Source: Gammaproteobacteria bacterium
GTDB taxonomy: Bacteria; Pseudomonadota; Gammaproteobacteria; SZUA-152
Reading direction: 5' to 3'
Assembly: GCA_029882975.1 (NCBI GenBank)
Contig: JAOUJW010000029.1
Location: forward strand, 1-64,000
Length of the DNA: 64,000 nucleotides
The notes beneath the pieces were generated by a model, which did not search any database, was not told where the DNA came from, and saw nothing but the letters and a program-made list of their open reading frames with translations. Below are positions 1-64,000 of this stretch, in pieces; position 1 is the first letter of the stretch; each line of letters starts with the position of its first letter. Position numbers and translations under genes: made by a program.

Positions 1-1
1 C

Positions 2-88
2 GGCATGGGCTGCGGCGGAAGGGGCGGCGGCGGAATGGGCGGCGGCGGCATGGGCGGCGGCGGCGGTGGCATGGGCGGCGGAATGTAA
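2..88 (+). CDS. C-terminal end of a Gly/Met-rich protein (partial)
   Basis: Only the last 28 codons of this gene are in the window. They are almost entirely glycine with periodic methionine, one cysteine and one arginine, and end GGGM before a TAA stop. Gly-Met tails occur on GroEL (the disordered tail inside the chaperonin cavity) and on several unrelated exported or RNA-binding proteins. This tail is richer in glycine than the usual GroEL GGM repeat, so I do not assign it. The frame is open from the first base and a strong terminator follows, which supports a real gene end. Confidence 0.6.
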   Translation, partial: GMGCGGRGGGGMGGGGMGGGGGGMGGGM

Positions 89-145
89 GCACCTTGCGTT
101 ACCGCTTCGGTGCTTCACCGGAGCCTATCAGCACACGCTGAACAC

Positions 146-178
146 ATCGGGCACCTCAGGGTGCCCGATTTGCTTTTT
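146..178 (+). terminator. Rho-independent terminator
   Basis: A perfect 10-bp stem (ATCGGGCACC / GGTGCCCGAT) with a TCAG tetraloop is followed by TTGCTTTTT. It lies 58 bases after the stop of the Gly/Met-rich gene and would end that transcript. Confidence 0.85.
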
Positions 179-379
179 GGCTTTACTAATCTTTTTATTC
201 AACAAGGGGACCTTTTACGATACTTGTACTCCAGTAAGTCGTCCCTGGCCTGCGCGGCATTAATCCAATCGCGATATCTGTGCATCCACGCACTTCGTCC
301 TTACCAAGAGCGTAACTGTATTTAACTACAAATCGGTCCTAAAATTATTCGTATAGTCACGCAATAGTGGGAGGACACC

Positions 380-2761
380 TTGCAGCACATCGTCTGGTTT
401 GAGCAGCTTGGGATCAACGATGTTGATCAAGTCGGTGGTAAAAACGCGTCGCTGGGAGAAATGGTCTGCAATCTCAACAAAGCCGGTGTTCAAGTCCCGG
501 GGGGGTTTGCCACCACCGCCAATGCCTACCGTGAGTTTCTGCAACAATCCGGTCTGACAGACAAAATCAACAGCCAACTTTCGCAACTCAACACCGATGA
601 TGTGGATGCATTGGCACGAGCTGGAAAAACCATACGCCAATGGGTATTGGAAGCCTCCTTCCCTACAGAATTAGAAAGCCAAATAAGAACTGCCTACCGG
701 CAACTACAGAAACGGGGCACTGAATCGGTGGCCGTGCGCTCTTCGGCAACGGCCGAAGATTTGCCGGATGCGTCTTTTGCCGGTCAACAGGAAACCTTTT
801 TAAACGTAAGCGGCATTGATGCGGTTTTGTCCGCCATCAAGGAAGTGTTCGCGTCTTTGTATAATGACCGTGCAATCTCTTACCGGGTACACCACGGTTT
901 CGACCATGCACAAGTGGCCCTATCTGCGGGTGTACAGCAAATGGTCCGTAGTGATATTGGCTGTAGCGGTGTCATGTTCACGCTGGACACGGAATCCGGC
1001 TTTCCCGATGCGGTCTTTATCACCGCAGCCTACGGGCTGGGAGAAACGGTAGTCCAGGGGGCCGTTAACCCGGACGAATACTACGTGTACAAACCCACCC
1101 TGGCCCAAGGCAAACCGGCGCTGTTACGCCGCACGCTGGGCAGCAAGCTCATCAAAATGGTATACGCGCAGGGGCAGGAACACCAAACCGCCACCGAAAC
1201 CGTACTTGTACCGGAACAGGATCAAAAACGTTTTTGTATCAGTGATGCTCACATCGAGGAACTGGCACGCCAAGCGGTCATTATTGAACAGCACTATGGC
1301 CGCCCTATGGACATAGAGTGGGCTTTGGATGGCAACAATCAGCAATTGTATATTGTTCAAGCACGCCCCGAGACCGTTAAAAGCCGGGATGGCGGTCATT
1401 GCATCGAACGGTTTCAGTTACGACAAGACACCCAAACAGCGGAGACACTCATCAGCGGCCGCGCCATCGGCCAACGCATCGGTGCCGGGCCGGCAAAAAT
1501 CATAAATGATGTGAAGCAGATGTCCAGCGTACAAGCCGGCGATGTGTTGGTCACGGATATGACCGACCCGGATTGGGAGCCTATTATGAAACGGGCTGCA
1601 GCCATCGTCACCAATCGAGGCGGACGTACCTGTCACGCGGCCATTATTGCCCGTGAACTGGGTATCCCAGCAGTCGTCGGTTGCGGCAATGCCACCGATG
1701 TTTTGGCCACGGAAACAGAGCTGACGGTCTCCTGCGCCTCCGGTGATACCGGTCTGGTATATCGCGGCCAATTGGAATTTGAGGTGATTCGCACCCAAAC
1801 CGGGGACATGCCGCCCTTACCCCTAAAAATCATGATGAATGTGGGCAACCCGGAGCGGGCCTTTCATTTTGCCGCAATTCCTAATGCGGGGGTAGGCTTG
1901 GCGCGGGTGGAGTTTATTATCAATAATATGATCGGCATACACCCCAAGGCCCTGCTGCAATTTGAATCGCAAAACGATGCGCTCAAAGCACAAATTCAAG
2001 ACCGCATCAGCGGTTATCCAGGACCGGTGGAGTTCTATGTACAAAAACTGGCAGAGGGCGTGGCCACTCTGGGGGCTGCATTTTTTCCCGAACCGGTAAT
2101 TATTCGCTTGTCCGACTTTAAGTCCAATGAGTACGCCAATTTATTGGGCGGTGAACACTTTGAGCCTCACGAAGAAAATCCCATGATCGGTTTCCGGGGA
2201 GCCTCACGCTATATCGCTGAATCCTTCCGGGATTGCTTTGAATTGGAATGTCGTGCCCTGAAATACGTGCGAGACGAAATGGGACTCAATAACATTCAAA
2301 TCATGGTGCCCTTCACTCGTACTGTTGACGAAGCGCGACAGGTTGTGGAACTGTTGGCACAAAACGGCCTCAAACGGGATGAAAATGGCTTAAAACTCAT
2401 CATGATGTGTGAAATCCCGTCCAATGCTCTACTGGCCGACGAGTTTTTGCAATATTTCGATGGATTTTCTATCGGTTCCAACGATTTGACCCAACTGACC
2501 TTGGGCCTGGACCGGGACTCCGGCCTGGTGGCGGGTCTGTTCGATGAGCGCAACGCCGCCGTCAAGAAAATGCTGCACATGGCTATAGATGCCTGTCGGC
2601 GCAACAACAAATATATCGGCATTTGCGGCCAAGGACCGTCAGATCACCCGGACCTGGCCCAATGGCTGCTGGATGAAGGTATAGGCAGTCTGTCCCTCAA
2701 TCCGGACACCGTGGTTGAAACTTGGCTTTATTTGGCACAAGCTGCCAGTGCGTCCAAATAG
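380..2761 (+). CDS. ppsA: Phosphoenolpyruvate synthase
   Basis: Converts pyruvate, ATP and water to phosphoenolpyruvate, AMP and phosphate, the entry step of gluconeogenesis, in the cytoplasm. At 793 residues it matches the usual family length. The N-terminal ATP-grasp/pyruvate-binding half begins with [12 protein letters not shown] near residue 18. The mobile phosphohistidine domain carries GGRTCHAAI with His419 as the phosphate carrier. The C-terminal TIM barrel ends with GICGQGPS, Cys749 being the expected catalytic cysteine. The start is TTG at 380, preceded by GGGAGG at good spacing; no ATG fits better. ppsR follows after 12 bases, so both are probably cotranscribed. All catalytic motifs are intact. 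Confidence 0.97.
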
Positions 2762-2773
2762 AGGCGCCGGGAG

Positions 2774-3586
2774 TTGAATCATCGCAAAGTATATTTTATT
2801 TCAGACCGCACCGGGATTACGGCAGCCACCCTGGCCAATTGTCTGCTGACCCAATTTGACAATGTACAGTTTGATCGCATCAATGCCCCTTTCGTCGATA
2901 CGGTAGAAAAAGCCGAACAGCTCCGGCAGCAAATCAATGGCACGACTCACTCGGACCGCCCGCTGATTTTCTGCACCGTGGTAGACCCGGATGTACGTGC
3001 TGTTTTTGACCGCTGTAATGGTTTTCTAGTGGATTTCTTTGACACTTTCGTCAATCCACTGGAAACCGAACTGGGAACACCTTCCACGCGTGTAGCGGGT
3101 AAAACCCATGGTTTGAGCGATTACGAACACTATAAGACCCGTATTGATGCTATCAATTACGCCTTAACTAACGATGACGGTGGCAGTACCCGACAGTATG
3201 AAAACGCAGACATTGTCATCATTGGGGTATCTCGTTGCGGCAAAACACCCACCAGTTTGTTCCTGGCAGTAAACCACGGCATATTCGCAGCCAATTACCC
3301 TCTCACAGATGAAGACCTGGATACGGACCGCTTACCGGCCGCGCTTTTAGCTTACAAACACAAGCTGTTCGGTCTAACCATAGAAGCCAGTCGCTTACAA
3401 CAAATCCGTCACGAACGTAAACCCAACAGCCGCTACGCCAAACCGGCCCAATGCAATCATGAAGTCCAAAGTGCATTACGAATTTATAAGAAAAACGCCA
3501 TTCCCTATGCGGACAGCAGCCACAAATCGATTGAAGAGATCGCCGCATTTATCCTACATCAAACGTCCATAACGCCCCGGCTATAA
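2774..3586 (+). CDS. ppsR: PEP synthase regulatory protein (bifunctional kinase/pyrophosphorylase)
   Basis: DUF299 family protein of 270 residues. The family inactivates PEP synthase by ADP-dependent phosphorylation of an active-site threonine and reactivates it by phosphate-dependent dephosphorylation. The N-terminus reads ISDRTGITAATLAN, the family signature, and a P-loop-like GVSRCGKT lies at residues 151-158. The TTG start is preceded by CGGGAG, and the gene begins 12 bases after ppsA, the classic ppsA-ppsR arrangement. The threonine target would be in the neighbouring PpsA (RTCHAA, Thr417). Confidence 0.95.
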   Translation: MNHRKVYFISDRTGITAATLANCLLTQFDNVQFDRINAPFVDTVEKAEQLRQQINGTTHSDRPLIFCTVVDPDVRAVFDRCNGFLVDFFDTFVNPLETELGTPSTRVAGKTHGLSDYEHYKTRIDAINYALTNDDGGSTRQYENADIVIIGVSRCGKTPTSLFLAVNHGIFAANYPLTDEDLDTDRLPAALLAYKHKLFGLTIEASRLQQIRHERKPNSRYAKPAQCNHEVQSALRIYKKNAIPYADSSHKSIEEIAAFILHQTSITPRL

Positions 3587-3722
3587 TTTTGACTGGATAA
3601 GTGTTAAAAATAGTTGACGGATTTCCGATATAGAATACTGGGTGGTCAGCTCAGGTATTGTTGACAATCATTGCACACTGCGCTTTTTTAGTAGGAATAT
3701 CTAAGCTGAAGGCCCTAATCCA

Positions 3723-5876
3723 TTGAAAAACAAGACACTCCACTTCCCTCAACAACAGGACTATTACCATCGATTTGTGCATCTCAGCCAAGAATGGTAT
3801 TGGGAATTGGACTCAATGGCACGTATCGTCCATAGCTCGCCCCAGGTCAAGGGGATTCTCGCCTACGAACCGGAGGAACTGGTGGGCCGCAAGTTTGTCT
3901 CCCTGATGTCCCATGCTGATGACTCGCCACAGGATGCAGCCGTTTTTGCCCAGCAGCGCATTCAGCAAAAGGAAACGATTGAAAACCTGGTTTGCAGCTT
4001 TTATGACCGTAAACAACGGATTCACTACCTGGAATTAAATGCCGAACCTTACTTCGACGATCAAGGCAACTACCTGGGCTATCACGGCGTTGCCCGCAAC
4101 CTACCTGCACACGCCAACTTGGAATCCACACTGCACAATCTTGCCGATGGTTTTTCCGCCCAAACCGGACGCAAATTCTTTCGCTCTCTGGTAACCCATC
4201 TTGCCGATTTATTTCATGTGGACTATGCCTTAGTAGGCGAATTTACCGGTGAAAGACAGGACATGGTAAATATTATTGTGGTCCAATCCCGTGGCGAGAT
4301 CTCAGAGAATTTTTGCTATCCCATCAAGGGTACGCCCTGCGAGGAAGTATATAACGGACAACTCAGTTGCTATGACCGCAATGTGCAAAATCGTTTCCCC
4401 AATGACCCCATGCTACCGGAAATGCATGCTACCTCCTATTTAGGTGCCCCCCTGTATGACAGCAACGGTAAAATCATCGGCTTAATGGCTGTAATTCACA
4501 GCAAACCATTTGCTCATATTACCTATATCCAATCCATATTTCGTCTCTATGTTGCCCGAGCCGCATCGGAACTGGAGCGTCAGCAAATGGTTCAAAACCT
4601 TGAACGTTTGGCTCATCAGGACGATTTGACCGGCTTATATAACCGCAATTTGTTTTTGAGTCTGCTGGAACAATCCATCGCCCGTGCCCGGAGAAACAAG
4701 GAACAAATCGGGTTGATATTCCTCGACTTGGACCACTTTAAGGATATTAACGATACCCTGGGTCACGAAGCGGGAGACCGCGTACTGACATTGATTGCCA
4801 AGAGACTAAAAGACACGGTGCGAGAGGAAGATGCGGTGGCTCGAATCGGTGGTGATGAATTCATGGTTTTGCTGGAGCAACTCAAAGATGAGGGTGATTG
4901 TCGACGTGTTGCTGAAAAAATTATTACTGCCATGAGCCAACCCATCAGAGTGGACCTGCACGATTTGCATGTTACGACGAGTCTCGGTATCAGCGTGCAC
5001 CCCAATGACGGAAATGATGCCTCTACATTGATGAAAAACGCTGACATTGCCCTCTATCGCGCCAAATCCAATGGCCGCAATACGTATCAGCTCTACAGTG
5101 CGGATATGGGTAAATCACTGCAAAAAAAATTGAATTTGGAAAGCGAATTGAGACGGGCTGTTTCTGAAGGTGAGTTCGAGTTGTTCTATCAAACCAAATT
5201 CGATCTTAGCCGCAACCGGACTTACGGCGTCGAAGCTTTGCTGCGTTGGAACCACCCACACAAAGGCCGGATCAGCCCCGATAAATTCATCTATCTGTTA
5301 GAAGAAACCGGCGCCATTGTCAGCGTTGGAGATTGGGTGCTGCAGACTGCTCTGACACAAATTCAGTCCTATAATAGCAATGTTGCTCAGTCTCTTAACC
5401 TATCCGTCAACATTTCGGCCAAACAACTGCGCGAACCGGATTTTCTTACCAAATTGGATCTGGCCTTGAGTAATAGCGGCTTTGACCCAAACCGGCTGGA
5501 GCTGGAAATAACCGAAAGCGTCTTAATAGAAGAAGGCGACCATATTACCGAACTCCTGAACCAAATCAAAGAACGCGGCATACGCCTGGCATTGGATGAT
5601 TTTGGTACCGGCTATTCCTCATTGCTTTATCTGCGTCGCTTTCCCATAGACTCCATCAAAATCGACAAGTCTTTCATCCGTTGCATCAAAGACAGTGATG
5701 ACGACCAAGTGGTTGTAAAAACCCTCATTGAGCTGGCGCGTGCCCTGAGGCTGGGCGTGGTGGCGGAAGGGGTGGAAACCCAGGCGCAATTGGATACACT
5801 GAAACAAATCGGTTGTTTGCATATCCAGGGCTATTATTTCTCCAAACCTGTTCCCTTCCCGGAGCTACCTGTCTGA
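3723..5876 (+). CDS. PAS-GAF-GGDEF-EAL cyclic-di-GMP protein
   Basis: A 717-residue soluble sensor/signalling protein. A PAS domain lies at about residues 12-125, a GAF domain at about 140-285, GGDEF at about 295-455 and EAL at about 475-710. The diguanylate cyclase signature is canonical (GGDEF at 376-380), with an RxxD product-inhibition site (REED) five residues before it. The phosphodiesterase half keeps EAL (504-506), the ExTES motif, DDFGTGYSS, the IKIDKSF lysine and AEGVET, so both activities could be present. There are no membrane segments, so the signal is probably cytoplasmic. The start is TTG at 3723. The 136 bases before it separate it from ppsR, so it may have its own promoter; I found no convincing match. 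Confidence 0.93.
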   Translation: MKNKTLHFPQQQDYYHRFVHLSQEWYWELDSMARIVHSSPQVKGILAYEPEELVGRKFVSLMSHADDSPQDAAVFAQQRIQQKETIENLVCSFYDRKQRIHYLELNAEPYFDDQGNYLGYHGVARNLPAHANLESTLHNLADGFSAQTGRKFFRSLVTHLADLFHVDYALVGEFTGERQDMVNIIVVQSRGEISENFCYPIKGTPCEEVYNGQLSCYDRNVQNRFPNDPMLPEMHATSYLGAPLYDSNGKIIGLMAVIHSKPFAHITYIQSIFRLYVARAASELERQQMVQNLERLAHQDDLTGLYNRNLFLSLLEQSIARARRNKEQIGLIFLDLDHFKDINDTLGHEAGDRVLTLIAKRLKDTVREEDAVARIGGDEFMVLLEQLKDEGDCRRVAEKIITAMSQPIRVDLHDLHVTTSLGISVHPNDGNDASTLMKNADIALYRAKSNGRNTYQLYSADMGKSLQKKLNLESELRRAVSEGEFELFYQTKFDLSRNRTYGVEALLRWNHPHKGRISPDKFIYLLEETGAIVSVGDWVLQTALTQIQSYNSNVAQSLNLSVNISAKQLREPDFLTKLDLALSNSGFDPNRLELEITESVLIEEGDHITELLNQIKERGIRLALDDFGTGYSSLLYLRRFPIDSIKIDKSFIRCIKDSDDDQVVVKTLIELARALRLGVVAEGVETQAQLDTLKQIGCLHIQGYYFSKPVPFPELPV

Positions 5877-5907
5877 ACTCTTTGCAGACACCTCTACCAC
5901 TTTCCTG

Positions 5908-5949
5908 ATAAAGACTACTGACACCATGCTGTCAGTAGGCCTGCTTTAT
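5908..5949. other. Extended stem-loop after the GGDEF-EAL gene
   Basis: A perfect 9-bp stem (CTACTGACA / TGTCAGTAG) with a CCATGC loop at 5915-5938 is extended by ATAAAG / CTTTAT on the flanks. There is no T tract, so it is not a classic terminator. It may still end transcription or protect the 3' end of the mRNA. Confidence 0.5.
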
Positions 5950-6015
5950 ACTGCTCCTCAGTCGGAAAACACACCGGCAAACCACTTTTCAGGACTTAGT
6001 TAAATGGAGAAAACA

Positions 6016-6381
6016 ATGGGAAACCCTTTTTGTCATATCGAGTTAATGTCACAAGATCGTAGCGGTTCAGCTGAATTTTACGGACGCCTGTTCGACTGGG
6101 AACTGGTCAACATGCCTATGCAAAATACCGATCAACCCTATACCATGATCAATGTGGGCGAAGGTACCGGCGGCGGTATGATGCAACATCCCGAAGCCGA
6201 CCAACCGTCTGCGTGGTATCCCTATGTGGGTGTAAGCGATGTAGCGGCCACAATCAAGCAAGCACTGGCACTGGGCGCCACCGTGATCAAGGACAAAAGT
6301 GAAGTCCCCGAGCACGGCTGGTATGGTGTCATTGCCGACCCCAACGGCGCAGTTATAGGACTGTGGGAAAATCGCGAATAA
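6016..6381 (+). CDS. VOC family (glyoxalase/bleomycin-resistance fold) protein
   Basis: A 121-residue protein of the vicinal-oxygen-chelate superfamily, with the typical start CHIELMSQDRSGSAEFYGRLF and the closing DPNGAVIGLW. Such single-domain proteins hold a metal or small hydrophobic ligand; the substrate cannot be told from the sequence. I chose ATG 6016 because GGAGA sits five bases before it; an in-frame ATG at 6004 would add four residues. It lies 105 bases upstream of a WYL regulator on the same strand, and the two may form a unit. Confidence 0.85.
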   Translation: MGNPFCHIELMSQDRSGSAEFYGRLFDWELVNMPMQNTDQPYTMINVGEGTGGGMMQHPEADQPSAWYPYVGVSDVAATIKQALALGATVIKDKSEVPEHGWYGVIADPNGAVIGLWENRE

Positions 6382-6486
6382 CACCTGATTCAGTCGCAGT
6401 CCGGCGCCCCTTGGTTTCCACCAGCAACTGTGGTACAAACAAGGGGTGCCATACTGACTGAATAACATCTGACGAGTAGCAAAACC

Positions 6487-7191
6487 ATGCGCCGAGCCGA
6501 CCGGCTATTTCAAATCATTCAATTGTTGCGTGGTCGCCGCCTGAGCACTGCCAAGTGGTTGGCACAAGAGCTGGAGATCTCTGAGCGCACCGTCTATCGG
6601 GATATACAGGACTTGATGGCTTCCGGTGTGCCCATTGAAGGTGAAGCGGGCGTGGGCTATGTCATGCGCCGCGGCTTCGACCTGCCACCGCTGATGTTCA
6701 CGCGGGAAGAGTTAACGGCCCTGACCCTGGGCGCACGTATTGTTCAAAGCTGGGCCGACCAACGCCTGGCCAAGTCTGCAGAACAGGTTCTGGAAAAAGT
6801 GGAAGCGGTGTTACCGGACAAACTCAAACAGGCCGAGGAAATCCCCTTATTCTCACCTATGACCCGTTTACCCCCTCCCGTGGCCGACACCTTTGCCCAT
6901 TTACGCTTTGCCATTGAACATCGGGAAAAACTGCAAATCGGCTATATGCGCAAAGACGGCAAAACCTCGCAACGCATCGTCTGGCCCTTGGGTTTGTTTT
7001 TTTGGGGGCAGGTGTGGACGTTAACCGGTTGGTGTGAATTGCGTGACAACTATCGCAACTTCCGGGTAGACCGCATACAAGAAACCAATGCCACCGGCGA
7101 ACAATATCCACAAAACCAGGAACGCAGCTTACAAGCTTATTTAGCGGAAATGAAAGCCTGTTATCCGGAAGTTATGGAGCGTTGGACTTAA
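6487..7191 (+). CDS. HTH-WYL (YafY-type) transcriptional regulator
   Basis: A 234-residue DNA-binding protein. A winged helix-turn-helix of the HTH_11 type covers about residues 1-60 (RRLSTAKWLAQELEISERTVYRDI). A WYL domain covers about 135-210 (IGYMRKDGKTSQR, then WPLGLFFWGQVWTLTGWCE and FRVDRI). WYL domains bind small ligands or nucleic acid and often tune stress or metabolic genes. The probable target is the VOC gene just upstream or the gene itself. Confidence 0.9.
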   Translation: MRRADRLFQIIQLLRGRRLSTAKWLAQELEISERTVYRDIQDLMASGVPIEGEAGVGYVMRRGFDLPPLMFTREELTALTLGARIVQSWADQRLAKSAEQVLEKVEAVLPDKLKQAEEIPLFSPMTRLPPPVADTFAHLRFAIEHREKLQIGYMRKDGKTSQRIVWPLGLFFWGQVWTLTGWCELRDNYRNFRVDRIQETNATGEQYPQNQERSLQAYLAEMKACYPEVMERWT

Positions 7192-7206
7192 GGAAAGGTG
7201 GGATTG

Positions 7207-7642
7207 AGTAGCGGCTTTATCGCGTATTCCACCATCTATGAGCACATTGTTTTTCGTAAGCAAGAAGGGTTGTAAGAAAGGAGCTTGGTGATCAAAGCTT
7301 TTATGGGACAACGTAAAGTCTGCCTGGTGGAATACGCAAAAAACGCTATTCGCGCACCAATAGTAGGGTGGAATAGCGGCTTTATCGCGTATTCCACCGA
7401 GCAGTGTTGCTATTAGCACATTGTTTTTCGTAGGCAAGAAGGGTTGCAAGAAAGGAGCTTGGTGATCAAAGCTTTTATGGGACAACGTAAAGTCTGCCTG
7501 GTGGAATACGCAAAAAACGCTATTCCACCCTACGGGTTAAGAGCAACGACTAACGCGCACAAATAGTTGGAATAGCGGCTTTATCGCGTATTCCACCGAG
7601 CAGTGTTGCTATTTGTGCTTTGCTTATTCCGTGCAAGAAGGG
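7207..7642. repeat. Tandem intergenic repeat (two full copies and one partial)
   Basis: This 470-base gap holds a tandem repeat of about 145-165 bases. Copy 1 runs from about 7207 to 7350, copy 2 from about 7374 to 7530, and a decaying third copy from about 7568 to 7642. Each full copy opens with TAGCGGCTTTATCGCGTATT, passes through a shared stretch with CAAGAAGGGTTG and ATCAAAGCTTTTATGGGACA, and closes with GGTGGAATACGCAAAAAACG. Both ends are imperfect palindromes of the type GGAATACGC-n-GCG(C)TATTCC. Copies 2 and 3 share GAGCAGTGTTGCTATT, absent from copy 1. The open frame crossing it on the minus strand repeats itself and is an artefact. Confidence 0.85.
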
Positions 7643-7662
7643 CGGTGACTACCCCACAAAAT

Positions 7663-9072
7663 CTAATCTACAATTTCAATAGACGTCCAACTTATGTTGG
7701 TTCCCAAGGTACCGCGTATTTCCACAATATTGCCTAAACCCAATTCGGCGAAAAAATCCGTTTTTGACACGACAAGGCCCTGCTTTTTGAACTCCGTGAC
7801 AGCACTGACATCGGCGGCCAGGCCCAATATTTCCACAATGGTTTCCGCAGTAAAACCGGTAACCGGACCTTGCAAGGACACTTGACTGCCCGCATTGCGA
7901 ACCTCCACCCGGGTAATCACGACACTGTTCGCGGTTTCCAGAAGATTCCCACGCAGCCTTACTGTATCACCCACGCCTAATGTCGCCAAATCTCCATCGG
8001 TTAAGGCATCCGTATTAAACGTGTAAGTGGTGCCCATACCGTTAAAGCTCAAGGTCCCAATCTTACTAACGGCATCGATACTCACACCATCCAAAGGCGC
8101 TTCAATCCTCACCTTGTCTTCAAATTCCACCTCATCCGCTATGAGCACGCCATCCAGCATTCGGCCTTCGGCTTCCAACTTCATACCCACGTCAATTTCA
8201 TCGGTGGTTCCACCGCTAAATACGGTGGCATTATCCACCGTGACAGGAACATTGTTAATGTAAAAACTGATGCCTCCACCTGAACCTATACCGGTAACAT
8301 AGCCTTCCAATTCCAAACTATTGGAATCACCCGCCAACGGGGTTTCTTTACTGACTTTGGTAGCGCTCAGGGTATGGCTTGCCAAATCATAACTACCTTG
8401 TACTTCCAATACTGAAAATAGGCTCAACTGAGATTTAGACAACCCCGTAAATTCGGCAAGGGAATAATCCACTGATAAGGAACCAAAGGTAAAACGTTCC
8501 GTTGCCGGCGTCAGTGTATTCACCATGCCATGTACTTTGGAAGTAACAATAGCGCTCAAAACCTCGATCCGAGTCGCTGTAACTACACCACTGGATTTAA
8601 TAAATCCACTCACTTCCACTAAAACTCCGGCGTTGATACCACTGAGATTAGCGACATTGTCGAAACGGGTCGTGGCCGGTACTTCCACGATTTGATCCAA
8701 CACGGTCAAGCGGTTCACACTATCATTAGCCACCACCAAACCGCGAATGACTTCGTCCACCACTACGGTATCGGCCCGTCCGGTAACGCCATCGGTATTA
8801 ATGCGACCGCTCACCACCACTTGCATTCCCAAACGCAAATCCGTTTCCGTCGCTGCCTGTCCGTCAATTTGAATATTGGCCGTCGCGGTATCGTATTCCA
8901 CACCATTGACAAAAATACTGCCAAACTGGGTAATTCCACCCATGGCCTTATCCGGTGCCGCTCCGGTCCCGCCTTCGCCGCCGCTGCAGGATAAAATTAC
9001 ACCCAAAGGCAGTAACAGCAAACTCATAAACATGTGTGTTTTCAATTTCATAAACAACATATCGGCTTTCAT
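7663..9072 (-). CDS. DUF5666-domain lipoprotein
   Basis: A 469-residue exported lipoprotein. The signal peptide ends in a lipobox-like VILSC near residue 29, followed by a Ser/Gly-rich linker. The rest is a series of related beta-rich units, recognisable by recurring phrases such as GxxVEVxGxx, TRIEV/TKVSK and VxGxVxxI, consistent with DUF5666 repeats (OB-like folds of unknown function). The start at 9072 has AAGGA six bases upstream. It lies two bases after the DUF6502 gene, so the pair is one operon and probably acts together at the cell envelope. Confidence 0.85.
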   Translation of the reverse strand: MKADMLFMKLKTHMFMSLLLLPLGVILSCSGGEGGTGAAPDKAMGGITQFGSIFVNGVEYDTATANIQIDGQAATETDLRLGMQVVVSGRINTDGVTGRADTVVVDEVIRGLVVANDSVNRLTVLDQIVEVPATTRFDNVANLSGINAGVLVEVSGFIKSSGVVTATRIEVLSAIVTSKVHGMVNTLTPATERFTFGSLSVDYSLAEFTGLSKSQLSLFSVLEVQGSYDLASHTLSATKVSKETPLAGDSNSLELEGYVTGIGSGGGISFYINNVPVTVDNATVFSGGTTDEIDVGMKLEAEGRMLDGVLIADEVEFEDKVRIEAPLDGVSIDAVSKIGTLSFNGMGTTYTFNTDALTDGDLATLGVGDTVRLRGNLLETANSVVITRVEVRNAGSQVSLQGPVTGFTAETIVEILGLAADVSAVTEFKKQGLVVSKTDFFAELGLGNIVEIRGTLGTNISWTSIEIVD

Positions 9073-9074
9073 GA

Positions 9075-9923
9075 CTAATCCTTAACCGGGTCAATGGACC
9101 CCGGGTTTTCAAAATAAAAAATACCGATACCGCAGGCGGAGCGACCCTCACCTGCGGCTTCAGATCCACCCTGCAAGTCCGGATTGGCATCGCGGTCGTG
9201 CGCTGCCATATCGAGGTCTATTTTTTCCAGCAAGGCTTGAGCATCCTCTGCAATGAGTTGCTTGAGTTTGGGCACATAGGAACTTACTAGATTGTCGTAA
9301 TAGACTTTTCGTTGGAAAAACGGTGCCTCAGCACCATTGCGGTAGATGTTGTGATCGATAGTGGCAATCAGGCCCGCCACATCCGTGCCTAGAATACTGA
9401 GCTTTTCCCCCTCCAATGATTCGGGAATATACACCCGCTTAATCAGTTGGATATCTCCATTAGTAAGCTTTTCGATGACTTGGGCTTCCATCAGTTCATC
9501 CAGAATGGTTTTGGCAGGAACGTCACCGCTGAAGGCCGCCACCAACTCCACAAAAGAAGGGCTTTGTTTGTTGTATGACAAGACCCGGGGTTGCTTCTGT
9601 TTGTCCAGAAAACGCTCATCACGCACCCAACCCGTGACCACGCGCGCAGCGCGGTTGTAACGCTCAAAAGCCCAAATATCATCCACCTCTCCCGCCTCTT
9701 TGACCCGCTGCACTTCTTTACGGGAAAGACCGGTGACGGTGGCAATATGGGAGTTCGTCTCTTTTTTGCCTTTGGCGCCTATTTCTTGCGCTGCCACTTC
9801 GATATAAATGGGTTTGATCAGATCGACGAAGGCTTTGTAAGGAATACCATTCTGCAGCAACAGTCGCACCAGCGGGCGCAACAGTTTTCTCAATGCGGCA
9901 AAAAGAACTCCTTGATGGCTCAT
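9075..9923 (-). CDS. DUF6502 family protein
   Basis: A 282-residue cytoplasmic protein that fits the DUF6502 family: LRKLLRPLVRLLLQNGI near the start, then YIEVAAQE and a helix-turn-helix-like segment THIATVTGLSRKEVQR (here SHIATVTGLSRKEV). The middle part holds winged-helix-like text. The family is often found beside DUF5666 lipoproteins, as here, which suggests a regulator or partner of the lipoprotein. I chose ATG 9923 (MSHQGVLF), with GAG upstream, over an in-frame extension to 10019 that is AT-rich and unlike the family. Confidence 0.8.
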   Translation of the reverse strand: MSHQGVLFAALRKLLRPLVRLLLQNGIPYKAFVDLIKPIYIEVAAQEIGAKGKKETNSHIATVTGLSRKEVQRVKEAGEVDDIWAFERYNRAARVVTGWVRDERFLDKQKQPRVLSYNKQSPSFVELVAAFSGDVPAKTILDELMEAQVIEKLTNGDIQLIKRVYIPESLEGEKLSILGTDVAGLIATIDHNIYRNGAEAPFFQRKVYYDNLVSSYVPKLKQLIAEDAQALLEKIDLDMAAHDRDANPDLQGGSEAAGEGRSACGIGIFYFENPGSIDPVKD

Positions 9924-10033
9924 AATTGTTCTCAACAATCGTGGGTATTTTTTCCCATTATAGATCCAATTCTCAAAAACCGATGCTCTGGAATATAAGA
10001 AATAATTATTTTTTCCCAATGTTTACCTATTAT

Positions 10034-10049
10034 TGTGAACCGGTTCACA
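10034..10049. promoter_or_regulatory. Perfect CRP/FNR-type palindrome
   Basis: TGTGAACCGGTTCACA is a perfect 16-bp palindrome that matches TGTGA-N6-TCACA, the consensus of CRP-family regulators. It lies in the divergent region between the DUF6502 operon and the lipoprotein gene at 10181. Possible -10 boxes TATACT at 10077 and 10099 lie downstream for the plus-strand gene. A LacI-family operator is an alternative reading because the centre is ACCGGT. Confidence 0.65.
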
Positions 10050-10180
10050 TTTTGGAAACACTTTCCGGGCATCTCCTATACTGGGATTATTTTCCCACTA
10101 TACTCAAATCATATCGAAATTGTATCCGGGCATAGCCTGTGCAACCCGATCCGAGTTAACAAACTTAAGAGGCTTATGAG

Positions 10181-11026
10181 ATGAAAAAATTTGCAGCGAA
10201 AAAATTGATGGTATTAATACCCGCGAGCACCTTGTTTTTGACGGGTTGTTTGGAGGAAGTGACCTCGGAATTGTTTAGAATTGATGCCAATAATGCGCAG
10301 GACGTGATCAAAGCGGCTTTGGATGCGAAAGACGCTATAAGCCATGCATTTGATGCGGCTGAGGTGATGCTTAATGACACCACCACATATCCCTCGGGTA
10401 CTTCGTACACCAATATCACATACAACGTCAGTTGTAACGACCCGGCATTGAACGCAACTACGATTCCAAGTAATGGTGATCTAACGATAGGGGGCAATTA
10501 CTCACCAAGCGGTACATCCAATCTTACACTTTCCTTCAACAACTGTGTAATTCAAAATTCCACTCTGAATGGCTCACTGAGCATGAGTCATATTGAAAAT
10601 GCCGGCGGAGTAGCTGACTACGACGAAAGTAGTCTGAGTGGCAGCCTAAGCGCGGATGTTACCTCGGACAGCGGTACACTTAGCTTGAATTTGAGTAATA
10701 TCGTATATGACTATACACGAAATAAGGCCAATGCAAATGGCGCTATCTCCACCCCAGCCACCGAACCCTACACAGAATTTTTCCAACTGTCCTTATCTGT
10801 TCCATTGATGGGTTCGCTCAGCATTGATACACCGGTGATACTAGAGGGTGACAAAAAAGACACCGCTTCTAACAAACCCAGTATCGGCCAAATGACCGTA
10901 ACGGCCGGCGGTAACACCGGTGCCCAACTGGATGCAAATAATGGTGTTGCCACTAGCTATGATGTTGCTGCCGATACCGATGGTGATGGTGTTTACGAAA
11001 CCGCTGTCAATACAGTCAACTGGTAA
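10181..11026 (+). CDS. Putative exported lipoprotein
   Basis: A 281-residue protein I do not recognise. It has a clear lipoprotein signal (KKFAAKKLMVLIPASTLFLTGC, Cys near residue 23). The mature part is Ser/Thr/Asn-rich, poor in charged residues, and has the alternating pattern of beta-strands (for example SLSGSLSADVTSDSGTLSLN). Near the C-terminus DTDGDGVYE looks like a calcium-binding loop. Two conserved-looking cysteine pairs could form disulfides. A strong terminator follows. The CRP-type palindrome upstream suggests control by carbon or respiratory state. Confidence 0.75.
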   Translation: MKKFAAKKLMVLIPASTLFLTGCLEEVTSELFRIDANNAQDVIKAALDAKDAISHAFDAAEVMLNDTTTYPSGTSYTNITYNVSCNDPALNATTIPSNGDLTIGGNYSPSGTSNLTLSFNNCVIQNSTLNGSLSMSHIENAGGVADYDESSLSGSLSADVTSDSGTLSLNLSNIVYDYTRNKANANGAISTPATEPYTEFFQLSLSVPLMGSLSIDTPVILEGDKKDTASNKPSIGQMTVTAGGNTGAQLDANNGVATSYDVAADTDGDGVYETAVNTVNW

Positions 11027-11046
11027 GTTCTCCTAAATCCATCAAA

Positions 11047-11075
11047 AAAGGGAGCCTCGCGGCTCCCTTTCTTTT
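11047..11075. terminator. Bidirectional Rho-independent terminator
   Basis: A perfect 10-bp stem (AAAGGGAGCC / GGCTCCCTTT) with a TCGC loop is followed by CTTTTT on the plus strand and by a T-run on the minus strand. It serves both the lipoprotein gene and the convergent ibpA. Confidence 0.92.
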
Positions 11076-11098
11076 TGGACGTCACCTCAATACCACAA

Positions 11099-11557
11099 TT
11101 AAGCCACTTCCTCCACCTTAGATTCAATCAGGCGGTCGTTGGATTCAATCTCGATAGTCCGCGGTTTCATGGCTTCGGGAATTTCCCGTACCAGGTCGAT
11201 GTGCAATAAGCCGTCTTCCATTGCCGCAGACACCACTTTGACATGGTCTTCCAGCTGAAACTTGCGCTCAAAACTGCGGGCGGCAATGCCTTGGTGCAGG
11301 TATTTCTTTTTGTCATCGGCGCTTTGTTTACCGGTGACGGTCAGGTTGTTTTGCTCGGAAACGATGTTGACATCGGTTTTCTTAAAACCGGCAACGGCCA
11401 TGGTAATGCGGTATTTGTCCTCACCGGTCATTTCAATGTTGTAGGGAGGATAAGTGTTCTTGTTACCGTCCAAACGGTTGGCGTTATCCAGTAAGGAAAA
11501 CAAGTGGTCGAAACCGATGGAGGAACGATACAAAGGGCTTAAATCGAAAGTTGTCAT
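11099..11557 (-). CDS. ibpA: Small heat-shock protein Hsp20 (IbpA type)
   Basis: A 152-residue alpha-crystallin-domain chaperone that holds unfolding proteins until DnaK/ClpB can refold them. The N-terminus MTTFDLSPLYRSSIGFDHLF and the core (YPPYNIE, ITMAVAGFKKTDV, GIAARSFERKFQL, LLHIDLVREIPE) match IbpA of proteobacteria. The start at 11557 has AAGGAG seven bases upstream, inside a probable RNA thermometer; an upstream in-frame start at 11605 would lie inside that leader. It stands alone, with a terminator shared with the convergent lipoprotein gene. Confidence 0.93.
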   Translation of the reverse strand: MTTFDLSPLYRSSIGFDHLFSLLDNANRLDGNKNTYPPYNIEMTGEDKYRITMAVAGFKKTDVNIVSEQNNLTVTGKQSADDKKKYLHQGIAARSFERKFQLEDHVKVVSAAMEDGLLHIDLVREIPEAMKPRTIEIESNDRLIESKVEEVA

Positions 11558-11583
11558 AATATTCTCCTTAGAAGCAATATATT
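11558..11583 (-). promoter_or_regulatory. ROSE-like RNA thermometer hairpin before ibpA
   Basis: Read on the minus strand, ATATTGCTTCTAAGGAGAATAT folds back on itself: ATATT pairs with AATAT, and UUGCU lies opposite the AGGAG ribosome site with a short loop. That UUGCU-over-AGGAG arrangement is the conserved end hairpin of ROSE elements, which melt on heating. The leader upstream to about 11700 contains more inverted repeats (for example AAGCCGGG/ CCCGGCTT-like arms). A CTTGAAA box near 11732 could be part of a sigma-32 promoter, but its -10 partner is poor. Confidence 0.7.
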
Positions 11584-11869
11584 GGTTTACATCAGCCGGT
11601 ACCAAGACCCGGCTTTTTGTCGGCTAACCTCATAGAGCGATAGCCTTAGTCAGTGTCGTCCGTGGCTTTCAAGGCCTTATGCCATCCATGGCACAAGCCT
11701 GCTTAATAGGTAGAGTCAGAAACTTTTTTTTCAAGAGGAATTTTTCTAAAAAACACATCCTATTGTTTTTATTGATCTTTTATTTGGCCGTAAAAAACCT
11801 TCCATTAAAGATTCCAAGACAGACAGCCGTTGAATAGGCAGGAGTTTAACTTTTCGGGACCTGCCTTTC

Positions 11870-12883
11870 ATGAGCTTCAAATCCCTGCGCTTGATTCTTG
11901 TCATACTGTTGATTGGGCCGCCATCCGGCTTCGCTGTGGGCGAAACCGATGACATGCTCATCGATAAAAACCTGGTGGCAAAAGCCTTGATGATGTACCA
12001 ACGAGATCCCCTGGACGAGGAAGGTCAATCAGCCGGAGCTATTATTTTCATGTATGCCTCCAAAGCTGACGATATAAAAATTGCACTGCGCGAGGAACTG
12101 GTCCCCTGGATTCGCACCGCCGACCCCGATGATCCGGTGTCGCAACAACTGCTCGTGGCTTATATTGCCGGTAACGTGCATTCACAGCTGACCCGTGGTG
12201 AGGCTGTGGATGACCCCAACAGTGGCGTGCGCATGGTGTTAAAGGTTTACGGCTTGTTAAAAAGCCGGCTCGAAGGGGTGGATATTCCGGAACTGGAACA
12301 GTTTGTTGCGCTGCAGAAACAAGGCAAACTGGAAGAACATTTGCTCAAGCTAAGCACCAACGCCTATCTGTCCGAAAAACAACGCGAACCCCTGGAAGGC
12401 CGAGTGGATTTCCCCAACCGCATTGGCGCTTTTCAATACGTCGGCACCCAAACCTACGGCAGCCCGGAACTGGGTATTTCTTTGCGCTATGGCCGCGGTG
12501 CCGGTCAACAGCATTACTTTGATCTTTATATCTACCCCATTCCCAATCAGGCTTTGAACTACAATGCCAATACCTTGATCAAAAGCCATTACCGCAATGC
12601 CAAAAGCGATATCTATTTCGCCCAACGCAAAGGTCTGATTCAAGACGTAAAGCTCAACGAAGAAAAATGGCTATCCGCCGACAAATACAAATTCCCCGCC
12701 GCACGCGGCATATTCGAACTGCAACGGGATCACATGTTGTTGTTCTCCACCGTTTACATCACCGTAAAAAACGACCACTACATCAAACTACGAGCCACTT
12801 ACCCTAAAAATGACGCTACCGCCAAAGGCGAGCATATGATGCAGATCTTTCAGGACATGGTGGAACAGGTGTTGATTCGCTAA
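11870..12883 (+). CDS. Exported protein of unknown function
   Basis: A 337-residue protein with a signal peptide (MSFKSLRLILVILLIGPPSGFA, cleavage after about residue 23). I do not recognise the family. The first half is helical and acidic; the second half is more beta-rich and aromatic (for example FQYVGTQTYGSPELGISLRYG, then HYFDLYIYPIP). There are no cysteines in the mature part and no metal motif. It stands alone between ibpA and a repeat element and has no obvious partner gene. Confidence 0.7.
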   Translation: MSFKSLRLILVILLIGPPSGFAVGETDDMLIDKNLVAKALMMYQRDPLDEEGQSAGAIIFMYASKADDIKIALREELVPWIRTADPDDPVSQQLLVAYIAGNVHSQLTRGEAVDDPNSGVRMVLKVYGLLKSRLEGVDIPELEQFVALQKQGKLEEHLLKLSTNAYLSEKQREPLEGRVDFPNRIGAFQYVGTQTYGSPELGISLRYGRGAGQQHYFDLYIYPIPNQALNYNANTLIKSHYRNAKSDIYFAQRKGLIQDVKLNEEKWLSADKYKFPAARGIFELQRDHMLLFSTVYITVKNDHYIKLRATYPKNDATAKGEHMMQIFQDMVEQVLIR

Positions 12884-12895
12884 GACGAATCCATC

Positions 12896-12933
12896 CCGTA
12901 GACTGGATTAGCGCAGCGTAATCCGGTAAGCAG
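12896..12933. repeat. Dispersed palindromic repeat, short copy
   Basis: CCCGTAGACTGGATTAGCGC followed by AGCGTAATCCGGTAAGCAGT. Its core is an imperfect palindrome GGATTAGCGC-AGCGTAATCC. Longer copies lie at 54331-54460 and 60311-60441. The rest of the 270-base gap up to 13154 holds nothing I can identify. Confidence 0.75.
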
Positions 12934-13154
12934 TGTTGATGACACCGCGGTGGTTGGTAAACTGACACGCTGTTCGGCGGAATAAGCAAGATAACGATAG
13001 AAAAACCATTGTCGCTTTGATGTAACGTTCGCAAACTATCTCTTTCACACAGCTGGTTAAATTCCAACCACAATCAAGGCTTCACCCTCGGGGCATTCAT
13101 GGAGTATGATGACCCTAAGTCTTAACCTATTCGCAGATAAATGCTTAGTAGATA

Positions 13155-13934
13155 ATGCTGGACTCTGAATTAACACCGGTAACGCAATTAACGGAATTCG
13201 ACAAACACCGGTTCTATGATTTGCTGTGCCGATACTTCGCCCAAACCTCGTATGAGCAGTTCACTAAGGATTTGCAGGAAAAACACTGGGTGGTGATTAT
13301 GCGGGATCAACAGCAAGTGATCCGTGGCTTCAGCACCTTAGTGATTATGGATTTTGAGCACAAGGGCAAAAAGAACCAAGCCATTTTCTCCGGTGACACC
13401 ATCATTCATCACAAATTCTGGGGCACCCAGGCCTTACCCTTGATCTGGTGCCGCCTGGCCGGGCAAATCAAACGGAGCCACCCCAGCGTGCCACTGTATT
13501 GGTTCTTGATCGTCAAGGGCTATCGCACCTATCGTTATTTAAAAGTCTTTTCCAAGCAATACTACCCTCACTGGCAATATCCTACGCCGTCGTCAATCCA
13601 AGTCATTATGGATCAACTGGCCCGGAATAAATTTGCTGCGGCATATGACGCGGACAAAGGCATTGTGCGGTTTCCCCAATCGCAGGGACAATTGCACTCG
13701 AGCTGGGCGGACATTCCGGCACATGTACAACACAAACCGGAAATCGCGTTTTTTATGCAGGCCAACCCCCATTACGACAAGGGCGATGAATTGGTTTGCC
13801 TCACAGAGCTGTGCGCAAGCAACTTAAAATCTCATGCCCGGCGAGCCTTTTTGTTGGGCTTAAACGAAGAGCATCCATCTCGGTCAAACCATTCGCCCCC
13901 GGACAAGCGGCAAGCTATTTGTGAAATTGGATAA
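13155..13934 (+). CDS. GNAT-like putative acyltransferase, first gene of the radical SAM operon
   Basis: A 259-residue soluble protein I cannot place with certainty. The order of strands and helices (ITRDQQ-like turn, VIRGFSTLVIMDF, AIFSGDTIIHHKFWG, then helix and LYWFLIVKGYRTYRYLKVF) is that of an acetyl/acyltransferase-like fold, but the classic acyl-CoA P-loop is not evident. Its stop overlaps the start of the first radical SAM gene by 14 bases, which ties it to that pathway. It could transfer an acyl group or act as an accessory protein. Confidence 0.65.
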   Translation: MLDSELTPVTQLTEFDKHRFYDLLCRYFAQTSYEQFTKDLQEKHWVVIMRDQQQVIRGFSTLVIMDFEHKGKKNQAIFSGDTIIHHKFWGTQALPLIWCRLAGQIKRSHPSVPLYWFLIVKGYRTYRYLKVFSKQYYPHWQYPTPSSIQVIMDQLARNKFAAAYDADKGIVRFPQSQGQLHSSWADIPAHVQHKPEIAFFMQANPHYDKGDELVCLTELCASNLKSHARRAFLLGLNEEHPSRSNHSPPDKRQAICEIG

Positions 13935-15279
13935 AATCACCTTTATTCGCCCCAATATGGGCGACTTTCGCGCCACTGACGCCATGGAACCCCTGGTGTT
14001 TGCCATACTGGCAGCACGCACCCCAAAGCATATTCAAATTGCCTTTTACGATGAACGTCTGGAACCTTTACCGCTGAATGAAGCCACGGATTTGGTGGCC
14101 ATTACGGTTGAAACCTTTACCGCTCGCCGGGCCTATCAGATTGCGGATCATTACCGTTCCCAAGGCATAGCCGTGATTATGGGAGGCTACCACCCCACGC
14201 TGCTACCACAGGAATGCGCTCCCCACGCAGACGCACTGGTTTGTGGTGATGCCGAAGGGCTGTGGGAACAAATCATCAGTGATGTGCAAAACAACCGGCT
14301 CAAACCCATGTACCGTCACCATGGTGAGACTCCCATGGACGGTCCCTTACCGGATCGCACACTGTTTCAAAACAAAAAATATGCACCCATCGCCCTGGTA
14401 CAATTCGGCAGAGGTTGTCGCTTTAACTGTGACTTTTGCTCCATCCACGCCTTTTACGGCAAACGTGTGTTTCAGCGGCCCCTGGATCTTTTAGTCGAAG
14501 AAATCCGCTCCTTGAATACCCGTCATGTTTTCTTTGTGGACGACAATCTGTTCTCCAATGTGGAAAAAGCCAGCGCATTTTGTCGCGCCATTATGCCTTT
14601 AAAGATTCGTTGGGTTTGTCAGGTGAGCATTGATGTCGCCCGTCACGAGCCGTTATTGGAGCTCATGCAACAAAGCGGTTGCTTTCTAGCCTTAATCGGA
14701 TTTGAGTCGTTGCAGGAAAAAAACCTCAAACAAATGCACAAAAAATGGAATATCAAGCGCGACTACAGTGATGCCATCAATAAACTGCAACAACACAATA
14801 TAATGGTCTACGGCACATTCATTTTTGGATATGACTATGATGCTCCGGACGCGTTTGACGCCACACTGGACTTTGCCTTAACGCATCGCCTATTCCTTGC
14901 CAATTTTAATCCACTCATGCCCACACCGGGCACAGAACTGTATGAACGCTTGCAACAGGAAGGCCGTTTGCGTTACCCGAACTGGTGGATCGACCCCAAC
15001 TACCGCTACGGTAACGCAATGATTGAACCCAAAAATATGAGCTGCGACGAGTTGAGCCGGGGTTGTTTGCGTATACGTCGTCGTTTTTACGCGACTCATT
15101 CTATTCTCAAGCGCAGCACAAAAATGCCCAGAGCATTTTACAAGCCTTTTAGTTTAGGATTATATTTTCTATCCAACTTTGTCTCCCGCCGCGAAATCAA
15201 TAACAAACAAAATAAAGCCTTGGGAGGGCAAGTTCAGGTCAAACTTCCGGCAGCCGTCAACGGACACCAAAGCCAATGA
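13921..15279 (+). CDS. B12-binding radical SAM enzyme 1
   Basis: A 452-residue enzyme. The N-terminal half is a cobalamin-binding-like Rossmann domain (about 1-140; LVAITVETFTARRAYQIA, IMGGYHPTLLPQE). The radical SAM core starts with the 4Fe-4S motif GCRFNCDFC, Cys166, Cys170 and Cys173, followed by FFVDDN and a C-terminal helical part. Relatives methylate or rearrange unreactive carbons of lipids, tetrapyrroles or natural products. The classic DxHxxG cobalamin motif is not seen, so cobalamin may bind base-off or not at all. The start is GTG 13921, and the gene overlaps both neighbours. A close paralogue follows. Confidence 0.88.
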   Translation: MKLDKITFIRPNMGDFRATDAMEPLVFAILAARTPKHIQIAFYDERLEPLPLNEATDLVAITVETFTARRAYQIADHYRSQGIAVIMGGYHPTLLPQECAPHADALVCGDAEGLWEQIISDVQNNRLKPMYRHHGETPMDGPLPDRTLFQNKKYAPIALVQFGRGCRFNCDFCSIHAFYGKRVFQRPLDLLVEEIRSLNTRHVFFVDDNLFSNVEKASAFCRAIMPLKIRWVCQVSIDVARHEPLLELMQQSGCFLALIGFESLQEKNLKQMHKKWNIKRDYSDAINKLQQHNIMVYGTFIFGYDYDAPDAFDATLDFALTHRLFLANFNPLMPTPGTELYERLQQEGRLRYPNWWIDPNYRYGNAMIEPKNMSCDELSRGCLRIRRRFYATHSILKRSTKMPRAFYKPFSLGLYFLSNFVSRREINNKQNKALGGQVQVKLPAAVNGHQSQ

Positions 15280-16604
15280 AACTAACACTGATTAAACCGA
15301 ATATTGGTCGCATGATAGACGGTCCCTATGTAGACGAAGGCAGGATGGAGCCACTACAACTGGGTGTGCTGGCCGCATTAACACCTGCAGATGTGGAAGT
15401 GGTATTGCATGACGACCGTATGGAAAGGATCCCCTATGATGAACCCACCGATTTAGTCGCCATCACCGTGGAAACCTACACCGCCAAACGCGCGTATGAG
15501 ATTTGTGCCGAATACCGCAAACGCGGCGTTCCTATTATCCTGGGAGGTTTTCAACCCACCTTAATCCCCGAGGAATGTGCACCACACGCGGATTCCCTGT
15601 TTATCGGCGATGCAGAACTGCTCTGGGAAACGGTTATCGAAGATGCCCGTAAAGGTCGACTGAAGCCTCGCTACGAATCCAAGCCCGGCCCGCCTCAACC
15701 GAGAGTCATTACCCGACGAGACATTTTCGAAGGCAAGGGTTACCTTCCCATGACTTTGTTACAATTCAGTCGCGGTTGCCGCTTCACTTGCGACTTCTGC
15801 GCCATCAGCGTGTTCTTTGACAAAACCCAGTACCTGCGTAATATCGATGAAGTGGTACAGGAAATACAAAGTCAAAACCGCAAATTGCTGTTCTTTGTTG
15901 ACGATAATATTTGCTCCAACCATGAAGCCCTGAAACAGCTGTGCCGCGCCCTGATTCCTTTAAAAGTACGCTGGGTCAGTCAGGGCAGCATAGACATGAC
16001 CAAGGACCGCGAGCTAATGCGATTAATGGTTCAAAGTGGCTGCCTGGGTAACGTCATCGGCTTCGAGTCCCTGGATCCGGACAACCTCAAAACCATGAAA
16101 AAGGCACCCAATATAAAACACTTTTCCCGCTACCGGGAGCAAATCCAAATCCTGCGCGATTACGGCTTACAGACCTGGGCCGCATTCACTCTGGGCCATG
16201 ACGGCGACACCCTAAGCTCCATTGAGGATACCCTGGATTTTGCCTTAAGCAATAAATTCACCTTTGCGGCCTTTAACATTCTGGTACCCTACCCCAATAC
16301 CCCACTGTACCGAAAACTGGAATCTGAGAATCGCTTGCTGTATAACGGCAAATGGTGGTTGCACCCGGATTATCGCTTTAATTATGCCACCTTTGAACCC
16401 AAGCATATGAGCCCCGATGAGCTTACCCACGCTTGTCATGACGCTCGCAGCCGATTCAACAGTGTCGGCTCTATTGTTACCAGAGCACTGGATTTTAAAA
16501 CCAATTTGCGCTCCATCTACCGTTTCGGTACTTATTTACAGTTCAATCCTATTTTCCGAAAAGAGGTTTTTAAGAAACACGGTATGCTGTTTGGAGAGTG
16601 CTAG
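15276..16604 (+). CDS. B12-binding radical SAM enzyme 2
   Basis: A 442-residue paralogue of the preceding enzyme with the same plan: a Rossmann-like N-terminus (LVAITVETYTAKRAYEIC, ILGGFQPTLIPEE), the 4Fe-4S motif GCRFTCDFC at Cys168, Cys172 and Cys175, then FFVDDNICSNHEAL. The start ATG overlaps the previous stop (ATGA), indicating translational coupling. The shared MEPL near residue 25 and WWLHPDYR/WWIDPNYR near the C-terminus show a tandem duplication. The pair may carry out two successive radical steps or form a heterodimer. Confidence 0.88.
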   Translation: MKLTLIKPNIGRMIDGPYVDEGRMEPLQLGVLAALTPADVEVVLHDDRMERIPYDEPTDLVAITVETYTAKRAYEICAEYRKRGVPIILGGFQPTLIPEECAPHADSLFIGDAELLWETVIEDARKGRLKPRYESKPGPPQPRVITRRDIFEGKGYLPMTLLQFSRGCRFTCDFCAISVFFDKTQYLRNIDEVVQEIQSQNRKLLFFVDDNICSNHEALKQLCRALIPLKVRWVSQGSIDMTKDRELMRLMVQSGCLGNVIGFESLDPDNLKTMKKAPNIKHFSRYREQIQILRDYGLQTWAAFTLGHDGDTLSSIEDTLDFALSNKFTFAAFNILVPYPNTPLYRKLESENRLLYNGKWWLHPDYRFNYATFEPKHMSPDELTHACHDARSRFNSVGSIVTRALDFKTNLRSIYRFGTYLQFNPIFRKEVFKKHGMLFGEC

Positions 16605-16627
16605 TTTGAAGTCCGTTCTTTTGAAAA

Positions 16628-17605
16628 GTGGATTGCATCGGCTTAGAGCATGAACCTGTGAAACTTTTGTCACTGCAAAGAATTCAAGAACTGGCGCAAA
16701 CGCAGTCCTGTTGCACCCAGAAAATCTCACTGGGACTGGTGGACTTTTCCAAACCCTTTATTCACGAACACCTAACCCAATTGTATTTCACCCCTGCATA
16801 CAAAACCTTGAGTTTTGAGTTAAAACTCCGCTATAACCAATTATACGCACTGCGTGTTAATGAACAGTTTATGATGTTTGAAAAGGATTTCATCAACCGC
16901 GTGATTGATAGACTGGGGCAATCCTCCTTCATTCTCAAACAAGAAGTATTGTGTCAAAACTTACGCACAATGATGCAAGAGGAAATGTTGCATCACGAAA
17001 GCTTTGCGCGTTTAAACCGTCATTGTCGTCCGAATTTATATCAGAACAGTGAGCGCTATTTTAATCGTTTCGGATTCTGGGAAGACCGCTTATTCAGAAT
17101 CCTAACGCACTTCCCCGGCTTGCTGGTCTTTTTATTGTGGTATATTGTTGCGATGGAAGAATATTCCCTGGTGTTATCGCGCGCCATGTTTGAAAACACC
17201 AGCAGTTCTTTGGGTGAGATTGAACCCCATTTTGTCACGCTGCACAAAGAACACTTTAAGGACGAGGCCCGCCATATTCATCTGGACCTGCACTTACTGC
17301 ATCAATGCCACCCAAAATCAAAAGCTTTGCGCACCATTAATGCCCGGTTATTCATGATGTTTGTCAAAGACATGATGACGCCTAAACGCTCCGGCCTGAA
17401 CTTACTGCGCCACTTCATCCAAGAATGCCCTGAACTGTCACCCAAACAGGATGAATTGATTCAGCAATTACTGGCATTGAAGCATAATAGAGAATATCTT
17501 TGCAGTATGTTCAGCCGAGATAACATGCCCCATAGCTTTGCCTTTTTTGACACTATCCCGGAGCTCAAAAACCTGGCTAAGATTTTACCGGGTGCTGCAG
17601 CATGA
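16628..17605 (+). CDS. AurF-like diiron oxygenase
   Basis: A 325-residue helical protein with the ligand pattern of the AurF family of non-heme diiron oxygenases: Glu85, Glu119-x-x-His122, Glu177/178, His209, Glu213-x-x-His216. The spacing Glu85-Glu119 and His209-Glu213-His216 fits AurF well. AurF oxidises an aryl amine to a nitro group; distant relatives work on other substrates. The hydrophobic stretch LLVFLLWYIVAM (166-177) suggests a lipid-like substrate. The start is GTG 16628; GTG 16658 is an alternative, as neither has a strong ribosome site. It sits 23 bases after the second radical SAM gene and overlaps the next. Confidence 0.8.
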   Translation: MDCIGLEHEPVKLLSLQRIQELAQTQSCCTQKISLGLVDFSKPFIHEHLTQLYFTPAYKTLSFELKLRYNQLYALRVNEQFMMFEKDFINRVIDRLGQSSFILKQEVLCQNLRTMMQEEMLHHESFARLNRHCRPNLYQNSERYFNRFGFWEDRLFRILTHFPGLLVFLLWYIVAMEEYSLVLSRAMFENTSSSLGEIEPHFVTLHKEHFKDEARHIHLDLHLLHQCHPKSKALRTINARLFMMFVKDMMTPKRSGLNLLRHFIQECPELSPKQDELIQQLLALKHNREYLCSMFSRDNMPHSFAFFDTIPELKNLAKILPGAAA

Positions 17606-18321
17606 CGCCCGACATAGACCCAACATTAAAGCTGACCCGCTTTATGATACTGGCAGGATATTTCACCCCCGCGTATTTAGTTACCGCCGCGGTTCTGCTG
17701 TTTTATCCCGGTGTTCTTACTTCCTGGGCAGCCAAAATCAGCTTTATCCTGATTTGGATTTATGGTGTTCCTCCCCTATTATGCAGAGTCACATTAATAC
17801 TTCGCCCCATACCCTTACCCTTGCGCGCCCTGCATACGGAACGACATTACAACACCTGGTGGTTGCTGACCCAATACCAAATGCTGTTTAATCGATTGGG
17901 GTTTCTCGAAGAATTACTGCGTTTACTACCGGGCATTTATGCCCTATGGCTCATTACCTGGGGTTCCAAAGTCAGCGCTTTTGCTTATTGGTCGCCGGGC
18001 ATATATGTCACCGACCGTTATTTGCTCAACATCGCTCACGGTTGCGTGATTGGCTCACGCAGTATGATTTGCGCCCATTTACTCAGCAAAAGCGCCGAAG
18101 GCTACGAATTAACACTGGCGCCCATCACTTTGGAACAGCAATGCATCTGTGGTTTCAATACGGTATTGGGTCCGGGCTGCCGCATTGGCGCAGGAGAAGT
18201 CTTTCCCGCACAGCGGGTCTTACCTCCTTTTACCACTTGGGAACAAGGTAAACGCATACCCGAAACAAAGGCAACGGATCAACCGAATCAGGATGCTAAC
18301 GCGGAAAAAACATGTCAATAA
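17602..18321 (+). CDS. Membrane protein with a left-handed beta-helix tail
   Basis: A 239-residue protein. Two or three membrane segments lie in the first 70 residues (for example YLVTAAVLLFYPGVL, FILIWIYGVPPLL). A region with hexapeptide-like repeats follows (GIYVTDRYLLNIAHGCVIGS, APITLEQQCICGFNTVLGPG), as in acyltransferases of the LpxA/LbetaH fold. It may transfer an acyl or acetyl group at the membrane. The hexapeptides are few and imperfect, so a purely structural role is possible. Start and stop overlap both neighbours (ATGA at 17602; 10 bases at the end). Confidence 0.7.
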   Translation: MTPDIDPTLKLTRFMILAGYFTPAYLVTAAVLLFYPGVLTSWAAKISFILIWIYGVPPLLCRVTLILRPIPLPLRALHTERHYNTWWLLTQYQMLFNRLGFLEELLRLLPGIYALWLITWGSKVSAFAYWSPGIYVTDRYLLNIAHGCVIGSRSMICAHLLSKSAEGYELTLAPITLEQQCICGFNTVLGPGCRIGAGEVFPAQRVLPPFTTWEQGKRIPETKATDQPNQDANAEKTCQ

Positions 18322-19268
18322 CCTCAACACACGCATACCGATTTCCCATTCCTGCTGTTTTAAACCTGAGCATTGCTCTATCGACCTATGCTTTGGCGAT
18401 AGCTTGTCTATGGCTGGTCAGCGCAGCAATCAATGTTTGGAGTGTCGTCCTGGGCATATTGTTGTTTTCCTACCTTGGCAACACAATTTTCTCCTTGTTA
18501 CACGAATCGGTACACGGTGTATTCCACCCGAATCCTCGTATCAATTATGTGTTCGGCTGTATGTCAGCGGTATTTTTTCCCACCTCGTTTAGTTTTCATC
18601 GAGTTTGCCATCTCGGACATCATCGACGTAACCGCAGCGACGTCGAGCTATTTGATTACTACACCGACCCCGGTAAGAAATTTGTGGCATATTATCGCCT
18701 GTATTGCCTGCTGAGCGGTTTCTACTGGCTATCCATACCTGTGGGCTGCTTATTGCTTTTGCTGGCATCACCGTTTTTTCATTCGGCTTTTTTTCGAAAC
18801 AAAGTGGTTCACGTCATGGGGCTGAAGCCTATGGTGGAAGATCTGGTGCAGGCTGATCCGGGTCTGTTACGACGGGAAATCGGCTTCACCTTGCTGTTCC
18901 AGTGTCTGCTGATTTGGTCTCTGGACTTGACGCTAACAGGCTGGTTGTTGTGCTATGTCGCTTTCGCTTTGAACTGGTGTGCGCTGCAATACGCTGACCA
19001 TGCCTGGAGTGTTCGCGATGTGAAAGAAGGCTCCTGGAATTTGAAAATACATCCGGTGGTTCGTTGGATTTTTTTAAATTACCATTTCCATCTGGTGCAC
19101 CACCGCCATCCCAAAGTACCTTGGTTGTATCTACCCCGCTTGGTAGACCCTAATGACCCCCAACCTTCGTTTTGGTCCATTTACTGGCGACTGTGGAAAG
19201 GCCCTCGCCTCACCAGCGAGCCCGCTCCGGTACAGCCGGATGCGGAGTTGATGGACCAGGTCAAATAA
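18312..19268 (+). CDS. Membrane fatty acid desaturase
   Basis: A 318-residue integral membrane desaturase/hydroxylase with the three histidine boxes of the family: HESVH (64-68), HRVCHLGHH (96-104) and HLVHH (260-264), which bind two irons. Hydrophobic segments around residues 20-60 and 125-145 fit the four-helix layout. It introduces a double bond or hydroxyl group into an acyl chain. As last gene of the six-gene operon it points to a lipid or fatty-acyl product. Its start overlaps the preceding gene by 10 bases. Confidence 0.9.
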   Translation: MSITSTHAYRFPIPAVLNLSIALSTYALAIACLWLVSAAINVWSVVLGILLFSYLGNTIFSLLHESVHGVFHPNPRINYVFGCMSAVFFPTSFSFHRVCHLGHHRRNRSDVELFDYYTDPGKKFVAYYRLYCLLSGFYWLSIPVGCLLLLLASPFFHSAFFRNKVVHVMGLKPMVEDLVQADPGLLRREIGFTLLFQCLLIWSLDLTLTGWLLCYVAFALNWCALQYADHAWSVRDVKEGSWNLKIHPVVRWIFLNYHFHLVHHRHPKVPWLYLPRLVDPNDPQPSFWSIYWRLWKGPRLTSEPAPVQPDAELMDQVK

Positions 19269-19327
19269 AACGCAGGCTTACGATTCTTGCGACTTGGAAA
19301 GATGGCAGGGTAGCTGACCGCTTATGG

Positions 19328-20140
19328 TTAGTATTGGGGATTAATCTCAAAGCTGCCGCTGTAAGAATTTTCCGCAAAGTCGGTAAAACTGAAGGTTCCT
19401 ACATAGCGTCCCAAGTCCGCTTCGGTAACGTCTATAGTAGCGGTAGCGGGGTTAACGGATCCCATGTAATTACCAAAATAAAAACTCGTGATTTCGCTTC
19501 TTATGCTATTGGAATCGTATTGGTAGGTATTTACGCTCAAACCGTTGACAGTAGAGATAGCCCAGGAAACGTAGTCATCAATGTAAGGAATGGAGAGCGC
19601 CAAATTTTCAGCGTCAGATAAACTATCGTAGCGACGATCCAAACAGACATGATTGGTTTCATTTACCGACATTACGCCGTTAACAATAAGCTCACCATGA
19701 TCCAAAACAATGTCCGAAGAAATACGAATTAACCTTTCTACACGAACCGTCTCCTGGGTATCGTTGTACTGATTGGCTTGGCGAGGGAACTGTCGTTGCA
19801 GCGAACCGTCACCCTGCAATTCATAACCATCTTCAACGACATTGTGATAGTAATGGGTATCGGTTTTTACGCCGATCGTGGGTAGTGATCCATAATAGAT
19901 ACAGCGATAAAAGTTAACTCGCCGGCCTTCATCATCGATGATCACCGAACTTTCAATGAACTCAGAATACAAATAGTCGCCAGTCGCTTTGTTGTAAAAC
20001 TGTTCTTCATTTAACAATAACCAGGTTCCGCTCAGATCCTGCGCCAATAAACTCGCATCCTGCACAACGTCATCGTTGGAGCAACCATTGAGAAACAGAA
20101 CCAAAACAAACGGCAATAGGAGACGATACAGCGCAGACAT
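19328..20140 (-). CDS. Putative lipoprotein
   Basis: A 270-residue exported lipoprotein with signal LLPFVLVLFLNGC (lipobox LNGC, Cys near residue 20) and Ser/Asn/Asp after it, which favours outer-membrane sorting. The mature part is acidic, rich in Tyr, Asn and Ser, and probably beta-rich (ATIDVTEADLGRYVGTFSF near the end). I do not recognise a family. It lies on the opposite strand from the desaturase, 59 bases away, so the genes converge. Confidence 0.7.
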   Translation of the reverse strand: MSALYRLLLPFVLVLFLNGCSNDDVVQDASLLAQDLSGTWLLLNEEQFYNKATGDYLYSEFIESSVIIDDEGRRVNFYRCIYYGSLPTIGVKTDTHYYHNVVEDGYELQGDGSLQRQFPRQANQYNDTQETVRVERLIRISSDIVLDHGELIVNGVMSVNETNHVCLDRRYDSLSDAENLALSIPYIDDYVSWAISTVNGLSVNTYQYDSNSIRSEITSFYFGNYMGSVNPATATIDVTEADLGRYVGTFSFTDFAENSYSGSFEINPQY

Positions 20141-20281
20141 GGATTTACCCCGGAAGAATAAAACCGAATTATATTATGGAACCACACCCAAACCCAGCAT
20201 ATCGAGTAAGCAACCTTGTGCCAAATACGCTGATAAGATCACAGGCTTTAGCAAACTAAAACAGATTTTGCGCGGCAAATA

Positions 20282-20671
20282 TTAAACGACACATAAAGAC
20301 TCCAACATCATTTCCACTACATCGTCTTCTTCACCTTCGTGTTTTAACTCACAGGCGTAAGAGACATACAGCAATAACGGGCCTCGGCGTAAATACCATT
20401 CGCGCCAGTATTCACCTTTGGATTCATAATCAAGGAACAAACCATCAAATTGCCCCAGATCCACGTCCTCCGCATCGGCACCTGATTGAATATGATCACC
20501 CGCCATATCCTGCAAGGTCTGATCATCAACATCCTGATCCATGTGCACCGCACTAATATGCAACTCGCCCGGGCCATCCTGCTGATACAATATCTCGCAA
20601 TCGGGGTCGGACTCCACTTGCCAGTCATCAGGGATTTTGATTTGCCAGTATCGAGTTTTATGGGTTTTCAT
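20282..20671 (-). CDS. Small acidic protein of unknown function
   Basis: A 129-residue protein that begins with MKTHKTRYWQIKIPDDWQVE and contains an acidic middle and an aromatic closing part (EWYLRRGPLLLYVSYACE). The layout resembles small proteins of the DUF3805/PsbP-like type, in which a short domain is matched to a profile of W-(x)-I-x-x-P-x-x-W, but I do not assign one. No signal or membrane segment is seen. The start is uncertain: ATG 20671 lacks a good ribosome site, and an in-frame extension to 20704 exists. Confidence 0.6.
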   Translation of the reverse strand: MKTHKTRYWQIKIPDDWQVESDPDCEILYQQDGPGELHISAVHMDQDVDDQTLQDMAGDHIQSGADAEDVDLGQFDGLFLDYESKGEYWREWYLRRGPLLLYVSYACELKHEGEEDDVVEMMLESLCVV

Positions 20672-20741
20672 GCAGGTCACTACTGAATTACGCAGCTGCG
20701 GCAATGAGTGGCACAGCTGCTATTTGGTTGTATTTATTAAT

Positions 20742-21023
20742 TTATTCCGTACGATTGGTAATTTCGATTAAATGATAACCAAACTGGGTTTTGACGGGCC
20801 CCTGTACTGTATTCACATCGGCGGAAAACACCACTTCATCAAACTCACGCACCATTTGTCCGGGAGAAAATTCACCCAGATCGCCACCTTGAGTTTCGGA
20901 GGGACAGCTGGAAAATTCTTTTGCCATTTGAGCAAAATCCGCACCACCACTAATTTTATCTTTAATTTCGCGACACTGGTCCTCTGTTTCCACCAATATG
21001 TGTCTTGCCGAAGCTTTAGCCAT
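20742..21023 (-). CDS. ppiC: Parvulin-type peptidyl-prolyl isomerase
   Basis: A 93-residue cytoplasmic parvulin that speeds cis/trans isomerisation of prolyl bonds. It is a single domain with the family text ARHILVETEDQC, GGDLGEFSPGQMV and FGYHLIEI, the same length as E. coli PpiC. ATG 21023 is chosen because AGGAG lies seven bases before it; an ATG directly upstream (21026) is also possible. The next gene upstream is on the other strand. Confidence 0.93.
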   Translation of the reverse strand: MAKASARHILVETEDQCREIKDKISGGADFAQMAKEFSSCPSETQGGDLGEFSPGQMVREFDEVVFSADVNTVQGPVKTQFGYHLIEITNRTE

Positions 21024-21396
21024 CATTAATCTCCTGTGTAGGAAATCCGCAAAAAGCCCGACTTTGGTGGCTGGTTCCTTAGCGCCACTCCAAACCCAGA
21101 CTCTCCCCAAATTTCACGTTAAAGCAGTTAAGTATAGCATGGAGTGATTAATAAACGTTAAACTAACAATAATTTGCCGTGTTTTTTAGATAGATTCTAA
21201 TTATCAGACGGAACTGTACAAAAGTACGGTTTCGAGATAACAAGGACGGATGTAACATTTTATGTAGATAAAAGGGAATAAAAACCATGAACATTTGTAC
21301 TATAAATAAAAACGTCAAACTCAAATAAAGCGATTTGACAAAGGAAGCTTAGATCCAGTCTAGCTTACCGGTACATATAATAAGAGGGACCCCATT
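21024..21396. other. Divergent intergenic region, no gene seen
   Basis: This 373-base AT-rich region separates ppiC (minus) and the sigma-like gene (plus). I see no RNA gene, terminator or clear promoter. Confidence 0.5.
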
Positions 21397-21906
21397 TTGA
21401 ATACAGCCAATAACGCTCAACAGGTACTGGACGCAGCACCTATGCTGATACGGTACGCCCATGCCCTGTGCACTGAGGAAAATAAGATTCAACAGACACT
21501 TAGCGAAGCCTTACAGCACGCTCTGGCGAAATTACACCGCCGCGATCCGGAAATAAAACTTCGTACCTGGCTTTTTGCAATCGCACATAAATTACTGAGC
21601 AGTGATTCTATTGAGCCGAAACGCCCGAAAGGCGTGTATCATATTTGCGGCTCTCCCGCCAGGAAGCCCCTGAGCGAAGTTGATATCTTTTATGATTCGT
21701 TTTCAATGGAACAGCGTGCAGTTATCTATCTGACTCAAGTGGAAGAATTCAATTTGGAGGAAACAGCATACATTCTGCACTTGCCCACTTATATGGTGAA
21801 TACCCTGTTGGATGAAGCCAGAGACGCGCTAGGAGAAAACTTGGCTACGATTACTGAGGAACTTGTGCATACCCCACCAAAAAACCGCAACATACTTCAG
21901 TTCTGA
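21397..21906 (+). CDS. Sigma-70 family (ECF-like) protein
   Basis: A 169-residue protein with the layout of an ECF sigma factor. A region-2-like helix carries LRTWLFAIAHKLL (about 57-69). A region-4-like domain follows (about 110-150: MEQRAVIYLTQVEEFNLEETAYIL then LPTYMVNTLLDEARDAL). The start is TTG 21397 after AGAGGGA. No anti-sigma gene is adjacent; the next gene downstream is a convergent sensor kinase. Region 2 is not strongly conserved at the -10-binding residues, so it may be a degenerate sigma or a regulator. Confidence in the fold is good, in the role moderate. Confidence 0.72.
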   Translation: MNTANNAQQVLDAAPMLIRYAHALCTEENKIQQTLSEALQHALAKLHRRDPEIKLRTWLFAIAHKLLSSDSIEPKRPKGVYHICGSPARKPLSEVDIFYDSFSMEQRAVIYLTQVEEFNLEETAYILHLPTYMVNTLLDEARDALGENLATITEELVHTPPKNRNILQF

Positions 21907-21953
21907 ATCAAACCGGCAGTCGTAAGCTTCCGACGACAAACCGCATCAGAGAT

Positions 21954-23990
21954 TTACGCTGCAGTTTTTTTTAACAACTCGCCAATCCGTTGCACTAAAC
22001 CGCCTCCATCCACCGGTTTTTGCATATAGCAAATATCCTGGTTTTCGGCTTCTTGAGGATTCACCTTATCACTATAGCCGCTGCACAAGATAGCAGGCAA
22101 CGACGGTGTGATTTCCCGCATCTGCTGAATCAATTGCAAACCCGTCAATTTCGGCATGGTTTGATCAGTTACCACTATGGGAAACCGGGATGGGTTTTCT
22201 TTGTACGTCGCCAACGCTCTTTCGCTATCGGTGACCACATGCGGAACGTAACCGTGGTGGCTGATTAACTCTCCCACAAACCCGGCCAGACTCTCTTCAT
22301 CATCCACTATCAATACTTCCTCTCCCGCGCCACTAATGTGACGGGTTTTAAGATTATTAGAATCCATCGGCTTAGCAGGCACATCCAAAGGTGGAAACAA
22401 CATACGAAATGTACTGCCTTTACCTTCCGCTGAATCTACCAATATGTGGCCATTGCAACCTTTCATGATTCCGTATATCACCGCCAAACCCATGCCGGTA
22501 CCCTTTCCCACCATTTTGCTGGTATAAAACGGAGTGAATATATCATCGAAGGTACTCGCATCGATGCCGCAACCCGTATCTGTCACTGCCAACTCCACCC
22601 AATCTCCGGAAATAGGCTGATGTGACACAGAGGACTCTGTGTGTAAATCTCGCACCCATCCCAGACGCACGGTCATCAGCCCCGCCCCATCCATAGCATC
22701 CCTGGCATTAACCGCCAAATTCATCAGAATCTGATTCAGCTGTGTGGCATTCATTAAGACGCCGGGTAAGTCCTCATCAATCTGAGTTTCTATTTGCATA
22801 CTGGCCGGCAATGTGGCTCTGAGCATTTTAATGTCTTCTTTCACCAAGAGACTCAAGTCTACAGGCTCCAGGTCCGCCGGATCATTTCGACTGAATGCCA
22901 ACATTTGTGCGACCAGACTGGTGGCTCGCTCACTGGCCGTGTGAATATGCTCCAGGTAAGTAAGGAGTTTAGTCTCGTTTTTGTTCTTACAATATTCATG
23001 ACCCAAACTGGTATAGCCGGTAATGATACCCAGCAGATTATTGAAATCATGGGCAATACCCCCCGTCAGATTACCAATGGACTCCATTTTATGAACCTGC
23101 TGCAACTCTCGCTGTAACCGCTGGCGTTCTGCATCGGCTTTTTTATGCTCAGTAATATCGTCGGAAACACCCAACAAATATTTGGGTTCTCCATCCTTAC
23201 CGTAGATTGCCACTTTGCGGGTATGCAAGCTGCGAGTACCCTGAGGAGTATCGATCGGCTCGTCTGGAATGTCCTCCAACTCACCAGAGGCCAAAACCAC
23301 GCGATCACGCCCGGTAAAAAAGTCGGCCTGTTCTTTGGGGAAAAAATCATAGTCATTTTTGCCAATGATTTGTTCCCGAGATATGCCTGTCAATCTTTCG
23401 CCGGCTCGATTAAACCGCGCATAACGCAATTCCTTTGCTTCTTTGAGAAAAATCATACTTGGCAGGTGGTCAATAATGTCCACCAGTTCTTTTTCCTGCT
23501 CAGAAAGCGCATCTTCGATTTTCTTACGCCCGGTAATATCGTATAGGATAACCAGATGTTCACCTTTATAGGTGTCACACAGGGGCGCCGCACTGGCCAG
23601 CACCGTGCGTATCGAGCCGTCCTTGCAGCAAATTTGTAATTCCAAGGGCTCAAACGGGGCCCCCGTACGTGCCGCGGTGTCCAAGTGTTCTCGCCAGCTG
23701 TCAATAACCCATTGACGATAGCTCTCATCGGGGTAAGCCTTGGGCCACCAATGCTCCAGGGTAGGTATATCCTCCAGGGTGTAGCCAAAAACCGCAATAA
23801 ATGCCGGGTTCAAATAGGTAATGTCACCATCATCATCGTTTAGTGCGTATGGTACCGGGGAAGCGTCAATGACGTTATGAAATTTGGCTTGCTCCAGGTC
23901 CAGGAGCCTCTTTTCCAATCCGGCAATTTTTGTGTTGGCCTGTTCCAATGCCAGACGCAATGCTTCCTTTGTTTGTTCCTTCTCAGTCAT
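21954..23990 (-). CDS. PAS-PAS hybrid sensor histidine kinase with receiver domain
   Basis: A 678-residue soluble hybrid kinase. A coiled-coil start (MTEKEQTKEALRLALEQANT) is followed by two PAS domains (about 25-160 and 170-290). Then come a HisKA domain with GGIAHDFNNLLG, a HATPase with MNLAVNARDAM, DTGCGI and GKGTGMGLAV, and a C-terminal receiver with VDDEE and the acceptor aspartate in VVTDQTMP. No membrane segment exists, so the signal is cytoplasmic. I chose 23990, with AAGG upstream, over an in-frame extension to 24086. No response regulator lies beside it; the fused receiver may phosphorelay to a remote partner. Confidence 0.92.
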   Translation of the reverse strand: MTEKEQTKEALRLALEQANTKIAGLEKRLLDLEQAKFHNVIDASPVPYALNDDDGDITYLNPAFIAVFGYTLEDIPTLEHWWPKAYPDESYRQWVIDSWREHLDTAARTGAPFEPLELQICCKDGSIRTVLASAAPLCDTYKGEHLVILYDITGRKKIEDALSEQEKELVDIIDHLPSMIFLKEAKELRYARFNRAGERLTGISREQIIGKNDYDFFPKEQADFFTGRDRVVLASGELEDIPDEPIDTPQGTRSLHTRKVAIYGKDGEPKYLLGVSDDITEHKKADAERQRLQRELQQVHKMESIGNLTGGIAHDFNNLLGIITGYTSLGHEYCKNKNETKLLTYLEHIHTASERATSLVAQMLAFSRNDPADLEPVDLSLLVKEDIKMLRATLPASMQIETQIDEDLPGVLMNATQLNQILMNLAVNARDAMDGAGLMTVRLGWVRDLHTESSVSHQPISGDWVELAVTDTGCGIDASTFDDIFTPFYTSKMVGKGTGMGLAVIYGIMKGCNGHILVDSAEGKGSTFRMLFPPLDVPAKPMDSNNLKTRHISGAGEEVLIVDDEESLAGFVGELISHHGYVPHVVTDSERALATYKENPSRFPIVVTDQTMPKLTGLQLIQQMREITPSLPAILCSGYSDKVNPQEAENQDICYMQKPVDGGGLVQRIGELLKKTAA

Positions 23991-24172
23991 TCGACTACCT
24001 TGGTGTTTACATTGCCTCAACAGATAAATTCTAGCAGCTCTATGAAAAAGCTCCTGCCAATAATTTCTAAAGCCGTCATTTTCCACTAAGCCGTCTTAGT
24101 AAAATCGGCTTGACACTTTTGGATCTGAACATTACAACTCCCCAAGTTTACAATGTTGCCAACATCGCAAAG

Positions 24173-25072
24173 CTACAACATAATGTTTTCATAAGGATCT
24201 GCCTTAAACCAGTCAGCTAAAAATCGCATCAGTGCACGTATACGACTGTTGTATTGCACATCACTGTGGCAAACAATCCAAAACTCCAAAACGGGCAATG
24301 GAACCCATTGCATCACCGGTACCAGTTCAGGCCAGAGTTTGGCCAAAGCCACATGCCCCCCCACAATCCCAGCTCCGGCCCTGGCCAAGTTAATTTGGGC
24401 CAGCAGATGGTCTGTACGTAAAGCAAAATTCTGACGCACCAGCGGAAAACCCAATTTTGCAGCCTCTTCGATGTACTCCGTACTTTCATCATATCCAATC
24501 ATTGTGTGGCTCTGTAATTCTGCAATGGATTTTGGTTCTCCCAAGCGTTTGACATAGTCACGATGCGCGTAAAAGCCCAAAGGCATATCCGCTAAGCGCT
24601 GTGCCACCAAATCTGGCTGTGTGGGTCGAAACATACGCAAGGCAATATCCGCCTCTCGCTTACTCAAACTACTGACTTGATTGGAAATCACAATCTCTAT
24701 TTGCACCCCCGGATGTTGCTCACGAAATTTCGCCAACGCTTTCGGTAACAAATAGATTCCCACGATTTCATTGGCACTAATTCGCACACTACCTTCCAGC
24801 ACGGAAGACAATCCAGATGCCAGGCGGTTAAAATCATTAGCCGCGGTAGCCATACGGCTTGCTGCATCCACTAAGGATTGCCCCGATTCTGTGAGCTGCA
24901 AACCCCTTGTGGTACGTCTGAATAAATTTAAACCGCTACCTGACTCCAAGGCCTGGATATCCCGAGTTAAGGTGGGCTGAGAAACGCCCAACTGCCGGGC
25001 AGCGGCTGACAAACTGCCCTGCTCCGCAACCATAAGGAAGGAACGAATAAGGCTCCACTCTACGTTATTCAT
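24173..25072 (-). CDS. LysR family transcriptional regulator
   Basis: A 299-residue LysR regulator. The N-terminal winged helix-turn-helix reads SLSAAARQLGVSQPTLTRDIQALE (about 16-39), and the substrate-binding domain follows from about residue 90. It is divergent from the SDR gene at 25176, the usual arrangement in which a LysR protein controls its neighbour. The 103-base gap is AT-rich and holds several T-N11-A-like boxes; none stands out. The inducer is unknown. Confidence 0.93.
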   Translation of the reverse strand: MNNVEWSLIRSFLMVAEQGSLSAAARQLGVSQPTLTRDIQALESGSGLNLFRRTTRGLQLTESGQSLVDAASRMATAANDFNRLASGLSSVLEGSVRISANEIVGIYLLPKALAKFREQHPGVQIEIVISNQVSSLSKREADIALRMFRPTQPDLVAQRLADMPLGFYAHRDYVKRLGEPKSIAELQSHTMIGYDESTEYIEEAAKLGFPLVRQNFALRTDHLLAQINLARAGAGIVGGHVALAKLWPELVPVMQWVPLPVLEFWIVCHSDVQYNSRIRALMRFLADWFKADPYENIML

Positions 25073-25175
25073 ATTTGAATATCCTGTATAAGTTTTTATC
25101 TATTCTCTATTCATTATTCTATATCCATACTACACACAGTTTCAACGAACGAATCTTTGAAAAAGGAGATAACAT

Positions 25176-26141
25176 ATGAAAACGGCTTTGATATTAGGCA
25201 TTTCCGGAAATTTTGGTTCCCATATGGCCCAGACCCTGGCTCGTCGGGGTTACGCTATCCGTACCCTGTTGAGACAGCCCACCCGCTTACCTGAACGTTT
25301 CCAGGGCGCTCAAGTCTTTCAAGGTGAGGTAGCCAACCTGGAACAACTACGTTGTGCTGCGGAAGGCGCACAAATTATTGTTTATGGCGTTAACCCTGCC
25401 AATTATCGTTGGGATGGGGTGGCCTTACCCTTGCTGGAGAATGCCGCTACCGTTGCCGAAGAAAACCAACTCACCCTGCTGTTTCCGGGTAATGTGTATG
25501 TTTTCGACCCCAAGGACGGTCCGGAATTTTCCGAAACCGCGGTCATGAAACCAAAGACCTCAAAAGGCCAAATTCGTCTCGCCATGGAGCGGCGATTGCA
25601 ACAGGCCGGCGACAATGGAGCCCAGGTCATCGTCATGCGCATGGGAGATTTCATCAGTAACGATACCCGCAGTTCCTGGTTGGGGCATTTGCTTAAACCC
25701 ACAAAAACGGGCTATCAAGTAATCGCCGCGGGCAGAACCGATCTGACCCACACCTGGGCCTATTTGCCGGACGCCGCAGCTGCCTGTGCCGACATATTGG
25801 AAATGCGTCAGCACCTACCGACACACAATGTATTCCACTTTCGAGGCCACCGCTTCAGCTTCGATGACTTGGCACAAACCGTAGAACAGCTCAGCGGTGT
25901 CAGGGTAAAACGCAATTCATTCCCCTGGTTGGTGCTGCGTCTGTTGGCACCGTTCAACACAGCCTTTAAAGGATTGGTGGAAATGCGTTACCTATGGCAA
26001 CAGGAAGTCAATCTTGCTGAAGATGCACTGCAACGGGCTTTGGGCGGGCAAGTACCCCATACCCCACTGGCAGAGGCATTGGTGCAAACCGGTTTAACAT
26101 GCCCTGTGGAATCCCCAGGCTACCGTGCAATGGCTCAATGA
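25176..26141 (+). CDS. NAD(P)-binding SDR/NmrA-like protein
   Basis: A 321-residue protein of the extended short-chain dehydrogenase type. The nucleotide-binding motif GISGNFG lies near residue 8, and acid/amine-rich loops like those of NAD-dependent epimerases follow (GVNPANYRW, GNVYVFDPKDGPEF). There is no YxxxK catalytic pair in the usual place, so it may be a NAD(P)-sensing or isomerase-type member. The start is ATG 25176 with AAGGAG eight bases upstream. It is divergent from a LysR gene that probably controls it. Confidence 0.85.
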   Translation: MKTALILGISGNFGSHMAQTLARRGYAIRTLLRQPTRLPERFQGAQVFQGEVANLEQLRCAAEGAQIIVYGVNPANYRWDGVALPLLENAATVAEENQLTLLFPGNVYVFDPKDGPEFSETAVMKPKTSKGQIRLAMERRLQQAGDNGAQVIVMRMGDFISNDTRSSWLGHLLKPTKTGYQVIAAGRTDLTHTWAYLPDAAAACADILEMRQHLPTHNVFHFRGHRFSFDDLAQTVEQLSGVRVKRNSFPWLVLRLLAPFNTAFKGLVEMRYLWQQEVNLAEDALQRALGGQVPHTPLAEALVQTGLTCPVESPGYRAMAQ

Positions 26142-26154
26142 AATCTGTAAACAG

Positions 26155-26189
26155 GCGGAAGTATCATATACTTAATACAGTACTTCCGC
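26155..26189 (+). other. Stem-loop after the SDR gene
   Basis: GCGGAAGTA at 26155-26163 pairs perfectly with TACTTCCGC at 26181-26189 across a 17-base loop. It lies directly before the ribosome site of the membrane protein at 26214 and has no T tract. It may be a weak terminator or attenuator. Confidence 0.5.
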
Positions 26190-26213
26190 TATTTGCTTCA
26201 GGAGAAAGTGTCT

Positions 26214-26768
26214 ATGAGCATTCTCAACAATCGGGTCCAAATAGGCGCTAACTATGTAAAACAAGCTCCCTGGAAACACGTCATCGGAGTGCCTTTGATC
26301 TACTTGCCAATTCTAACCACCCTGCCCTTTGTACTCATAGGAGTAATATTGGTGAAGATCCACTTACACTATGTGGGTGGTATGAACATACGCTCTTATT
26401 GGGACTTTGTCCCTGCCTGGATTTCACATCGCTACCGTTACCACAACCAAATCGTTTACTCCACCGGTGCCCGCTGGTTCAATCTACGTGCCCTAAAGTG
26501 GTATTGGATCTTCAACTGCAAACTGTATTGCCCATTAAGCGTGGCGTTGTTTCGCTACTCGGCATATTTGGTAACTATCGTCGAAAACTGGTGGTGTCCC
26601 TTCGCCCATGACAAAAAAACCGAATACGCCCAGGGTGCCATCGACAAATCATACTGGCATTTATATGAAGCGGAACGGGAAAAATTACACCCGGATGATT
26701 TGAACAATCCAATTTGGAATGAAGCAGCAACATCTGCGGATACAAGTAGCGATGAAAACGGATTCTAA
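26214..26768 (+). CDS. Membrane protein of unknown function
   Basis: A 184-residue protein with one long hydrophobic pair near the start (VIGVPLIYLPILTTLPFVLIGVILVKIH, about 24-50). It has a second aromatic-rich region around 95-125 (LKWYWIFNCKLYCPLSVALF) and a polar, acidic C-terminus. I do not recognise the family. The start is ATG 26214, preceded by AGGAG. It follows the SDR gene on the same strand with a stem-loop between them. Confidence 0.7.
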   Translation: MSILNNRVQIGANYVKQAPWKHVIGVPLIYLPILTTLPFVLIGVILVKIHLHYVGGMNIRSYWDFVPAWISHRYRYHNQIVYSTGARWFNLRALKWYWIFNCKLYCPLSVALFRYSAYLVTIVENWWCPFAHDKKTEYAQGAIDKSYWHLYEAEREKLHPDDLNNPIWNEAATSADTSSDENGF

Positions 26769-26832
26769 TATCAGCCCAAACTCTGTCGCGCACCGAAAAA
26801 CTTCTATTGCTAATAGTTAATAAAACCAAGCA

Positions 26833-26870
26833 TAAAGTCTGCATGGTGAAATACGCAAGCTATTCCAGCC
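26833..26870. repeat. Decayed copy of the GGAATACGC repeat
   Basis: AAAGTCTGCATGGTGAAATA then CGCAAGCTATTCCA resembles the closing segment of the tandem repeat at 7207-7642 (AAAGTCTGCCTGGTGGAATA). It lies in the gap after the membrane protein gene; the rest of that gap is empty. Confidence 0.6.
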
Positions 26871-26964
26871 TAGCCGTCTACACGAATTGGGCAGAACGTT
26901 GAAGGTGCAAATCAATATTGATTGCGTAGGCACGAAACCATGCCCACGCAAGGACAGTACATCA

Positions 26965-29900
26965 CTACCAAGTAAATTGCCAAATATCTCGCCCCGTACT
27001 CCCAATACGATCGGAACTAAAATACAAGGTACGATTGTCGTTGGAAATACTGGCACCGGTTTCTATCGCAAAAGTATTAATCGGAGAGACCAACACTTCC
27101 GGCGTCCCCCAAGCATCAGCGGTTGTAGCGCGTTTAGAAACCCAAATATCGTGCCCTCCCACACCTTGTAACCGTGGAGAATGAAAATAGAGAGCCAAAC
27201 CGTCAGCCGAAACATCCGGTGCCACATCGAATTCGGCTGAGTTAACAACGGATACAGGTGTTGGTGCACCCCAAGGATCTGATGTGCCGGCGCGAGTTGA
27301 CACATAAATATCAGCAGCCCCTAAACCGCCTGGCCTGTCCGAATGAAAATACAAAGCTAGACCATCAGTGGACAAACTGGGGCCACTCTCATCGTTTGCC
27401 GTATTAATACTAGCTCCAATCCCCACAGGACTTCCCCAAGGATCACTGACAGACGCCCTGGTTGAAACATATAGATCATTATTGCCGTTGCGATTTGAAG
27501 CGAAGATCAATGTCAGATTATCTTGTGACACGGTTGGTGCTCTATCATCAGCAGCACTGTTGATCGCCGCCCCCAAATTGACAGCACCACTCCAACCAGT
27601 TCCTGTAGTAGCGCGACTGGATACCCAAATATCAATACCTCCCTGACCACCCGCTCGGTTACTATGAAAATAGAGCGACAAATCATCCGAACTGATTTCA
27701 GGCCCCATGTCATCTGCGTTCGAATTAATCGATAGGCTTATTATCGCCCTGCGAACCGGCCAAACATAATACTGTACAGACTTTCCAGCCGCAGGCATCG
27801 CCCCGGCATACGGCAAAACTAGAGCACTGGAACCCACATGCACTGACCAGGCAGTACCGGGGAATATCCGGTATGTGGTGGAACTCCAATACTGATCACC
27901 AATATTACTAAAACCATTGCTGTACAACCATCCACTTAGCTGTGGATACGCAGTCATTTGGTTCTCAATATTAATAAGTGATTGCAGCTCGTTAACATTA
28001 GGCAAACTCCAGTCTCTATATCCCAAATAGGCTTCTGCATTCAACTTCGCCACGTAATCCAATGCCGTTTGCCATGAAACTTTACCGTCACCGCTGTTAC
28101 CTTCGGTATCGAACGTGGGATCTCGAGTTGCCATCACATTGGCGTCAGGAGCCCAGATCAAACCCGTTAAGCTATCTGTAACCGTAGTACCGGCGCCGGT
28201 ACTAAAACGAGGCTCGGGCCAATGTATACCCTGTTGATATTCGCCGTCTTGGCCGGTTCCGTCGCAGGAAATCATCGTGCCATCGAAGCTATAGCACTGT
28301 GTCTGAGCCGTTAACGGTACTTTGGCATACCCCATATTTCCTCCACGCACGGGCACAACTCCCATAAACGCGACAACTAACTCAGATTTATCCATGGGAA
28401 AAATATAACCGGAAACCATATTGACGACCCACGCAGCCGCGGAAACCGCATCTGCGCTAAAATAACTTGATGAAGACCAATAGGACGAAGCGTAGTTACT
28501 GAATCCATTGCTGTGTAACTCAACTGCGTTATCCGCTACGCCATAATTGATCAGGCTGCGCAGTTCGTTTCTATTAGGCAAGCGCCAATCGTTATAGCCA
28601 AGATAGGATTCTTCATTCAATTTGGCAACATACGCCAACGCCGCCTGCCAGGTCACAATACCGTCATCGGCAACACCTTCCCTATCATACCCCGGATCGC
28701 GAGAGGACATGATGTTCCCATCTGCCGGCCACACAATACCGGTGAGTGAGTCCACGACAGTACCATCGCCGTTGTTCATAAAGCGTGGCGTAAGAAACCC
28801 TGATCCCGAGCGATGTTCACCGTCTTGACCTGTACCGGCACATGCAATTGGATCACCATTACCATCAAAACATTCATTTTGCCCCGTTATCGGCAGATTA
28901 ACTTGCTTGCCCCCATCATCATTTTCAATAATACCAAAAGCGACTGATCGACCTAATACGGCGCCACTCACGTTGGAAATGACAAACGGAACTATTTCAT
29001 TTTGTTCCACATCAGTATCACCGCTGACACTTACGGCTACCGTAGTTTGGGTATTGCCTGCGTTAATGGTTGCCCTACCGGACACACCGGTATAATCGAT
29101 CCCGTTGTCAGCCGAACCTATGCCGGTGGCAAAATCGAAACTAACGTCTCCGGCCAGAGGTTGATCCAGCGAAATAGTAAACACTAAATCTACCGGACCG
29201 GAATCACCCTCCAAGGCCCGGGTATTAGCCACGCTGACATCAGCGTCATCATTCAAGATTGTGGCAGTGATACTATTTGCGCTAAAACTTACCCCGGTTG
29301 CACCACTGAGCTGCAGCGTGAAGGTTTCGTCCTGCTCCACTACAATGTCGCCGTTAATATCTACACTAACAGCAGTCCAAAGCAGTTCTCCGGGATTAAA
29401 GCTAACGCTGCCGCTGACTGCTGTATAATCTTCGCCTGCCATTGCAGACCCGTTGACAGTAGTATAATCAAAGGAAACGGATTGCTGAGCTATGGCATAC
29501 TCGGAATTGAGGTAGAAAACGACTTTCTTAGTACCGCCATCCCCCTCTTTCACTTGCACATCGGAAACACTGATTAAATGTGCATCATCATTAACAATCG
29601 TACCTGTTGCCGTACCGGCCAGCAATGTTGCGTTGGTTGATGGATTACTCAATGTAATTGTAAAAGTCTCATCCGCTTCAACAAAGCCATCACCCACAAT
29701 ACTCACTACTATCTGGCCTGTCGTCTGGCCCGCAGGGATAGTCAATGTACCGGAAGTGGATAGGAAATCCAAAGTCGCAAAAGCTGTGCCATTGTTCGTC
29801 CCGTAGTCTACACTGACATCCGCAGCTGACGGACTGCTGAGCGAAACCGTAAATATCATTTCACTTGAGCTACCGGTGCCCTCACTGACCGATACACTAG

Positions 29901-30696
29901 CAATGCTTAACCCGACTGATACCACACCATCATCATTCAGTATAGTTCCCGTCGCCTCCGCATCACTGATTGTTGCGCCGGAAGGGTTACTCAATACCAC
30001 GATAAAGGTCTCATCCCCTTCTACTTCCGCATCGCCATTGACACTGACGGTAATCGTTGTGGACGTCTCACCGGCAGCAATGGTTGCGATATCAGAAACA
30101 GTAACAAAATCACTGGCGCTCAAGGCCACTCCATCCACAGTGACATATTCCAGGCTTACTGGAAGGGAGGAAACTGAACCGAGACTTACCGTAAAAATCA
30201 GATTGGTAGTACCACTGTTGCCCTCTGCCACACTGGCGTCGCTTATGGACACACTGGGCAAGGGATCATCATTTAGAATTGTACCGGTTACCACAGTGTT
30301 GGCTAAAGTGGCACCTGAAACATTGCTGAAATTCAAGGTAAGGGTTTCATCGCCCTCATACATTGAATCCCCTACTACCGCAACATTAATCTCACCACCG
30401 GTCATGCCTGCATCGATCGTTAAGGTACCCGCAACTCCAGCATAATCCTCTCCGGCGGTCGCCGTTCCGTCTGACGTGGCGTAATCTACGGTAACAGCAG
30501 AATCCGACATCTTACTCAGACTGACGGAAAAAGTAAGCTGCGTACCTGTTTCTCCTTCACTGACCGAAACATCTGTTATCGACAATACAGGGATACTATC
30601 GCTGGATTGCCCTGCGGAATCACCACCCCCACCGCAAGCAGACAACGCGAAAAAAGATAATAACACTAGAAACTTATAGATTTTTTTCATACCCAC
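26965..30696 (-). CDS. Large lipoprotein: five Calx-beta, two Lcl-type and PD40-like repeats
   Basis: A 1243-residue exported lipoprotein with lipobox LSAC near residue 21. Five Calx-beta domains of about 105 residues follow; each opens with SVxEGxxG and closes with GTILNDD or a variant (VNDD, ENDD). Two DUF1566/Lcl domains come next (FTPRF-like, DSLTGIVW and DSLTGLIW, then YNDWRLPN and YRDWSLPN). The last part holds about five PD40/beta-propeller-like repeats (SxDGLALYFHSDRPGG, xDIWVSxRATT). Calx-beta domains bind calcium and are typical of adhesins. The start is GTG 30696; ATG 30690 is possible. It lies alone on its strand. Confidence 0.9.
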   Translation of the reverse strand: MGMKKIYKFLVLLSFFALSACGGGGDSAGQSSDSIPVLSITDVSVSEGETGTQLTFSVSLSKMSDSAVTVDYATSDGTATAGEDYAGVAGTLTIDAGMTGGEINVAVVGDSMYEGDETLTLNFSNVSGATLANTVVTGTILNDDPLPSVSISDASVAEGNSGTTNLIFTVSLGSVSSLPVSLEYVTVDGVALSASDFVTVSDIATIAAGETSTTITVSVNGDAEVEGDETFIVVLSNPSGATISDAEATGTILNDDGVVSVGLSIASVSVSEGTGSSSEMIFTVSLSSPSAADVSVDYGTNNGTAFATLDFLSTSGTLTIPAGQTTGQIVVSIVGDGFVEADETFTITLSNPSTNATLLAGTATGTIVNDDAHLISVSDVQVKEGDGGTKKVVFYLNSEYAIAQQSVSFDYTTVNGSAMAGEDYTAVSGSVSFNPGELLWTAVSVDINGDIVVEQDETFTLQLSGATGVSFSANSITATILNDDADVSVANTRALEGDSGPVDLVFTISLDQPLAGDVSFDFATGIGSADNGIDYTGVSGRATINAGNTQTTVAVSVSGDTDVEQNEIVPFVISNVSGAVLGRSVAFGIIENDDGGKQVNLPITGQNECFDGNGDPIACAGTGQDGEHRSGSGFLTPRFMNNGDGTVVDSLTGIVWPADGNIMSSRDPGYDREGVADDGIVTWQAALAYVAKLNEESYLGYNDWRLPNRNELRSLINYGVADNAVELHSNGFSNYASSYWSSSSYFSADAVSAAAWVVNMVSGYIFPMDKSELVVAFMGVVPVRGGNMGYAKVPLTAQTQCYSFDGTMISCDGTGQDGEYQQGIHWPEPRFSTGAGTTVTDSLTGLIWAPDANVMATRDPTFDTEGNSGDGKVSWQTALDYVAKLNAEAYLGYRDWSLPNVNELQSLINIENQMTAYPQLSGWLYSNGFSNIGDQYWSSTTYRIFPGTAWSVHVGSSALVLPYAGAMPAAGKSVQYYVWPVRRAIISLSINSNADDMGPEISSDDLSLYFHSNRAGGQGGIDIWVSSRATTGTGWSGAVNLGAAINSAADDRAPTVSQDNLTLIFASNRNGNNDLYVSTRASVSDPWGSPVGIGASINTANDESGPSLSTDGLALYFHSDRPGGLGAADIYVSTRAGTSDPWGAPTPVSVVNSAEFDVAPDVSADGLALYFHSPRLQGVGGHDIWVSKRATTADAWGTPEVLVSPINTFAIETGASISNDNRTLYFSSDRIGSTGRDIWQFTW

Positions 30697-30986
30697 CGAT
30701 TCCCATTATTGTTATCCCGCGATTATAAACGGGTACATTGACGAAAACCAGCGTCAAAAAATGAACCAGCGAACCAGATTAAATTGAAGTTGTTGTTACA
30801 CAGCCCCCATCGACGCTGAATATTATTACATCCGCAGCTGAATCCATTGGATATCACACTACTCTTCCCTATGTGCGGATTTCAATACTCGAGCATAAAA
30901 TTAGCGATAGAGATTCAAAAGCTGGGATTTACCAGCGAAAGGTAAACGAATAGACTAGACAAAAACCAATTCGAAAAGGATTCCTC
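30697..30986. other. Intergenic region, no gene seen
   Basis: A 290-base AT-rich divergent region between the Calx-beta lipoprotein and the LRR protein. No RNA, terminator or clear operator was found. Confidence 0.45.
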
Positions 30987-31949
30987 ATGACAGAACTGTC
31001 GTTGAATGACGTGGAACTGGAAGAATGGAATATTCGTTCCTGCAAGTCGATCAATCCTAAATTTGACACCCTGTCATTGAATAATGAGGGAAAAAAGGAA
31101 ATTGACACCCACCAGTTAAAGCATCACCTCGCCGGTATAAAAGGTATCAATAATATTAAGTCGCTGGTTCTAGAATACAGTTCTTTGCTTAAAGACCTTT
31201 CCTTTTTGGAGGCACTACCCAAGCTGGAAACACTGGATCTTTATGGTTGGAAGTTGCTCAACTTGGACGGCCTGGAATTTTTCCAAAACGGTCGATATAT
31301 CGCCATCGACACGGGTAAAAACACACGCCGAAAAATAGATAAGATCGCCGCCACCAACATTGGAAAACTCAACTTGCGCTATGCCCACCCGGGTGACTCG
31401 GAAGCCATCCGCCATTGTCACACTCTCAACAGCCTATCCCTGTCAAGCTGTCCGGCGTTATCACTCAAATTATGGAAAAACGTACCGCTCGAATACATGA
31501 GTTTATCCGGTGGAAATATAGACATTCTGAGCAGTACGGCTCACATACCCACACTATCATTCCTACAGATCCATGGCTGTACAAAACTGCAACACCTGAA
31601 AGGGAACAACAGCAACATCACCAGACTGATTATCCAATCCTGCAGTCGACTGGACTTAAGAGACATTAAGAGCTTTAGTAATGTGGAAGCAGTGGATATT
31701 GTCAGCGTCAAAAAACCTATTCCCCTATCAATTTTTTCCAAACTAAGAAAATTAACACATCTGGACCTGCATAATTGCAAAGTCGATCTTGATGTCATGA
31801 GCCTCAAAAAGAAAAACCTGAAAGAAATAGCTATTTACACTTTAAAAAAACCGGAAGGAATCAAACTCAGTCAAGCCAACCCCGACGTGGTTGTTACCAA
31901 CGCCTGTTGGTCGTATAAAAATGGCCTTGCTTATGTGGAACAAGGCTGA
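30987..31949 (+). CDS. Leucine-rich-repeat-like protein
   Basis: A 320-residue cytoplasmic protein made of irregular leucine-rich repeats, visible as LxxLxLxxxxxLxxLxxL phrases (for example IKSLVLEYSSLLKDLSFLEALPKLETLDLYG, about 55-85, and LTHLDLHNCKVDLDVM near 255). No signal peptide or membrane segment is seen. Repeats of this kind form solenoid binding surfaces. It has a lower-GC, lysine-rich coding style compared with its neighbours, which could reflect recent acquisition. It converges with the aldo/keto reductase gene. Confidence 0.7.
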   Translation: MTELSLNDVELEEWNIRSCKSINPKFDTLSLNNEGKKEIDTHQLKHHLAGIKGINNIKSLVLEYSSLLKDLSFLEALPKLETLDLYGWKLLNLDGLEFFQNGRYIAIDTGKNTRRKIDKIAATNIGKLNLRYAHPGDSEAIRHCHTLNSLSLSSCPALSLKLWKNVPLEYMSLSGGNIDILSSTAHIPTLSFLQIHGCTKLQHLKGNNSNITRLIIQSCSRLDLRDIKSFSNVEAVDIVSVKKPIPLSIFSKLRKLTHLDLHNCKVDLDVMSLKKKNLKEIAIYTLKKPEGIKLSQANPDVVVTNACWSYKNGLAYVEQG

Positions 31950-31973
31950 AACAACACTTAGTTACATAATGAG

Positions 31974-32966
31974 CTACAAATCCATGTAATAGGCAATCAT
32001 ACGTTTTCGTGTTTTGGCATCCGGCAAGCCGCCAAATCCGGCTTGCATATTGTCCTGCATGTGATGCACTTTTGTGGTGGCTGGAATAGTACAGCTCACG
32101 GCCGGGTGGGAGATGATAAATTTCAGAAAAAATTGTCCCCAGGATTGACAATCAAACTCTTCGACCCATGGCGGAACACGCTCGCCACGAACTCTGGAAA
32201 ACAGACTGCCGCGTTGGTAAGGACGATTTACGATAACTGCTACACCGCGATCGGCGGCAAGGGGCAACAACCGTTGTTCAACTTCTCTGTCTACTATGTT
32301 GTAACTCAACTGCACGAAGTCAAACGATTCTTTTTGTAAAATAGTTTCCAACTGCGGATGATACCGACCGTGAGAAGTGGTAATTCCAATATAACGGATC
32401 TTACCCTCTTCCTTCATACGCTTTATGGTTTTAAGATGCACGTTCCAATCGCGCAGGTTATGAATTTGCATCAAATCAAATCGTTTCACACCCCAGAGAA
32501 AGCGAGACTGTTCCATTTGCTCTTTGCCTTGTTGTTCCCCGTCGATCCAAACTTTGGTGGCGGAAAAAAACTCCTGCTCCTTCGGTATGAGTTTAAGCAA
32601 GGTACCGACCACTTTTTCCGAGGAACCGTACATAGGTGAGGAGTCAATCAGCGTACCTCCACCTTCAAAAAAGGCCTGCATGACTTTGAGTAAATTATCG
32701 TAACCACTGCGGTCATACCCCATATCATGACCCAAATCAAAGGTACGGGACGTACCCAATCCAATAACGGGTAGTTTCTCACCGCTGGAAGGAATAATCT
32801 TGCGGATAACTGCTGGAGCGGCTTTAGAGTGATTATTGGATTTTCGTCTGGAGGCGGCCCGGGATTGCCCACCTGCCAAAGGCAACATCGACGCTGTTGT
32901 CGCAGCCAGTAACCGTTTTAAAAATAAACGTCGTTGCAATTCAGAGTTTTTGATTTTTCTATTCAT
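31974..32966 (-). CDS. Tat-exported aldo/keto reductase
   Basis: A 330-residue aldo/keto reductase. The N-terminus carries a twin-arginine signal (QRRLFLKRLLAATTASMLPLAGG), so the enzyme is probably exported folded with its NADP(H), or the signal marks a membrane-attached form. The barrel has GTSRTFDLG, IDSSPMYGSS (Asp and catalytic Tyr), SATKVW (Lys), MQIHNLRDW (His) and a C-terminal IPATTKVHHM, so the catalytic tetrad is complete. ATG 32966 has AGGGG upstream. It overlaps the transporter stop by 8 bases and is last in the DUF692 operon. Confidence 0.88.
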   Translation of the reverse strand: MNRKIKNSELQRRLFLKRLLAATTASMLPLAGGQSRAASRRKSNNHSKAAPAVIRKIIPSSGEKLPVIGLGTSRTFDLGHDMGYDRSGYDNLLKVMQAFFEGGGTLIDSSPMYGSSEKVVGTLLKLIPKEQEFFSATKVWIDGEQQGKEQMEQSRFLWGVKRFDLMQIHNLRDWNVHLKTIKRMKEEGKIRYIGITTSHGRYHPQLETILQKESFDFVQLSYNIVDREVEQRLLPLAADRGVAVIVNRPYQRGSLFSRVRGERVPPWVEEFDCQSWGQFFLKFIISHPAVSCTIPATTKVHHMQDNMQAGFGGLPDAKTRKRMIAYYMDL

Positions 32967-34272
32967 GGCAAGCCCCTTTACCCAAAGTCTGCTGTGCAAT
33001 CTCACCTTGGCGCCGCCCCAGTCGATATGCCACTACAGCCCAAACCAAAGCCAGGGGTACTGCCAAAAATGCGATATTCGATAAAGATAAACCGGCACTT
33101 TTCAATCCGGTATAAACCCAGGAACTCACCGCATCACCGCCTCGATAGACGGCAGTATCGATAAAATTTTTTGCCTTGTATTTGGACTCTCGGTCGAGCA
33201 CTACATAGAGCATTTCCCTGGCCGGTCGCATTATAGCATAGTTACCTGCCCGCCTGACGACCTGCACCACTATCAACAAACCCAACTGCGGCATCAAGCC
33301 CAATAGAAACAAACCTGCAGCCAACAGCAAAGGCACTAAAGCCAAGGTCCGGCTTAAACCGAATCGATTAACCAAACGACCGGTGAAAAAAACCTGAAAT
33401 GCTAATGTGAGTCCATTGACCGCCAGATCTATAGCGGCGAACACGGCGGTTCGCTGATCCGAATCACTAAAAGCATCTTTGACTATTTGTGCTTGCTGAA
33501 AATACAAAAAAGTGGACAGTGTGGTATACAACAATATGAGCAAACAAATGCCCAGCAAATAGGGCGACGATAATACCAAACGAATGCCTGCCAGCAGTCC
33601 GCCATGCATAGGTTCTTCGCATTCAAAGCCCGGAGACTGACCTCGGGGCTGAGTTTGCGGCTGATCTTCATACCACCGTATCAGCTTTTTCATACAAAAT
33701 ACGGAAGCCAATAGCAGAACTGCGGATATCAATAATAAATGGGTTTTCCCTAAATGCATCACCAACACACTGGTAATCAAGGGACCACATACCGCACCCA
33801 GGGAACCGCCGGCGGCAATCAACCCAAACAGTCTTTTGCTTTGGGTGTCGCTGTATAAGTCCACCATCAGACTCCAGAACACAGACACCACAAACAAGTT
33901 AAACACACTAACCCAAACAAAAAAGGCTCGCGCCGTCCATACGGGCTCGATACCCAAAAACAACAAGAAGAAGAAAAGTAGAATGTTTAGACAGAAAAAA
34001 TAGTAGGCAACGGGTAGAAGTCGTTTACGTGGAAAACGGGAGCATAGCCAACCAAATAGGGGCACCACTGCCAACATGACCACAAAGGTGGCACTGAACA
34101 ACCACTGCAATTGGTCTACGCCACCTTGCACACCCATTTCGTCGCGAATTGGCCGAATAATGTAATAACTGCAAAGCAGGCAAAAAAAGTACAAAAATGA
34201 CCAAGCCACAGCACGCCGCTCTTGAGGGTGGATACGCGTCAGTTTATCCCATAATTCCAACGCCGTGGTCAT
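32959..34272 (-). CDS. Membrane transporter (NTP/NDP-exchange-like MFS)
   Basis: A 437-residue protein with about twelve membrane segments. It resembles the bacterial MFS members annotated as NTP/NDP exchange (Npt/ADP-ATP translocase-like) transporters, with YYIIRPIRDEMG near residue 37 and the WSLMVDLYSD motif near 155. True plastid/rickettsial translocases are rare outside intracellular bacteria, so the substrate here is unlikely to be ATP. I chose ATG 34272, one base after the stop of the upstream gene. It belongs to the DUF692 operon and may export the product. Confidence 0.85.
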   Translation of the reverse strand: MTTALELWDKLTRIHPQERRAVAWSFLYFFCLLCSYYIIRPIRDEMGVQGGVDQLQWLFSATFVVMLAVVPLFGWLCSRFPRKRLLPVAYYFFCLNILLFFFLLFLGIEPVWTARAFFVWVSVFNLFVVSVFWSLMVDLYSDTQSKRLFGLIAAGGSLGAVCGPLITSVLVMHLGKTHLLLISAVLLLASVFCMKKLIRWYEDQPQTQPRGQSPGFECEEPMHGGLLAGIRLVLSSPYLLGICLLILLYTTLSTFLYFQQAQIVKDAFSDSDQRTAVFAAIDLAVNGLTLAFQVFFTGRLVNRFGLSRTLALVPLLLAAGLFLLGLMPQLGLLIVVQVVRRAGNYAIMRPAREMLYVVLDRESKYKAKNFIDTAVYRGGDAVSSWVYTGLKSAGLSLSNIAFLAVPLALVWAVVAYRLGRRQGEIAQQTLGKGACHE

Positions 34273-34273
34273 G

Positions 34274-34804
34274 TCATGCCCGTATATAGAAACGCCATTC
34301 CTGCGGCTGCTGTTTACGTCGAACCATAAACTGCAATACCGCAGTCTTTCTACCATGTACCCAAGCATCGCCGGCGTAAGTCACCGCACAGCGGCGAGAG
34401 CTGTTTTCGAAACGAACCCGGTTATACTCGCTACGGTTGTATGGATAACCTTTGGTTTTTAAGTGCTCACAAAACCGTTTGGCGTCTTCCTGGTGCCTTC
34501 GGTGAGTATGGGGCCAGTAGCATTCGGCGTACTGATCGAAGAGCGCATAAGCATCCGCCCCAAGCCCTTCTATGGTAAGCGGAATCCATTTAGCCACTTC
34601 TCGCAAACGTTTTCGAATCAGTATAGCGGCTTGAATGTTGAGCTGATCTGCCCGTAGCTGCAACAACATTTTTTGCTCGGATTCCGGCAAGGACCATAAC
34701 GGCAACACAGACAGCGGGTTTTCTACAAATCTTTGACGTAAATCGCGGTCTGACAGTAACACCGCCAAGGCGCCAACTGCACTGTCAGGAGCATCAAGCG
34801 GCAT
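34274..34804 (-). CDS. DUF692-partner protein (SCO6045-like)
   Basis: A 176-residue helical protein whose N-terminal half (LLSDRDLRQRFVENPLSVLP, then LIRKRLREVAKWIPLTIEGLG) resembles the C-terminal domain found in partners of DUF692 oxidases. Such partners bind and present the precursor peptide to the oxidase. The last third is basic and aromatic (FMVRRKQQPQEWRFYI). The gene overlaps the DUF692 gene by 11 bases and is followed by the transporter after one base. The partner role is inferred from position and pattern; the C-terminal part is not recognised. Confidence 0.72.
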   Translation of the reverse strand: MPLDAPDSAVGALAVLLSDRDLRQRFVENPLSVLPLWSLPESEQKMLLQLRADQLNIQAAILIRKRLREVAKWIPLTIEGLGADAYALFDQYAECYWPHTHRRHQEDAKRFCEHLKTKGYPYNRSEYNRVRFENSSRRCAVTYAGDAWVHGRKTAVLQFMVRRKQQPQEWRFYIRA

Positions 34805-35633
34805 CGTTCTGTGTCCATCCCAAGCATTGCTGCAGCTGTAGAATTTCTGTTTGTATTTGATCCGCTGCAGGTATGTTGTTGTCGCGCTCGATTATGATAC
34901 TTTGCACCTGGCAGTACTCCACTACCGTTTGGGTAAATTCATACAATTCCCACTGAATATCTTGGGAGTGGGAATCGTAAAACACACCTTGCTCATTGGC
35001 ATATCCCACAATATGCAATTGTTGAATCACATCCGGGTTGATCTGATGCAACCATTGCCGGACATCAAAATTGTGATTGCGGCTGTTAACATAAGCATTG
35101 GTGACATCCAGAAGTAAACCGCAGCCGGCCTTTTCGCACAAGCGATTGATAAACTCCGGTTCAGTCAGGGTTCCTGGAATATGCAAATGACTGGTGATAT
35201 TTTCTAATATCACCGGCTTATCACATGCCTGGGCCAATTCTTGGGTATGATCCACCATCAACGCCAGTGTGGCTTCGGTGTAGGGAATGGGATTCAGATG
35301 CCCCAAGTCAACGTGTCCACTGCGAGTAAAAGCAATATGCTCACTTACCCATAAAGGGTCCGCTTGTCGGCAGACGTGTACGAATTGTTGCAGATAGGTT
35401 TGATCAAGTGGACCGGGCGTTCCCAACGATAGGCCCAAGCCGTGTAGCATCAGCGGATAGCGCCCTTTTAATAGTTGCAAGGTGTCGGGATCATCAAAAA
35501 AGTGTTCCGCGGTGATTTCCAGGCATTGTATCTCCGCCGGCCGACTCAATATCCATTGCGCTAAGGGACGTCGATATCCCACGCCAATGCATTGGGAAAT
35601 CTTAACCGCGTTTGACTCGTTCACTGTTGTCAA
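34794..35633 (-). CDS. DUF692 multinuclear iron-dependent oxidase
   Basis: A 279-residue TIM-barrel protein of the MbnB/TglH/ChrH family, which uses two or three iron ions to modify cysteines of peptides (oxazolone-thioamide formation, beta-carbon excision and related reactions). All expected ligands are visible: His64 (LMLHGLGLSLG), His99 (SEHIAF), Glu144 (LENITSH), Asp176 and Asn179 (LLDVTNAY), His207 (LHIVGY), Asp220 and His222 (FYDSHS), and Glu249 with Asp251 (IIERDNN). The gene lies 33 bases after a membrane protein with a Cys-rich tail, its probable substrate. Confidence 0.9.
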   Translation of the reverse strand: MTTVNESNAVKISQCIGVGYRRPLAQWILSRPAEIQCLEITAEHFFDDPDTLQLLKGRYPLMLHGLGLSLGTPGPLDQTYLQQFVHVCRQADPLWVSEHIAFTRSGHVDLGHLNPIPYTEATLALMVDHTQELAQACDKPVILENITSHLHIPGTLTEPEFINRLCEKAGCGLLLDVTNAYVNSRNHNFDVRQWLHQINPDVIQQLHIVGYANEQGVFYDSHSQDIQWELYEFTQTVVEYCQVQSIIIERDNNIPAADQIQTEILQLQQCLGWTQNDAA

Positions 35634-35666
35634 TCCGTTACCGCCTCAATAGCTACTATTACCTTT

Positions 35667-36305
35667 TCACCCACAGCCACCGCATCCGCCTCCACCACCG
35701 CAACCGCTGCAGCTACTGCAGCTACTGCAATTACCGCCAAACCAACTGCCGTCTCCGGATTTGGAGGCACGAAAAAACATGAAGATGCCGCCGACACCCA
35801 TCATAAAAAACATAAAATCAAACCTGGACATACCCACCGCACTGGCATCCACATATCGGAGCACACCTATAGCCTCGAAAGCGATAAAACCTAACCACGT
35901 AATGTGGGGATTGCCATCCAACTTTCTACGTACCATAAGTACGGTAACAAACAAAATTATGAACACAAAAAAGTACGACAACAAAAACTCCGGACCACGC
36001 ATATGCCGGACAGCATCACGCACAAACAACACGAACAGGAAACAAACAAACAACCCCACCAACCAAACCACAGAGGGATTGCCACGATTGTCCTCTTCTA
36101 TGGTAAAGTGAGTATTGACCAAAGCCGGTTTCGCGGCCGCATCTGTCTTGTGGTCAGTACCCGGCCCTCCTTCCTTGAGGGCCTTGCCAAATTTAAAATT
36201 TCGATCACAATTACCACAGTTGATGGTTTTATCCGCCGGGGTAGTGCTCGGAAAAACTTGTGAAGTCAGGCAAACCGGACAACGAACTATTGCGGTGTCG
36301 GCCAT
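35667..36305 (-). CDS. Zinc-ribbon membrane protein with Cys/Gly-rich tail
   Basis: A 212-residue protein. The first 40 residues form a zinc ribbon (CPVC ... CGNC). Four membrane segments follow (about 80-100, 108-130, 138-158 and 168-185). The last 23 residues are almost only Gly, Ser and six Cys (NCSSCSSCSGC and CGGCG). That tail resembles those of TIGR04222-type membrane proteins, which often lie beside DUF692 genes. I infer it is the substrate whose cysteines are modified. ATG 36305 with GGAGG upstream is preferred over an ATG at 36320; it overlaps the upstream gene by 19 bases. Confidence 0.82.
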   Translation of the reverse strand: MADTAIVRCPVCLTSQVFPSTTPADKTINCGNCDRNFKFGKALKEGGPGTDHKTDAAAKPALVNTHFTIEEDNRGNPSVVWLVGLFVCFLFVLFVRDAVRHMRGPEFLLSYFFVFIILFVTVLMVRRKLDGNPHITWLGFIAFEAIGVLRYVDASAVGMSRFDFMFFMMGVGGIFMFFRASKSGDGSWFGGNCSSCSSCSGCGGGGGCGGCG

Positions 36306-37018
36306 TGCGCCTCCACCCATGTAATCACGTGATGCAACAAATTGAATAAGTTGCCGTGAATCGCCGGAATTTGATCCTTTGACAAGCGCTCTCCATTGGA
36401 TTTTAGTTCCAATAACCGCTGCAGGATGGAAGCGTCTACGGCAAAGTGCTTTTCAATAATAGCAATACGTTGGGAAAAGTCAGTTGCAAACTCCACTTTT
36501 TCCAAGCGTAAGACTTCGCTGATATCGATAAAAACCGCCGCGTAAGTTTTGCGCAAATAATAAGCATATTGCTGTGGCTTATGACGCAAAAAAATGTAGT
36601 TGTGGACACAGCGCAGGCGCAAATTGCGCAAAGATTGTTCACAAATAAAGCGCAAACGCTCATCCGATATGCTCAATTCTTGAAAAGGATCTGTTCCATA
36701 TAACAACCGATAATTCCGGGCAATACTGCGAAACTTAATCGCAAAAGCTTGAAAACTGCGTTCCATTCCGCGTCGACCAATGATAAACAAGTCCACTTTG
36801 ACCTTGCCATCCAGACAATCCGCAATGGCGCTGTGAGCTTCCGGCGTGGATTCGTTAAGAATTATGAGAAAATTGATATCAGAATGGCCTCGTACCACAT
36901 TGCCACGTACGGCGCTGCCGTACACAATGCAGGAATAGAGATTTCCCCCCAACAAACGCGGTAATTTGTCCGCCAGACGATCCAAAGCCTGTTTATAATC
37001 CACCGGTAGAGTGGGCAT
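36287..37018 (-). CDS. Nucleotidyltransferase-fold protein
   Basis: A 243-residue protein with the minimal nucleotidyltransferase signature: IVYGSAVRGN then GHSDINFLII near residues 30-55, and a third acidic site VDLFII near 76. A helical C-terminal domain follows. Such enzymes transfer AMP or other nucleotides to proteins or small molecules. The start ATG 37018 has GGGAGAG at good spacing. It is the first gene of the minus-strand operon and overlaps the zinc-ribbon protein by 19 bases, which suggests a shared function with the DUF692 system, though it could simply be a neighbour. Confidence 0.82.
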   Translation of the reverse strand: MPTLPVDYKQALDRLADKLPRLLGGNLYSCIVYGSAVRGNVVRGHSDINFLIILNESTPEAHSAIADCLDGKVKVDLFIIGRRGMERSFQAFAIKFRSIARNYRLLYGTDPFQELSISDERLRFICEQSLRNLRLRCVHNYIFLRHKPQQYAYYLRKTYAAVFIDISEVLRLEKVEFATDFSQRIAIIEKHFAVDASILQRLLELKSNGERLSKDQIPAIHGNLFNLLHHVITWVEAQWPTPQ

Positions 37019-37167
37019 TGACTCTCCCTTGAGCTTTTCGCTGTTTGATATTGTAGGTTTGAAATTGCAATAAATAGATAAAGTTATATACCGAAGCCTT
37101 TTGAATGTCCAATTCACACCGAAAATGGGCTACAATTCGCCTTTCTTTGTTCTATATCGAGGAACGT

Positions 37168-37611
37168 ATGAGAGTCACCATGTTTGCAGCCATGGGCCTA
37201 CTATTCTCCGCAATCTCCACTCAGGTTTTGGCGGATGAGTTTGAAACCCTGTTCAAGAAAAAATATAAAGAAGAAAACTTACCCGAACTGCGTCTGTCTA
37301 TGACTGACCGTTTGAAAGCCAAAGGCTTAAACCAGAAACAAATCGAAAAAGAGATGGCCACCGCTGCTGAAAAAGGCGCGAATTGCCGCTTTAAGGTGTT
37401 TCAAGCTTATGGCAAGAAATACCGCCAAGTCGCCCACAAAGCGATGTTGGATGGAGCATCTACAGAAGACGCCACCTTTGAAGTCACTGACGCTTTGTCT
37501 CAAGCCGTCGCGGATGGAAAACTACCTCAGCGGGAATACAGTCGCCGTATGATCAAAGCCATGGAACTCTACAACGCCTGCGTATTAAAAAACAAATTGA
37601 TCCACCGTTAA
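37168..37611 (+). CDS. Exported protein of unknown function
   Basis: A 147-residue protein with a signal peptide (MRVTMFAAMGLLFSAISTQVLA, cleavage near ADE at residue 22). The mature part is helical, basic and Lys-rich, with two cysteines that could form one disulfide (NCRFK and NACVLK). No family is recognised. GAGGAACGT precedes ATG 37168. It is divergent from the nucleotidyltransferase gene and converges with the YHS gene. Confidence 0.7.
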   Translation: MRVTMFAAMGLLFSAISTQVLADEFETLFKKKYKEENLPELRLSMTDRLKAKGLNQKQIEKEMATAAEKGANCRFKVFQAYGKKYRQVAHKAMLDGASTEDATFEVTDALSQAVADGKLPQREYSRRMIKAMELYNACVLKNKLIHR

Positions 37612-37623
37612 CACCGGAACCGC

Positions 37624-38076
37624 CTATTCTTGCTTGAGAGTCTGCCAGGTTTCATCGGCGGACTCCATCAAGGGCTTCACCTTGCCTTGCCACTGTTCTC
37701 GACCGTATTGAGAAAAGTACAAGTACAATTTCCCATCGATGATGCTCCAGTTATTGGGATCGGCGCCAATTTTATGGCCATCGGCCAAACCATTGGAACA
37801 ATAGCCACCATACTGAGGTGCATATTGTTCCGGGTTACTTTTAAACATTCTCAGTGCATCCGCATCGACAAAAAGCCAGATGGCACCACCCCATTGAAAC
37901 TGAAATTTCTCAGAACCTTTAAGCGGTTTTTGCTGGGTGAAATAGGCCGTCACATCATACCCGTCAATGGCTATACCGCCTCTGGATTTATGTATGTCCC
38001 GAACTCCATCAGCAGCAATCGCTGCTACGCCATGAAATATGCAGATACTCAATAAACAACGTAGAATCGATTTCAT
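37624..38076 (-). CDS. Exported YHS-domain protein
   Basis: A 150-residue protein with a signal peptide (MKSILRCLLSICIFHGVAAIA). The YHS-like core reads GIAIDGYDVTAYFTQQKPLKG, then FQWGGAIWLFVDADALRMF, QYAPQYGGYC and DGKLYLYF. Related proteins are found in periplasmic metal or heme settings. It lies 43 bases from a glycosyltransferase on the same strand and converges with the small exported protein. The metal or ligand is not known. Confidence 0.87.
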   Translation of the reverse strand: MKSILRCLLSICIFHGVAAIAADGVRDIHKSRGGIAIDGYDVTAYFTQQKPLKGSEKFQFQWGGAIWLFVDADALRMFKSNPEQYAPQYGGYCSNGLADGHKIGADPNNWSIIDGKLYLYFSQYGREQWQGKVKPLMESADETWQTLKQE

Positions 38077-38118
38077 AATAGCTCCAGACTTGGATTTCAG
38101 AAAATCACAAAAAACCGT

Positions 38119-39273
38119 TCAAAATTTTACCCTTTGCCCTTGTTTCAGTTCTTGCATGGAGTAATGCGTACCGCGCCAGTCCACACCACCGTTGCGGATA
38201 CATTGAAAAGCAGACCACAGCAACATAGCACTCAACAATACCAAACCCAAAGGTAAAGCCAACAAGTACGCAGACTCCCAGCGGCTGAGCCGAACAAAAC
38301 TCAAAGCAAACCAAACGTGCACACAGAGCGCCAGGCCTGCCAGCCCCTGCAACACCGGTTCCGGGGAAAACAGAGCCAACCATGGCGCCGCAATAAGCAA
38401 CCAGGTTAAAAACACCTGCACTAACACTCGCGAAACCTGATAGCGAGCCCCCGCGCCAAAGATGTTTTTCTCCAACCCCTTAAACATAGCCCGCAAACTG
38501 GGGTACCAATCCAGCGACAATTCCTCTTCCGCCATTGCAAAATGGGTCTGACCCCCGGCATTTTGCAACATTAACCCCAACCCCACGTCATCTACCACTT
38601 CCAAACGCAGCCATTCAAATCCCGGGGTCCGATCAAAGGTCGCTTTTTTCACCAGATTAAATGCCCCAATTCCGACCGGCGGTCGAAACTTATGCCGGTG
38701 ATTTATCACGCCACCGCGACTACCCACAAAAAACATGACCCCAAACGTGGTCACCGCCAATTGCAACCAAAAGTTGTTCATCTGCATTCGGGGCACCATG
38801 GCCAAGTGATCAATGCCTCTATCCACAGAATAGGCGATGGCCTTGCGCAAAACATCTCCATGAAAATGGATGTCGGCATCGGTAAATAAAATCCAGTCGC
38901 CCTCGGCATGTTGCATGCCACAATGCATCGCATGAACTTTGCCCAACCAACCGGGTGGTAGTTCCTCAATATGAATCGCTCTGACCCGATCGTCCGTCGC
39001 TGCCAAGCCATCTATAATCGCTCCCGTATTGTCGCTGGAACGATCATTCACTAAAACAAGTTGGAGCTGCGGATAATCCTGCGCCAACAAACTACGGACC
39101 GCCTGCTCAATATGCGCCCCTTCATTACAGGCCGGAACAATAATACTCAGGCGCGGCCAGGATTGTGGCTCAGAAACCTGTTGGCGATGAAAAGTGGTGA
39201 GATGTTTTCCTACCCACATGAGATACAGAAACAGGAGTATCCAAAGTACGCATAGGCAAGCTATTACAAGCAT
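38119..39273 (-). CDS. Membrane glycosyltransferase family 2
   Basis: A 384-residue glycosyltransferase. An N-terminal membrane anchor (LVIACLCVLWILLFLYLMWVG) precedes a GT-A domain with SIIVPACNEG, VNDRSSDNT and the metal-binding DAD of FTDADIHF. Two or three membrane segments lie at the C-terminus. The layout matches the HpnB/ceramide-glucosyltransferase-like group that transfers sugars to lipid carriers. The acceptor cannot be told. It is last of a minus-strand pair with the YHS gene. Confidence 0.85.
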   Translation of the reverse strand: MLVIACLCVLWILLFLYLMWVGKHLTTFHRQQVSEPQSWPRLSIIVPACNEGAHIEQAVRSLLAQDYPQLQLVLVNDRSSDNTGAIIDGLAATDDRVRAIHIEELPPGWLGKVHAMHCGMQHAEGDWILFTDADIHFHGDVLRKAIAYSVDRGIDHLAMVPRMQMNNFWLQLAVTTFGVMFFVGSRGGVINHRHKFRPPVGIGAFNLVKKATFDRTPGFEWLRLEVVDDVGLGLMLQNAGGQTHFAMAEEELSLDWYPSLRAMFKGLEKNIFGAGARYQVSRVLVQVFLTWLLIAAPWLALFSPEPVLQGLAGLALCVHVWFALSFVRLSRWESAYLLALPLGLVLLSAMLLWSAFQCIRNGGVDWRGTHYSMQELKQGQRVKF

Positions 39274-39423
39274 GAAAAAAACCTTCTCACTTTGTCTTGA
39301 ATGTCTCGTATAGAGAAACTGCGCTTGTCAAACACGCTTTGTTCCGCAACTTTGCCGCGCCACTTGTGAATGGCACAGTATAAGCATTATTATATCGGCA
39401 CGTTGCAAAGATTCGAGAATATT

Positions 39424-39888
39424 ATGGTTCGCAAGATTGTTGTTTATGCTTTATTTACTTTTGTGTCACTCAGCAGTTCCGCCATTGAGACGACCCAAAC
39501 AATAGCGTTACAAAACCTGGGGTTGGGAACCTATTATGTCAATGTAGGATTACCGGGTGTACCAAAAACGCCATTTATGCTGGACACAGGATCCGGCTAT
39601 GCCACGATCAATGAGTCCACCCTAGCCATCCTAAAACAAAACAAACAAGCGCAGTTTGTGAAAGAAATACATGGCATCTTGGCCAATGGCAAAAAAACCG
39701 TGGTTCCCATTTGGTCGGTTTCGCGGTTGATATTGAATGATATTTGCGTGCTGAAAAATATAGAAGTAGCTGTTTTTCCAGGAAAAACTCGACAGATTTT
39801 GGGTTTGAGCGCATTAAAGGCCGTGGCGCCTTTGCAGATTTCCTTTGACCCGCCGGTCCTGACCCTACACCAATGTATTCAAACTTAA
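39424..39888 (+). CDS. Retropepsin-like aspartic protease (clan AA)
   Basis: A 154-residue protein with a signal peptide (MVRKIVVYALFTFVSLSSSA). The protease signature MLDTGSGYATI (Asp-Thr-Gly-Ser) lies near residue 45, followed by the ILGLSAL motif typical of these single-domain proteases. They act as dimers in the periplasm; the substrate is unknown. ATG 39424 has only a weak GAG upstream, and an in-frame extension to 39370 exists. A shared terminator separates it from the convergent EF-hand gene. Confidence 0.78.
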   Translation: MVRKIVVYALFTFVSLSSSAIETTQTIALQNLGLGTYYVNVGLPGVPKTPFMLDTGSGYATINESTLAILKQNKQAQFVKEIHGILANGKKTVVPIWSVSRLILNDICVLKNIEVAVFPGKTRQILGLSALKAVAPLQISFDPPVLTLHQCIQT

Positions 39889-39892
39889 TTCG

Positions 39893-39930
39893 AAAACAAA
39901 ACCGGGCTGAACCCCGGTTTTGTTTTGTGG
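39893..39930. terminator. Strong bidirectional terminator
   Basis: A 14-bp perfect stem (AAAACAAAACCGGG / CCCGGTTTTGTTTT) with a CTGAAC loop and T-rich flanks on both strands. It ends the aspartic-protease gene and the convergent EF-hand gene. Confidence 0.92.
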
Positions 39931-39936
39931 ACAACA

Positions 39937-40224
39937 TCAACGACTAATTTCGGCACCTATATTGACCTGGTCGTCATCTTCGTCAGTTACATAGGCTGGA
40001 GCGATTTCAAAGGCACTGAATTCTGATATTTCCAATAGACCGTCGGCATTCTTATCGACCTCAGCCCACCGTCGCAGTAATTCCAATTGACCTTCCGCTT
40101 CCGTGACACTCACTAAACCATCGCGATCGGTATCCATTGCATCAAATTCCGTTTGAATATCTCCTGCCATGGCAACTGATGGAAACACCAAAGCCAGACC
40201 CGCCAACAGCGAAAGTGCTTTCAT
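39937..40224 (-). CDS. Exported EF-hand calcium-binding protein
   Basis: A 95-residue periplasmic protein with a signal peptide (MKALSLLAGLALVFPSVAMA). Two EF-hand loops are present: DTDRDGLVSVTE and DKNADGLLEISE, both with the usual Asp/Asn, Gly and Glu positions, so calcium binding is likely. A final acidic stretch DEDDDQ follows. The start is well supported by AGGTGAGTC-like text upstream (GGAGG near the ATG on the minus strand). It converges with the protease gene. Confidence 0.9.
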   Translation of the reverse strand: MKALSLLAGLALVFPSVAMAGDIQTEFDAMDTDRDGLVSVTEAEGQLELLRRWAEVDKNADGLLEISEFSAFEIAPAYVTDEDDDQVNIGAEISR

Positions 40225-40388
40225 GACTCACCTCCGAGGACAGTGTTAAGCCATTCTCCTTATTCTAACCTCCCTCGTTTTATGCCCCATGGAATGCAGT
40301 CTTATACTATTAAATTAGGCCTGCTCAAGCCCTGAGTCAAGTCAAACGAGAAAGATCTTTTCTACTTATAATACAGCTCAGTACATAA

Positions 40389-40589
40389 CTATTTCCATTT
40401 TCTCAGCGAGTTTTGCCAATCCGCTACCGGCGTTTTCCCCAGCGCAATATATCGACCCACCTCATTTTCGTACCAACCGGTATCATGGCGCAGGGGTTCC
40501 ACACTGTACCCCCACCAGGCACCGGACTGGTCCTGAGCGATCCAGTTTACCCAGTCGGGAACAATACTGTCATGCCATTGTGAAGTCAT
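40389..40589 (-). CDS. Small Trp-rich protein
   Basis: A 66-residue protein with eight tryptophans (SIVPDWVNWIAQDQSGAWWG, WYENEVGRYIALG and SLRKWK). No signal or membrane segment exists. Similar small proteins occur in proteobacteria, but I do not assign a family. ATG 40589 is preferred because a TATAGT-like box lies upstream near 40640 on the minus strand; an in-frame ATG at 40652 would lie inside that box. Confidence is moderate. Confidence 0.55.
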   Translation of the reverse strand: MTSQWHDSIVPDWVNWIAQDQSGAWWGYSVEPLRHDTGWYENEVGRYIALGKTPVADWQNSLRKWK

Positions 40590-40683
40590 GATCGAGTTTC
40601 CAAATTGAGAAGTCTGTAACAATTTCACACTAGTATGTGCACTATAATTCATGCAGGGACCGTAGTGAAAGTAGTAACGCTTG

Positions 40684-40749
40684 GCATGGATTATGCGGGA
40701 TGCCTGAACCTGTCTTTAATACATCACTGCAGGTTCAAATAATCCATGC
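40684..40749 (+). promoter_or_regulatory. Nested hairpin leader before the CBS gene
   Basis: GCATGGATTAT (40684-40694) pairs perfectly with ATAATCCATGC (40739-40749). Inside it, TGAACCTG (40705-40712) pairs with CAGGTTCA (40730-40737). The result is an 11-bp plus 8-bp stem with a 10-base bulge on one side and a 17-base loop. The GGAGG ribosome site starts one base after it. The fold could be an RNA regulator or a protein operator. Confidence 0.65.
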
Positions 40750-40763
40750 AGGAGGACAAACCT

Positions 40764-41198
40764 ATGTCACTGGTAAATAAATTGTTGGAAGGTAAAGAAC
40801 TCTGGAACGTCTCCCCAAATGATACTGTCTTTGAGGCCATTCGCTTGATGGATGAAAAAGGTACCGGCGCACTTATGGTCGTAGATGCAGGTAAATTGGT
40901 GGGCATAATCTCAGAACGGGACTATGCACGTAAAGTGATCTTGAAAGACAAATCGTCAAAAAATACCTTGGTAAAAGAGATTATGACCAGCCGAGTCGTG
41001 GTCGCTAATCCCGACCAAGCAGCCAATGAAATTCTGGCTGTAATGCACCACAATCACATTCGACATTTGCCGGTTAAAGACAAAGACAAGCTCTTGGGAA
41101 TGGTTTCCATGGAAGATGTGGTCAGCGATATCATTCATGACCAGAAAGACAAAATCAAGGAATTGGAGCACTATGTGACCTGGGAAGAAGCATACTAG
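40764..41198 (+). CDS. CBS-domain protein
   Basis: A 144-residue protein of two CBS domains (about 8-60 and 75-130). Typical phrases are NDTVFEAIRLMDEKGTGALM with GKLVGIISERDYARKV, and VVVANPDQAANEILAVMHHN with HIRHLPVKDKDKLLGMVSMED. The pair forms a Bateman module that binds adenosine nucleotides and senses energy state. ATG 40764 has GGAGG eight bases upstream. A long hairpin leader precedes it. No enzyme is fused, so it may act on another protein. Confidence 0.9.
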   Translation: MSLVNKLLEGKELWNVSPNDTVFEAIRLMDEKGTGALMVVDAGKLVGIISERDYARKVILKDKSSKNTLVKEIMTSRVVVANPDQAANEILAVMHHNHIRHLPVKDKDKLLGMVSMEDVVSDIIHDQKDKIKELEHYVTWEEAY

Positions 41199-41257
41199 CT
41201 CATCCACGGGTTTTGCTCCAGTCGCTACTTCCAGAGTAAATCCGCGACCGATGCTAC

Positions 41258-41542
41258 TCAGCGTTTTTCGATAAGCGCCGAATCAATCATTTGTCGCAGT
41301 CTTTCTCTACAATCTGTGATAACGCAGGAATCGGCATGCTTACATGTCAGCTGTATATCACGGACGACATCGTCGTCCACATCCAGCAAACAAACCAGAG
41401 CAATTTCCTCTTTCTCCTTGTCCGTCCGAGCCTGGCTGAGCAAACTGACGGTATCGCATCCTTCAACAAATCGTTTTTTTGCGTAATAACTGATGTGTTC
41501 AAAATCATAATTTCCCATACAACCGGGAACAGGACAATTCAT
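41258..41542 (-). CDS. Small Cys-containing protein
   Basis: A 94-residue soluble protein that starts MNCPVPGCMGNYDFEHISYY and holds six cysteines, two pairs near the start (Cys3, Cys8) and near the end (CKHADSC, DCRE), with a Cys between. The pattern allows a metal site, but I do not recognise the family. It converges with the CBS gene. Confidence 0.6.
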   Translation of the reverse strand: MNCPVPGCMGNYDFEHISYYAKKRFVEGCDTVSLLSQARTDKEKEEIALVCLLDVDDDVVRDIQLTCKHADSCVITDCRERLRQMIDSALIEKR

Positions 41543-41724
41543 TTCTCCCCCTCTGCTTCGACCGCCGGCCGAATACCACCTTACAAAGGAATACTAAAGA
41601 ACCAGAAACATCTGACTAATTTACTAAGGTTTTCATAAATCAAATCGTTAATCAGAGATACTTAATAAGTATATTGCTTCTAACAAAAAAATCCATACCC
41701 TTTTGGGATATTTAAGAATAAGTG

Positions 41725-42906
41725 CTACTCCACTGTCAGCGTTTTGCGCATAAGCATCAACTCGTTCTCCAAACCTTCCGGTATGCGCTGCCCCTGATTA
41801 GTATAGGTAATACGCATATAATTTTCATATTCGGCCAAACAGCGTTTAGCGTATGGATGTTCGGGGTATTGCAGCACGCAATGCTTTAAATATAAATCGG
41901 AAAGTGAAAAATAATATTGATACGCAACCGAACGGTCCGCCACAGCCAACCAGTACAACAAAACCGGCACCTCATGGGCTCCGGGATTACTATTTAAATA
42001 CTGGTACATTCGTCCGCGCAACCATAAGCGCATCACATCCAATTGAGCGCTGCCGGCTGCAGGTTCGTCGCTATTTTCCAGAGGCCCCAACAAGCGCCCC
42101 ACCTCAGCCATCATCGCAGGGAAACCCAATACGGTCTTAGCACCGTCAGCACCATTGCGTTGAACCAGTCGCTGCAAACCACGTATCCAACCTTCCAGTT
42201 CCGACAGAGTTTCCGGTGTATGTTGTTTCAGGGTCCGATAGGGTTTAAGCAAATCCAATAGCGCTTGAGCTTCACTATTGACTTGAATATATATGGTCAC
42301 CATGCGCTGTAGTGGCTGAATCAATTCCCACTCGGTTTTACGACTTTTGCTTTTCAAATATTTATCATAATACTTTGTCGCAGTGGCATACTCGCGAGTC
42401 ATATAGCTAAACTCAGCATAGTCCATATCGGAAACAAAGTGATGGCGTGATACACCGTAAAACAAAGTACGTAATGTATTGTCCTGGGTATGGCAAGAAC
42501 TGCAAATCTCCCCTAAAGCGTACAATTGTCTACGGGTAAACTCCATGTCATCCTTGTTAAAGTGATAGCGTAAATTACCCAGATACATGGAAATAAATTC
42601 GTAGGAAACCTGGTAGCCGTCGGGCAAGTCTTGCACGTAGGGTCTGGCTTGAAGGAACAGTTGCGACATTTCGGACAGATCGCCATCTATTCTTTGTATT
42701 TCCGGCCCCTGTAATTCTCTACGCGCTACGATCAGCGGATACAGATCCAACATGATTTTGCCCACGCGTTTCATGATGTGATTTAAGCTGGGTTGCTTCA
42801 AACTGGCTGTACCAGTGTCTTGGGCTGCCGAGAAAGTCGGGGTACACCCGAAGAAACATACACACAAAAATAAATGAAAGTTTGTTTTAATGAAAGCTTG
42901 CAACAT
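41725..42906 (-). CDS. Exported c-type cytochrome-like protein with helical repeats
   Basis: A 393-residue exported protein. The signal contains a lipobox-like FFGC near residue 21 (LFLCVCFFGC), so it may be a lipoprotein. One c-heme motif CSSCH lies near residue 138, so one covalent heme is expected. The remainder is helical and TPR-like (LRTLFYGVS, YFSLSDLYLKHCVLQYPEHPYAKRCLAEYENYMR). It stands alone downstream of the mobA-like group on the same strand. The redox partner is not known. Confidence 0.82.
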   Translation of the reverse strand: MLQAFIKTNFHLFLCVCFFGCTPTFSAAQDTGTASLKQPSLNHIMKRVGKIMLDLYPLIVARRELQGPEIQRIDGDLSEMSQLFLQARPYVQDLPDGYQVSYEFISMYLGNLRYHFNKDDMEFTRRQLYALGEICSSCHTQDNTLRTLFYGVSRHHFVSDMDYAEFSYMTREYATATKYYDKYLKSKSRKTEWELIQPLQRMVTIYIQVNSEAQALLDLLKPYRTLKQHTPETLSELEGWIRGLQRLVQRNGADGAKTVLGFPAMMAEVGRLLGPLENSDEPAAGSAQLDVMRLWLRGRMYQYLNSNPGAHEVPVLLYWLAVADRSVAYQYYFSLSDLYLKHCVLQYPEHPYAKRCLAEYENYMRITYTNQGQRIPEGLENELMLMRKTLTVE

Positions 42907-42939
42907 CCTGTAAACCTGTTGGGAACGATGAATTAGTGA

Positions 42940-43524
42940 TTATAGCTGATTCGGAGAATCGACATCTTGCAATATACCGGGACTATCGACATTGATACAG
43001 CGTATTCGTTTTTTATGAGCTCGTAAAATTTCCCGCCCTCCAACATCCCCTTGCAATTGTAACAACGCTTGTTGATAAATCCTGGAAAAACCCACCGGAT
43101 GCCCCCCTTGGCCATGATATTGCGGTTGCGCGATAGCAGCGCCATCACGCAACGCCTCAGCTACCTGACCATAAACCCCCGCAGGAATATAGGGCATATC
43201 ACCCAAAGCCAAGACCCAACCTGATGCATCCACAAAATACTCGATGCCACAACGTATGGCGGCACTCATGCCCTCCGACGCCATTGGATTGGATACCCAT
43301 GGATATCGATTTTTTTGTAACACAGCCTGCACTGCAGTATCGTCATCGCGGACCACGACCACCGCATCAGGAACGGCAGCAAACAAATGTTTGGCGCACC
43401 GTTCCACCATGGTCTGCGTTTCGCCATTTTCATCCTTGAAGGGGTACATTAGTTTACAAGCGCCAAAACGCCGACTAAAACCCGAGGCAAGCAGTACCGC
43501 GGCAACGGCTGTGGTGTGGCTCAT
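42940..43524 (-). CDS. mocA: MocA/MobA-like nucleotidyltransferase
   Basis: A 194-residue nucleotidyltransferase of the molybdenum cofactor group. The signature AVLLASGFSRRFGACKLM lies near residue 9, and ALGDMPYI and SRIYQQALLQL follow. MocA links CTP to molybdopterin, MobA links GTP; the pairing with XdhC and the text LASGxSRRFG point to the cytidylyl type used by xanthine-dehydrogenase-family enzymes. The start overlaps the XdhC stop (ATGA). No molybdoenzyme is in the window. Confidence 0.87.
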   Translation of the reverse strand: MSHTTAVAAVLLASGFSRRFGACKLMYPFKDENGETQTMVERCAKHLFAAVPDAVVVVRDDDTAVQAVLQKNRYPWVSNPMASEGMSAAIRCGIEYFVDASGWVLALGDMPYIPAGVYGQVAEALRDGAAIAQPQYHGQGGHPVGFSRIYQQALLQLQGDVGGREILRAHKKRIRCINVDSPGILQDVDSPNQL

Positions 43525-44468
43525 AAAACAACGCTGTTACGCAGGGCGGTAATCTGTGCCATGATCGCTACCGCAATTTCCGGTGGGGTATGACTGCCGA
43601 TGGGCAATCCGACGGGAGCATGCAGGCGCTGCAATTGCTCTGGCGTCACCCCCAATTGCAGCAAGCGCTCGCGGCGTTGTTCACTACTACGGTGAGAACC
43701 CAAGGCACCCACGTAGAACAAATCCAGGCTCAATGCATTCATTAAAGCCATGTCATCCAATTTAGGGTCATGGGTCAATGCCAGAAGTAAACTGCGACCA
43801 TGAACTGACAACTGGTTGACCGCATCATCCGGCATCAGTTTTATTAGCGAGACCCCGGCCATGTCCCATTCATCGGCTTCATCTCGAGGGTCACAAACAC
43901 ACACTTCATACCCCAACATGATGGCAATGGCCGCAGTATACTGAGATAACTGCCCTGCGCCGATCAGCAACAACTGCCAGCCCGGGCCAAAGACCTTGAC
44001 CACTTCATTGTCCGAATAATGGAACTCCGCTGCCGTGGGACGATGCAAGCTGATTTCACCCGTATGTAAACACAGTCGTCGGGCCACCTGCTCCCCAGCC
44101 TCTACTTTATCCAACAGAATTCGCAATTGCGCCGCGCTTTGTAGAATCTCCACGACCAGTTCCAACCTTCCACCGCAAGGCAAACCAAATCGCACTGCAT
44201 CTTCACGATTAACACCATAATTGATTAGTGTAGGAAACGGACCCGACAACTCACCACGGCCATAGCGTTGAACTAAATCGGTTTCGACACAACCGCCCGA
44301 CACCGATCCCTGAAAGTGACCGTCTTTACGCATTATGAGCAAAGAACCCTTGGGTCGAGGTGAAGAACCCCAGGTTTTTACGACCGTGACCAAGGCCACC
44401 TCCAAGCCCAGGTCTAAGCACCGGATGGCTTCCTGCAAAACTTCCCGGTCAGTATCGCTTAACGACAT
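43521..44468 (-). CDS. XdhC/CoxI family molybdenum-cofactor chaperone
   Basis: A 315-residue protein of the XdhC/CoxI group, which binds sulfurated molybdenum cofactor and inserts it into molybdenum hydroxylases. The N-terminal XdhC_CoxI domain reads VTVVKTWGSSPRPKGS and GSVSGGCVE. A Rossmann-type domain follows with LLIGAGQLSQY and the region ALTHDPKLDDMAL, and FYVGALGSHRS near the end. Start ATG 44468 lacks a clear ribosome site. The stop overlaps the mocA start, and the PII-like gene ends ten bases upstream, so the three form an operon. Confidence 0.9.
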   Translation of the reverse strand: MSLSDTDREVLQEAIRCLDLGLEVALVTVVKTWGSSPRPKGSLLIMRKDGHFQGSVSGGCVETDLVQRYGRGELSGPFPTLINYGVNREDAVRFGLPCGGRLELVVEILQSAAQLRILLDKVEAGEQVARRLCLHTGEISLHRPTAAEFHYSDNEVVKVFGPGWQLLLIGAGQLSQYTAAIAIMLGYEVCVCDPRDEADEWDMAGVSLIKLMPDDAVNQLSVHGRSLLLALTHDPKLDDMALMNALSLDLFYVGALGSHRSSEQRRERLLQLGVTPEQLQRLHAPVGLPIGSHTPPEIAVAIMAQITALRNSVVL

Positions 44469-44478
44469 ATGCAAGAAA

Positions 44479-44793
44479 TCAGGACAAACTGGACCTGTCT
44501 CTGACCCGGAACAATTCATCCACATCCAGTACAGCCACAATTCCGTCGCCCTGGGATTCCGTACCGGCATGGTTCAATATGGGATTGATAACGTCGTTGA
44601 CTTCATGTTCGCTGACAAATATTTCCAATTTCACATTTTCCTCCAGGGTATCCCGGGTAAAGGTATTAACGTATTCGCCATACCCCCGAATCCGGGTCAC
44701 GGTTACGCCGGGAATGCTGGCGTCGCGCAAAGCTTCGATCACCTGATTCAATTGGCTTTCCCGAATAATAGCCACTACGCATTTGGTTTTCAT
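44479..44793 (-). CDS. PII-like nitrogen-regulatory-type protein
   Basis: A 104-residue ferredoxin-like protein of the PII group (MKTKCVVAIIRESQLNQVIEAL, VTRIRGYGEYV, KLEIFVSEHEVNDVINPIL, GDGIVAVLDVDELFRVR). Canonical PII proteins carry a long T-loop with a modifiable Tyr; here the loop between GYG and KLEIF is several residues shorter and has no such Tyr. It is therefore a PII-like sensor that binds nucleotides without uridylylation. It is first in an operon with xdhC and mocA. Confidence 0.82.
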   Translation of the reverse strand: MKTKCVVAIIRESQLNQVIEALRDASIPGVTVTRIRGYGEYVNTFTRDTLEENVKLEIFVSEHEVNDVINPILNHAGTESQGDGIVAVLDVDELFRVRDRSSLS

Positions 44794-44835
44794 ACTCCCC
44801 CCAATGTTTCATTAATTTCTGTCAAGCGACTGTCT

Positions 44836-45654
44836 TTAAAGCGGTTTTTCTCCCACGGTGTGAATCAATTCAACATTGAACCAAATCCCCTCGTCGGTTA
44901 CCAATTGTCCCACCTCCGCCAAATGTTCCGCCTTAAACTGTTCCAGCTTTTGTTCCGGCACCTGCTGCACAAAACCTCGGTACCCTGCCCACCATACCAC
45001 GTCCCACCAGGCATTTGCATCGGGGAAAAAATATCCCACCTGGCTGCGCTTATGGCGAATATTGACCAAATCAGCGCTGCTGTACAATTCTCCATTTAAA
45101 GATTCGTTTTGCACTCGGGTCCAGGACAAGGTGGGTACCTCGACATCGTACAGCGCCAATCGATCCCGGATCATCTCCGTCATTGGCGACATGCTACCTG
45201 CCGCAAAATGAGTCGTCAGCAAACGCCCTCCCGGTTTAAGACGGCTCGCCAGCAGACGCATAAGGTATTGCATGTCCTCGACGAAAAACACACCAAAGGA
45301 GGAGTTTATGACATCGAAATGGTTTTCCGGAAAATCCAGTCGCGACATATCCATTTGCTGAAACTCAATATTTTCCAGCTTTAGGGAATGGGCTCTTTCT
45401 CTGGCCTTTTGCAACATGCCTTCCGATAAGTCGATCCCCCTCACACCGCCCTTGGGGACTCTCGCCGCAAACTGTACCGTCGCCAAGCCGGTTCCGGCTG
45501 CCGCATCCAGTACTTGCTCATCGCCTTTCAAATCCAGCAAGCCAGGCAACCGTTCCGCAGCAGTCTGAAAAAAACGCAATGCGCCTTGACCATAATTTGA
45601 GCAAACTGTATCGAACGTTTGTCGAATGAATTGAATGCGTTTTTCGTCTTCCAT
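44836..45654 (-). CDS. Class I SAM-dependent methyltransferase
   Basis: A 272-residue methyltransferase with the SAM-binding motif VLDAAAGTGLATVQ near residue 50 and the downstream NHFDVINSSFGVFFV. The layout resembles UbiE/COQ5-like and small-molecule methyltransferases. ATG 45654 (MEDEKRIQF) is chosen for AAGGGG five bases upstream; an in-frame ATG at 45678 would add eight residues. The substrate is not known. It lies between the DUF817 gene and the PII-like gene on the same strand, without overlap. Confidence 0.88.
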   Translation of the reverse strand: MEDEKRIQFIRQTFDTVCSNYGQGALRFFQTAAERLPGLLDLKGDEQVLDAAAGTGLATVQFAARVPKGGVRGIDLSEGMLQKARERAHSLKLENIEFQQMDMSRLDFPENHFDVINSSFGVFFVEDMQYLMRLLASRLKPGGRLLTTHFAAGSMSPMTEMIRDRLALYDVEVPTLSWTRVQNESLNGELYSSADLVNIRHKRSQVGYFFPDANAWWDVVWWAGYRGFVQQVPEQKLEQFKAEHLAEVGQLVTDEGIWFNVELIHTVGEKPL

Positions 45655-45720
45655 TCGTACCCCTTCACTCCTTTTCAAGACGTCAGTTTAGCAATACCCG
45701 GAGGTGCTGCAAACAGTGTG

Positions 45721-46608
45721 TTACACACTGAAACTTTGACTCTCGGAAATATATGGCTTCTTTCTTGGGTTCTCGAGCGTTTTGTAGAGGTCGCGACGAT
45801 GCAGCAAGGACACCAAAACAAAACTAATAACCATAAGCAAATACCAGGAACCCAGCTTTTGCAGTGACACGGGTGCCCAACCCAGACGTTGATTGGGGTA
45901 CTGCCAAATCATGGCAAAAGTGGAAATATTTTCCGCCAGCCAGATAAACAAGGCGACCAGAAAAAAACCCAACAGCAACGGCATCCAACGTTCTTTGTGT
46001 AACACGGTAAAATGAATTCGGGTCTTCGAATACATAAGAACAATGGCAACAAACAATAGATAGCGGATATCCACTATAAAATGTTGTGTGAAAAAGTTCG
46101 TATAAATCAAAATTGAGACCAGTAAGGTCTGCCAAAGTGGTGGGTAGTGACTGAAGCGAAACCGGAAAGCCTTCCATACTCGCGCCATATAACTACCTAC
46201 AGCGCTATACATAAACCCGGCAAACAAAGGAACATTATACAGATAGAAATAACCACTACCGGGATAAACCCAGGAGCCAATGGCTTCCGAAGTTTTGAAT
46301 AACTCCATACCCGTGGCGATCCCATGAAACAGTAATATCATTGCTGCTTCCTGGGGTGACTCCAGACGGTAAACCAACAGCAAACCCTGGATACTTAATG
46401 CGGCAAGAAACAAAAAATCGTATCGTGCCAACGTATCCAATGGGTACCAAACCTTGGTCCCTAAAATCAAGGCCAGCAGCAACGCTGCAAATAAACAGGC
46501 CCACGCCTGCTTAAGACCGAACACTAGAAATTCAAAGGAATAGGCGGCCCAGTGCCTATCACCCAGGATAGCCGGCCCGGTTTCATACAGCCACTGTCGT
46601 ATCAACAT
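45721..46608 (-). CDS. DUF817 membrane protein
   Basis: A 295-residue integral membrane protein of the DUF817 family. Eight or so hydrophobic segments are visible (for example WACLFAALLLALILG, YDFLFLAALSIQGLLLVY, PLLLGFFLVALFIWLAENI and YLLMVISFVLVSLL). The family is conserved but has no known function. It shares the strand with the methyltransferase and the CcdA-like gene. Confidence 0.9.
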   Translation of the reverse strand: MLIRQWLYETGPAILGDRHWAAYSFEFLVFGLKQAWACLFAALLLALILGTKVWYPLDTLARYDFLFLAALSIQGLLLVYRLESPQEAAMILLFHGIATGMELFKTSEAIGSWVYPGSGYFYLYNVPLFAGFMYSAVGSYMARVWKAFRFRFSHYPPLWQTLLVSILIYTNFFTQHFIVDIRYLLFVAIVLMYSKTRIHFTVLHKERWMPLLLGFFLVALFIWLAENISTFAMIWQYPNQRLGWAPVSLQKLGSWYLLMVISFVLVSLLHRRDLYKTLENPRKKPYISESQSFSV

Positions 46609-46701
46609 CTTCTTTGCCTCTTTGGTTTACCCTAATGAGGTAATCCTAAAAGGCAAATATGACGATTTTGTGCAATTAATCCGGAAATCCTAAGCAAATG
46701 C

Positions 46702-46947
46702 CTAGATTTTTCGCAATCCCCGATTAAATCCGCCGAAACGACCATCCAAATCTGCAATGGTTCTTTCTTTGCGCGCGTCCCAATCCTGAAATTCCTGAGC
46801 GTTAATCACTTCACCCAAGTGGGCTTCCAGAATTTTGGACAAATCGATTTTCAGATTTTTTGCTTTAAGAGCCAGATCCTTGTTGATACGTATATGGACC
46901 CATTTTTTGTGTTTAGGTTTATTATTATCGTTACTCTGTGTACTCAC
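46702..46947 (-). CDS. CcdA-like antitoxin, orphan
   Basis: An 81-residue protein whose C-terminal 70 residues resemble CcdA-type antitoxins: WVHIRINKDLALKAKNLKIDLSKILEAHLGE (ribbon-helix-helix) followed by an acidic-basic C-terminus (ARKERTIADLDGRFGGFN). I chose GTG 46947 with GGAGGG upstream; an in-frame extension to 47103 adds a hydrophobic start of 52 residues that is unlike the family. No CcdB toxin lies beside it; downstream is DUF817. It may be a solitary antitoxin or a repurposed regulator. Confidence 0.6.
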   Translation of the reverse strand: MSTQSNDNNKPKHKKWVHIRINKDLALKAKNLKIDLSKILEAHLGEVINAQEFQDWDARKERTIADLDGRFGGFNRGLRKI

Positions 46948-47193
46948 ACTACCCTCCCCAAGATATGCACCACTGAATCGTTTTCCTTTCGCTTCGCATC
47001 TATCTTGCCCGCGTTCCAAACATAACACGAAAAAAGTACCACTTACCAGAACTAGCATTACATAATTCACAACAGCATAGACATTTGTAAAACTCATCGA
47101 CACAATGATGGGAAAACAAAACAGGCTTAATCATTCTGTTCAGCTTTGATTCAGAAAAGTACTTAGGGGTAAGAACATCCTAGGGAGCATACA

Positions 47194-47331
47194 TTGAGCG
47201 AAATAAAATCGAAAACCAATAAACGACTAAACTGGTATGATGTAATCCTTTTACAGAATTGCCTGAAACCAGTGACTCAATTATCGCAGAGAACTCATCA
47301 ACCAGTTTCCTATTCCACTCATGTCCATTAA
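47194..47331 (+). CDS. Possible small ORF before the phosphatase-like gene
   Basis: A 45-codon frame starts with TTG at 47194, has AGGGAG six bases upstream and ends at TAA overlapping the next gene's ATG region. The peptide (MSEIKSKTNKRLNWYDVILL then QNCLKPVTQL) has no known relative. Its position could couple it to the next gene, but it may be chance. Otherwise the 373-base gap holds nothing I see. Confidence 0.25.
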   Translation: MSEIKSKTNKRLNWYDVILLQNCLKPVTQLSQRTHQPVSYSTHVH

Positions 47332-47776
47332 AACCATTCTAAACTACCTCCCCATTTCCCCTCTCCTTGACACAGCGGGGCAACCCAACACCAAACAACT
47401 TCACGCCTTAGGAGCGGAGGGATATCGCTGCGTCATCAATCTGGCCATGCACAACAGTGATAACGCGGTAGCGGAGGAAGCGCAAATTCTACAATCGAAC
47501 GGTATTTCGTATCACCACATTCCCGTGCCCTTCGATGCGCCTCAGCTGGATCAGTTCCACCAATTTTGTGACATTATGCGAACCAATGCCAACTGCAAAA
47601 CCCTGGTGCATTGCGCGCTTAATATGCGTGTCAGTGTTTTTGTGGCTCTGTATCGCATTCACGAACAGCAGTATCCTTTACAACAAGCTTGGGAGGATAT
47701 ACGCCAAATTTGGGAACCCGATGCAGTGTGGAGCCAATTTATGGAAACTGTGCTGGAACTTCACCCTCATGTCTAA
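47321..47776 (+). CDS. Dual-specificity-phosphatase-like protein
   Basis: A 151-residue protein of the DSP-PTPase/DUF442-like group. It contains VINLAMHNSDNAVAEEA, ISYHHIPVPFDAP and the loop LVHCALNMRVSVFVALY near residue 97. In classic phosphatases the loop is HCx5R; here there are four residues between Cys and Arg, a variant also seen in related proteins. Activity is therefore uncertain. Its end overlaps the modA start by 8 bases, so they are cotranscribed. Confidence 0.8.
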   Translation: MSIKTILNYLPISPLLDTAGQPNTKQLHALGAEGYRCVINLAMHNSDNAVAEEAQILQSNGISYHHIPVPFDAPQLDQFHQFCDIMRTNANCKTLVHCALNMRVSVFVALYRIHEQQYPLQQAWEDIRQIWEPDAVWSQFMETVLELHPHV

Positions 47777-48548
47777 AACATCAATGCCTGCAATCCAACG
47801 ATACACTGCCTTGCTATTACTATGCTTGGCGGTACCCGGTAACGGTGCGGATAAAATTCGAATTGCAGTTGCCAGTAACTTCGTCGCATGCATGAAAAAC
47901 CTGGACACCGTATATGTCAAACAATCACAGCAACAAACCTTGCTGTCTTTTGCCTCCACTGGAAAACACTATGCACAAATCATCAACGGCGCCCCCTTTG
48001 ATGTTTTTCTGGCGGCCGATGTACAACGCCCACAAATACTGGAACAAAAAGGCTATGCCGTTCGAGGCTCACGTTTCACCTATGCCTTGGGCCAATTGGT
48101 CTTATGGAGTCCGATGAAGTCTGTGGACGACAATACTCTGCAGCACGGGCACTACAGGCGTTTGGCCATCGCCAATCCCCGCTTGGCGCCCTATGGACAA
48201 GCCGCCATGGAGGCTTTGAAAAACTTAAAACTGGAATTAAAACCTTCGCAATTGGTACGAGGAGAAAACATCAACCAGGCTTATCAATATGTTCTAAGTG
48301 GCAATGCTGATCTGGGTTTACTGGCATACTCTCAAATCAAACCCCAAATCAAACCCCAAATCAAATCCCAACTCAAACCACTTATCGCAAAAACCGACTA
48401 TTGGCTGTTGCCGGATGATTTATACCAGTCTATCGAACAACAGGCCATACAACTCCAGGAGGGAGAAGCCGCTAGTGCGTTCATGAAGTTTCTTCGTTCC
48501 GCGACCGCCAGGGATATTATTCAGGACTGCGGTTACCGAGCGCCTTAG
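47769..48548 (+). CDS. modA: Molybdate ABC transporter substrate-binding protein
   Basis: A 259-residue periplasmic protein. The signal peptide (YTALLLLCLAVPGNG) is followed by IRIAVASNFVACMKNL, LLSFASTGKHYAQI and APFDVFLAADVQRP, the ModA pattern whose Ser and backbone atoms hold molybdate. A low-complexity run of IKPQ repeats lies near residue 195 (QIKPQIKPQIKSQLKP), an internal slippage-like expansion. It overlaps the phosphatase-like gene. The cognate modB and modC genes lie 3 kb downstream, separated by the minus-strand sortase pair. Confidence 0.9.
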   Translation: MSKTSMPAIQRYTALLLLCLAVPGNGADKIRIAVASNFVACMKNLDTVYVKQSQQQTLLSFASTGKHYAQIINGAPFDVFLAADVQRPQILEQKGYAVRGSRFTYALGQLVLWSPMKSVDDNTLQHGHYRRLAIANPRLAPYGQAAMEALKNLKLELKPSQLVRGENINQAYQYVLSGNADLGLLAYSQIKPQIKPQIKSQLKPLIAKTDYWLLPDDLYQSIEQQAIQLQEGEAASAFMKFLRSATARDIIQDCGYRAP

Positions 48549-48555
48549 AGCCCCT

Positions 48556-49164
48556 TCAAGTCAGCAGCCCTCCCGGTGTACACGTGCTGCCTTGAGGCAG
48601 CTGGGCTGCCAGTACTACATACCGTTGGCTCCCCCCTGTTTGCAGTGCATTGAAGGGATAGCAGGTAATGAGCATTAGCTCTTCACCGGAAGACTCAGAG
48701 GAAACCCACAAAGCGTTACGTACATCGATTACCCGACGTTTCTCCACCGAGTAGAGCACATCAGGTCTGGCGGGCCGCTGCAGACACAACACATCACCGT
48801 CACGTAAATCCTGTACAAATCGAAAATGAGTATCCCTGTGGGCACTGATCACAGTAAATCCCGGCATTTGCTCCGATTGCACCAGGCCGGGGGCAAAAGC
48901 CAGGCTGTTCCCCTGATTTCCGGCCAAAACAATAAGATCCTGATCCAGTCGCTGTACACGCAGGCGCGCCACCGGTCGAGTATCGGCCCATGGCCAGGGT
49001 TTATGTCGGTTATCACCGGCCGCCAGGTTTTTTTCCCAGGCTTGTTGCAGCAACACCTGCGCCAGTTGCGCCTTCAGTGGAATATACACCGCCTTGGCAG
49101 TAAGCCCCAGCCCTGCAATCAGCAGAGCCAGCACGGCAAATTTGTACGGTTTAGAATTAAGCAT
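48556..49164 (-). CDS. Class GN sortase
   Basis: A 202-residue membrane-anchored sortase of the Gram-negative type. A single membrane segment (FAVLALLIAGLGLTAKAVYI) precedes the catalytic domain, with His109 (SAHRDTH), Cys168 (LITCYP) and Arg181 (GSQRYVV), the sortase triad. It cleaves a sorting signal and transfers the protein to an acceptor. The only candidate substrate in the window is the neighbour at 49157-51271, overlapping by 8 bases. Confidence 0.93.
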   Translation of the reverse strand: MLNSKPYKFAVLALLIAGLGLTAKAVYIPLKAQLAQVLLQQAWEKNLAAGDNRHKPWPWADTRPVARLRVQRLDQDLIVLAGNQGNSLAFAPGLVQSEQMPGFTVISAHRDTHFRFVQDLRDGDVLCLQRPARPDVLYSVEKRRVIDVRNALWVSSESSGEELMLITCYPFNALQTGGSQRYVVLAAQLPQGSTCTPGGLLT

Positions 49165-51271
49165 GACAACCTCTCTTCTCTATCCTCTGCTTGCGTACAG
49201 ACAATCCAAGCATTCCCAGAGCGCAGATCAGCAACAACAGTCCCAGCCCTAACTGCAGTTCATATTCAGCGGCAGTACGGGGCATGGCACCAAAAATCTT
49301 TTCGTATTGTTGACCCTGGGGTAGATTGCCGGCCACATCTGTTCGCTTCAATGACTCGTCCGCAGGCCGAACCGGCGTAACATCAACAGCCACCAGACTG
49401 GTGTAGCGACTGACCAAGTGATGCTTCAGCGCCACGTCCACAACTTGCTGACGAATACTATCCTTGTCTTCGCCGTCACTGAGGCTATCCATTAAGCTTG
49501 CAATTTTCCGGCGAGCCCAGTGTACCGCCACGCCGCTGTCGTCTGCGCCTTGACGGTTATCCAGGTTCACTTTCCAGTGCTGTTGTCCTTGTTTGCCTTT
49601 TATCACCAGACTTTGTTCCTGAGCGGTAGAGCGCAACACCAGCATGATGGGCTCACCGGCGTAGAGATCGGGTATACGCTGGGGAAACTGCTCCACTGCC
49701 GCCGTTGCATTCGCCCCGTCAAACTCCACCCGAATATCCGCCATCACCGGTGTTTCCAATTTACTGAACAAATTGGACATTTTTTCTTGCACCTCATTTA
49801 AATCGCCAATATAGGTAAACGTACCACGCCCAAACTGCGCTGCTTTCGTCATGAAAAAGCTGTTGGGCGCAGAACCAATACCCACGGTAAACAAGCGACT
49901 GCTGCCCAAGTGCTGTTTTATCAGAGTAAACAAGGCCCGTTCATTGCCCACACTGCCATCGGTAAGAAAAATGACCTGACGTACTCTGGAAGAATGTTCT
50001 ACGTTTTGTTGCAAAGCCGCACGTAAGGCAGACGCCATTTCGGTACCACCCCCGGCTTGCAATGAACGCACATAATTTTTAGCCGTTTCAAGATTGGCAT
50101 AGTCGGCGGGCACCGCCGCGGGAAACAAGCTGTCCGTGGTGGAATTGAACTGAATTACGTTAAACCAGTCCTGAGAACGCAGGCGGGACAGAGCCAGCAA
50201 CAAAGACTGCCGCGCCTGTTCTATGGACGTACCCCCCATGGAACCGGACGTATCAATAATGTAGATGACTTCTTTACCCAATACCGTGGTTTGAACCTGC
50301 AAGTTCGGAGGCATAACCATCAACATCTGATAGGTCTCACCCTCTTTTTGTTGAGTAAACAAAGCGGCACGGGGCTCTTTGCCCGGTTTCGGCGTCCATG
50401 TCAATTCAAAGTCTCGATCGGAAGGTACGGTTCCAGCCGCCAAAGACACTTGGTAGTGTCCCACCCCCAGCCGTTGCGCCGTTACCGGGTGATAACGGCT
50501 CTTTACCTCTTGCAGAGGAAAACCGCTGTTCAATTCAATCGCCAGGCTGACCGGGTTCACCTGACCCTCGACAGGACGAACCACCGGGGGGGTAATGGCT
50601 GAGGCATCCCCAACCTGGTCCGTGTTCAAGGCCCAACCGTTTCCCTGGGTTTGCAGTTGCTCTTCAGTGTAGGTGGGCCGGCCGGGAATATACCGGGGCG
50701 TAATAGCCATTGGGAATCGCAGCGCAAAACGGCCTTGGTCATAACGCAAGGTTTGCTGGTATTCGATAGTCACCGTCAATGACTCACCCGGTGCTATATT
50801 CGCCACCGAATTGGTGAACATATTGGGTCGTTGTTGCTCGACCAGCGCAGCCTTCTGACCCCGGGATTTTGCTTGTTCATAAACGCGACGCGCCTGCTCT
50901 CGTTCTTTGATAAGGCCCTGGATAATCCGTTCTCCCACAATCATGTTCATATGATCGACGGCCGCATCTTCAGGCAAGGGGAAGACATACACCCCTTCCA
51001 CCCATTGGTCAGTGCTATTGGTAAATTTCTGCTCCACCACACAACGAGCTATGAGCCCGGTAACGGACATACTCACTTTGGTCTCCAATGTAGGCGCCAT
51101 GAAGTAACGGTCACCGTCACCGCGAAACAAAAACTGTCCTTGTTTCACTTCATTCATGCTGGTTTCCGGCAAATCAAATAGCGTCGCGGCAACGCTTTGC
51201 CAACTCAACAGCAACAACGCCCATGCCATACACCAGCTATAGGGGGAAAGGAATAGGAACTTGTTTTTCAT
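49157..51271 (-). CDS. Marine proteobacterial sortase target: VIT-vWA protein
   Basis: A 704-residue exported protein. A signal peptide (MAWALLLLSWQSVAA) precedes a VIT domain (about 35-165) and a vWA domain with the metal site IYIIDTSGSMGG near residue 338. The C-terminus carries a sorting signal: a short motif (AMPRTA) followed by a hydrophobic segment (LQLGLGLLLLICALGMLGLS) and a basic end (RKQRIEKR). VIT/vWA proteins bind ligands at the surface. The motif differs from LPxTG, which is usual for this sortase class. GAGGTAGTT precedes the start. Confidence 0.92.
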   Translation of the reverse strand: MKNKFLFLSPYSWCMAWALLLLSWQSVAATLFDLPETSMNEVKQGQFLFRGDGDRYFMAPTLETKVSMSVTGLIARCVVEQKFTNSTDQWVEGVYVFPLPEDAAVDHMNMIVGERIIQGLIKEREQARRVYEQAKSRGQKAALVEQQRPNMFTNSVANIAPGESLTVTIEYQQTLRYDQGRFALRFPMAITPRYIPGRPTYTEEQLQTQGNGWALNTDQVGDASAITPPVVRPVEGQVNPVSLAIELNSGFPLQEVKSRYHPVTAQRLGVGHYQVSLAAGTVPSDRDFELTWTPKPGKEPRAALFTQQKEGETYQMLMVMPPNLQVQTTVLGKEVIYIIDTSGSMGGTSIEQARQSLLLALSRLRSQDWFNVIQFNSTTDSLFPAAVPADYANLETAKNYVRSLQAGGGTEMASALRAALQQNVEHSSRVRQVIFLTDGSVGNERALFTLIKQHLGSSRLFTVGIGSAPNSFFMTKAAQFGRGTFTYIGDLNEVQEKMSNLFSKLETPVMADIRVEFDGANATAAVEQFPQRIPDLYAGEPIMLVLRSTAQEQSLVIKGKQGQQHWKVNLDNRQGADDSGVAVHWARRKIASLMDSLSDGEDKDSIRQQVVDVALKHHLVSRYTSLVAVDVTPVRPADESLKRTDVAGNLPQGQQYEKIFGAMPRTAAEYELQLGLGLLLLICALGMLGLSVRKQRIEKRGCHA

Positions 51272-51602
51272 AACTACCTCTACTCAACTGTCTGGACCCG
51301 GCGCACGCCGGATTAATTGCTCCTTGGAATACGTATTTCAGTGTAAAAGTCATATGTGACGATTCCGTGCAGGAGATTGGGAAATTACTCGCAAATCCCC
51401 GGCCCGGTTAACATATGGCACCAACCGCTGCACTGGAGCTATTAATAAGTAAACAACTCATCTGTGACATCATCCGGTGTGAATTCTGATGTTTAAGGGT
51501 TCAATTGTGACCAAATGTGGCAAAGCTATGTTGAACTGTCCCACCCCGTCCCTTTGTGCTAATTTATTGATATCATGAAAAAATCAAAAATCGGATCAAT
51601 CC
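51272..51602. other. Divergent intergenic region, no gene seen
   Basis: A 331-base region between the sortase target (minus) and modB (plus). No RNA gene or ModE-like palindrome was recognised. Confidence 0.45.
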
Positions 51603-52283
51603 ATGTTTAGCCCGGCAGACGTGACAGCCTTAGTGCTGACCCTGCAACTGGCCGGTGTCAGCACTCTGATTCTATTGCTACTGGGTACTCCCCTGGCCTG
51701 GTGGTTAAGTCAAACCCAATGGCGCTTCAAGTTCCTATTGGAAGCGATGATCGCCCTGCCACTGGTTCTGCCACCTACCGTGCTGGGGTTTTATCTATTG
51801 CTGGCACTGGGTCCCCATGGGCCTTTGGGAGGACTCATGGTGGCGCTGGGTGCCCAACCCTTGGCATTCAGTTTTACCGGCTTAGTCATTGGCTCCGTGT
51901 TTTATTCCCTGCCCTTTGTGGTGCAGCCCTTGCAGGATGCTTTTGCAAGACTGGGCTCCAGACCATTGGAAGTGGCTGCGACTTTGCGCGCCTCCCCTCT
52001 GGATCGTTTTTTCACGGTCGCAGTCCCCCTGGCCAGACCCGGTTTTATCACGGCGATGGTATTGGGCTTCGCCCATACAGTGGGTGAATTCGGTGTAGTC
52101 TTGATGATTGGCGGCAATATACCGGGCGAAACCCAAGTGGTGTCCATTGCCATATATGATCATGTGGAAAGCATGGACTACTCCCACGCCCACAACCTAT
52201 CAGCGCTGCTATTGCTTATGTCTTTCGCAATGTTGGTGACTGTGTACACCTTGAACCGGCGCTTTCGAATGGCTCAGGTATAA
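51603..52283 (+). CDS. modB: Molybdate ABC transporter permease
   Basis: A 226-residue membrane permease with five or so segments (VTALVLTLQLAGVSTLILLL, MIALPLVLPPTVLGFYLLL, LVIGSVFYSLPFVVQ) and the EAA loop (EVAATLRASPLDRFFTVAVP). It forms the channel through which ModA-delivered molybdate enters. ATG 51603 has only a weak ribosome site. It is followed by modC after 6 bases. The modA gene lies 3 kb upstream. Confidence 0.95.
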   Translation: MFSPADVTALVLTLQLAGVSTLILLLLGTPLAWWLSQTQWRFKFLLEAMIALPLVLPPTVLGFYLLLALGPHGPLGGLMVALGAQPLAFSFTGLVIGSVFYSLPFVVQPLQDAFARLGSRPLEVAATLRASPLDRFFTVAVPLARPGFITAMVLGFAHTVGEFGVVLMIGGNIPGETQVVSIAIYDHVESMDYSHAHNLSALLLLMSFAMLVTVYTLNRRFRMAQV

Positions 52284-52289
52284 TCCGAT

Positions 52290-53351
52290 ATGGAAATCCA
52301 AATTCACCTGCAACTGCGTCGTGATCACTTCCGCCGTGATATTGATATCCAACTTCCAGGTAATGGTATCAGCGCAGTTTTTGGACCTTCCGGCTGCGGT
52401 AAAACCACACTGTTACGTGCCATTGCCGGTTTGGACCGTCACCGTGGAAATTTATCCGTGGGAGGACAGGTCTGGCAGGATGATTCCACCTTTTTGCCCA
52501 CCCATCAGCGTCCTTTGGCCTATGTATTTCAGGAAGCCAGTTTGTTTCAACACCTAAATGTACAACAAAACCTGGAATACGGCTTAAAACGAATAGCGCC
52601 GGGACAACGCAAAATCTCTCTGGAACAATGCATAACTCTATTAGGCATAGAACCGCTACGCTCCCGCCGGCCGCAACAATTATCCGGCGGAGAAACCCAG
52701 CGCGTTGCCATCGCCAGAGCTTTGGCGGTGAGCCCACAACTGTTGTTAATGGATGAGCCGCTCACGGCCCTGGACTCTCAACGTAAACAGGAGATACTGC
52801 CGTACATAGAGTCATTGCAACAGGAACTCGACATTCCCGTGATTTACGTAAGCCACTCTGCGGACGAAGTTGCACGGCTGGCGGATACTCTGGTTTTGTT
52901 GGATCAACAAACACAAATCTACGGTCCTATTCAGGATATGCTAACCCGTTTGGACCTGCCCTTGGCACATCAGCCCGACGCCGAAGCATTAATCCAAGCC
53001 ACTGTTGCGGAGCACGATCAACAATTCCAACTCACTTATCTGGACTGTCCTGCAGGCCGCTTCAGTGTGGCACACAAACACCTCGCCCCGGGCACCCAGG
53101 TACGCCTGCGCATCGCTGCCCGCGATGTGAGTATCACCCTGGAACAACAAAGCAACACCAGCATACTCAATATTTTCCCGGCCACTATCGAAGCCATGCA
53201 GGACGAAGGACCTGCACAGGTCATGCTACGTTTAAATCTAAACGGTGTTTTGCTGCTGGCGCGTATCACTCGAAAATCTGCAACAACGTTGCAGTTGAGC
53301 CAAGGTAAAAAGGTATATGCACAGGCCAAGAGCGTGGCTTTACTGGCTTAA
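52290..53351 (+). CDS. modC: Molybdate ABC transporter ATP-binding protein
   Basis: A 353-residue ATPase. Walker A is GPSGCGKTT (near residue 32), signature LSGGETQRVAIARAL, Walker B LLLMDEP, with the TOBE/MOP molybdate-binding domain at the C-terminus (QLTYLDCPAGRFSV, VRLRIAARDVSITL, VMLRLNLNG). It drives import of molybdate through ModB. It converges with the NMT1-like gene after only 7 bases. Confidence 0.96.
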   Translation: MEIQIHLQLRRDHFRRDIDIQLPGNGISAVFGPSGCGKTTLLRAIAGLDRHRGNLSVGGQVWQDDSTFLPTHQRPLAYVFQEASLFQHLNVQQNLEYGLKRIAPGQRKISLEQCITLLGIEPLRSRRPQQLSGGETQRVAIARALAVSPQLLLMDEPLTALDSQRKQEILPYIESLQQELDIPVIYVSHSADEVARLADTLVLLDQQTQIYGPIQDMLTRLDLPLAHQPDAEALIQATVAEHDQQFQLTYLDCPAGRFSVAHKHLAPGTQVRLRIAARDVSITLEQQSNTSILNIFPATIEAMQDEGPAQVMLRLNLNGVLLLARITRKSATTLQLSQGKKVYAQAKSVALLA

Positions 53352-53358
53352 ATAGGCC

Positions 53359-54246
53359 TTATGATATTGTCGCAATCAAACGCTCATAGGCATGCGCTTG
53401 TTTGATCAAACCATTAAACTGAAATATCTCCACCAGTTTGTGATACGCCTCGGGTGAAATCTCCGTATTGTAGCTCCAGCATCCCATGGCTTTATAAGTA
53501 TCTATGGTATGGCGCAGTACTTCGGTATCGGTGTCACGAAAGAACCCGCCTTGTTTGAGCTGCTGAGCCAATATCAAAGCCTCGGTGTCCACCACATAAG
53601 TGCGCCCTTGTTGATACGCCCGCATGAAGGCTTTAGCCATATCGGTCCGTAACCATTCCCGGGTACAACACAAACTGCTGAATGCGACCGGACCAATGGC
53701 TGCACCGATGCTGGCAACAATATGCCCCACACCATCCTGCTCCAGTTGTTGCGGTGCCGGTCCCTGCTGATGCACATAATCTCCGCGACCTTCCCGAAAG
53801 GCTTTATCCATCGCCGCTACATCACCGGCATCGATAACCTTTAACGTATTAAAATCCACGTTGTGCTGGTGGAGTAGATACTTGAGCATGGCCAGGGGCT
53901 GGAACAAATGATCCACCAACACCTCCTTACCCGCCAGATCGCCCCATTGGAACTGCGGTTGCGGCTGTCGGCCTGCCAGGAAAAAACCATCACGCTCGTT
54001 GATCTGGGCAAAATGCACAATGGGGCTTTCCTCGCCGCGTTCCAATACTTCAAAACCCGTGGCCACCGCCGATTGCGCCAGGTGAAACTCACCGGACAGT
54101 AATCGCTCCGGTACACTTTGTCCCGGCTGAACAGGGTCGTAGACATAATCCAGGCCTTGCCGATTTAAAAACCCACCCACCATAGTGATGAGCAAAGGGC
54201 TGTAAAATGCCGAATGGCGCAAAGCGGTGATGCGGATTTGGGTCAT
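53359..54246 (-). CDS. NMT1/THI5-like binding protein, orphan and cytoplasmic
   Basis: A 295-residue protein of the NMT1/SsuA-like fold used by ABC importers for nitrate, sulfonates or thiamine precursors (LLITMVGGFLNRQGLDY, VPERLLSGEFHLAQSAVATG, GGFFRDTDTEVLRHTIDTYK). It lacks a signal peptide (MTQIRITALRHSAFYSPLLI), so unlike real substrate-binding proteins it is likely cytoplasmic. No permease or ATPase lies beside it. It may be an enzyme like THI5 or a regulator. It converges with modC. Confidence 0.8.
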   Translation of the reverse strand: MTQIRITALRHSAFYSPLLITMVGGFLNRQGLDYVYDPVQPGQSVPERLLSGEFHLAQSAVATGFEVLERGEESPIVHFAQINERDGFFLAGRQPQPQFQWGDLAGKEVLVDHLFQPLAMLKYLLHQHNVDFNTLKVIDAGDVAAMDKAFREGRGDYVHQQGPAPQQLEQDGVGHIVASIGAAIGPVAFSSLCCTREWLRTDMAKAFMRAYQQGRTYVVDTEALILAQQLKQGGFFRDTDTEVLRHTIDTYKAMGCWSYNTEISPEAYHKLVEIFQFNGLIKQAHAYERLIATIS

Positions 54247-54330
54247 GGCGCTACCGTTCCTTTTGATGGATAATTTCCCAATTGATGAGTACAGAGTTTA
54301 GCATTTAATACCTACTAAAAAACCCACCAT

Positions 54331-54460
54331 CCCGTAGACTGGATTAGCGCAGCGTAATCCGGTAGCAGTCTTTACTATAACCACATACTCTATCAAGCAA
54401 CAGGTCGTGGTGAATGCGCACCTCGCGCCCGCGTGGGCACAAAGAGCGTGCCCACCCTTC
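54331..54460. repeat. Dispersed palindromic repeat, long copy 1
   Basis: A 130-base element that opens CCCGTAGACTGGATTAGCGC and closes GTGGGCACAAAGAGCGTGCC then CACCCTTC. It holds two palindromes (GGATTAGCGC-AGCGTAATCC and GTGGGCAC-GTGCCCAC). It is closely similar to 60311-60441. It occupies part of a 406-base gap; nothing else in the gap is recognised. Confidence 0.85.
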
Positions 54461-54652
54461 AAAAACTACTGCAAAAGGATTAATACAAGCTGCTGATTGC
54501 AGCCACTGTGGTAATTTTCTATGGTACATATTCTATGGTAGACAAAAGCCATTGCATAATTCATAACCACCATAAAAACAAAACCTCAATATGACATTGC
54601 GCTGATTTATGCATACACTTGTGGCAATCATTCAAAACCGGATAAACATGCC

Positions 54653-56545
54653 ATGGCCGAACACAGCCAATTTCGACTGATAATGCAACGACGTTTCGGT
54701 CCGTTTTTTCTTACCCAATTGCTGGGTGCCTTTAACGATAATGTGTATAAAAACGCCTTGATGGTGTTGCTGGCTTTTCAGGGTGCCGCCATGATCGAGA
54801 TGGACAGCAACACCTTACTTAATTTATGTGCCGGTTTGTTCATACTGCCATTTTTTCTGTTTTCCGCCAGTGCCGGCCAACTGGCGGACAAGTACGAAAA
54901 ATCCAAACTCATCCGTCTGATCAAACTACTGGAAATTTTTATCATGACCGGCGCAGCTTTGGCCTTTTATTTTAAAAGCGTCTTTTGGCTTATCGGTCTG
55001 CTGTTTTTGATGGGTTTGCAATCCACTCTATTCGGCCCGGTAAAATACAGCATACTGCCACAACACTTGCGTGATACGGAACTGGTGGGCGGCAATGCCT
55101 TGGTGGAAAGCGGTACCTTTGTAGCCATATTACTGGGCACCATTGCCGGAGGTATTTTGGTGGGTTACGGTGACGTTGGCCTGTACCTGGTATCGGCCGT
55201 GGTGATTGCGGTGGCTGTTTTCGGCTACATCAGCAGTTATTACATCCCCAGCTCAGCCCCTGCCGATGCCGGTTTGAAAATCAACTGGAACCCTATCACT
55301 GAAACCTGGAGCACCTACAAATTTGCTCGACAAAACCGCTCAGTATTTCTATCGATTCTGGGTGTATCCTGGTTCTGGTTTTTCGGAGCTATCTACCTCA
55401 CCCAAATCCCCAACTACAGCAAGCTCATTCTGGGCGGTAACGAGCAAGTGGTCACGCTGTTGCTGGCCACTTTCTCAATCGGTATAGGCCTGGGATCTTT
55501 ATTGTGTGAACGCCTTTCCGGTCACAAAGTGGAATTGGGTCTGGTGCCCTTTGGCTCTATCGGCCTGACACTGTTCTCCGTGGATTTGTATTTCGCCGCG
55601 CCACAGGCAATGGGATTGGGAAAGGAGTTGGTGAATGCCACCACGTTCCTGGCTATGGACGGCAGTTGGCGCATCTTATTTGACATAGCGGCCATGGGTA
55701 TATTTGGCGGCTTCTACGTAGTACCCTTGTATGCCATCATTCAGCAACGCTGCGCCGCCAGTCATCGCTCCCGCATTATTGCCGGCAATAATATTCTTAA
55801 CGCTTTTTTCCTGGTAGGTTCCTCCCTGTTGGCCACCGTATTTCTCAGCCACTGGAATTTTTCCATACCGGAGTTGTTCCTAGCAGTGGCGGCATTGAAC
55901 GCCATCGTGGCTATCTATATCTACAGTTTATTACCCGAATTTCTCATGCGTTTTATCGTCTGGGTTCTGATTCACACCGTCTACCGTGTCGACGAGAAAG
56001 GTTTGGAAAACATCCCCGACGAAGGCGCGGCTGTGCTGGTATGCAACCATGTAAGTCTGGTTGATGCCCTGGTGATCGCCGGTTGCATCCGTCGCCCGGT
56101 ACGGTTTGTCATGTACTACAAGATTTTTCAAATTTCTCTATTGAGTTTTGTGTTTAAAACCGCCAAAGCCATCCCTATCGCCGGCATTAAAGAAAATCCA
56201 CAACTGATGGAGAAAGCCTTTGACGAAATCAGTGCTGCACTGCGCCAGGGGGAACTGGTGTGCATCTTCCCGGAAGGCAAACTCAGCAGCGACGGCAGCA
56301 TCAACACCTTTCGCCCCGGCGTGGAACGCATTCTGGAAAGAGATTCGGTACCGGTGTACCCCATGGCCTTGCGCGGCCTGTGGGGCAGTTTTTTCAGCCG
56401 CAAAGACGGCAGCGCCATGGGGACCATTCCCAAACGCTTCTGGTCCAAAATTGCCTTTGTCGTTGGCAATCCGGTGGCCGCCTCTGCGGCTACGGCTCCC
56501 GCCTTGGAGCTGGAAGTGAAACACCTTCGCGGGGACTGGCAGTAA
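54653..56545 (+). CDS. MFS-acyltransferase fusion (LplT-PlsC type)
   Basis: A 630-residue membrane protein. The first 400 residues are an MFS transporter like LplT, the flippase for lysophospholipids (QLLGAFNDNVYKNALMVLLA, FGPVKYSILPQHL). The last 190 are a PlsC-type acyltransferase with the HX4D motif NHVSLVD and FPEGKLSSDGS. In many proteobacteria these parts and an AMP-ligase (Aas) form one polypeptide; here the ligase is missing, so acyl-ACP or acyl-CoA would be needed. The role is phospholipid recycling or remodelling at the inner membrane. Confidence 0.93.
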   Translation: MAEHSQFRLIMQRRFGPFFLTQLLGAFNDNVYKNALMVLLAFQGAAMIEMDSNTLLNLCAGLFILPFFLFSASAGQLADKYEKSKLIRLIKLLEIFIMTGAALAFYFKSVFWLIGLLFLMGLQSTLFGPVKYSILPQHLRDTELVGGNALVESGTFVAILLGTIAGGILVGYGDVGLYLVSAVVIAVAVFGYISSYYIPSSAPADAGLKINWNPITETWSTYKFARQNRSVFLSILGVSWFWFFGAIYLTQIPNYSKLILGGNEQVVTLLLATFSIGIGLGSLLCERLSGHKVELGLVPFGSIGLTLFSVDLYFAAPQAMGLGKELVNATTFLAMDGSWRILFDIAAMGIFGGFYVVPLYAIIQQRCAASHRSRIIAGNNILNAFFLVGSSLLATVFLSHWNFSIPELFLAVAALNAIVAIYIYSLLPEFLMRFIVWVLIHTVYRVDEKGLENIPDEGAAVLVCNHVSLVDALVIAGCIRRPVRFVMYYKIFQISLLSFVFKTAKAIPIAGIKENPQLMEKAFDEISAALRQGELVCIFPEGKLSSDGSINTFRPGVERILERDSVPVYPMALRGLWGSFFSRKDGSAMGTIPKRFWSKIAFVVGNPVAASAATAPALELEVKHLRGDWQ

Positions 56546-56584
56546 CCTTGTCGGTTTGTGCGATGGTGCACGCTCGCAAATAAA

Positions 56585-56657
56585 GAAACCTCTCAAGTCG
56601 TCGATAAGCTTATAAAGCAACAACTTCCTTGACGACGATTCCAAAACGAGAGGTTTT
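56585..56657 (+). promoter_or_regulatory. Leader hairpin that covers the Ku ribosome site
   Basis: AAACCTCTC (56586-56594) pairs perfectly with GAGAGGTTT (56648-56656), and GTCGTC (56597-56602) pairs with GACGAC (56631-56636). The fold has an uneven internal loop and an apical loop of 28 bases. GAGAGG is the ribosome site of ku, ten bases before its ATG, so it is hidden when the stem forms. This suggests translational control or an attenuator; it could also be a double operator. Confidence 0.65.
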
Positions 56658-56662
56658 GAACT

Positions 56663-57493
56663 ATGGCTCCACGCGCAACCTGGACGGGTCACTTAAAAAT
56701 TTCCTTAATTAACATCCCGGTAAAACTCTACACGGCGGTAAGCACCAGCAGCAGCCGAGTCAAACTCAATATGTTGCATGGCGATTGCCTGCAACGAGTG
56801 AAACAGTTTTACCAGTGCCCGGAACACGGTCCGGTGGAACGCAGCGATATTGTCAAAGGCTACGAATTCGAAAAAGGTAAATATCTGGAAATCGACGATA
56901 GCACTTTAAAAAACATTCGCCTGGAGACCACCAAAATCATTGAAATCGTCTCCTTTGTGAACAAATCCCAGATCGATCCCATTTATTTCAACTCCCACTA
57001 CTATATGGCTCCCGATGCCGTGGGCGAAGAAGCCTATCGGGTATTCAAGGAAACCCTTGATCGCAATGAAAAAATTGCCATCGGCCGAGTGGTCATGAGC
57101 GGTCGGGAACACACCGTACGCATCGCCCCCAAAGACAAAGGACTCAGCCTCACCACCCTGCACTTTGCCAAGGAAGTGCGCAAAACCGACGCCTATTTTG
57201 AAGACATCAAAACCTCCGAAGTACCCAAAGAACAGGTGGATATGTTCTCGCAACTGATCAACGGCATGGCGGCGGAGGTGGACCCCACCAATCTGGTGGA
57301 CCGTTACGAAGAAGCGCTGGTGGAAGTCATTAAAGCCAAAATCGAAGGTCGCGAACCCGAGGTGCAAGTGGAAACCGAGGCAGCCAAAACCGTGGACTTT
57401 ATGGAAGCTCTGCGCGCCAGTGTGGCCGCAGAAAACATTCCCAAAAAGCCCGCTGCGGAAGCCGAAGCCGACAAAGACAGCAAGACCGGATAA
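56663..57493 (+). CDS. ku: Non-homologous end-joining protein Ku
   Basis: A 276-residue bacterial Ku. It forms a homodimer ring that loads on DNA double-strand ends and recruits LigD-type ligases. The family core is present: WTGHLKISLINIPVKLY, FYQCPEHGPVERSDIVKGYEF, SHYYMAPD and IGRVVMSGREHTVRI. The C-terminus is a short charged tail with Lys/Glu runs. It is first of a three-gene NHEJ operon and has a leader hairpin that hides its ribosome site, hinting at regulated synthesis. Confidence 0.97.
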   Translation: MAPRATWTGHLKISLINIPVKLYTAVSTSSSRVKLNMLHGDCLQRVKQFYQCPEHGPVERSDIVKGYEFEKGKYLEIDDSTLKNIRLETTKIIEIVSFVNKSQIDPIYFNSHYYMAPDAVGEEAYRVFKETLDRNEKIAIGRVVMSGREHTVRIAPKDKGLSLTTLHFAKEVRKTDAYFEDIKTSEVPKEQVDMFSQLINGMAAEVDPTNLVDRYEEALVEVIKAKIEGREPEVQVETEAAKTVDFMEALRASVAAENIPKKPAAEAEADKDSKTG

Positions 57494-57505
57494 GCGGCGT
57501 TCGCC

Positions 57506-58420
57506 ATGCTCGACCCTATTGAGCCCATGCTGGCCCAGGCCCGAGCCGAGGCCTTTGACGACGATCGCTATTTGTTTGAAATCAAATGGGATGGCACCCG
57601 AGCCCTGTGCTACACCGGCAACGGCGACAAAACCTGGCGCATACGCAATCGCCGCGGTATCTGGATAGAAACTCGCTACCCGGAATTGGCGGAACTGGCG
57701 ACATTGCCGGCAGACACCATTATCGATGGCGAAATTGTGGTTTTGGACAATGGCCAACCCTCCTTTCCCAAACTGCAACAACGCGACGGCCTCAGCGATC
57801 CGCTGCGCATCGAACTGTTGAGCCAAAGCATGCCCGTGACCTTTGTGGCCTTTGATATACTGGCGCTGCAAGGCCGGGACTTGCGCGCGACCCCGCTGCA
57901 ACAACGCCGGGAGCAGTTGAAGACCCTGTTGCAAGCCCATGAATTTAAACATGTTCTCCATTCAGAATACATTATTGGTAAGGGCATTCCCTACTTTGCT
58001 CAAATCGAAAAAGTGCAATGGGAAGGGGTTATGGCCAAACGCCTGAACAGTACCTATCAAGCGGGTAAACGCTCCGATGACTGGCTTAAAATCAAAGTCA
58101 GCCACATGGACGACTTTTGGATCATGGGCTATTCGCAAAGAGACAATAAGGAACCCTTCGTCTCCGCCTTGGCGGTAGGTACCGAAGAAAACGGCCAATG
58201 GCGTTATTTCGCCAAAGTGGGCAGCGGCTTTAACGAAGCGCAACGGGCCGCCCTGTTTGAGCACTTAGGCCAAATCCCCGCTCACAACTACCATTTACGG
58301 GATGTGCCAGCAGAAATTCGCTGGATTGAACCGCGCCTGCGCGCCAGGATAAAATACCTGGAAATCACCCAGGACCAACGTTTGCGGTCTCCTGTATTTG
58401 AATGCTTTGTGAATGACTGA
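57506..58420 (+). CDS. ATP-dependent DNA ligase (LigD/LigC-type ligase domain)
   Basis: A 304-residue ligase. The nucleotidyl motif is EIKWDGTRAL (Lys near 27), with IDGEIVVLD, FVAFDILALQGRDL and EGVMAKRLNSTYQAG, SDDWLKIKVSHMDDFWIMGY. It has only the ligase part of LigD; polymerase and nuclease domains are missing, as in the LigC type. It seals breaks joined by Ku. The 12-base gap to ku and the 8-base overlap with the next gene make one transcript. Confidence 0.93.
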   Translation: MLDPIEPMLAQARAEAFDDDRYLFEIKWDGTRALCYTGNGDKTWRIRNRRGIWIETRYPELAELATLPADTIIDGEIVVLDNGQPSFPKLQQRDGLSDPLRIELLSQSMPVTFVAFDILALQGRDLRATPLQQRREQLKTLLQAHEFKHVLHSEYIIGKGIPYFAQIEKVQWEGVMAKRLNSTYQAGKRSDDWLKIKVSHMDDFWIMGYSQRDNKEPFVSALAVGTEENGQWRYFAKVGSGFNEAQRAALFEHLGQIPAHNYHLRDVPAEIRWIEPRLRARIKYLEITQDQRLRSPVFECFVND

Positions 58421-59480
58421 ACCCGAAAAATCCCTTCAAAATCAAACGGTCGTCTTTACCGGCAAACTGGCCTGCTGCAACCGCCAACAGGCGCAGCAAT
58501 GGGTCCAAGCCGCCGGTGCTCGCTGCGTGGGTGCCGTGTCCAAAAAAACCTCTTTAGTGGTGGTGGGCATGCTGGGCTTTCCCGTGCTCAAGGATGGCAC
58601 CATTAGCAAAACCCTGGCTCAAGCGGAGCAGCTGCAGCAGCAAGGGCTTGATTTAGAAATCATTTCTGAAACCGTGTTACTGGAACGCCTGGGTCGCAAA
58701 CCGGCTCAAGTCAGCCAAAACGGCTCTATGGAGCTAGCGGCTGCGGCTAAATTGCTACAGGTAACAGAAACGGATATACGCCGTTGGGAGCAATTCGGGC
58801 TGGTACGGCTGCAACAGGGCAAAGTTTCGTTCCAGGATCTGGTATCCCTACGCAATATCGCCCAGCTACTAAAGCAGGGTTTAAATATTGAAAGCATCAA
58901 CCGCACTCTGCATGCGCTGCAAACCTTGATTCCCGATTTACAACGCCCATTGGCCCAGGCAAGGCTGTTGCAGCACGGCGATCAGTCCCTATTGGTGGAA
59001 CTGCAGGGCGTGACAATGAACAGCAGCGGTCAGTTGTTACTGGATTTTGATGCTGCCGAAGCAGCGGATCAAGCACCCAAAACCAAAGCCATAGCTCCCC
59101 AAGTCCCAGCCCCTGGCAAGCATACAACGCTTGCGGATACAGCCTTACCCCAAGCGGAACAGCACCGGCGACAACAGGACTACGCCCAAGCCATAGAACA
59201 CTACCGCCACCACCTGCAGCAGCATGAAAACGATGCCCTGGCCTGGTACAACCTGGGCTACTGCCTGGATGAAACCGGCGAATTACTGCAAGCCGCCCAC
59301 GCCTTCGAACAAGCCATTGCCCTGCAACACGACTACACCGACGCCATTTTCAACCTGGCGCGCTGCTATGAGCGCCTGCACCAGCACCAAAACGCCCTGC
59401 CTCACTGGAAACGCTATGTGGAGCTGGATGGTAAAAGTGAATGGGGCAAAATCGCGCGGCGGTTTATTCATTACGGTTAA
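58413..59480 (+). CDS. BRCT-MerR-TPR fusion protein in the NHEJ operon
   Basis: A 355-residue protein built of three parts. A BRCT domain (about 8-95; VVFTGKLACCNRQQAQQWVQ, VSKKTSLVVVGMLG) is followed by a MerR-type helix-turn-helix (about 108-180; ELAAAAKLLQVTETDIRRWE, then LVSLRNIAQLLKQGLNIE), a linker, and three TPR units (about 245-350; DALAWYNLGYCLDETGELLQ). BRCT domains bind DNA ends or phosphopeptides and occur in bacterial NAD ligases, so this fusion may bridge Ku/ligase complexes to DNA or partners. Its start overlaps the ligase stop by 8 bases. The MerR part could instead regulate the operon. Confidence 0.85.
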   Translation: MTEPEKSLQNQTVVFTGKLACCNRQQAQQWVQAAGARCVGAVSKKTSLVVVGMLGFPVLKDGTISKTLAQAEQLQQQGLDLEIISETVLLERLGRKPAQVSQNGSMELAAAAKLLQVTETDIRRWEQFGLVRLQQGKVSFQDLVSLRNIAQLLKQGLNIESINRTLHALQTLIPDLQRPLAQARLLQHGDQSLLVELQGVTMNSSGQLLLDFDAAEAADQAPKTKAIAPQVPAPGKHTTLADTALPQAEQHRRQQDYAQAIEHYRHHLQQHENDALAWYNLGYCLDETGELLQAAHAFEQAIALQHDYTDAIFNLARCYERLHQHQNALPHWKRYVELDGKSEWGKIARRFIHYG

Positions 59481-59574
59481 CCCCCCTTTACCGTCCAGCT
59501 CTCGCTTCCGCCTTTCGGTTTCTCCGTACACAACAAGCACCATCACTTATTATTATGGAAACATCAAATAGCTT

Positions 59575-59606
59575 AAAGAATGGCCTTTTTATTGCATTCT
59601 TTTTAT
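59575..59606 (+). terminator. Weak Rho-independent terminator candidate
   Basis: AAAGAATG (59575-59582) pairs with CATTCTTT (59595-59602) across a 12-base loop, then TTTATAG. It lies 95 bases after the end of the NHEJ operon. The AT-rich stem is weak. Confidence 0.4.
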
Positions 59607-59688
59607 AGCCTTAGTAGATAAGCCAAATTTGGCGTCTATACTATCCAAGGAAGATTCATCTTATTATTCTAGAAGGGGTTTGTAACAC

Positions 59689-60255
59689 ATGGTCAACTTC
59701 CGCAAGTTGTTTAGCTCTGAAACAATTACCAGCCATTCCATGTTTTCCAACATCAGCAAAGACAGTCCCTATCAAATTCTGGCACCGGGTACGGAGATCA
59801 TTTACGATGTTAATTTGATCAAGCAACTGACCGCGGAACACGACTCCATGCTGGCCACATTGCATAAAGTGGTCAATGCCATTGATAGTGGTGATTACAA
59901 AAAAATGCGCAAAAAACTGAAGTTTTTTCTATCCATCTTCAACGATCACACCCTGAAAGAGTACAGCAAGCTTTATGTGTTTTTAGATTATATTTACCGC
60001 GGCGAGCGAGAAAATCACCGAATCGTTATGTACTTTCGTCAGGAAATGAACGAAATAGGTAAAACCGTGCGCACCTATGCCAATTACTGGGTTGATCGCG
60101 GCGTTGACCATCTCACTATTGAAGATTTTAACTACCAAACCAAATACATCTCTGACTTGCTCACCACCCGCATCGAGGCGGAAGAAGAGCAGTTATATGA
60201 ACTTTATAACAAAGCCCCCAGCCGAATTTTGCGCTCCAGGATTTGGAATCATTAA
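59689..60255 (+). CDS. Hemerythrin-like HHE-domain protein
   Basis: A 188-residue helical protein. AEHDSMLATLHKVVNAI (His near 50), FNDHTLKEYSKLYVFLDYIY (HxxxE) and ENHRIVMYF form the pattern of a hemerythrin-like diiron domain, although not all canonical histidines line up. The C-terminus is charged (EAEEEQLYELYNK). Such proteins bind oxygen or sense redox state. A good AGAAGGGG site precedes ATG 59689. It stands alone after the NHEJ operon; a stem-loop follows. Confidence 0.7.
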   Translation: MVNFRKLFSSETITSHSMFSNISKDSPYQILAPGTEIIYDVNLIKQLTAEHDSMLATLHKVVNAIDSGDYKKMRKKLKFFLSIFNDHTLKEYSKLYVFLDYIYRGERENHRIVMYFRQEMNEIGKTVRTYANYWVDRGVDHLTIEDFNYQTKYISDLLTTRIEAEEEQLYELYNKAPSRILRSRIWNH

Positions 60256-60269
60256 TCCTGTGTAGTTTA

Positions 60270-60298
60270 GCAAAGGTGGGTTGCTAACCCACCCTTGC
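60270..60298 (+). other. Stem-loop after the HHE gene
   Basis: GCAAAGGTGGGTT pairs with AACCCACCCTTGC (one mismatch) around a GCT loop. No T tract follows. It could be a weak terminator or mRNA-protecting fold, or a member of the nearby palindromic repeat class. Confidence 0.5.
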
Positions 60299-60310
60299 AC
60301 ACATCGTCCC

Positions 60311-60441
60311 CCGTAACCGTAGACAGGATTAGCGCAGCGTAATCCGGTAGCAGACTTTAATATAACCACATACCCTATCAAGCAACAGGTCATTGGTGAA
60401 GGCACACCTTTCGCCCGCGTGGGCACAAAGGGCGTGCCCAC
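60311..60441. repeat. Dispersed palindromic repeat, long copy 2
   Basis: A 131-base element closely similar to 54331-54460, with the same two palindromes (GGATTAGCGC-AGCGTAATCC and GTGGGCAC-GTGCCCA). It has a small insertion near its start and several base changes. The short copy at 12896-12933 shares only the first palindrome. Confidence 0.85.
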
Positions 60442-60477
60442 TCTACATAAACAAACTGAGGAAAAACTCTCTGCGCA

Positions 60478-60558
60478 CTACGACGATTTCGCCATCCAAA
60501 ACCACCAGACGATTAAGGCGATCAGACCCAACCCTGCGATATTTACTAACACACTCAT
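60478..60558 (-). CDS. 26-residue membrane peptide coupled to copA
   Basis: A short gene missed by length limits. It reads [20 protein letters not shown] followed by WMAKSS, one membrane helix with a Trp-rich edge and a basic end. Its ATG overlaps the copA stop (ATGA), and GGGAGA lies six bases upstream, so it is translated by coupling. Similar N-terminal helices precede the cupredoxin part of some copper proteins; here the cupredoxin is absent. It may help CopA or be a remnant. Confidence 0.7.
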
Positions 60559-62795
60559 GTAGGTTCTCCCGGTTTGAACCAACGCAGGCGGTTGGCATTG
60601 CTGACGACCGTAACGGATGACAAGGCCATGGCCGCCCCCGCGATCATGGGGTTCAACAACAAACCCATCACGGGATACAACACACCGGCAGCGATAGGTA
60701 TACCCAAGGTGTTGTAAACGAAGGCACCAAATAGATTTTGTTTGATATTACGCACGGTGGCTTGCGAAATAGCGATGGCATCCACCACGCCGTGCAAGGA
60801 ACCGCGCATTAAGGTAATGTCGGCGCTTTCAATGGCCACATCGGTTCCCGTGCCAATAGCAAAACCCACATCGGCTCGAGCCAATGCCGGAGCATCGTTG
60901 ATACCGTCTCCCACCATACCCACGATCTGACCACGGCTTTGCAACAGCGCCACCTTATTGGCTTTGTCTTGGGGCAGCACTTCAGCAATGACTTCATCGA
61001 TACCCACTTCTTTGGCCACGGCCTGGGCGGTGACAATATTGTCCCCGGTAAGCAATACCACGTTCAAACCCTGACGATGCATACGTGCTATCGCCGCCCT
61101 GGAATCCTGCTTTATCGGGTCTGCCACACTGATAAGCCCCAGCAACCGCTCCTGTACCGCCAAAAACATGGGAGTCTCTGCCTTTTGCGTCAACTCTTTT
61201 GCCTTTGCATCCAAGGCGTCCAAGCTAATATTAAAACCACTCATAAACTTACGGTTACCCAACATCACCGATTGAGTTCCCACACGCGCCATGACGCCCT
61301 GCCCTGCGATGGCGGTGAAGTCACTGATCCCTTCCAAAGCCAGTTGCCGCTCCTTAGCTGCATTGACGATGGCTTCCGCCAGCGGGTGCTCTGATGCTGT
61401 TTCCAATGCTGCGGCTAAACTCAAAACTTGATCTTCTTTTGCATCTCCCACCGCGAGCACTTGGGTAACACTGGGCTTGCCTTCGGTGACCGTGCCGGTC
61501 TTGTCCAACACAATGGTCGTTAACCGGCCCGCCTGTTGCAGCGCATCTCCATTACGAATCAAGGTACCGAACTCTGCCGCCTTACCAACACCGGCCATAA
61601 TAGAGATCGGCGTCGCCAAACCCAAGGCACAAGGACACGCGATGATCAATACGGTCATAGCTGTGATAATGGCATAAGTCACCGGCTGAGCAACGCCGGA
61701 AAAATTAAACCAAATAAGAAAAGTCAACACGGCAACAATGAGGACACTGGGCACAAACACCGCAGCGACTTTATCCACCAGACGACCAATGGCCGGTTTG
61801 GATGACTGCGCCGTACGTACCATCTCGATAATCTGTGATAAGGCGGTATCTTTACCGATTCGTTTGGCTTGAAATAAAAAACTGCCGGTTTTGTTGATGG
61901 TACCTGCGGAAACCGCATCACCCGCTTGTTTTTGTACCGGTACCGGCTCACCGCTTAACATGGACTCATCCACACTGGAATGTCCGTCAATAACCACACC
62001 ATCCACGGCTATGCGTTCGCCCGGACGCACTCGCAGAGTTTCGTCCAGCCCCACCTCCTCGATAGGCACATCGGTTTCCACACCGTCACGCAACACCCGT
62101 GCGGTTTTGGGTTGCAGACCGATTAGGCGTTTAATTGCCTGTGAGGTTTTACCCCGAGCCCGCATTTCCAAGGCGGAACCGAAATTGATCAAAGCGATGA
62201 TAATGGCAGCCGCTTCAAAGTAGGCATGCTGAGCCGTAGGGGGAACCAACTGGGGAAACGCCAGAATGATCATAGAATAGGCCCAGGCCGTGCCCGTACC
62301 CAGAGCAATCAGCGTATCCATATTGGCGTTGTGATTGCGGGCGGATTTCCAGGCTCCGGTAAAGAAGTGACCACCGGAATACACCAGGACCCCCACCGTT
62401 AACAATCCGACCACCAACCAAAAGCCTCTCCCGGCGAGCGTCTCAAACGTCGGCAGTAAGCCGGACATACCCAATACAAACTGAGGCACACCTAGCACCG
62501 CTGCGGCTGCCGCTTTTTTCAAAAGGCTGCGGTAATAAGCCATTTCCACTGCTTCTTTTTCAGTCTCGTCAGCAGCACTTTTCAATTCTGCGGCATCGTA
62601 GCCGGCGGCTCTGACGGCATCAATAATTGCCTGCACTGCCGCATCGCCCTCTACCATAGCCGTGTGCTCGGCAAAATTGACACTCACGGCCGACACACCT
62701 TGCACCGAACGCATAGCATCCTCTACGGCGGCGACACAGCCGGCACAACTCATGCCGGAAACGGATAATCGTGTAGGGTTGGCTTGTGATGACAT
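60555..62795 (-). CDS. copA: Copper-exporting P1B-type ATPase
   Basis: A 746-residue pump that moves Cu(I) from cytoplasm to periplasm. One N-terminal HMA domain has the metal motif GMSCAGC (near residue 14). The membrane part has CPC ([12 protein letters not shown]), DKTGTVTEG as the phosphorylation site, SEHPLAEAI, and [15 protein letters not shown]. The MxxSS and YN motifs of the P1B-1 class ([21 protein letters not shown]) are present. The ribosome site GAGG precedes the start. An AraC-type regulator with an HMA-like domain lies upstream, and a 26-residue membrane peptide is coupled to its stop. Confidence 0.97.
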
Positions 62796-62883
62796 AATAA
62801 CCTCTGGCTGAATCGCTTATAGGCAAACTATAGAGTATGCGGCGTAAATTGTTTTACAGCATTATTTGGTGTTGTTGCAGAAT

Positions 62884-63468
62884 TTACACTTTATCCAATG
62901 GTTGACGATGCTTGGCGTCTTTGAGACGTTTAAAATGTGTGGGGGTCAAGCCGGTTACCTTCTTAAACTGACTGCTCAAATGAGCCACGCTGCTGTATCC
63001 CAGTTGATCGGCGATCTGAGTCAACGTTAGCTCATCGTATACCAGCAATTCCTTAGCCCGCTCAATTTTCTGCTTGATATGATAGTGCTCAATGGTGGTA
63101 CCTTCCACCGAGGAAAACAAATTACTCAGGTAGTTATAATCGTGATGCAGGCGTTTTTTCAGGTAATCGGACAGTTTAATTTTTTCCAGCGCCTGCTCGT
63201 TATGAACCAAGCGGATAATCTCGGACTTAATGCTTTCGATGAGCTGTGTTTTCTTATCATTAACCAGTGCAAATCCCAAGGGCTCTATTTGTTGCTGCAA
63301 GTCCTGTAATTGTTGGTCTGTAAGGTCATTTGCAAACTCCAACAACCCCAGGTCAATGACAGCGGGAGATAAACCCAACTGTTCCACCACATTGCCGATG
63401 ACCAGCTTACAACGATCACAAACCATGTTTTTAATGTAGACCTTCAAATCCCTGCCTTTTGTTTGCAC
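62884..63468 (-). CDS. AraC family regulator with HMA-like N-terminus
   Basis: A 194-residue regulator. The C-terminal AraC domain has two helix-turn-helix units (LTLTQIADQLGYSSVAHLSS and TPTHFKRLKDAKH-like end). The N-terminal 70 residues resemble an HMA metal-binding fold: VYIKNMVCDRCKLVIGNVVEQLG with a CxxC motif, then NDLTDQQLQDLQQQ and GFALVND. It probably senses a metal such as copper and controls the adjacent copA. The start is GTG 63468; TTG 63444 is an alternative. It differs from the more usual CueR. Confidence 0.85.
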   Translation of the reverse strand: MQTKGRDLKVYIKNMVCDRCKLVIGNVVEQLGLSPAVIDLGLLEFANDLTDQQLQDLQQQIEPLGFALVNDKKTQLIESIKSEIIRLVHNEQALEKIKLSDYLKKRLHHDYNYLSNLFSSVEGTTIEHYHIKQKIERAKELLVYDELTLTQIADQLGYSSVAHLSSQFKKVTGLTPTHFKRLKDAKHRQPLDKV

Positions 63469-64000
63469 AACAAAACTGTCCCATTTTGAAACAGCCAGGC
63501 AAAACTGGCAAGGTATATAAGGCAGGCGCAGGATTGGGTTACGCGACGTGTCTCATACCCCGGGAGTTGTAGCGTTGTTCAGTGTTGTGTAATGCCGACT
63601 GTAGAGCACACCGGAACTCCATCATTTCCTCAATGACACTTACAACCAGGACGACTAACTACAGGTTCACAGTGGCACTGTACGACGTGACCTCATTATG
63701 GATATTCCCTTAGCCGGTCTTTGGCTGATTCGCTTCAGCCTCACAACCATCGCTAACCCTCACAACCACCCGGGGCACGAGTTTTCTCTAAATCACAGCA
63801 TTCAAAACAACTTCCGTGTTGCAATTGGAATTCCGTATCAAAATTATTCGGGCCCTCCCTGTCCCCTCTATATTACTAATTCTATTTGCTTTTTACCGGG
63901 ATATATTGATCTGAGTCAATGGGATCTCAAGGCAGTTCACAACATAACAAAATTCGAATTATTCTGTTGAACAGGCTACCTAATAGACCTATTTAAGTCT
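63469..64000. other. Terminal intergenic region, no gene seen
   Basis: The last 532 bases hold no coding region I can support; a 90-residue open frame at 63698-63970 has no ribosome site and no recognisable pattern. No tRNA or terminator was found. The promoter region of a gene beyond the window may lie here. Confidence 0.4.

Follow-up and report, generated by a model that had tools for sequence, protein, structure and literature searches.

Enzymes of the MNIO (DUF692) family are known for modifying short peptides. The locus described here lies in a 64,000-nucleotide stretch of gammaproteobacterial DNA (the window) and raises two questions: what an MNIO could act on in an operon that shows no short precursor, and how many of the genes packed around it belong to the same system. 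An initial annotation had proposed that six genes together form a possibly new peptide-modification system. Their order was confirmed as NT (a nucleotidyltransferase-fold protein), TAIL (a membrane protein with a Cys/Gly tail), the MNIO, its partner, an MFS transporter and an aldo/keto reductase, AKR (Table 1). All six lie on the minus strand, and the gaps between consecutive genes along it are -19, +33, -11, +1 and -8 bases, in agreement with the overlaps or gaps of at most 33 bases described at the outset. Position 32966, previously given as the left boundary, is the AKR start codon, and the body of that gene (31974-32966) lies outside it. Good ribosome-binding sites are seen at TAIL and NT. 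A search with simple consensus sites placed the region's longest terminator stem, of 8 pairs, at 31946-31924, immediately past AKR, so that a single transcript of all six genes is plausible and indeed likely. No known RNA element from Rfam was matched.

Table 1. Features of the locus, in positions of the window.
Feature	Position	Strand	Basis
NT, 243 aa, nucleotidyltransferase fold and helical C-terminal part, motif GSAVRG...SDIN	36287..37018	-	PF01909, 22.3 bits; alignment
TAIL, 212-aa membrane protein, proposed MNIO substrate	35667..36305	-	AlphaFold2; family alignment; unique in genome
TAIL N-terminal zinc-ribbon-like part, C9xxC12...C30xxC33	36186..36296	-	Sequence; Foldseek
TAIL disordered Cys/Gly/Ser tail, six Cys, ends CGGCG; proposed modification site	35670..35753	-	Sequence; AlphaFold2; hhalign
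MNIO (DUF692) iron oxidase	34794..35633	-	PF05114, E 7e-73; tree clade
Partner of MNIO, 176 aa, helical N-terminal domain and three-stranded C-terminal sheet (PME-type 2-like)	34274..34804	-	AlphaFold2; Foldseek
MFS/TLC-type transporter (MFS_1/TLC), co-directional, outside conserved core	32959..34272	-	Pfam/NCBIfam
AKR, aldo/keto reductase with Tat-like signal RRLFLKRLL, outside conserved core	31974..32966	-	PF00248, E 2.7e-30
Terminator-like hairpin 3' of AKR	31924..31946	-	Consensus match only

Comparison with other genomes shows the locus to consist of two units, a four-gene core (NT, TAIL, MNIO and partner) and a separate MFS/AKR pair. When about 85,000 species genomes were scanned by a pattern-based method, using the MNIO as query, 21 related loci were obtained, with MNIO identities of 47-64%. 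Their hosts are mostly Planctomycetota and Verrucomicrobiota, along with two Gammaproteobacteria and one Alphaproteobacterium. The tail gene lies 5' of the MNIO, on the same strand and within about 1 kb, in 19 of the 20 assessable loci, which span three phyla (L036, with no upstream sequence, is outside this count). With HMMs built in this analysis, the partner was found 3' of the MNIO in 19/20 assessable loci and NT upstream of TAIL in 16/19; NT, initially taken for an unusual member, is therefore a regular one in this cassette type. One locus, L045, has MNIO and partner and no tail gene nearby, and in L034 the tail is 817 bases off with another ORF in between. The tail gene frame is broken in L037, L050 and L053, possibly an effect of draft assembly, and two tandem tail genes are present in each of L033, L039 and L051. 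The same gene order thus recurs in other genomes for the four core genes, but not for MFS and AKR.

Close MNIO homologues are scarce. Among 369 genomes sampled from the window's class they occur in one, which is the window's own (the second match in that sample, L054, is a bufferin operon); they also occur in 4 of 294 genomes in the phylum of L048, three of them at only 37-42% identity, and in 1 of 289 in the phylum of L047. Within the window's class, NT too was found in the window's own genome only. The cassette is rare yet conserved, being found mainly in Planctomycetota and Verrucomicrobiota and in a few Proteobacteria. A plasmid-borne origin was rejected, with no NT match in 72,556 plasmids.

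The assignment of the oxidase stands: besides the strong Pfam match, the conserved His/Asp/Glu/Asn motif residues (H64, H99, E144, N145, D176, H207, D220, H222 and E249) align with those of the MbnB, TglH and 3BWW chains. The enzyme scores below every NCBIfam equivalog cut-off. A maximum-likelihood tree of 53 rows places it in a clade, including the enzymes of loci L070-L072, apart from the bufferin-type enzymes of its relatives (100/99). Among these three loci, L070 has MNIO and partner together with NT and a Cys/Gly-tailed membrane protein bearing GPxFL; L071 encodes MNIO and partner but has no tail gene adjoining them; and in L072 a true TIGR04222 protein (E 2.6e-20) with a near-identical tail is followed by a sister MNIO and then the partner.

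The partner matches nothing in Pfam or NCBIfam and has no DUF2063 signature. Its AlphaFold2 model (pLDDT 94), compared with PDB folds using Foldseek, retrieves MbnC (7dz9_C) at rank 2, a weak match (E 0.2, TM 0.35), while NGO1945 (3DEE) and TglI (8HI7) are absent from the top 50. A search of PDB sequences with its profile gave only a weak LigA/SonA match (E 0.1), and one for viral structural relatives gave nothing significant. In layout the partner resembles PME-type 2 proteins: no DUF2063, a helical N-terminal domain with a full or partial RRE-like sheet, and a gene 3' of the MNIO.

TAIL is likewise without Pfam or NCBIfam matches. AlphaFold2 predicts zinc-ribbon-like strands, helices at residues 77-100, 104-128, 133-157 and 163-182, and disorder at 185-212; the protein has 11 cysteines, those of the tail being residues 193, 196, 199, 202, 208 and 211. 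For the N-terminus, the best Foldseek matches are LysW zinc ribbons, with probabilities of 0.7-0.9 but E-values of 0.6-1, and the family alignment shows this ribbon-like part to be missing from short Verrucomicrobiota forms. What is kept across 16 homologues is the last CGGCGG residues and a few membrane residues (F107, E144 and M169), the CGGCGG end being near-universal in the family while the remaining protein diverges or loses its ribbon-like part. Uniqueness of the tail was assessed by a DNA pattern search of the 5.18-Mb host genome and inspection of the matching stretches. Because none of the other 12 CGGCG-type matches encodes a Cys/Gly tail, that of TAIL is not a chance run.

No ORF for a short precursor with a Sec signal (DUF2282, EGKCG or Cys-Lys) was seen in or beside the operon and, as first noticed, the tail of TAIL is the only Cys-rich candidate substrate that the operon encodes. 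It is the best candidate for the MNIO substrate, probably modified on its cysteines; no RiPP leader was identified in TAIL. As to its location, Lys and Arg residues number 27 in loop 2-3, 19 in loop 3-4 and 7 in loop 1-2. Since loop 2-3 is the most basic, the tail would lie inside, and this modest evidence suggests that it is cytoplasmic.

We consider it likely that NT, TAIL, MNIO and partner are one protein-modification cassette acting on the tail of TAIL. From the observed gene order, domain content and conservation, of the locus and of the tail itself, we infer how it may work. Four helices would hold TAIL in the inner membrane, with the putative zinc ribbon and the Cys/Gly tail most likely both in the cytoplasm. 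The partner, with its helical domain and small beta sheet of MbnC/PME-type 2-like character, would hand the tail to the MNIO, which would oxidise some cysteines of the tail; the likeliest products are 5-thiooxazole-type groups like those of bufferins and captophorins. The product would be a membrane-anchored metal-binding tail, copper being the most plausible metal. NT would probably work alongside the tailed membrane protein and possibly carry out no ordinary nucleotidyl transfer. The oxidation chemistry is proposed by analogy with related MNIO products, which are 5-thiooxazoles formed from Cys and bind copper (PMC13097082; also PMC12452194). Counting against the scheme are L045 with its missing tail gene, the modest topology signal together with the periplasmic tail of published TIGR04222 models, the weak MbnC match, the failure to identify a leader and the occurrence of NT without MNIO elsewhere (see below).

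How new is such a system? TIGR04222 proteins, whose Cys tails are exposed and which come with PME-type 2 partners, were put forward in 2025 as possible MNIO substrates (PMC12452194), so the combination of an MNIO, a membrane protein with a Cys/Gly/Ser tail and a PME-type 2 protein had already been described; the novelty first suggested is retained for NT as a new recurring component. TAIL resembles these proteins in being a polytopic membrane protein with a C-terminal Ser/Gly/Cys tail, encoded beside an MNIO with a PME-type 2 partner and lacking a Sec signal peptide, and it shares with the MNIO-linked TIGR04222 subset the pairing of membrane helices and Gly/Ser/Cys tail next to the oxidase. 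It differs in failing the domain HMM, in its zinc-ribbon-like part and the conserved NT upstream, and in its host phyla. Moreover, published models put the TIGR04222 tail in the periplasm (PMC12452194), whereas that of TAIL is predicted to be cytoplasmic.

TAIL might nevertheless be a divergent TIGR04222 protein and the cassette the Planctomycetota/Verrucomicrobiota version of TIGR04222-MNIO-PME2 clusters. Both kinds of protein have a GPxFL membrane-helix motif and a Cys/Gly tail, and the sister MNIO of L072 accompanies a true TIGR04222 protein. We nonetheless find this rather unlikely: the TIGR04222 HMM matches none of nine TAIL family members even at E-values up to 10, on which ground membership was rejected; hhalign with the L072 protein aligns the tail only (probability 97.8, a low-complexity match); and in L072 no NT was found next to the TIGR04222 protein. 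The HMM has no match in the host genome, and its matches in related genomes are mostly weak. The alternative differs from our preferred explanation in classification and leaves the mechanism unchanged.

A further counterpart may be adjamnio-I, described with a length of 122-293 aa, 8-21 Cys and the order adjamnio-I - MNIO - PME-type 2 (PMC12452194, Table 2). Compared by description only, TAIL, with 212 aa and 11 Cys in the order TAIL-MNIO-partner, falls within these figures, and it is plausible that adjamnio-I is the TAIL family. The main text of PMC12452194 makes no mention of NT. Bufferins and captophorins (DUF2282, EGKCG) likewise pair an MNIO with a partner protein for the modification of Cys-rich substrates, but their precursors are short and Sec-exported and their partners of the DUF2063 (PME-type 1) kind, none of which is found at this locus. 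The methanobactin pair MbnB-MbnC likewise combines an MNIO with a small partner, MbnC being the best MNIO-related fold match to ours, but this locus is without a short MbnA-type precursor and the MNIO scores 77 against the MbnB equivalog cut-off of 325.

Less probable still is that the substrate is encoded elsewhere and that the Cys/Gly tail, itself unmodified, serves to bind metal or to anchor the enzyme. Cys-rich tails are able to bind metals without modification, in L045 and L071 no tail gene adjoins the MNIO and partner, and the host genome carries a bufferin precursor in a bufferin-type operon (L073). Yet that operon encodes an MNIO and a DUF2063-like partner of its own, and the tail gene is kept upstream in 19 of 20 loci, with the tail among the most conserved parts of TAIL. 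Even G539, which has no tail beside its MNIO, encodes an NT and Cys/Gly tail pair on another contig (L134). The second MNIO of the host (C25) was considered as part of the present system and rejected, belonging as it does to an ordinary bufferin-type operon.

MFS and AKR are an independent, co-directional unit. At least nine relatives (G002, G068, G071, G042, G078, G061, G026, G035 and G024) carry the two side by side without any core gene next to them, and the related core loci have no MFS homologue and a single AKR match (L048), distant and on the opposite strand. It therefore appears that the core was inserted upstream of a pair already in place, or that the pair arrived next to a core already there. 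That the six genes are one pathway, the tail being modified inside, processed or exported via MFS and acted on by the Tat-exported AKR, fits the tight packing, the last junctions of -8 to +1 and the terminator-like hairpin after AKR, but is very improbable given this independent recurrence, the missing MFS homologues and the poor suitability of a membrane protein as MFS cargo; the six-gene system first proposed thus gives way to two units.

Returning to the core, NT scores barely above the PF01909 cut-off of 21. Its second catalytic Asp is replaced by Asn, the family having SDxN where active transferases have DxD, and the GS...DxD motif of active ANT/MNT-type nucleotidyltransferases is not found in it. 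The GS motif itself is gone from some Planctomycetota members (L034, L039 and L049), while residues of the helical part are invariant. Because DxD has become DxN, NT possibly acts without ordinary nucleotidyl transfer. Homologues are present in 34 of 294 Planctomycetota genomes, mostly without an MNIO of the window's clade, which rules out NT as MNIO-specific. Of the loci that lack this MNIO, 20 were read, and in 15 of them the gene directly 3' of NT encodes a protein whose C-terminus is a Gly-rich tail; 14 of the tails are like GGGGASGRW, and the fifteenth protein is 72 residues long with a Cys/Gly tail. Since many of the 14 appear to be close relatives of one another, independent cases are fewer, perhaps three by tail sequence. 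The one checked is a TPM-domain YgcG-like protein, followed by LemA. What these YgcG/TPM - LemA pairs share with the cassette is an NT homologue whose gene immediately precedes that of a membrane protein ending in a Gly-rich tail; they differ in that the tail has no Cys and there is neither MNIO nor partner.

The simplest reading is that NT probably serves the tailed membrane protein rather than the oxidase. More tentatively, NT could belong to a family with the nucleotidyltransferase fold whose members, probably something other than ordinary enzymes, work for membrane proteins that have a long Gly-rich tail at the C-terminus. In the branch of YgcG/TPM with LemA the tail would have stayed plain; in the other branch it would carry cysteines and have recruited MNIO and partner, and the result would be a cytoplasmic tail that is anchored in the membrane, oxidatively modified and able to bind metal. 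Among the papers searched, none was found to join an MNIO with a nucleotidyltransferase. What is new here is the NT association, which recurs with Gly-rich-tailed YgcG/TPM membrane proteins without MNIO, along with the predicted cytoplasmic tail.

The tail of a folded membrane protein as MNIO substrate would, if true, extend MNIO chemistry to membrane proteins. With one tail, one MNIO and one partner, the set is small enough to make the TIGR04222/adjamnio question directly testable, and the recurring NT gene links the cassette to the unexplained YgcG/LemA proteins.

In genome G539 the cassette is complete though split over two contigs, one carrying the MNIO (the DUF692 iron oxidase) and its partner (locus L071) and the other the nucleotidyltransferase-fold protein (NT) and a 72-residue Cys/Gly tail protein (L134). 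At a further locus, L050, one in-frame stop just ahead of the Cys/Gly tail breaks the reading frame of the tail gene, which could be a sequencing error.

Many Planctomycetota genomes (L134-L153) have an NT homologue immediately ahead of the genes for a Gly-rich-tailed YgcG/TPM protein and LemA, and MNIO is absent from these loci.

Close to the operon, and on the same strand, is a gene of the YHS-domain (seleno)protein family, separated from it by a divergent secreted ORF. A copper exporter is encoded around 23 kb from the cassette. Elsewhere in the window, two B12-binding radical SAM proteins, neither assigned to a family, are encoded side by side.

The second MNIO of the host genome (L073) is found within an ordinary bufferin-type operon, along with a 102-residue Cys-rich secreted precursor and a DUF2063-like partner.

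Coordinates of features in the window, the host genome and related loci
Feature	Location	Positions
B12-binding radical SAM proteins	window	13921-16604
YHS-domain (seleno)protein family member	window	37624-38076
TIGR03788 marine proteobacterial sortase target protein	window	49157-51271
CopA-like copper-exporting P-type ATPase	window	60555-62795
Second MNIO operon (L073)	host contig C25	44000-54000
Interrupted tail gene	L050	7597-8010
NT homologue, YgcG/TPM and LemA (example)	L141	3065-5454
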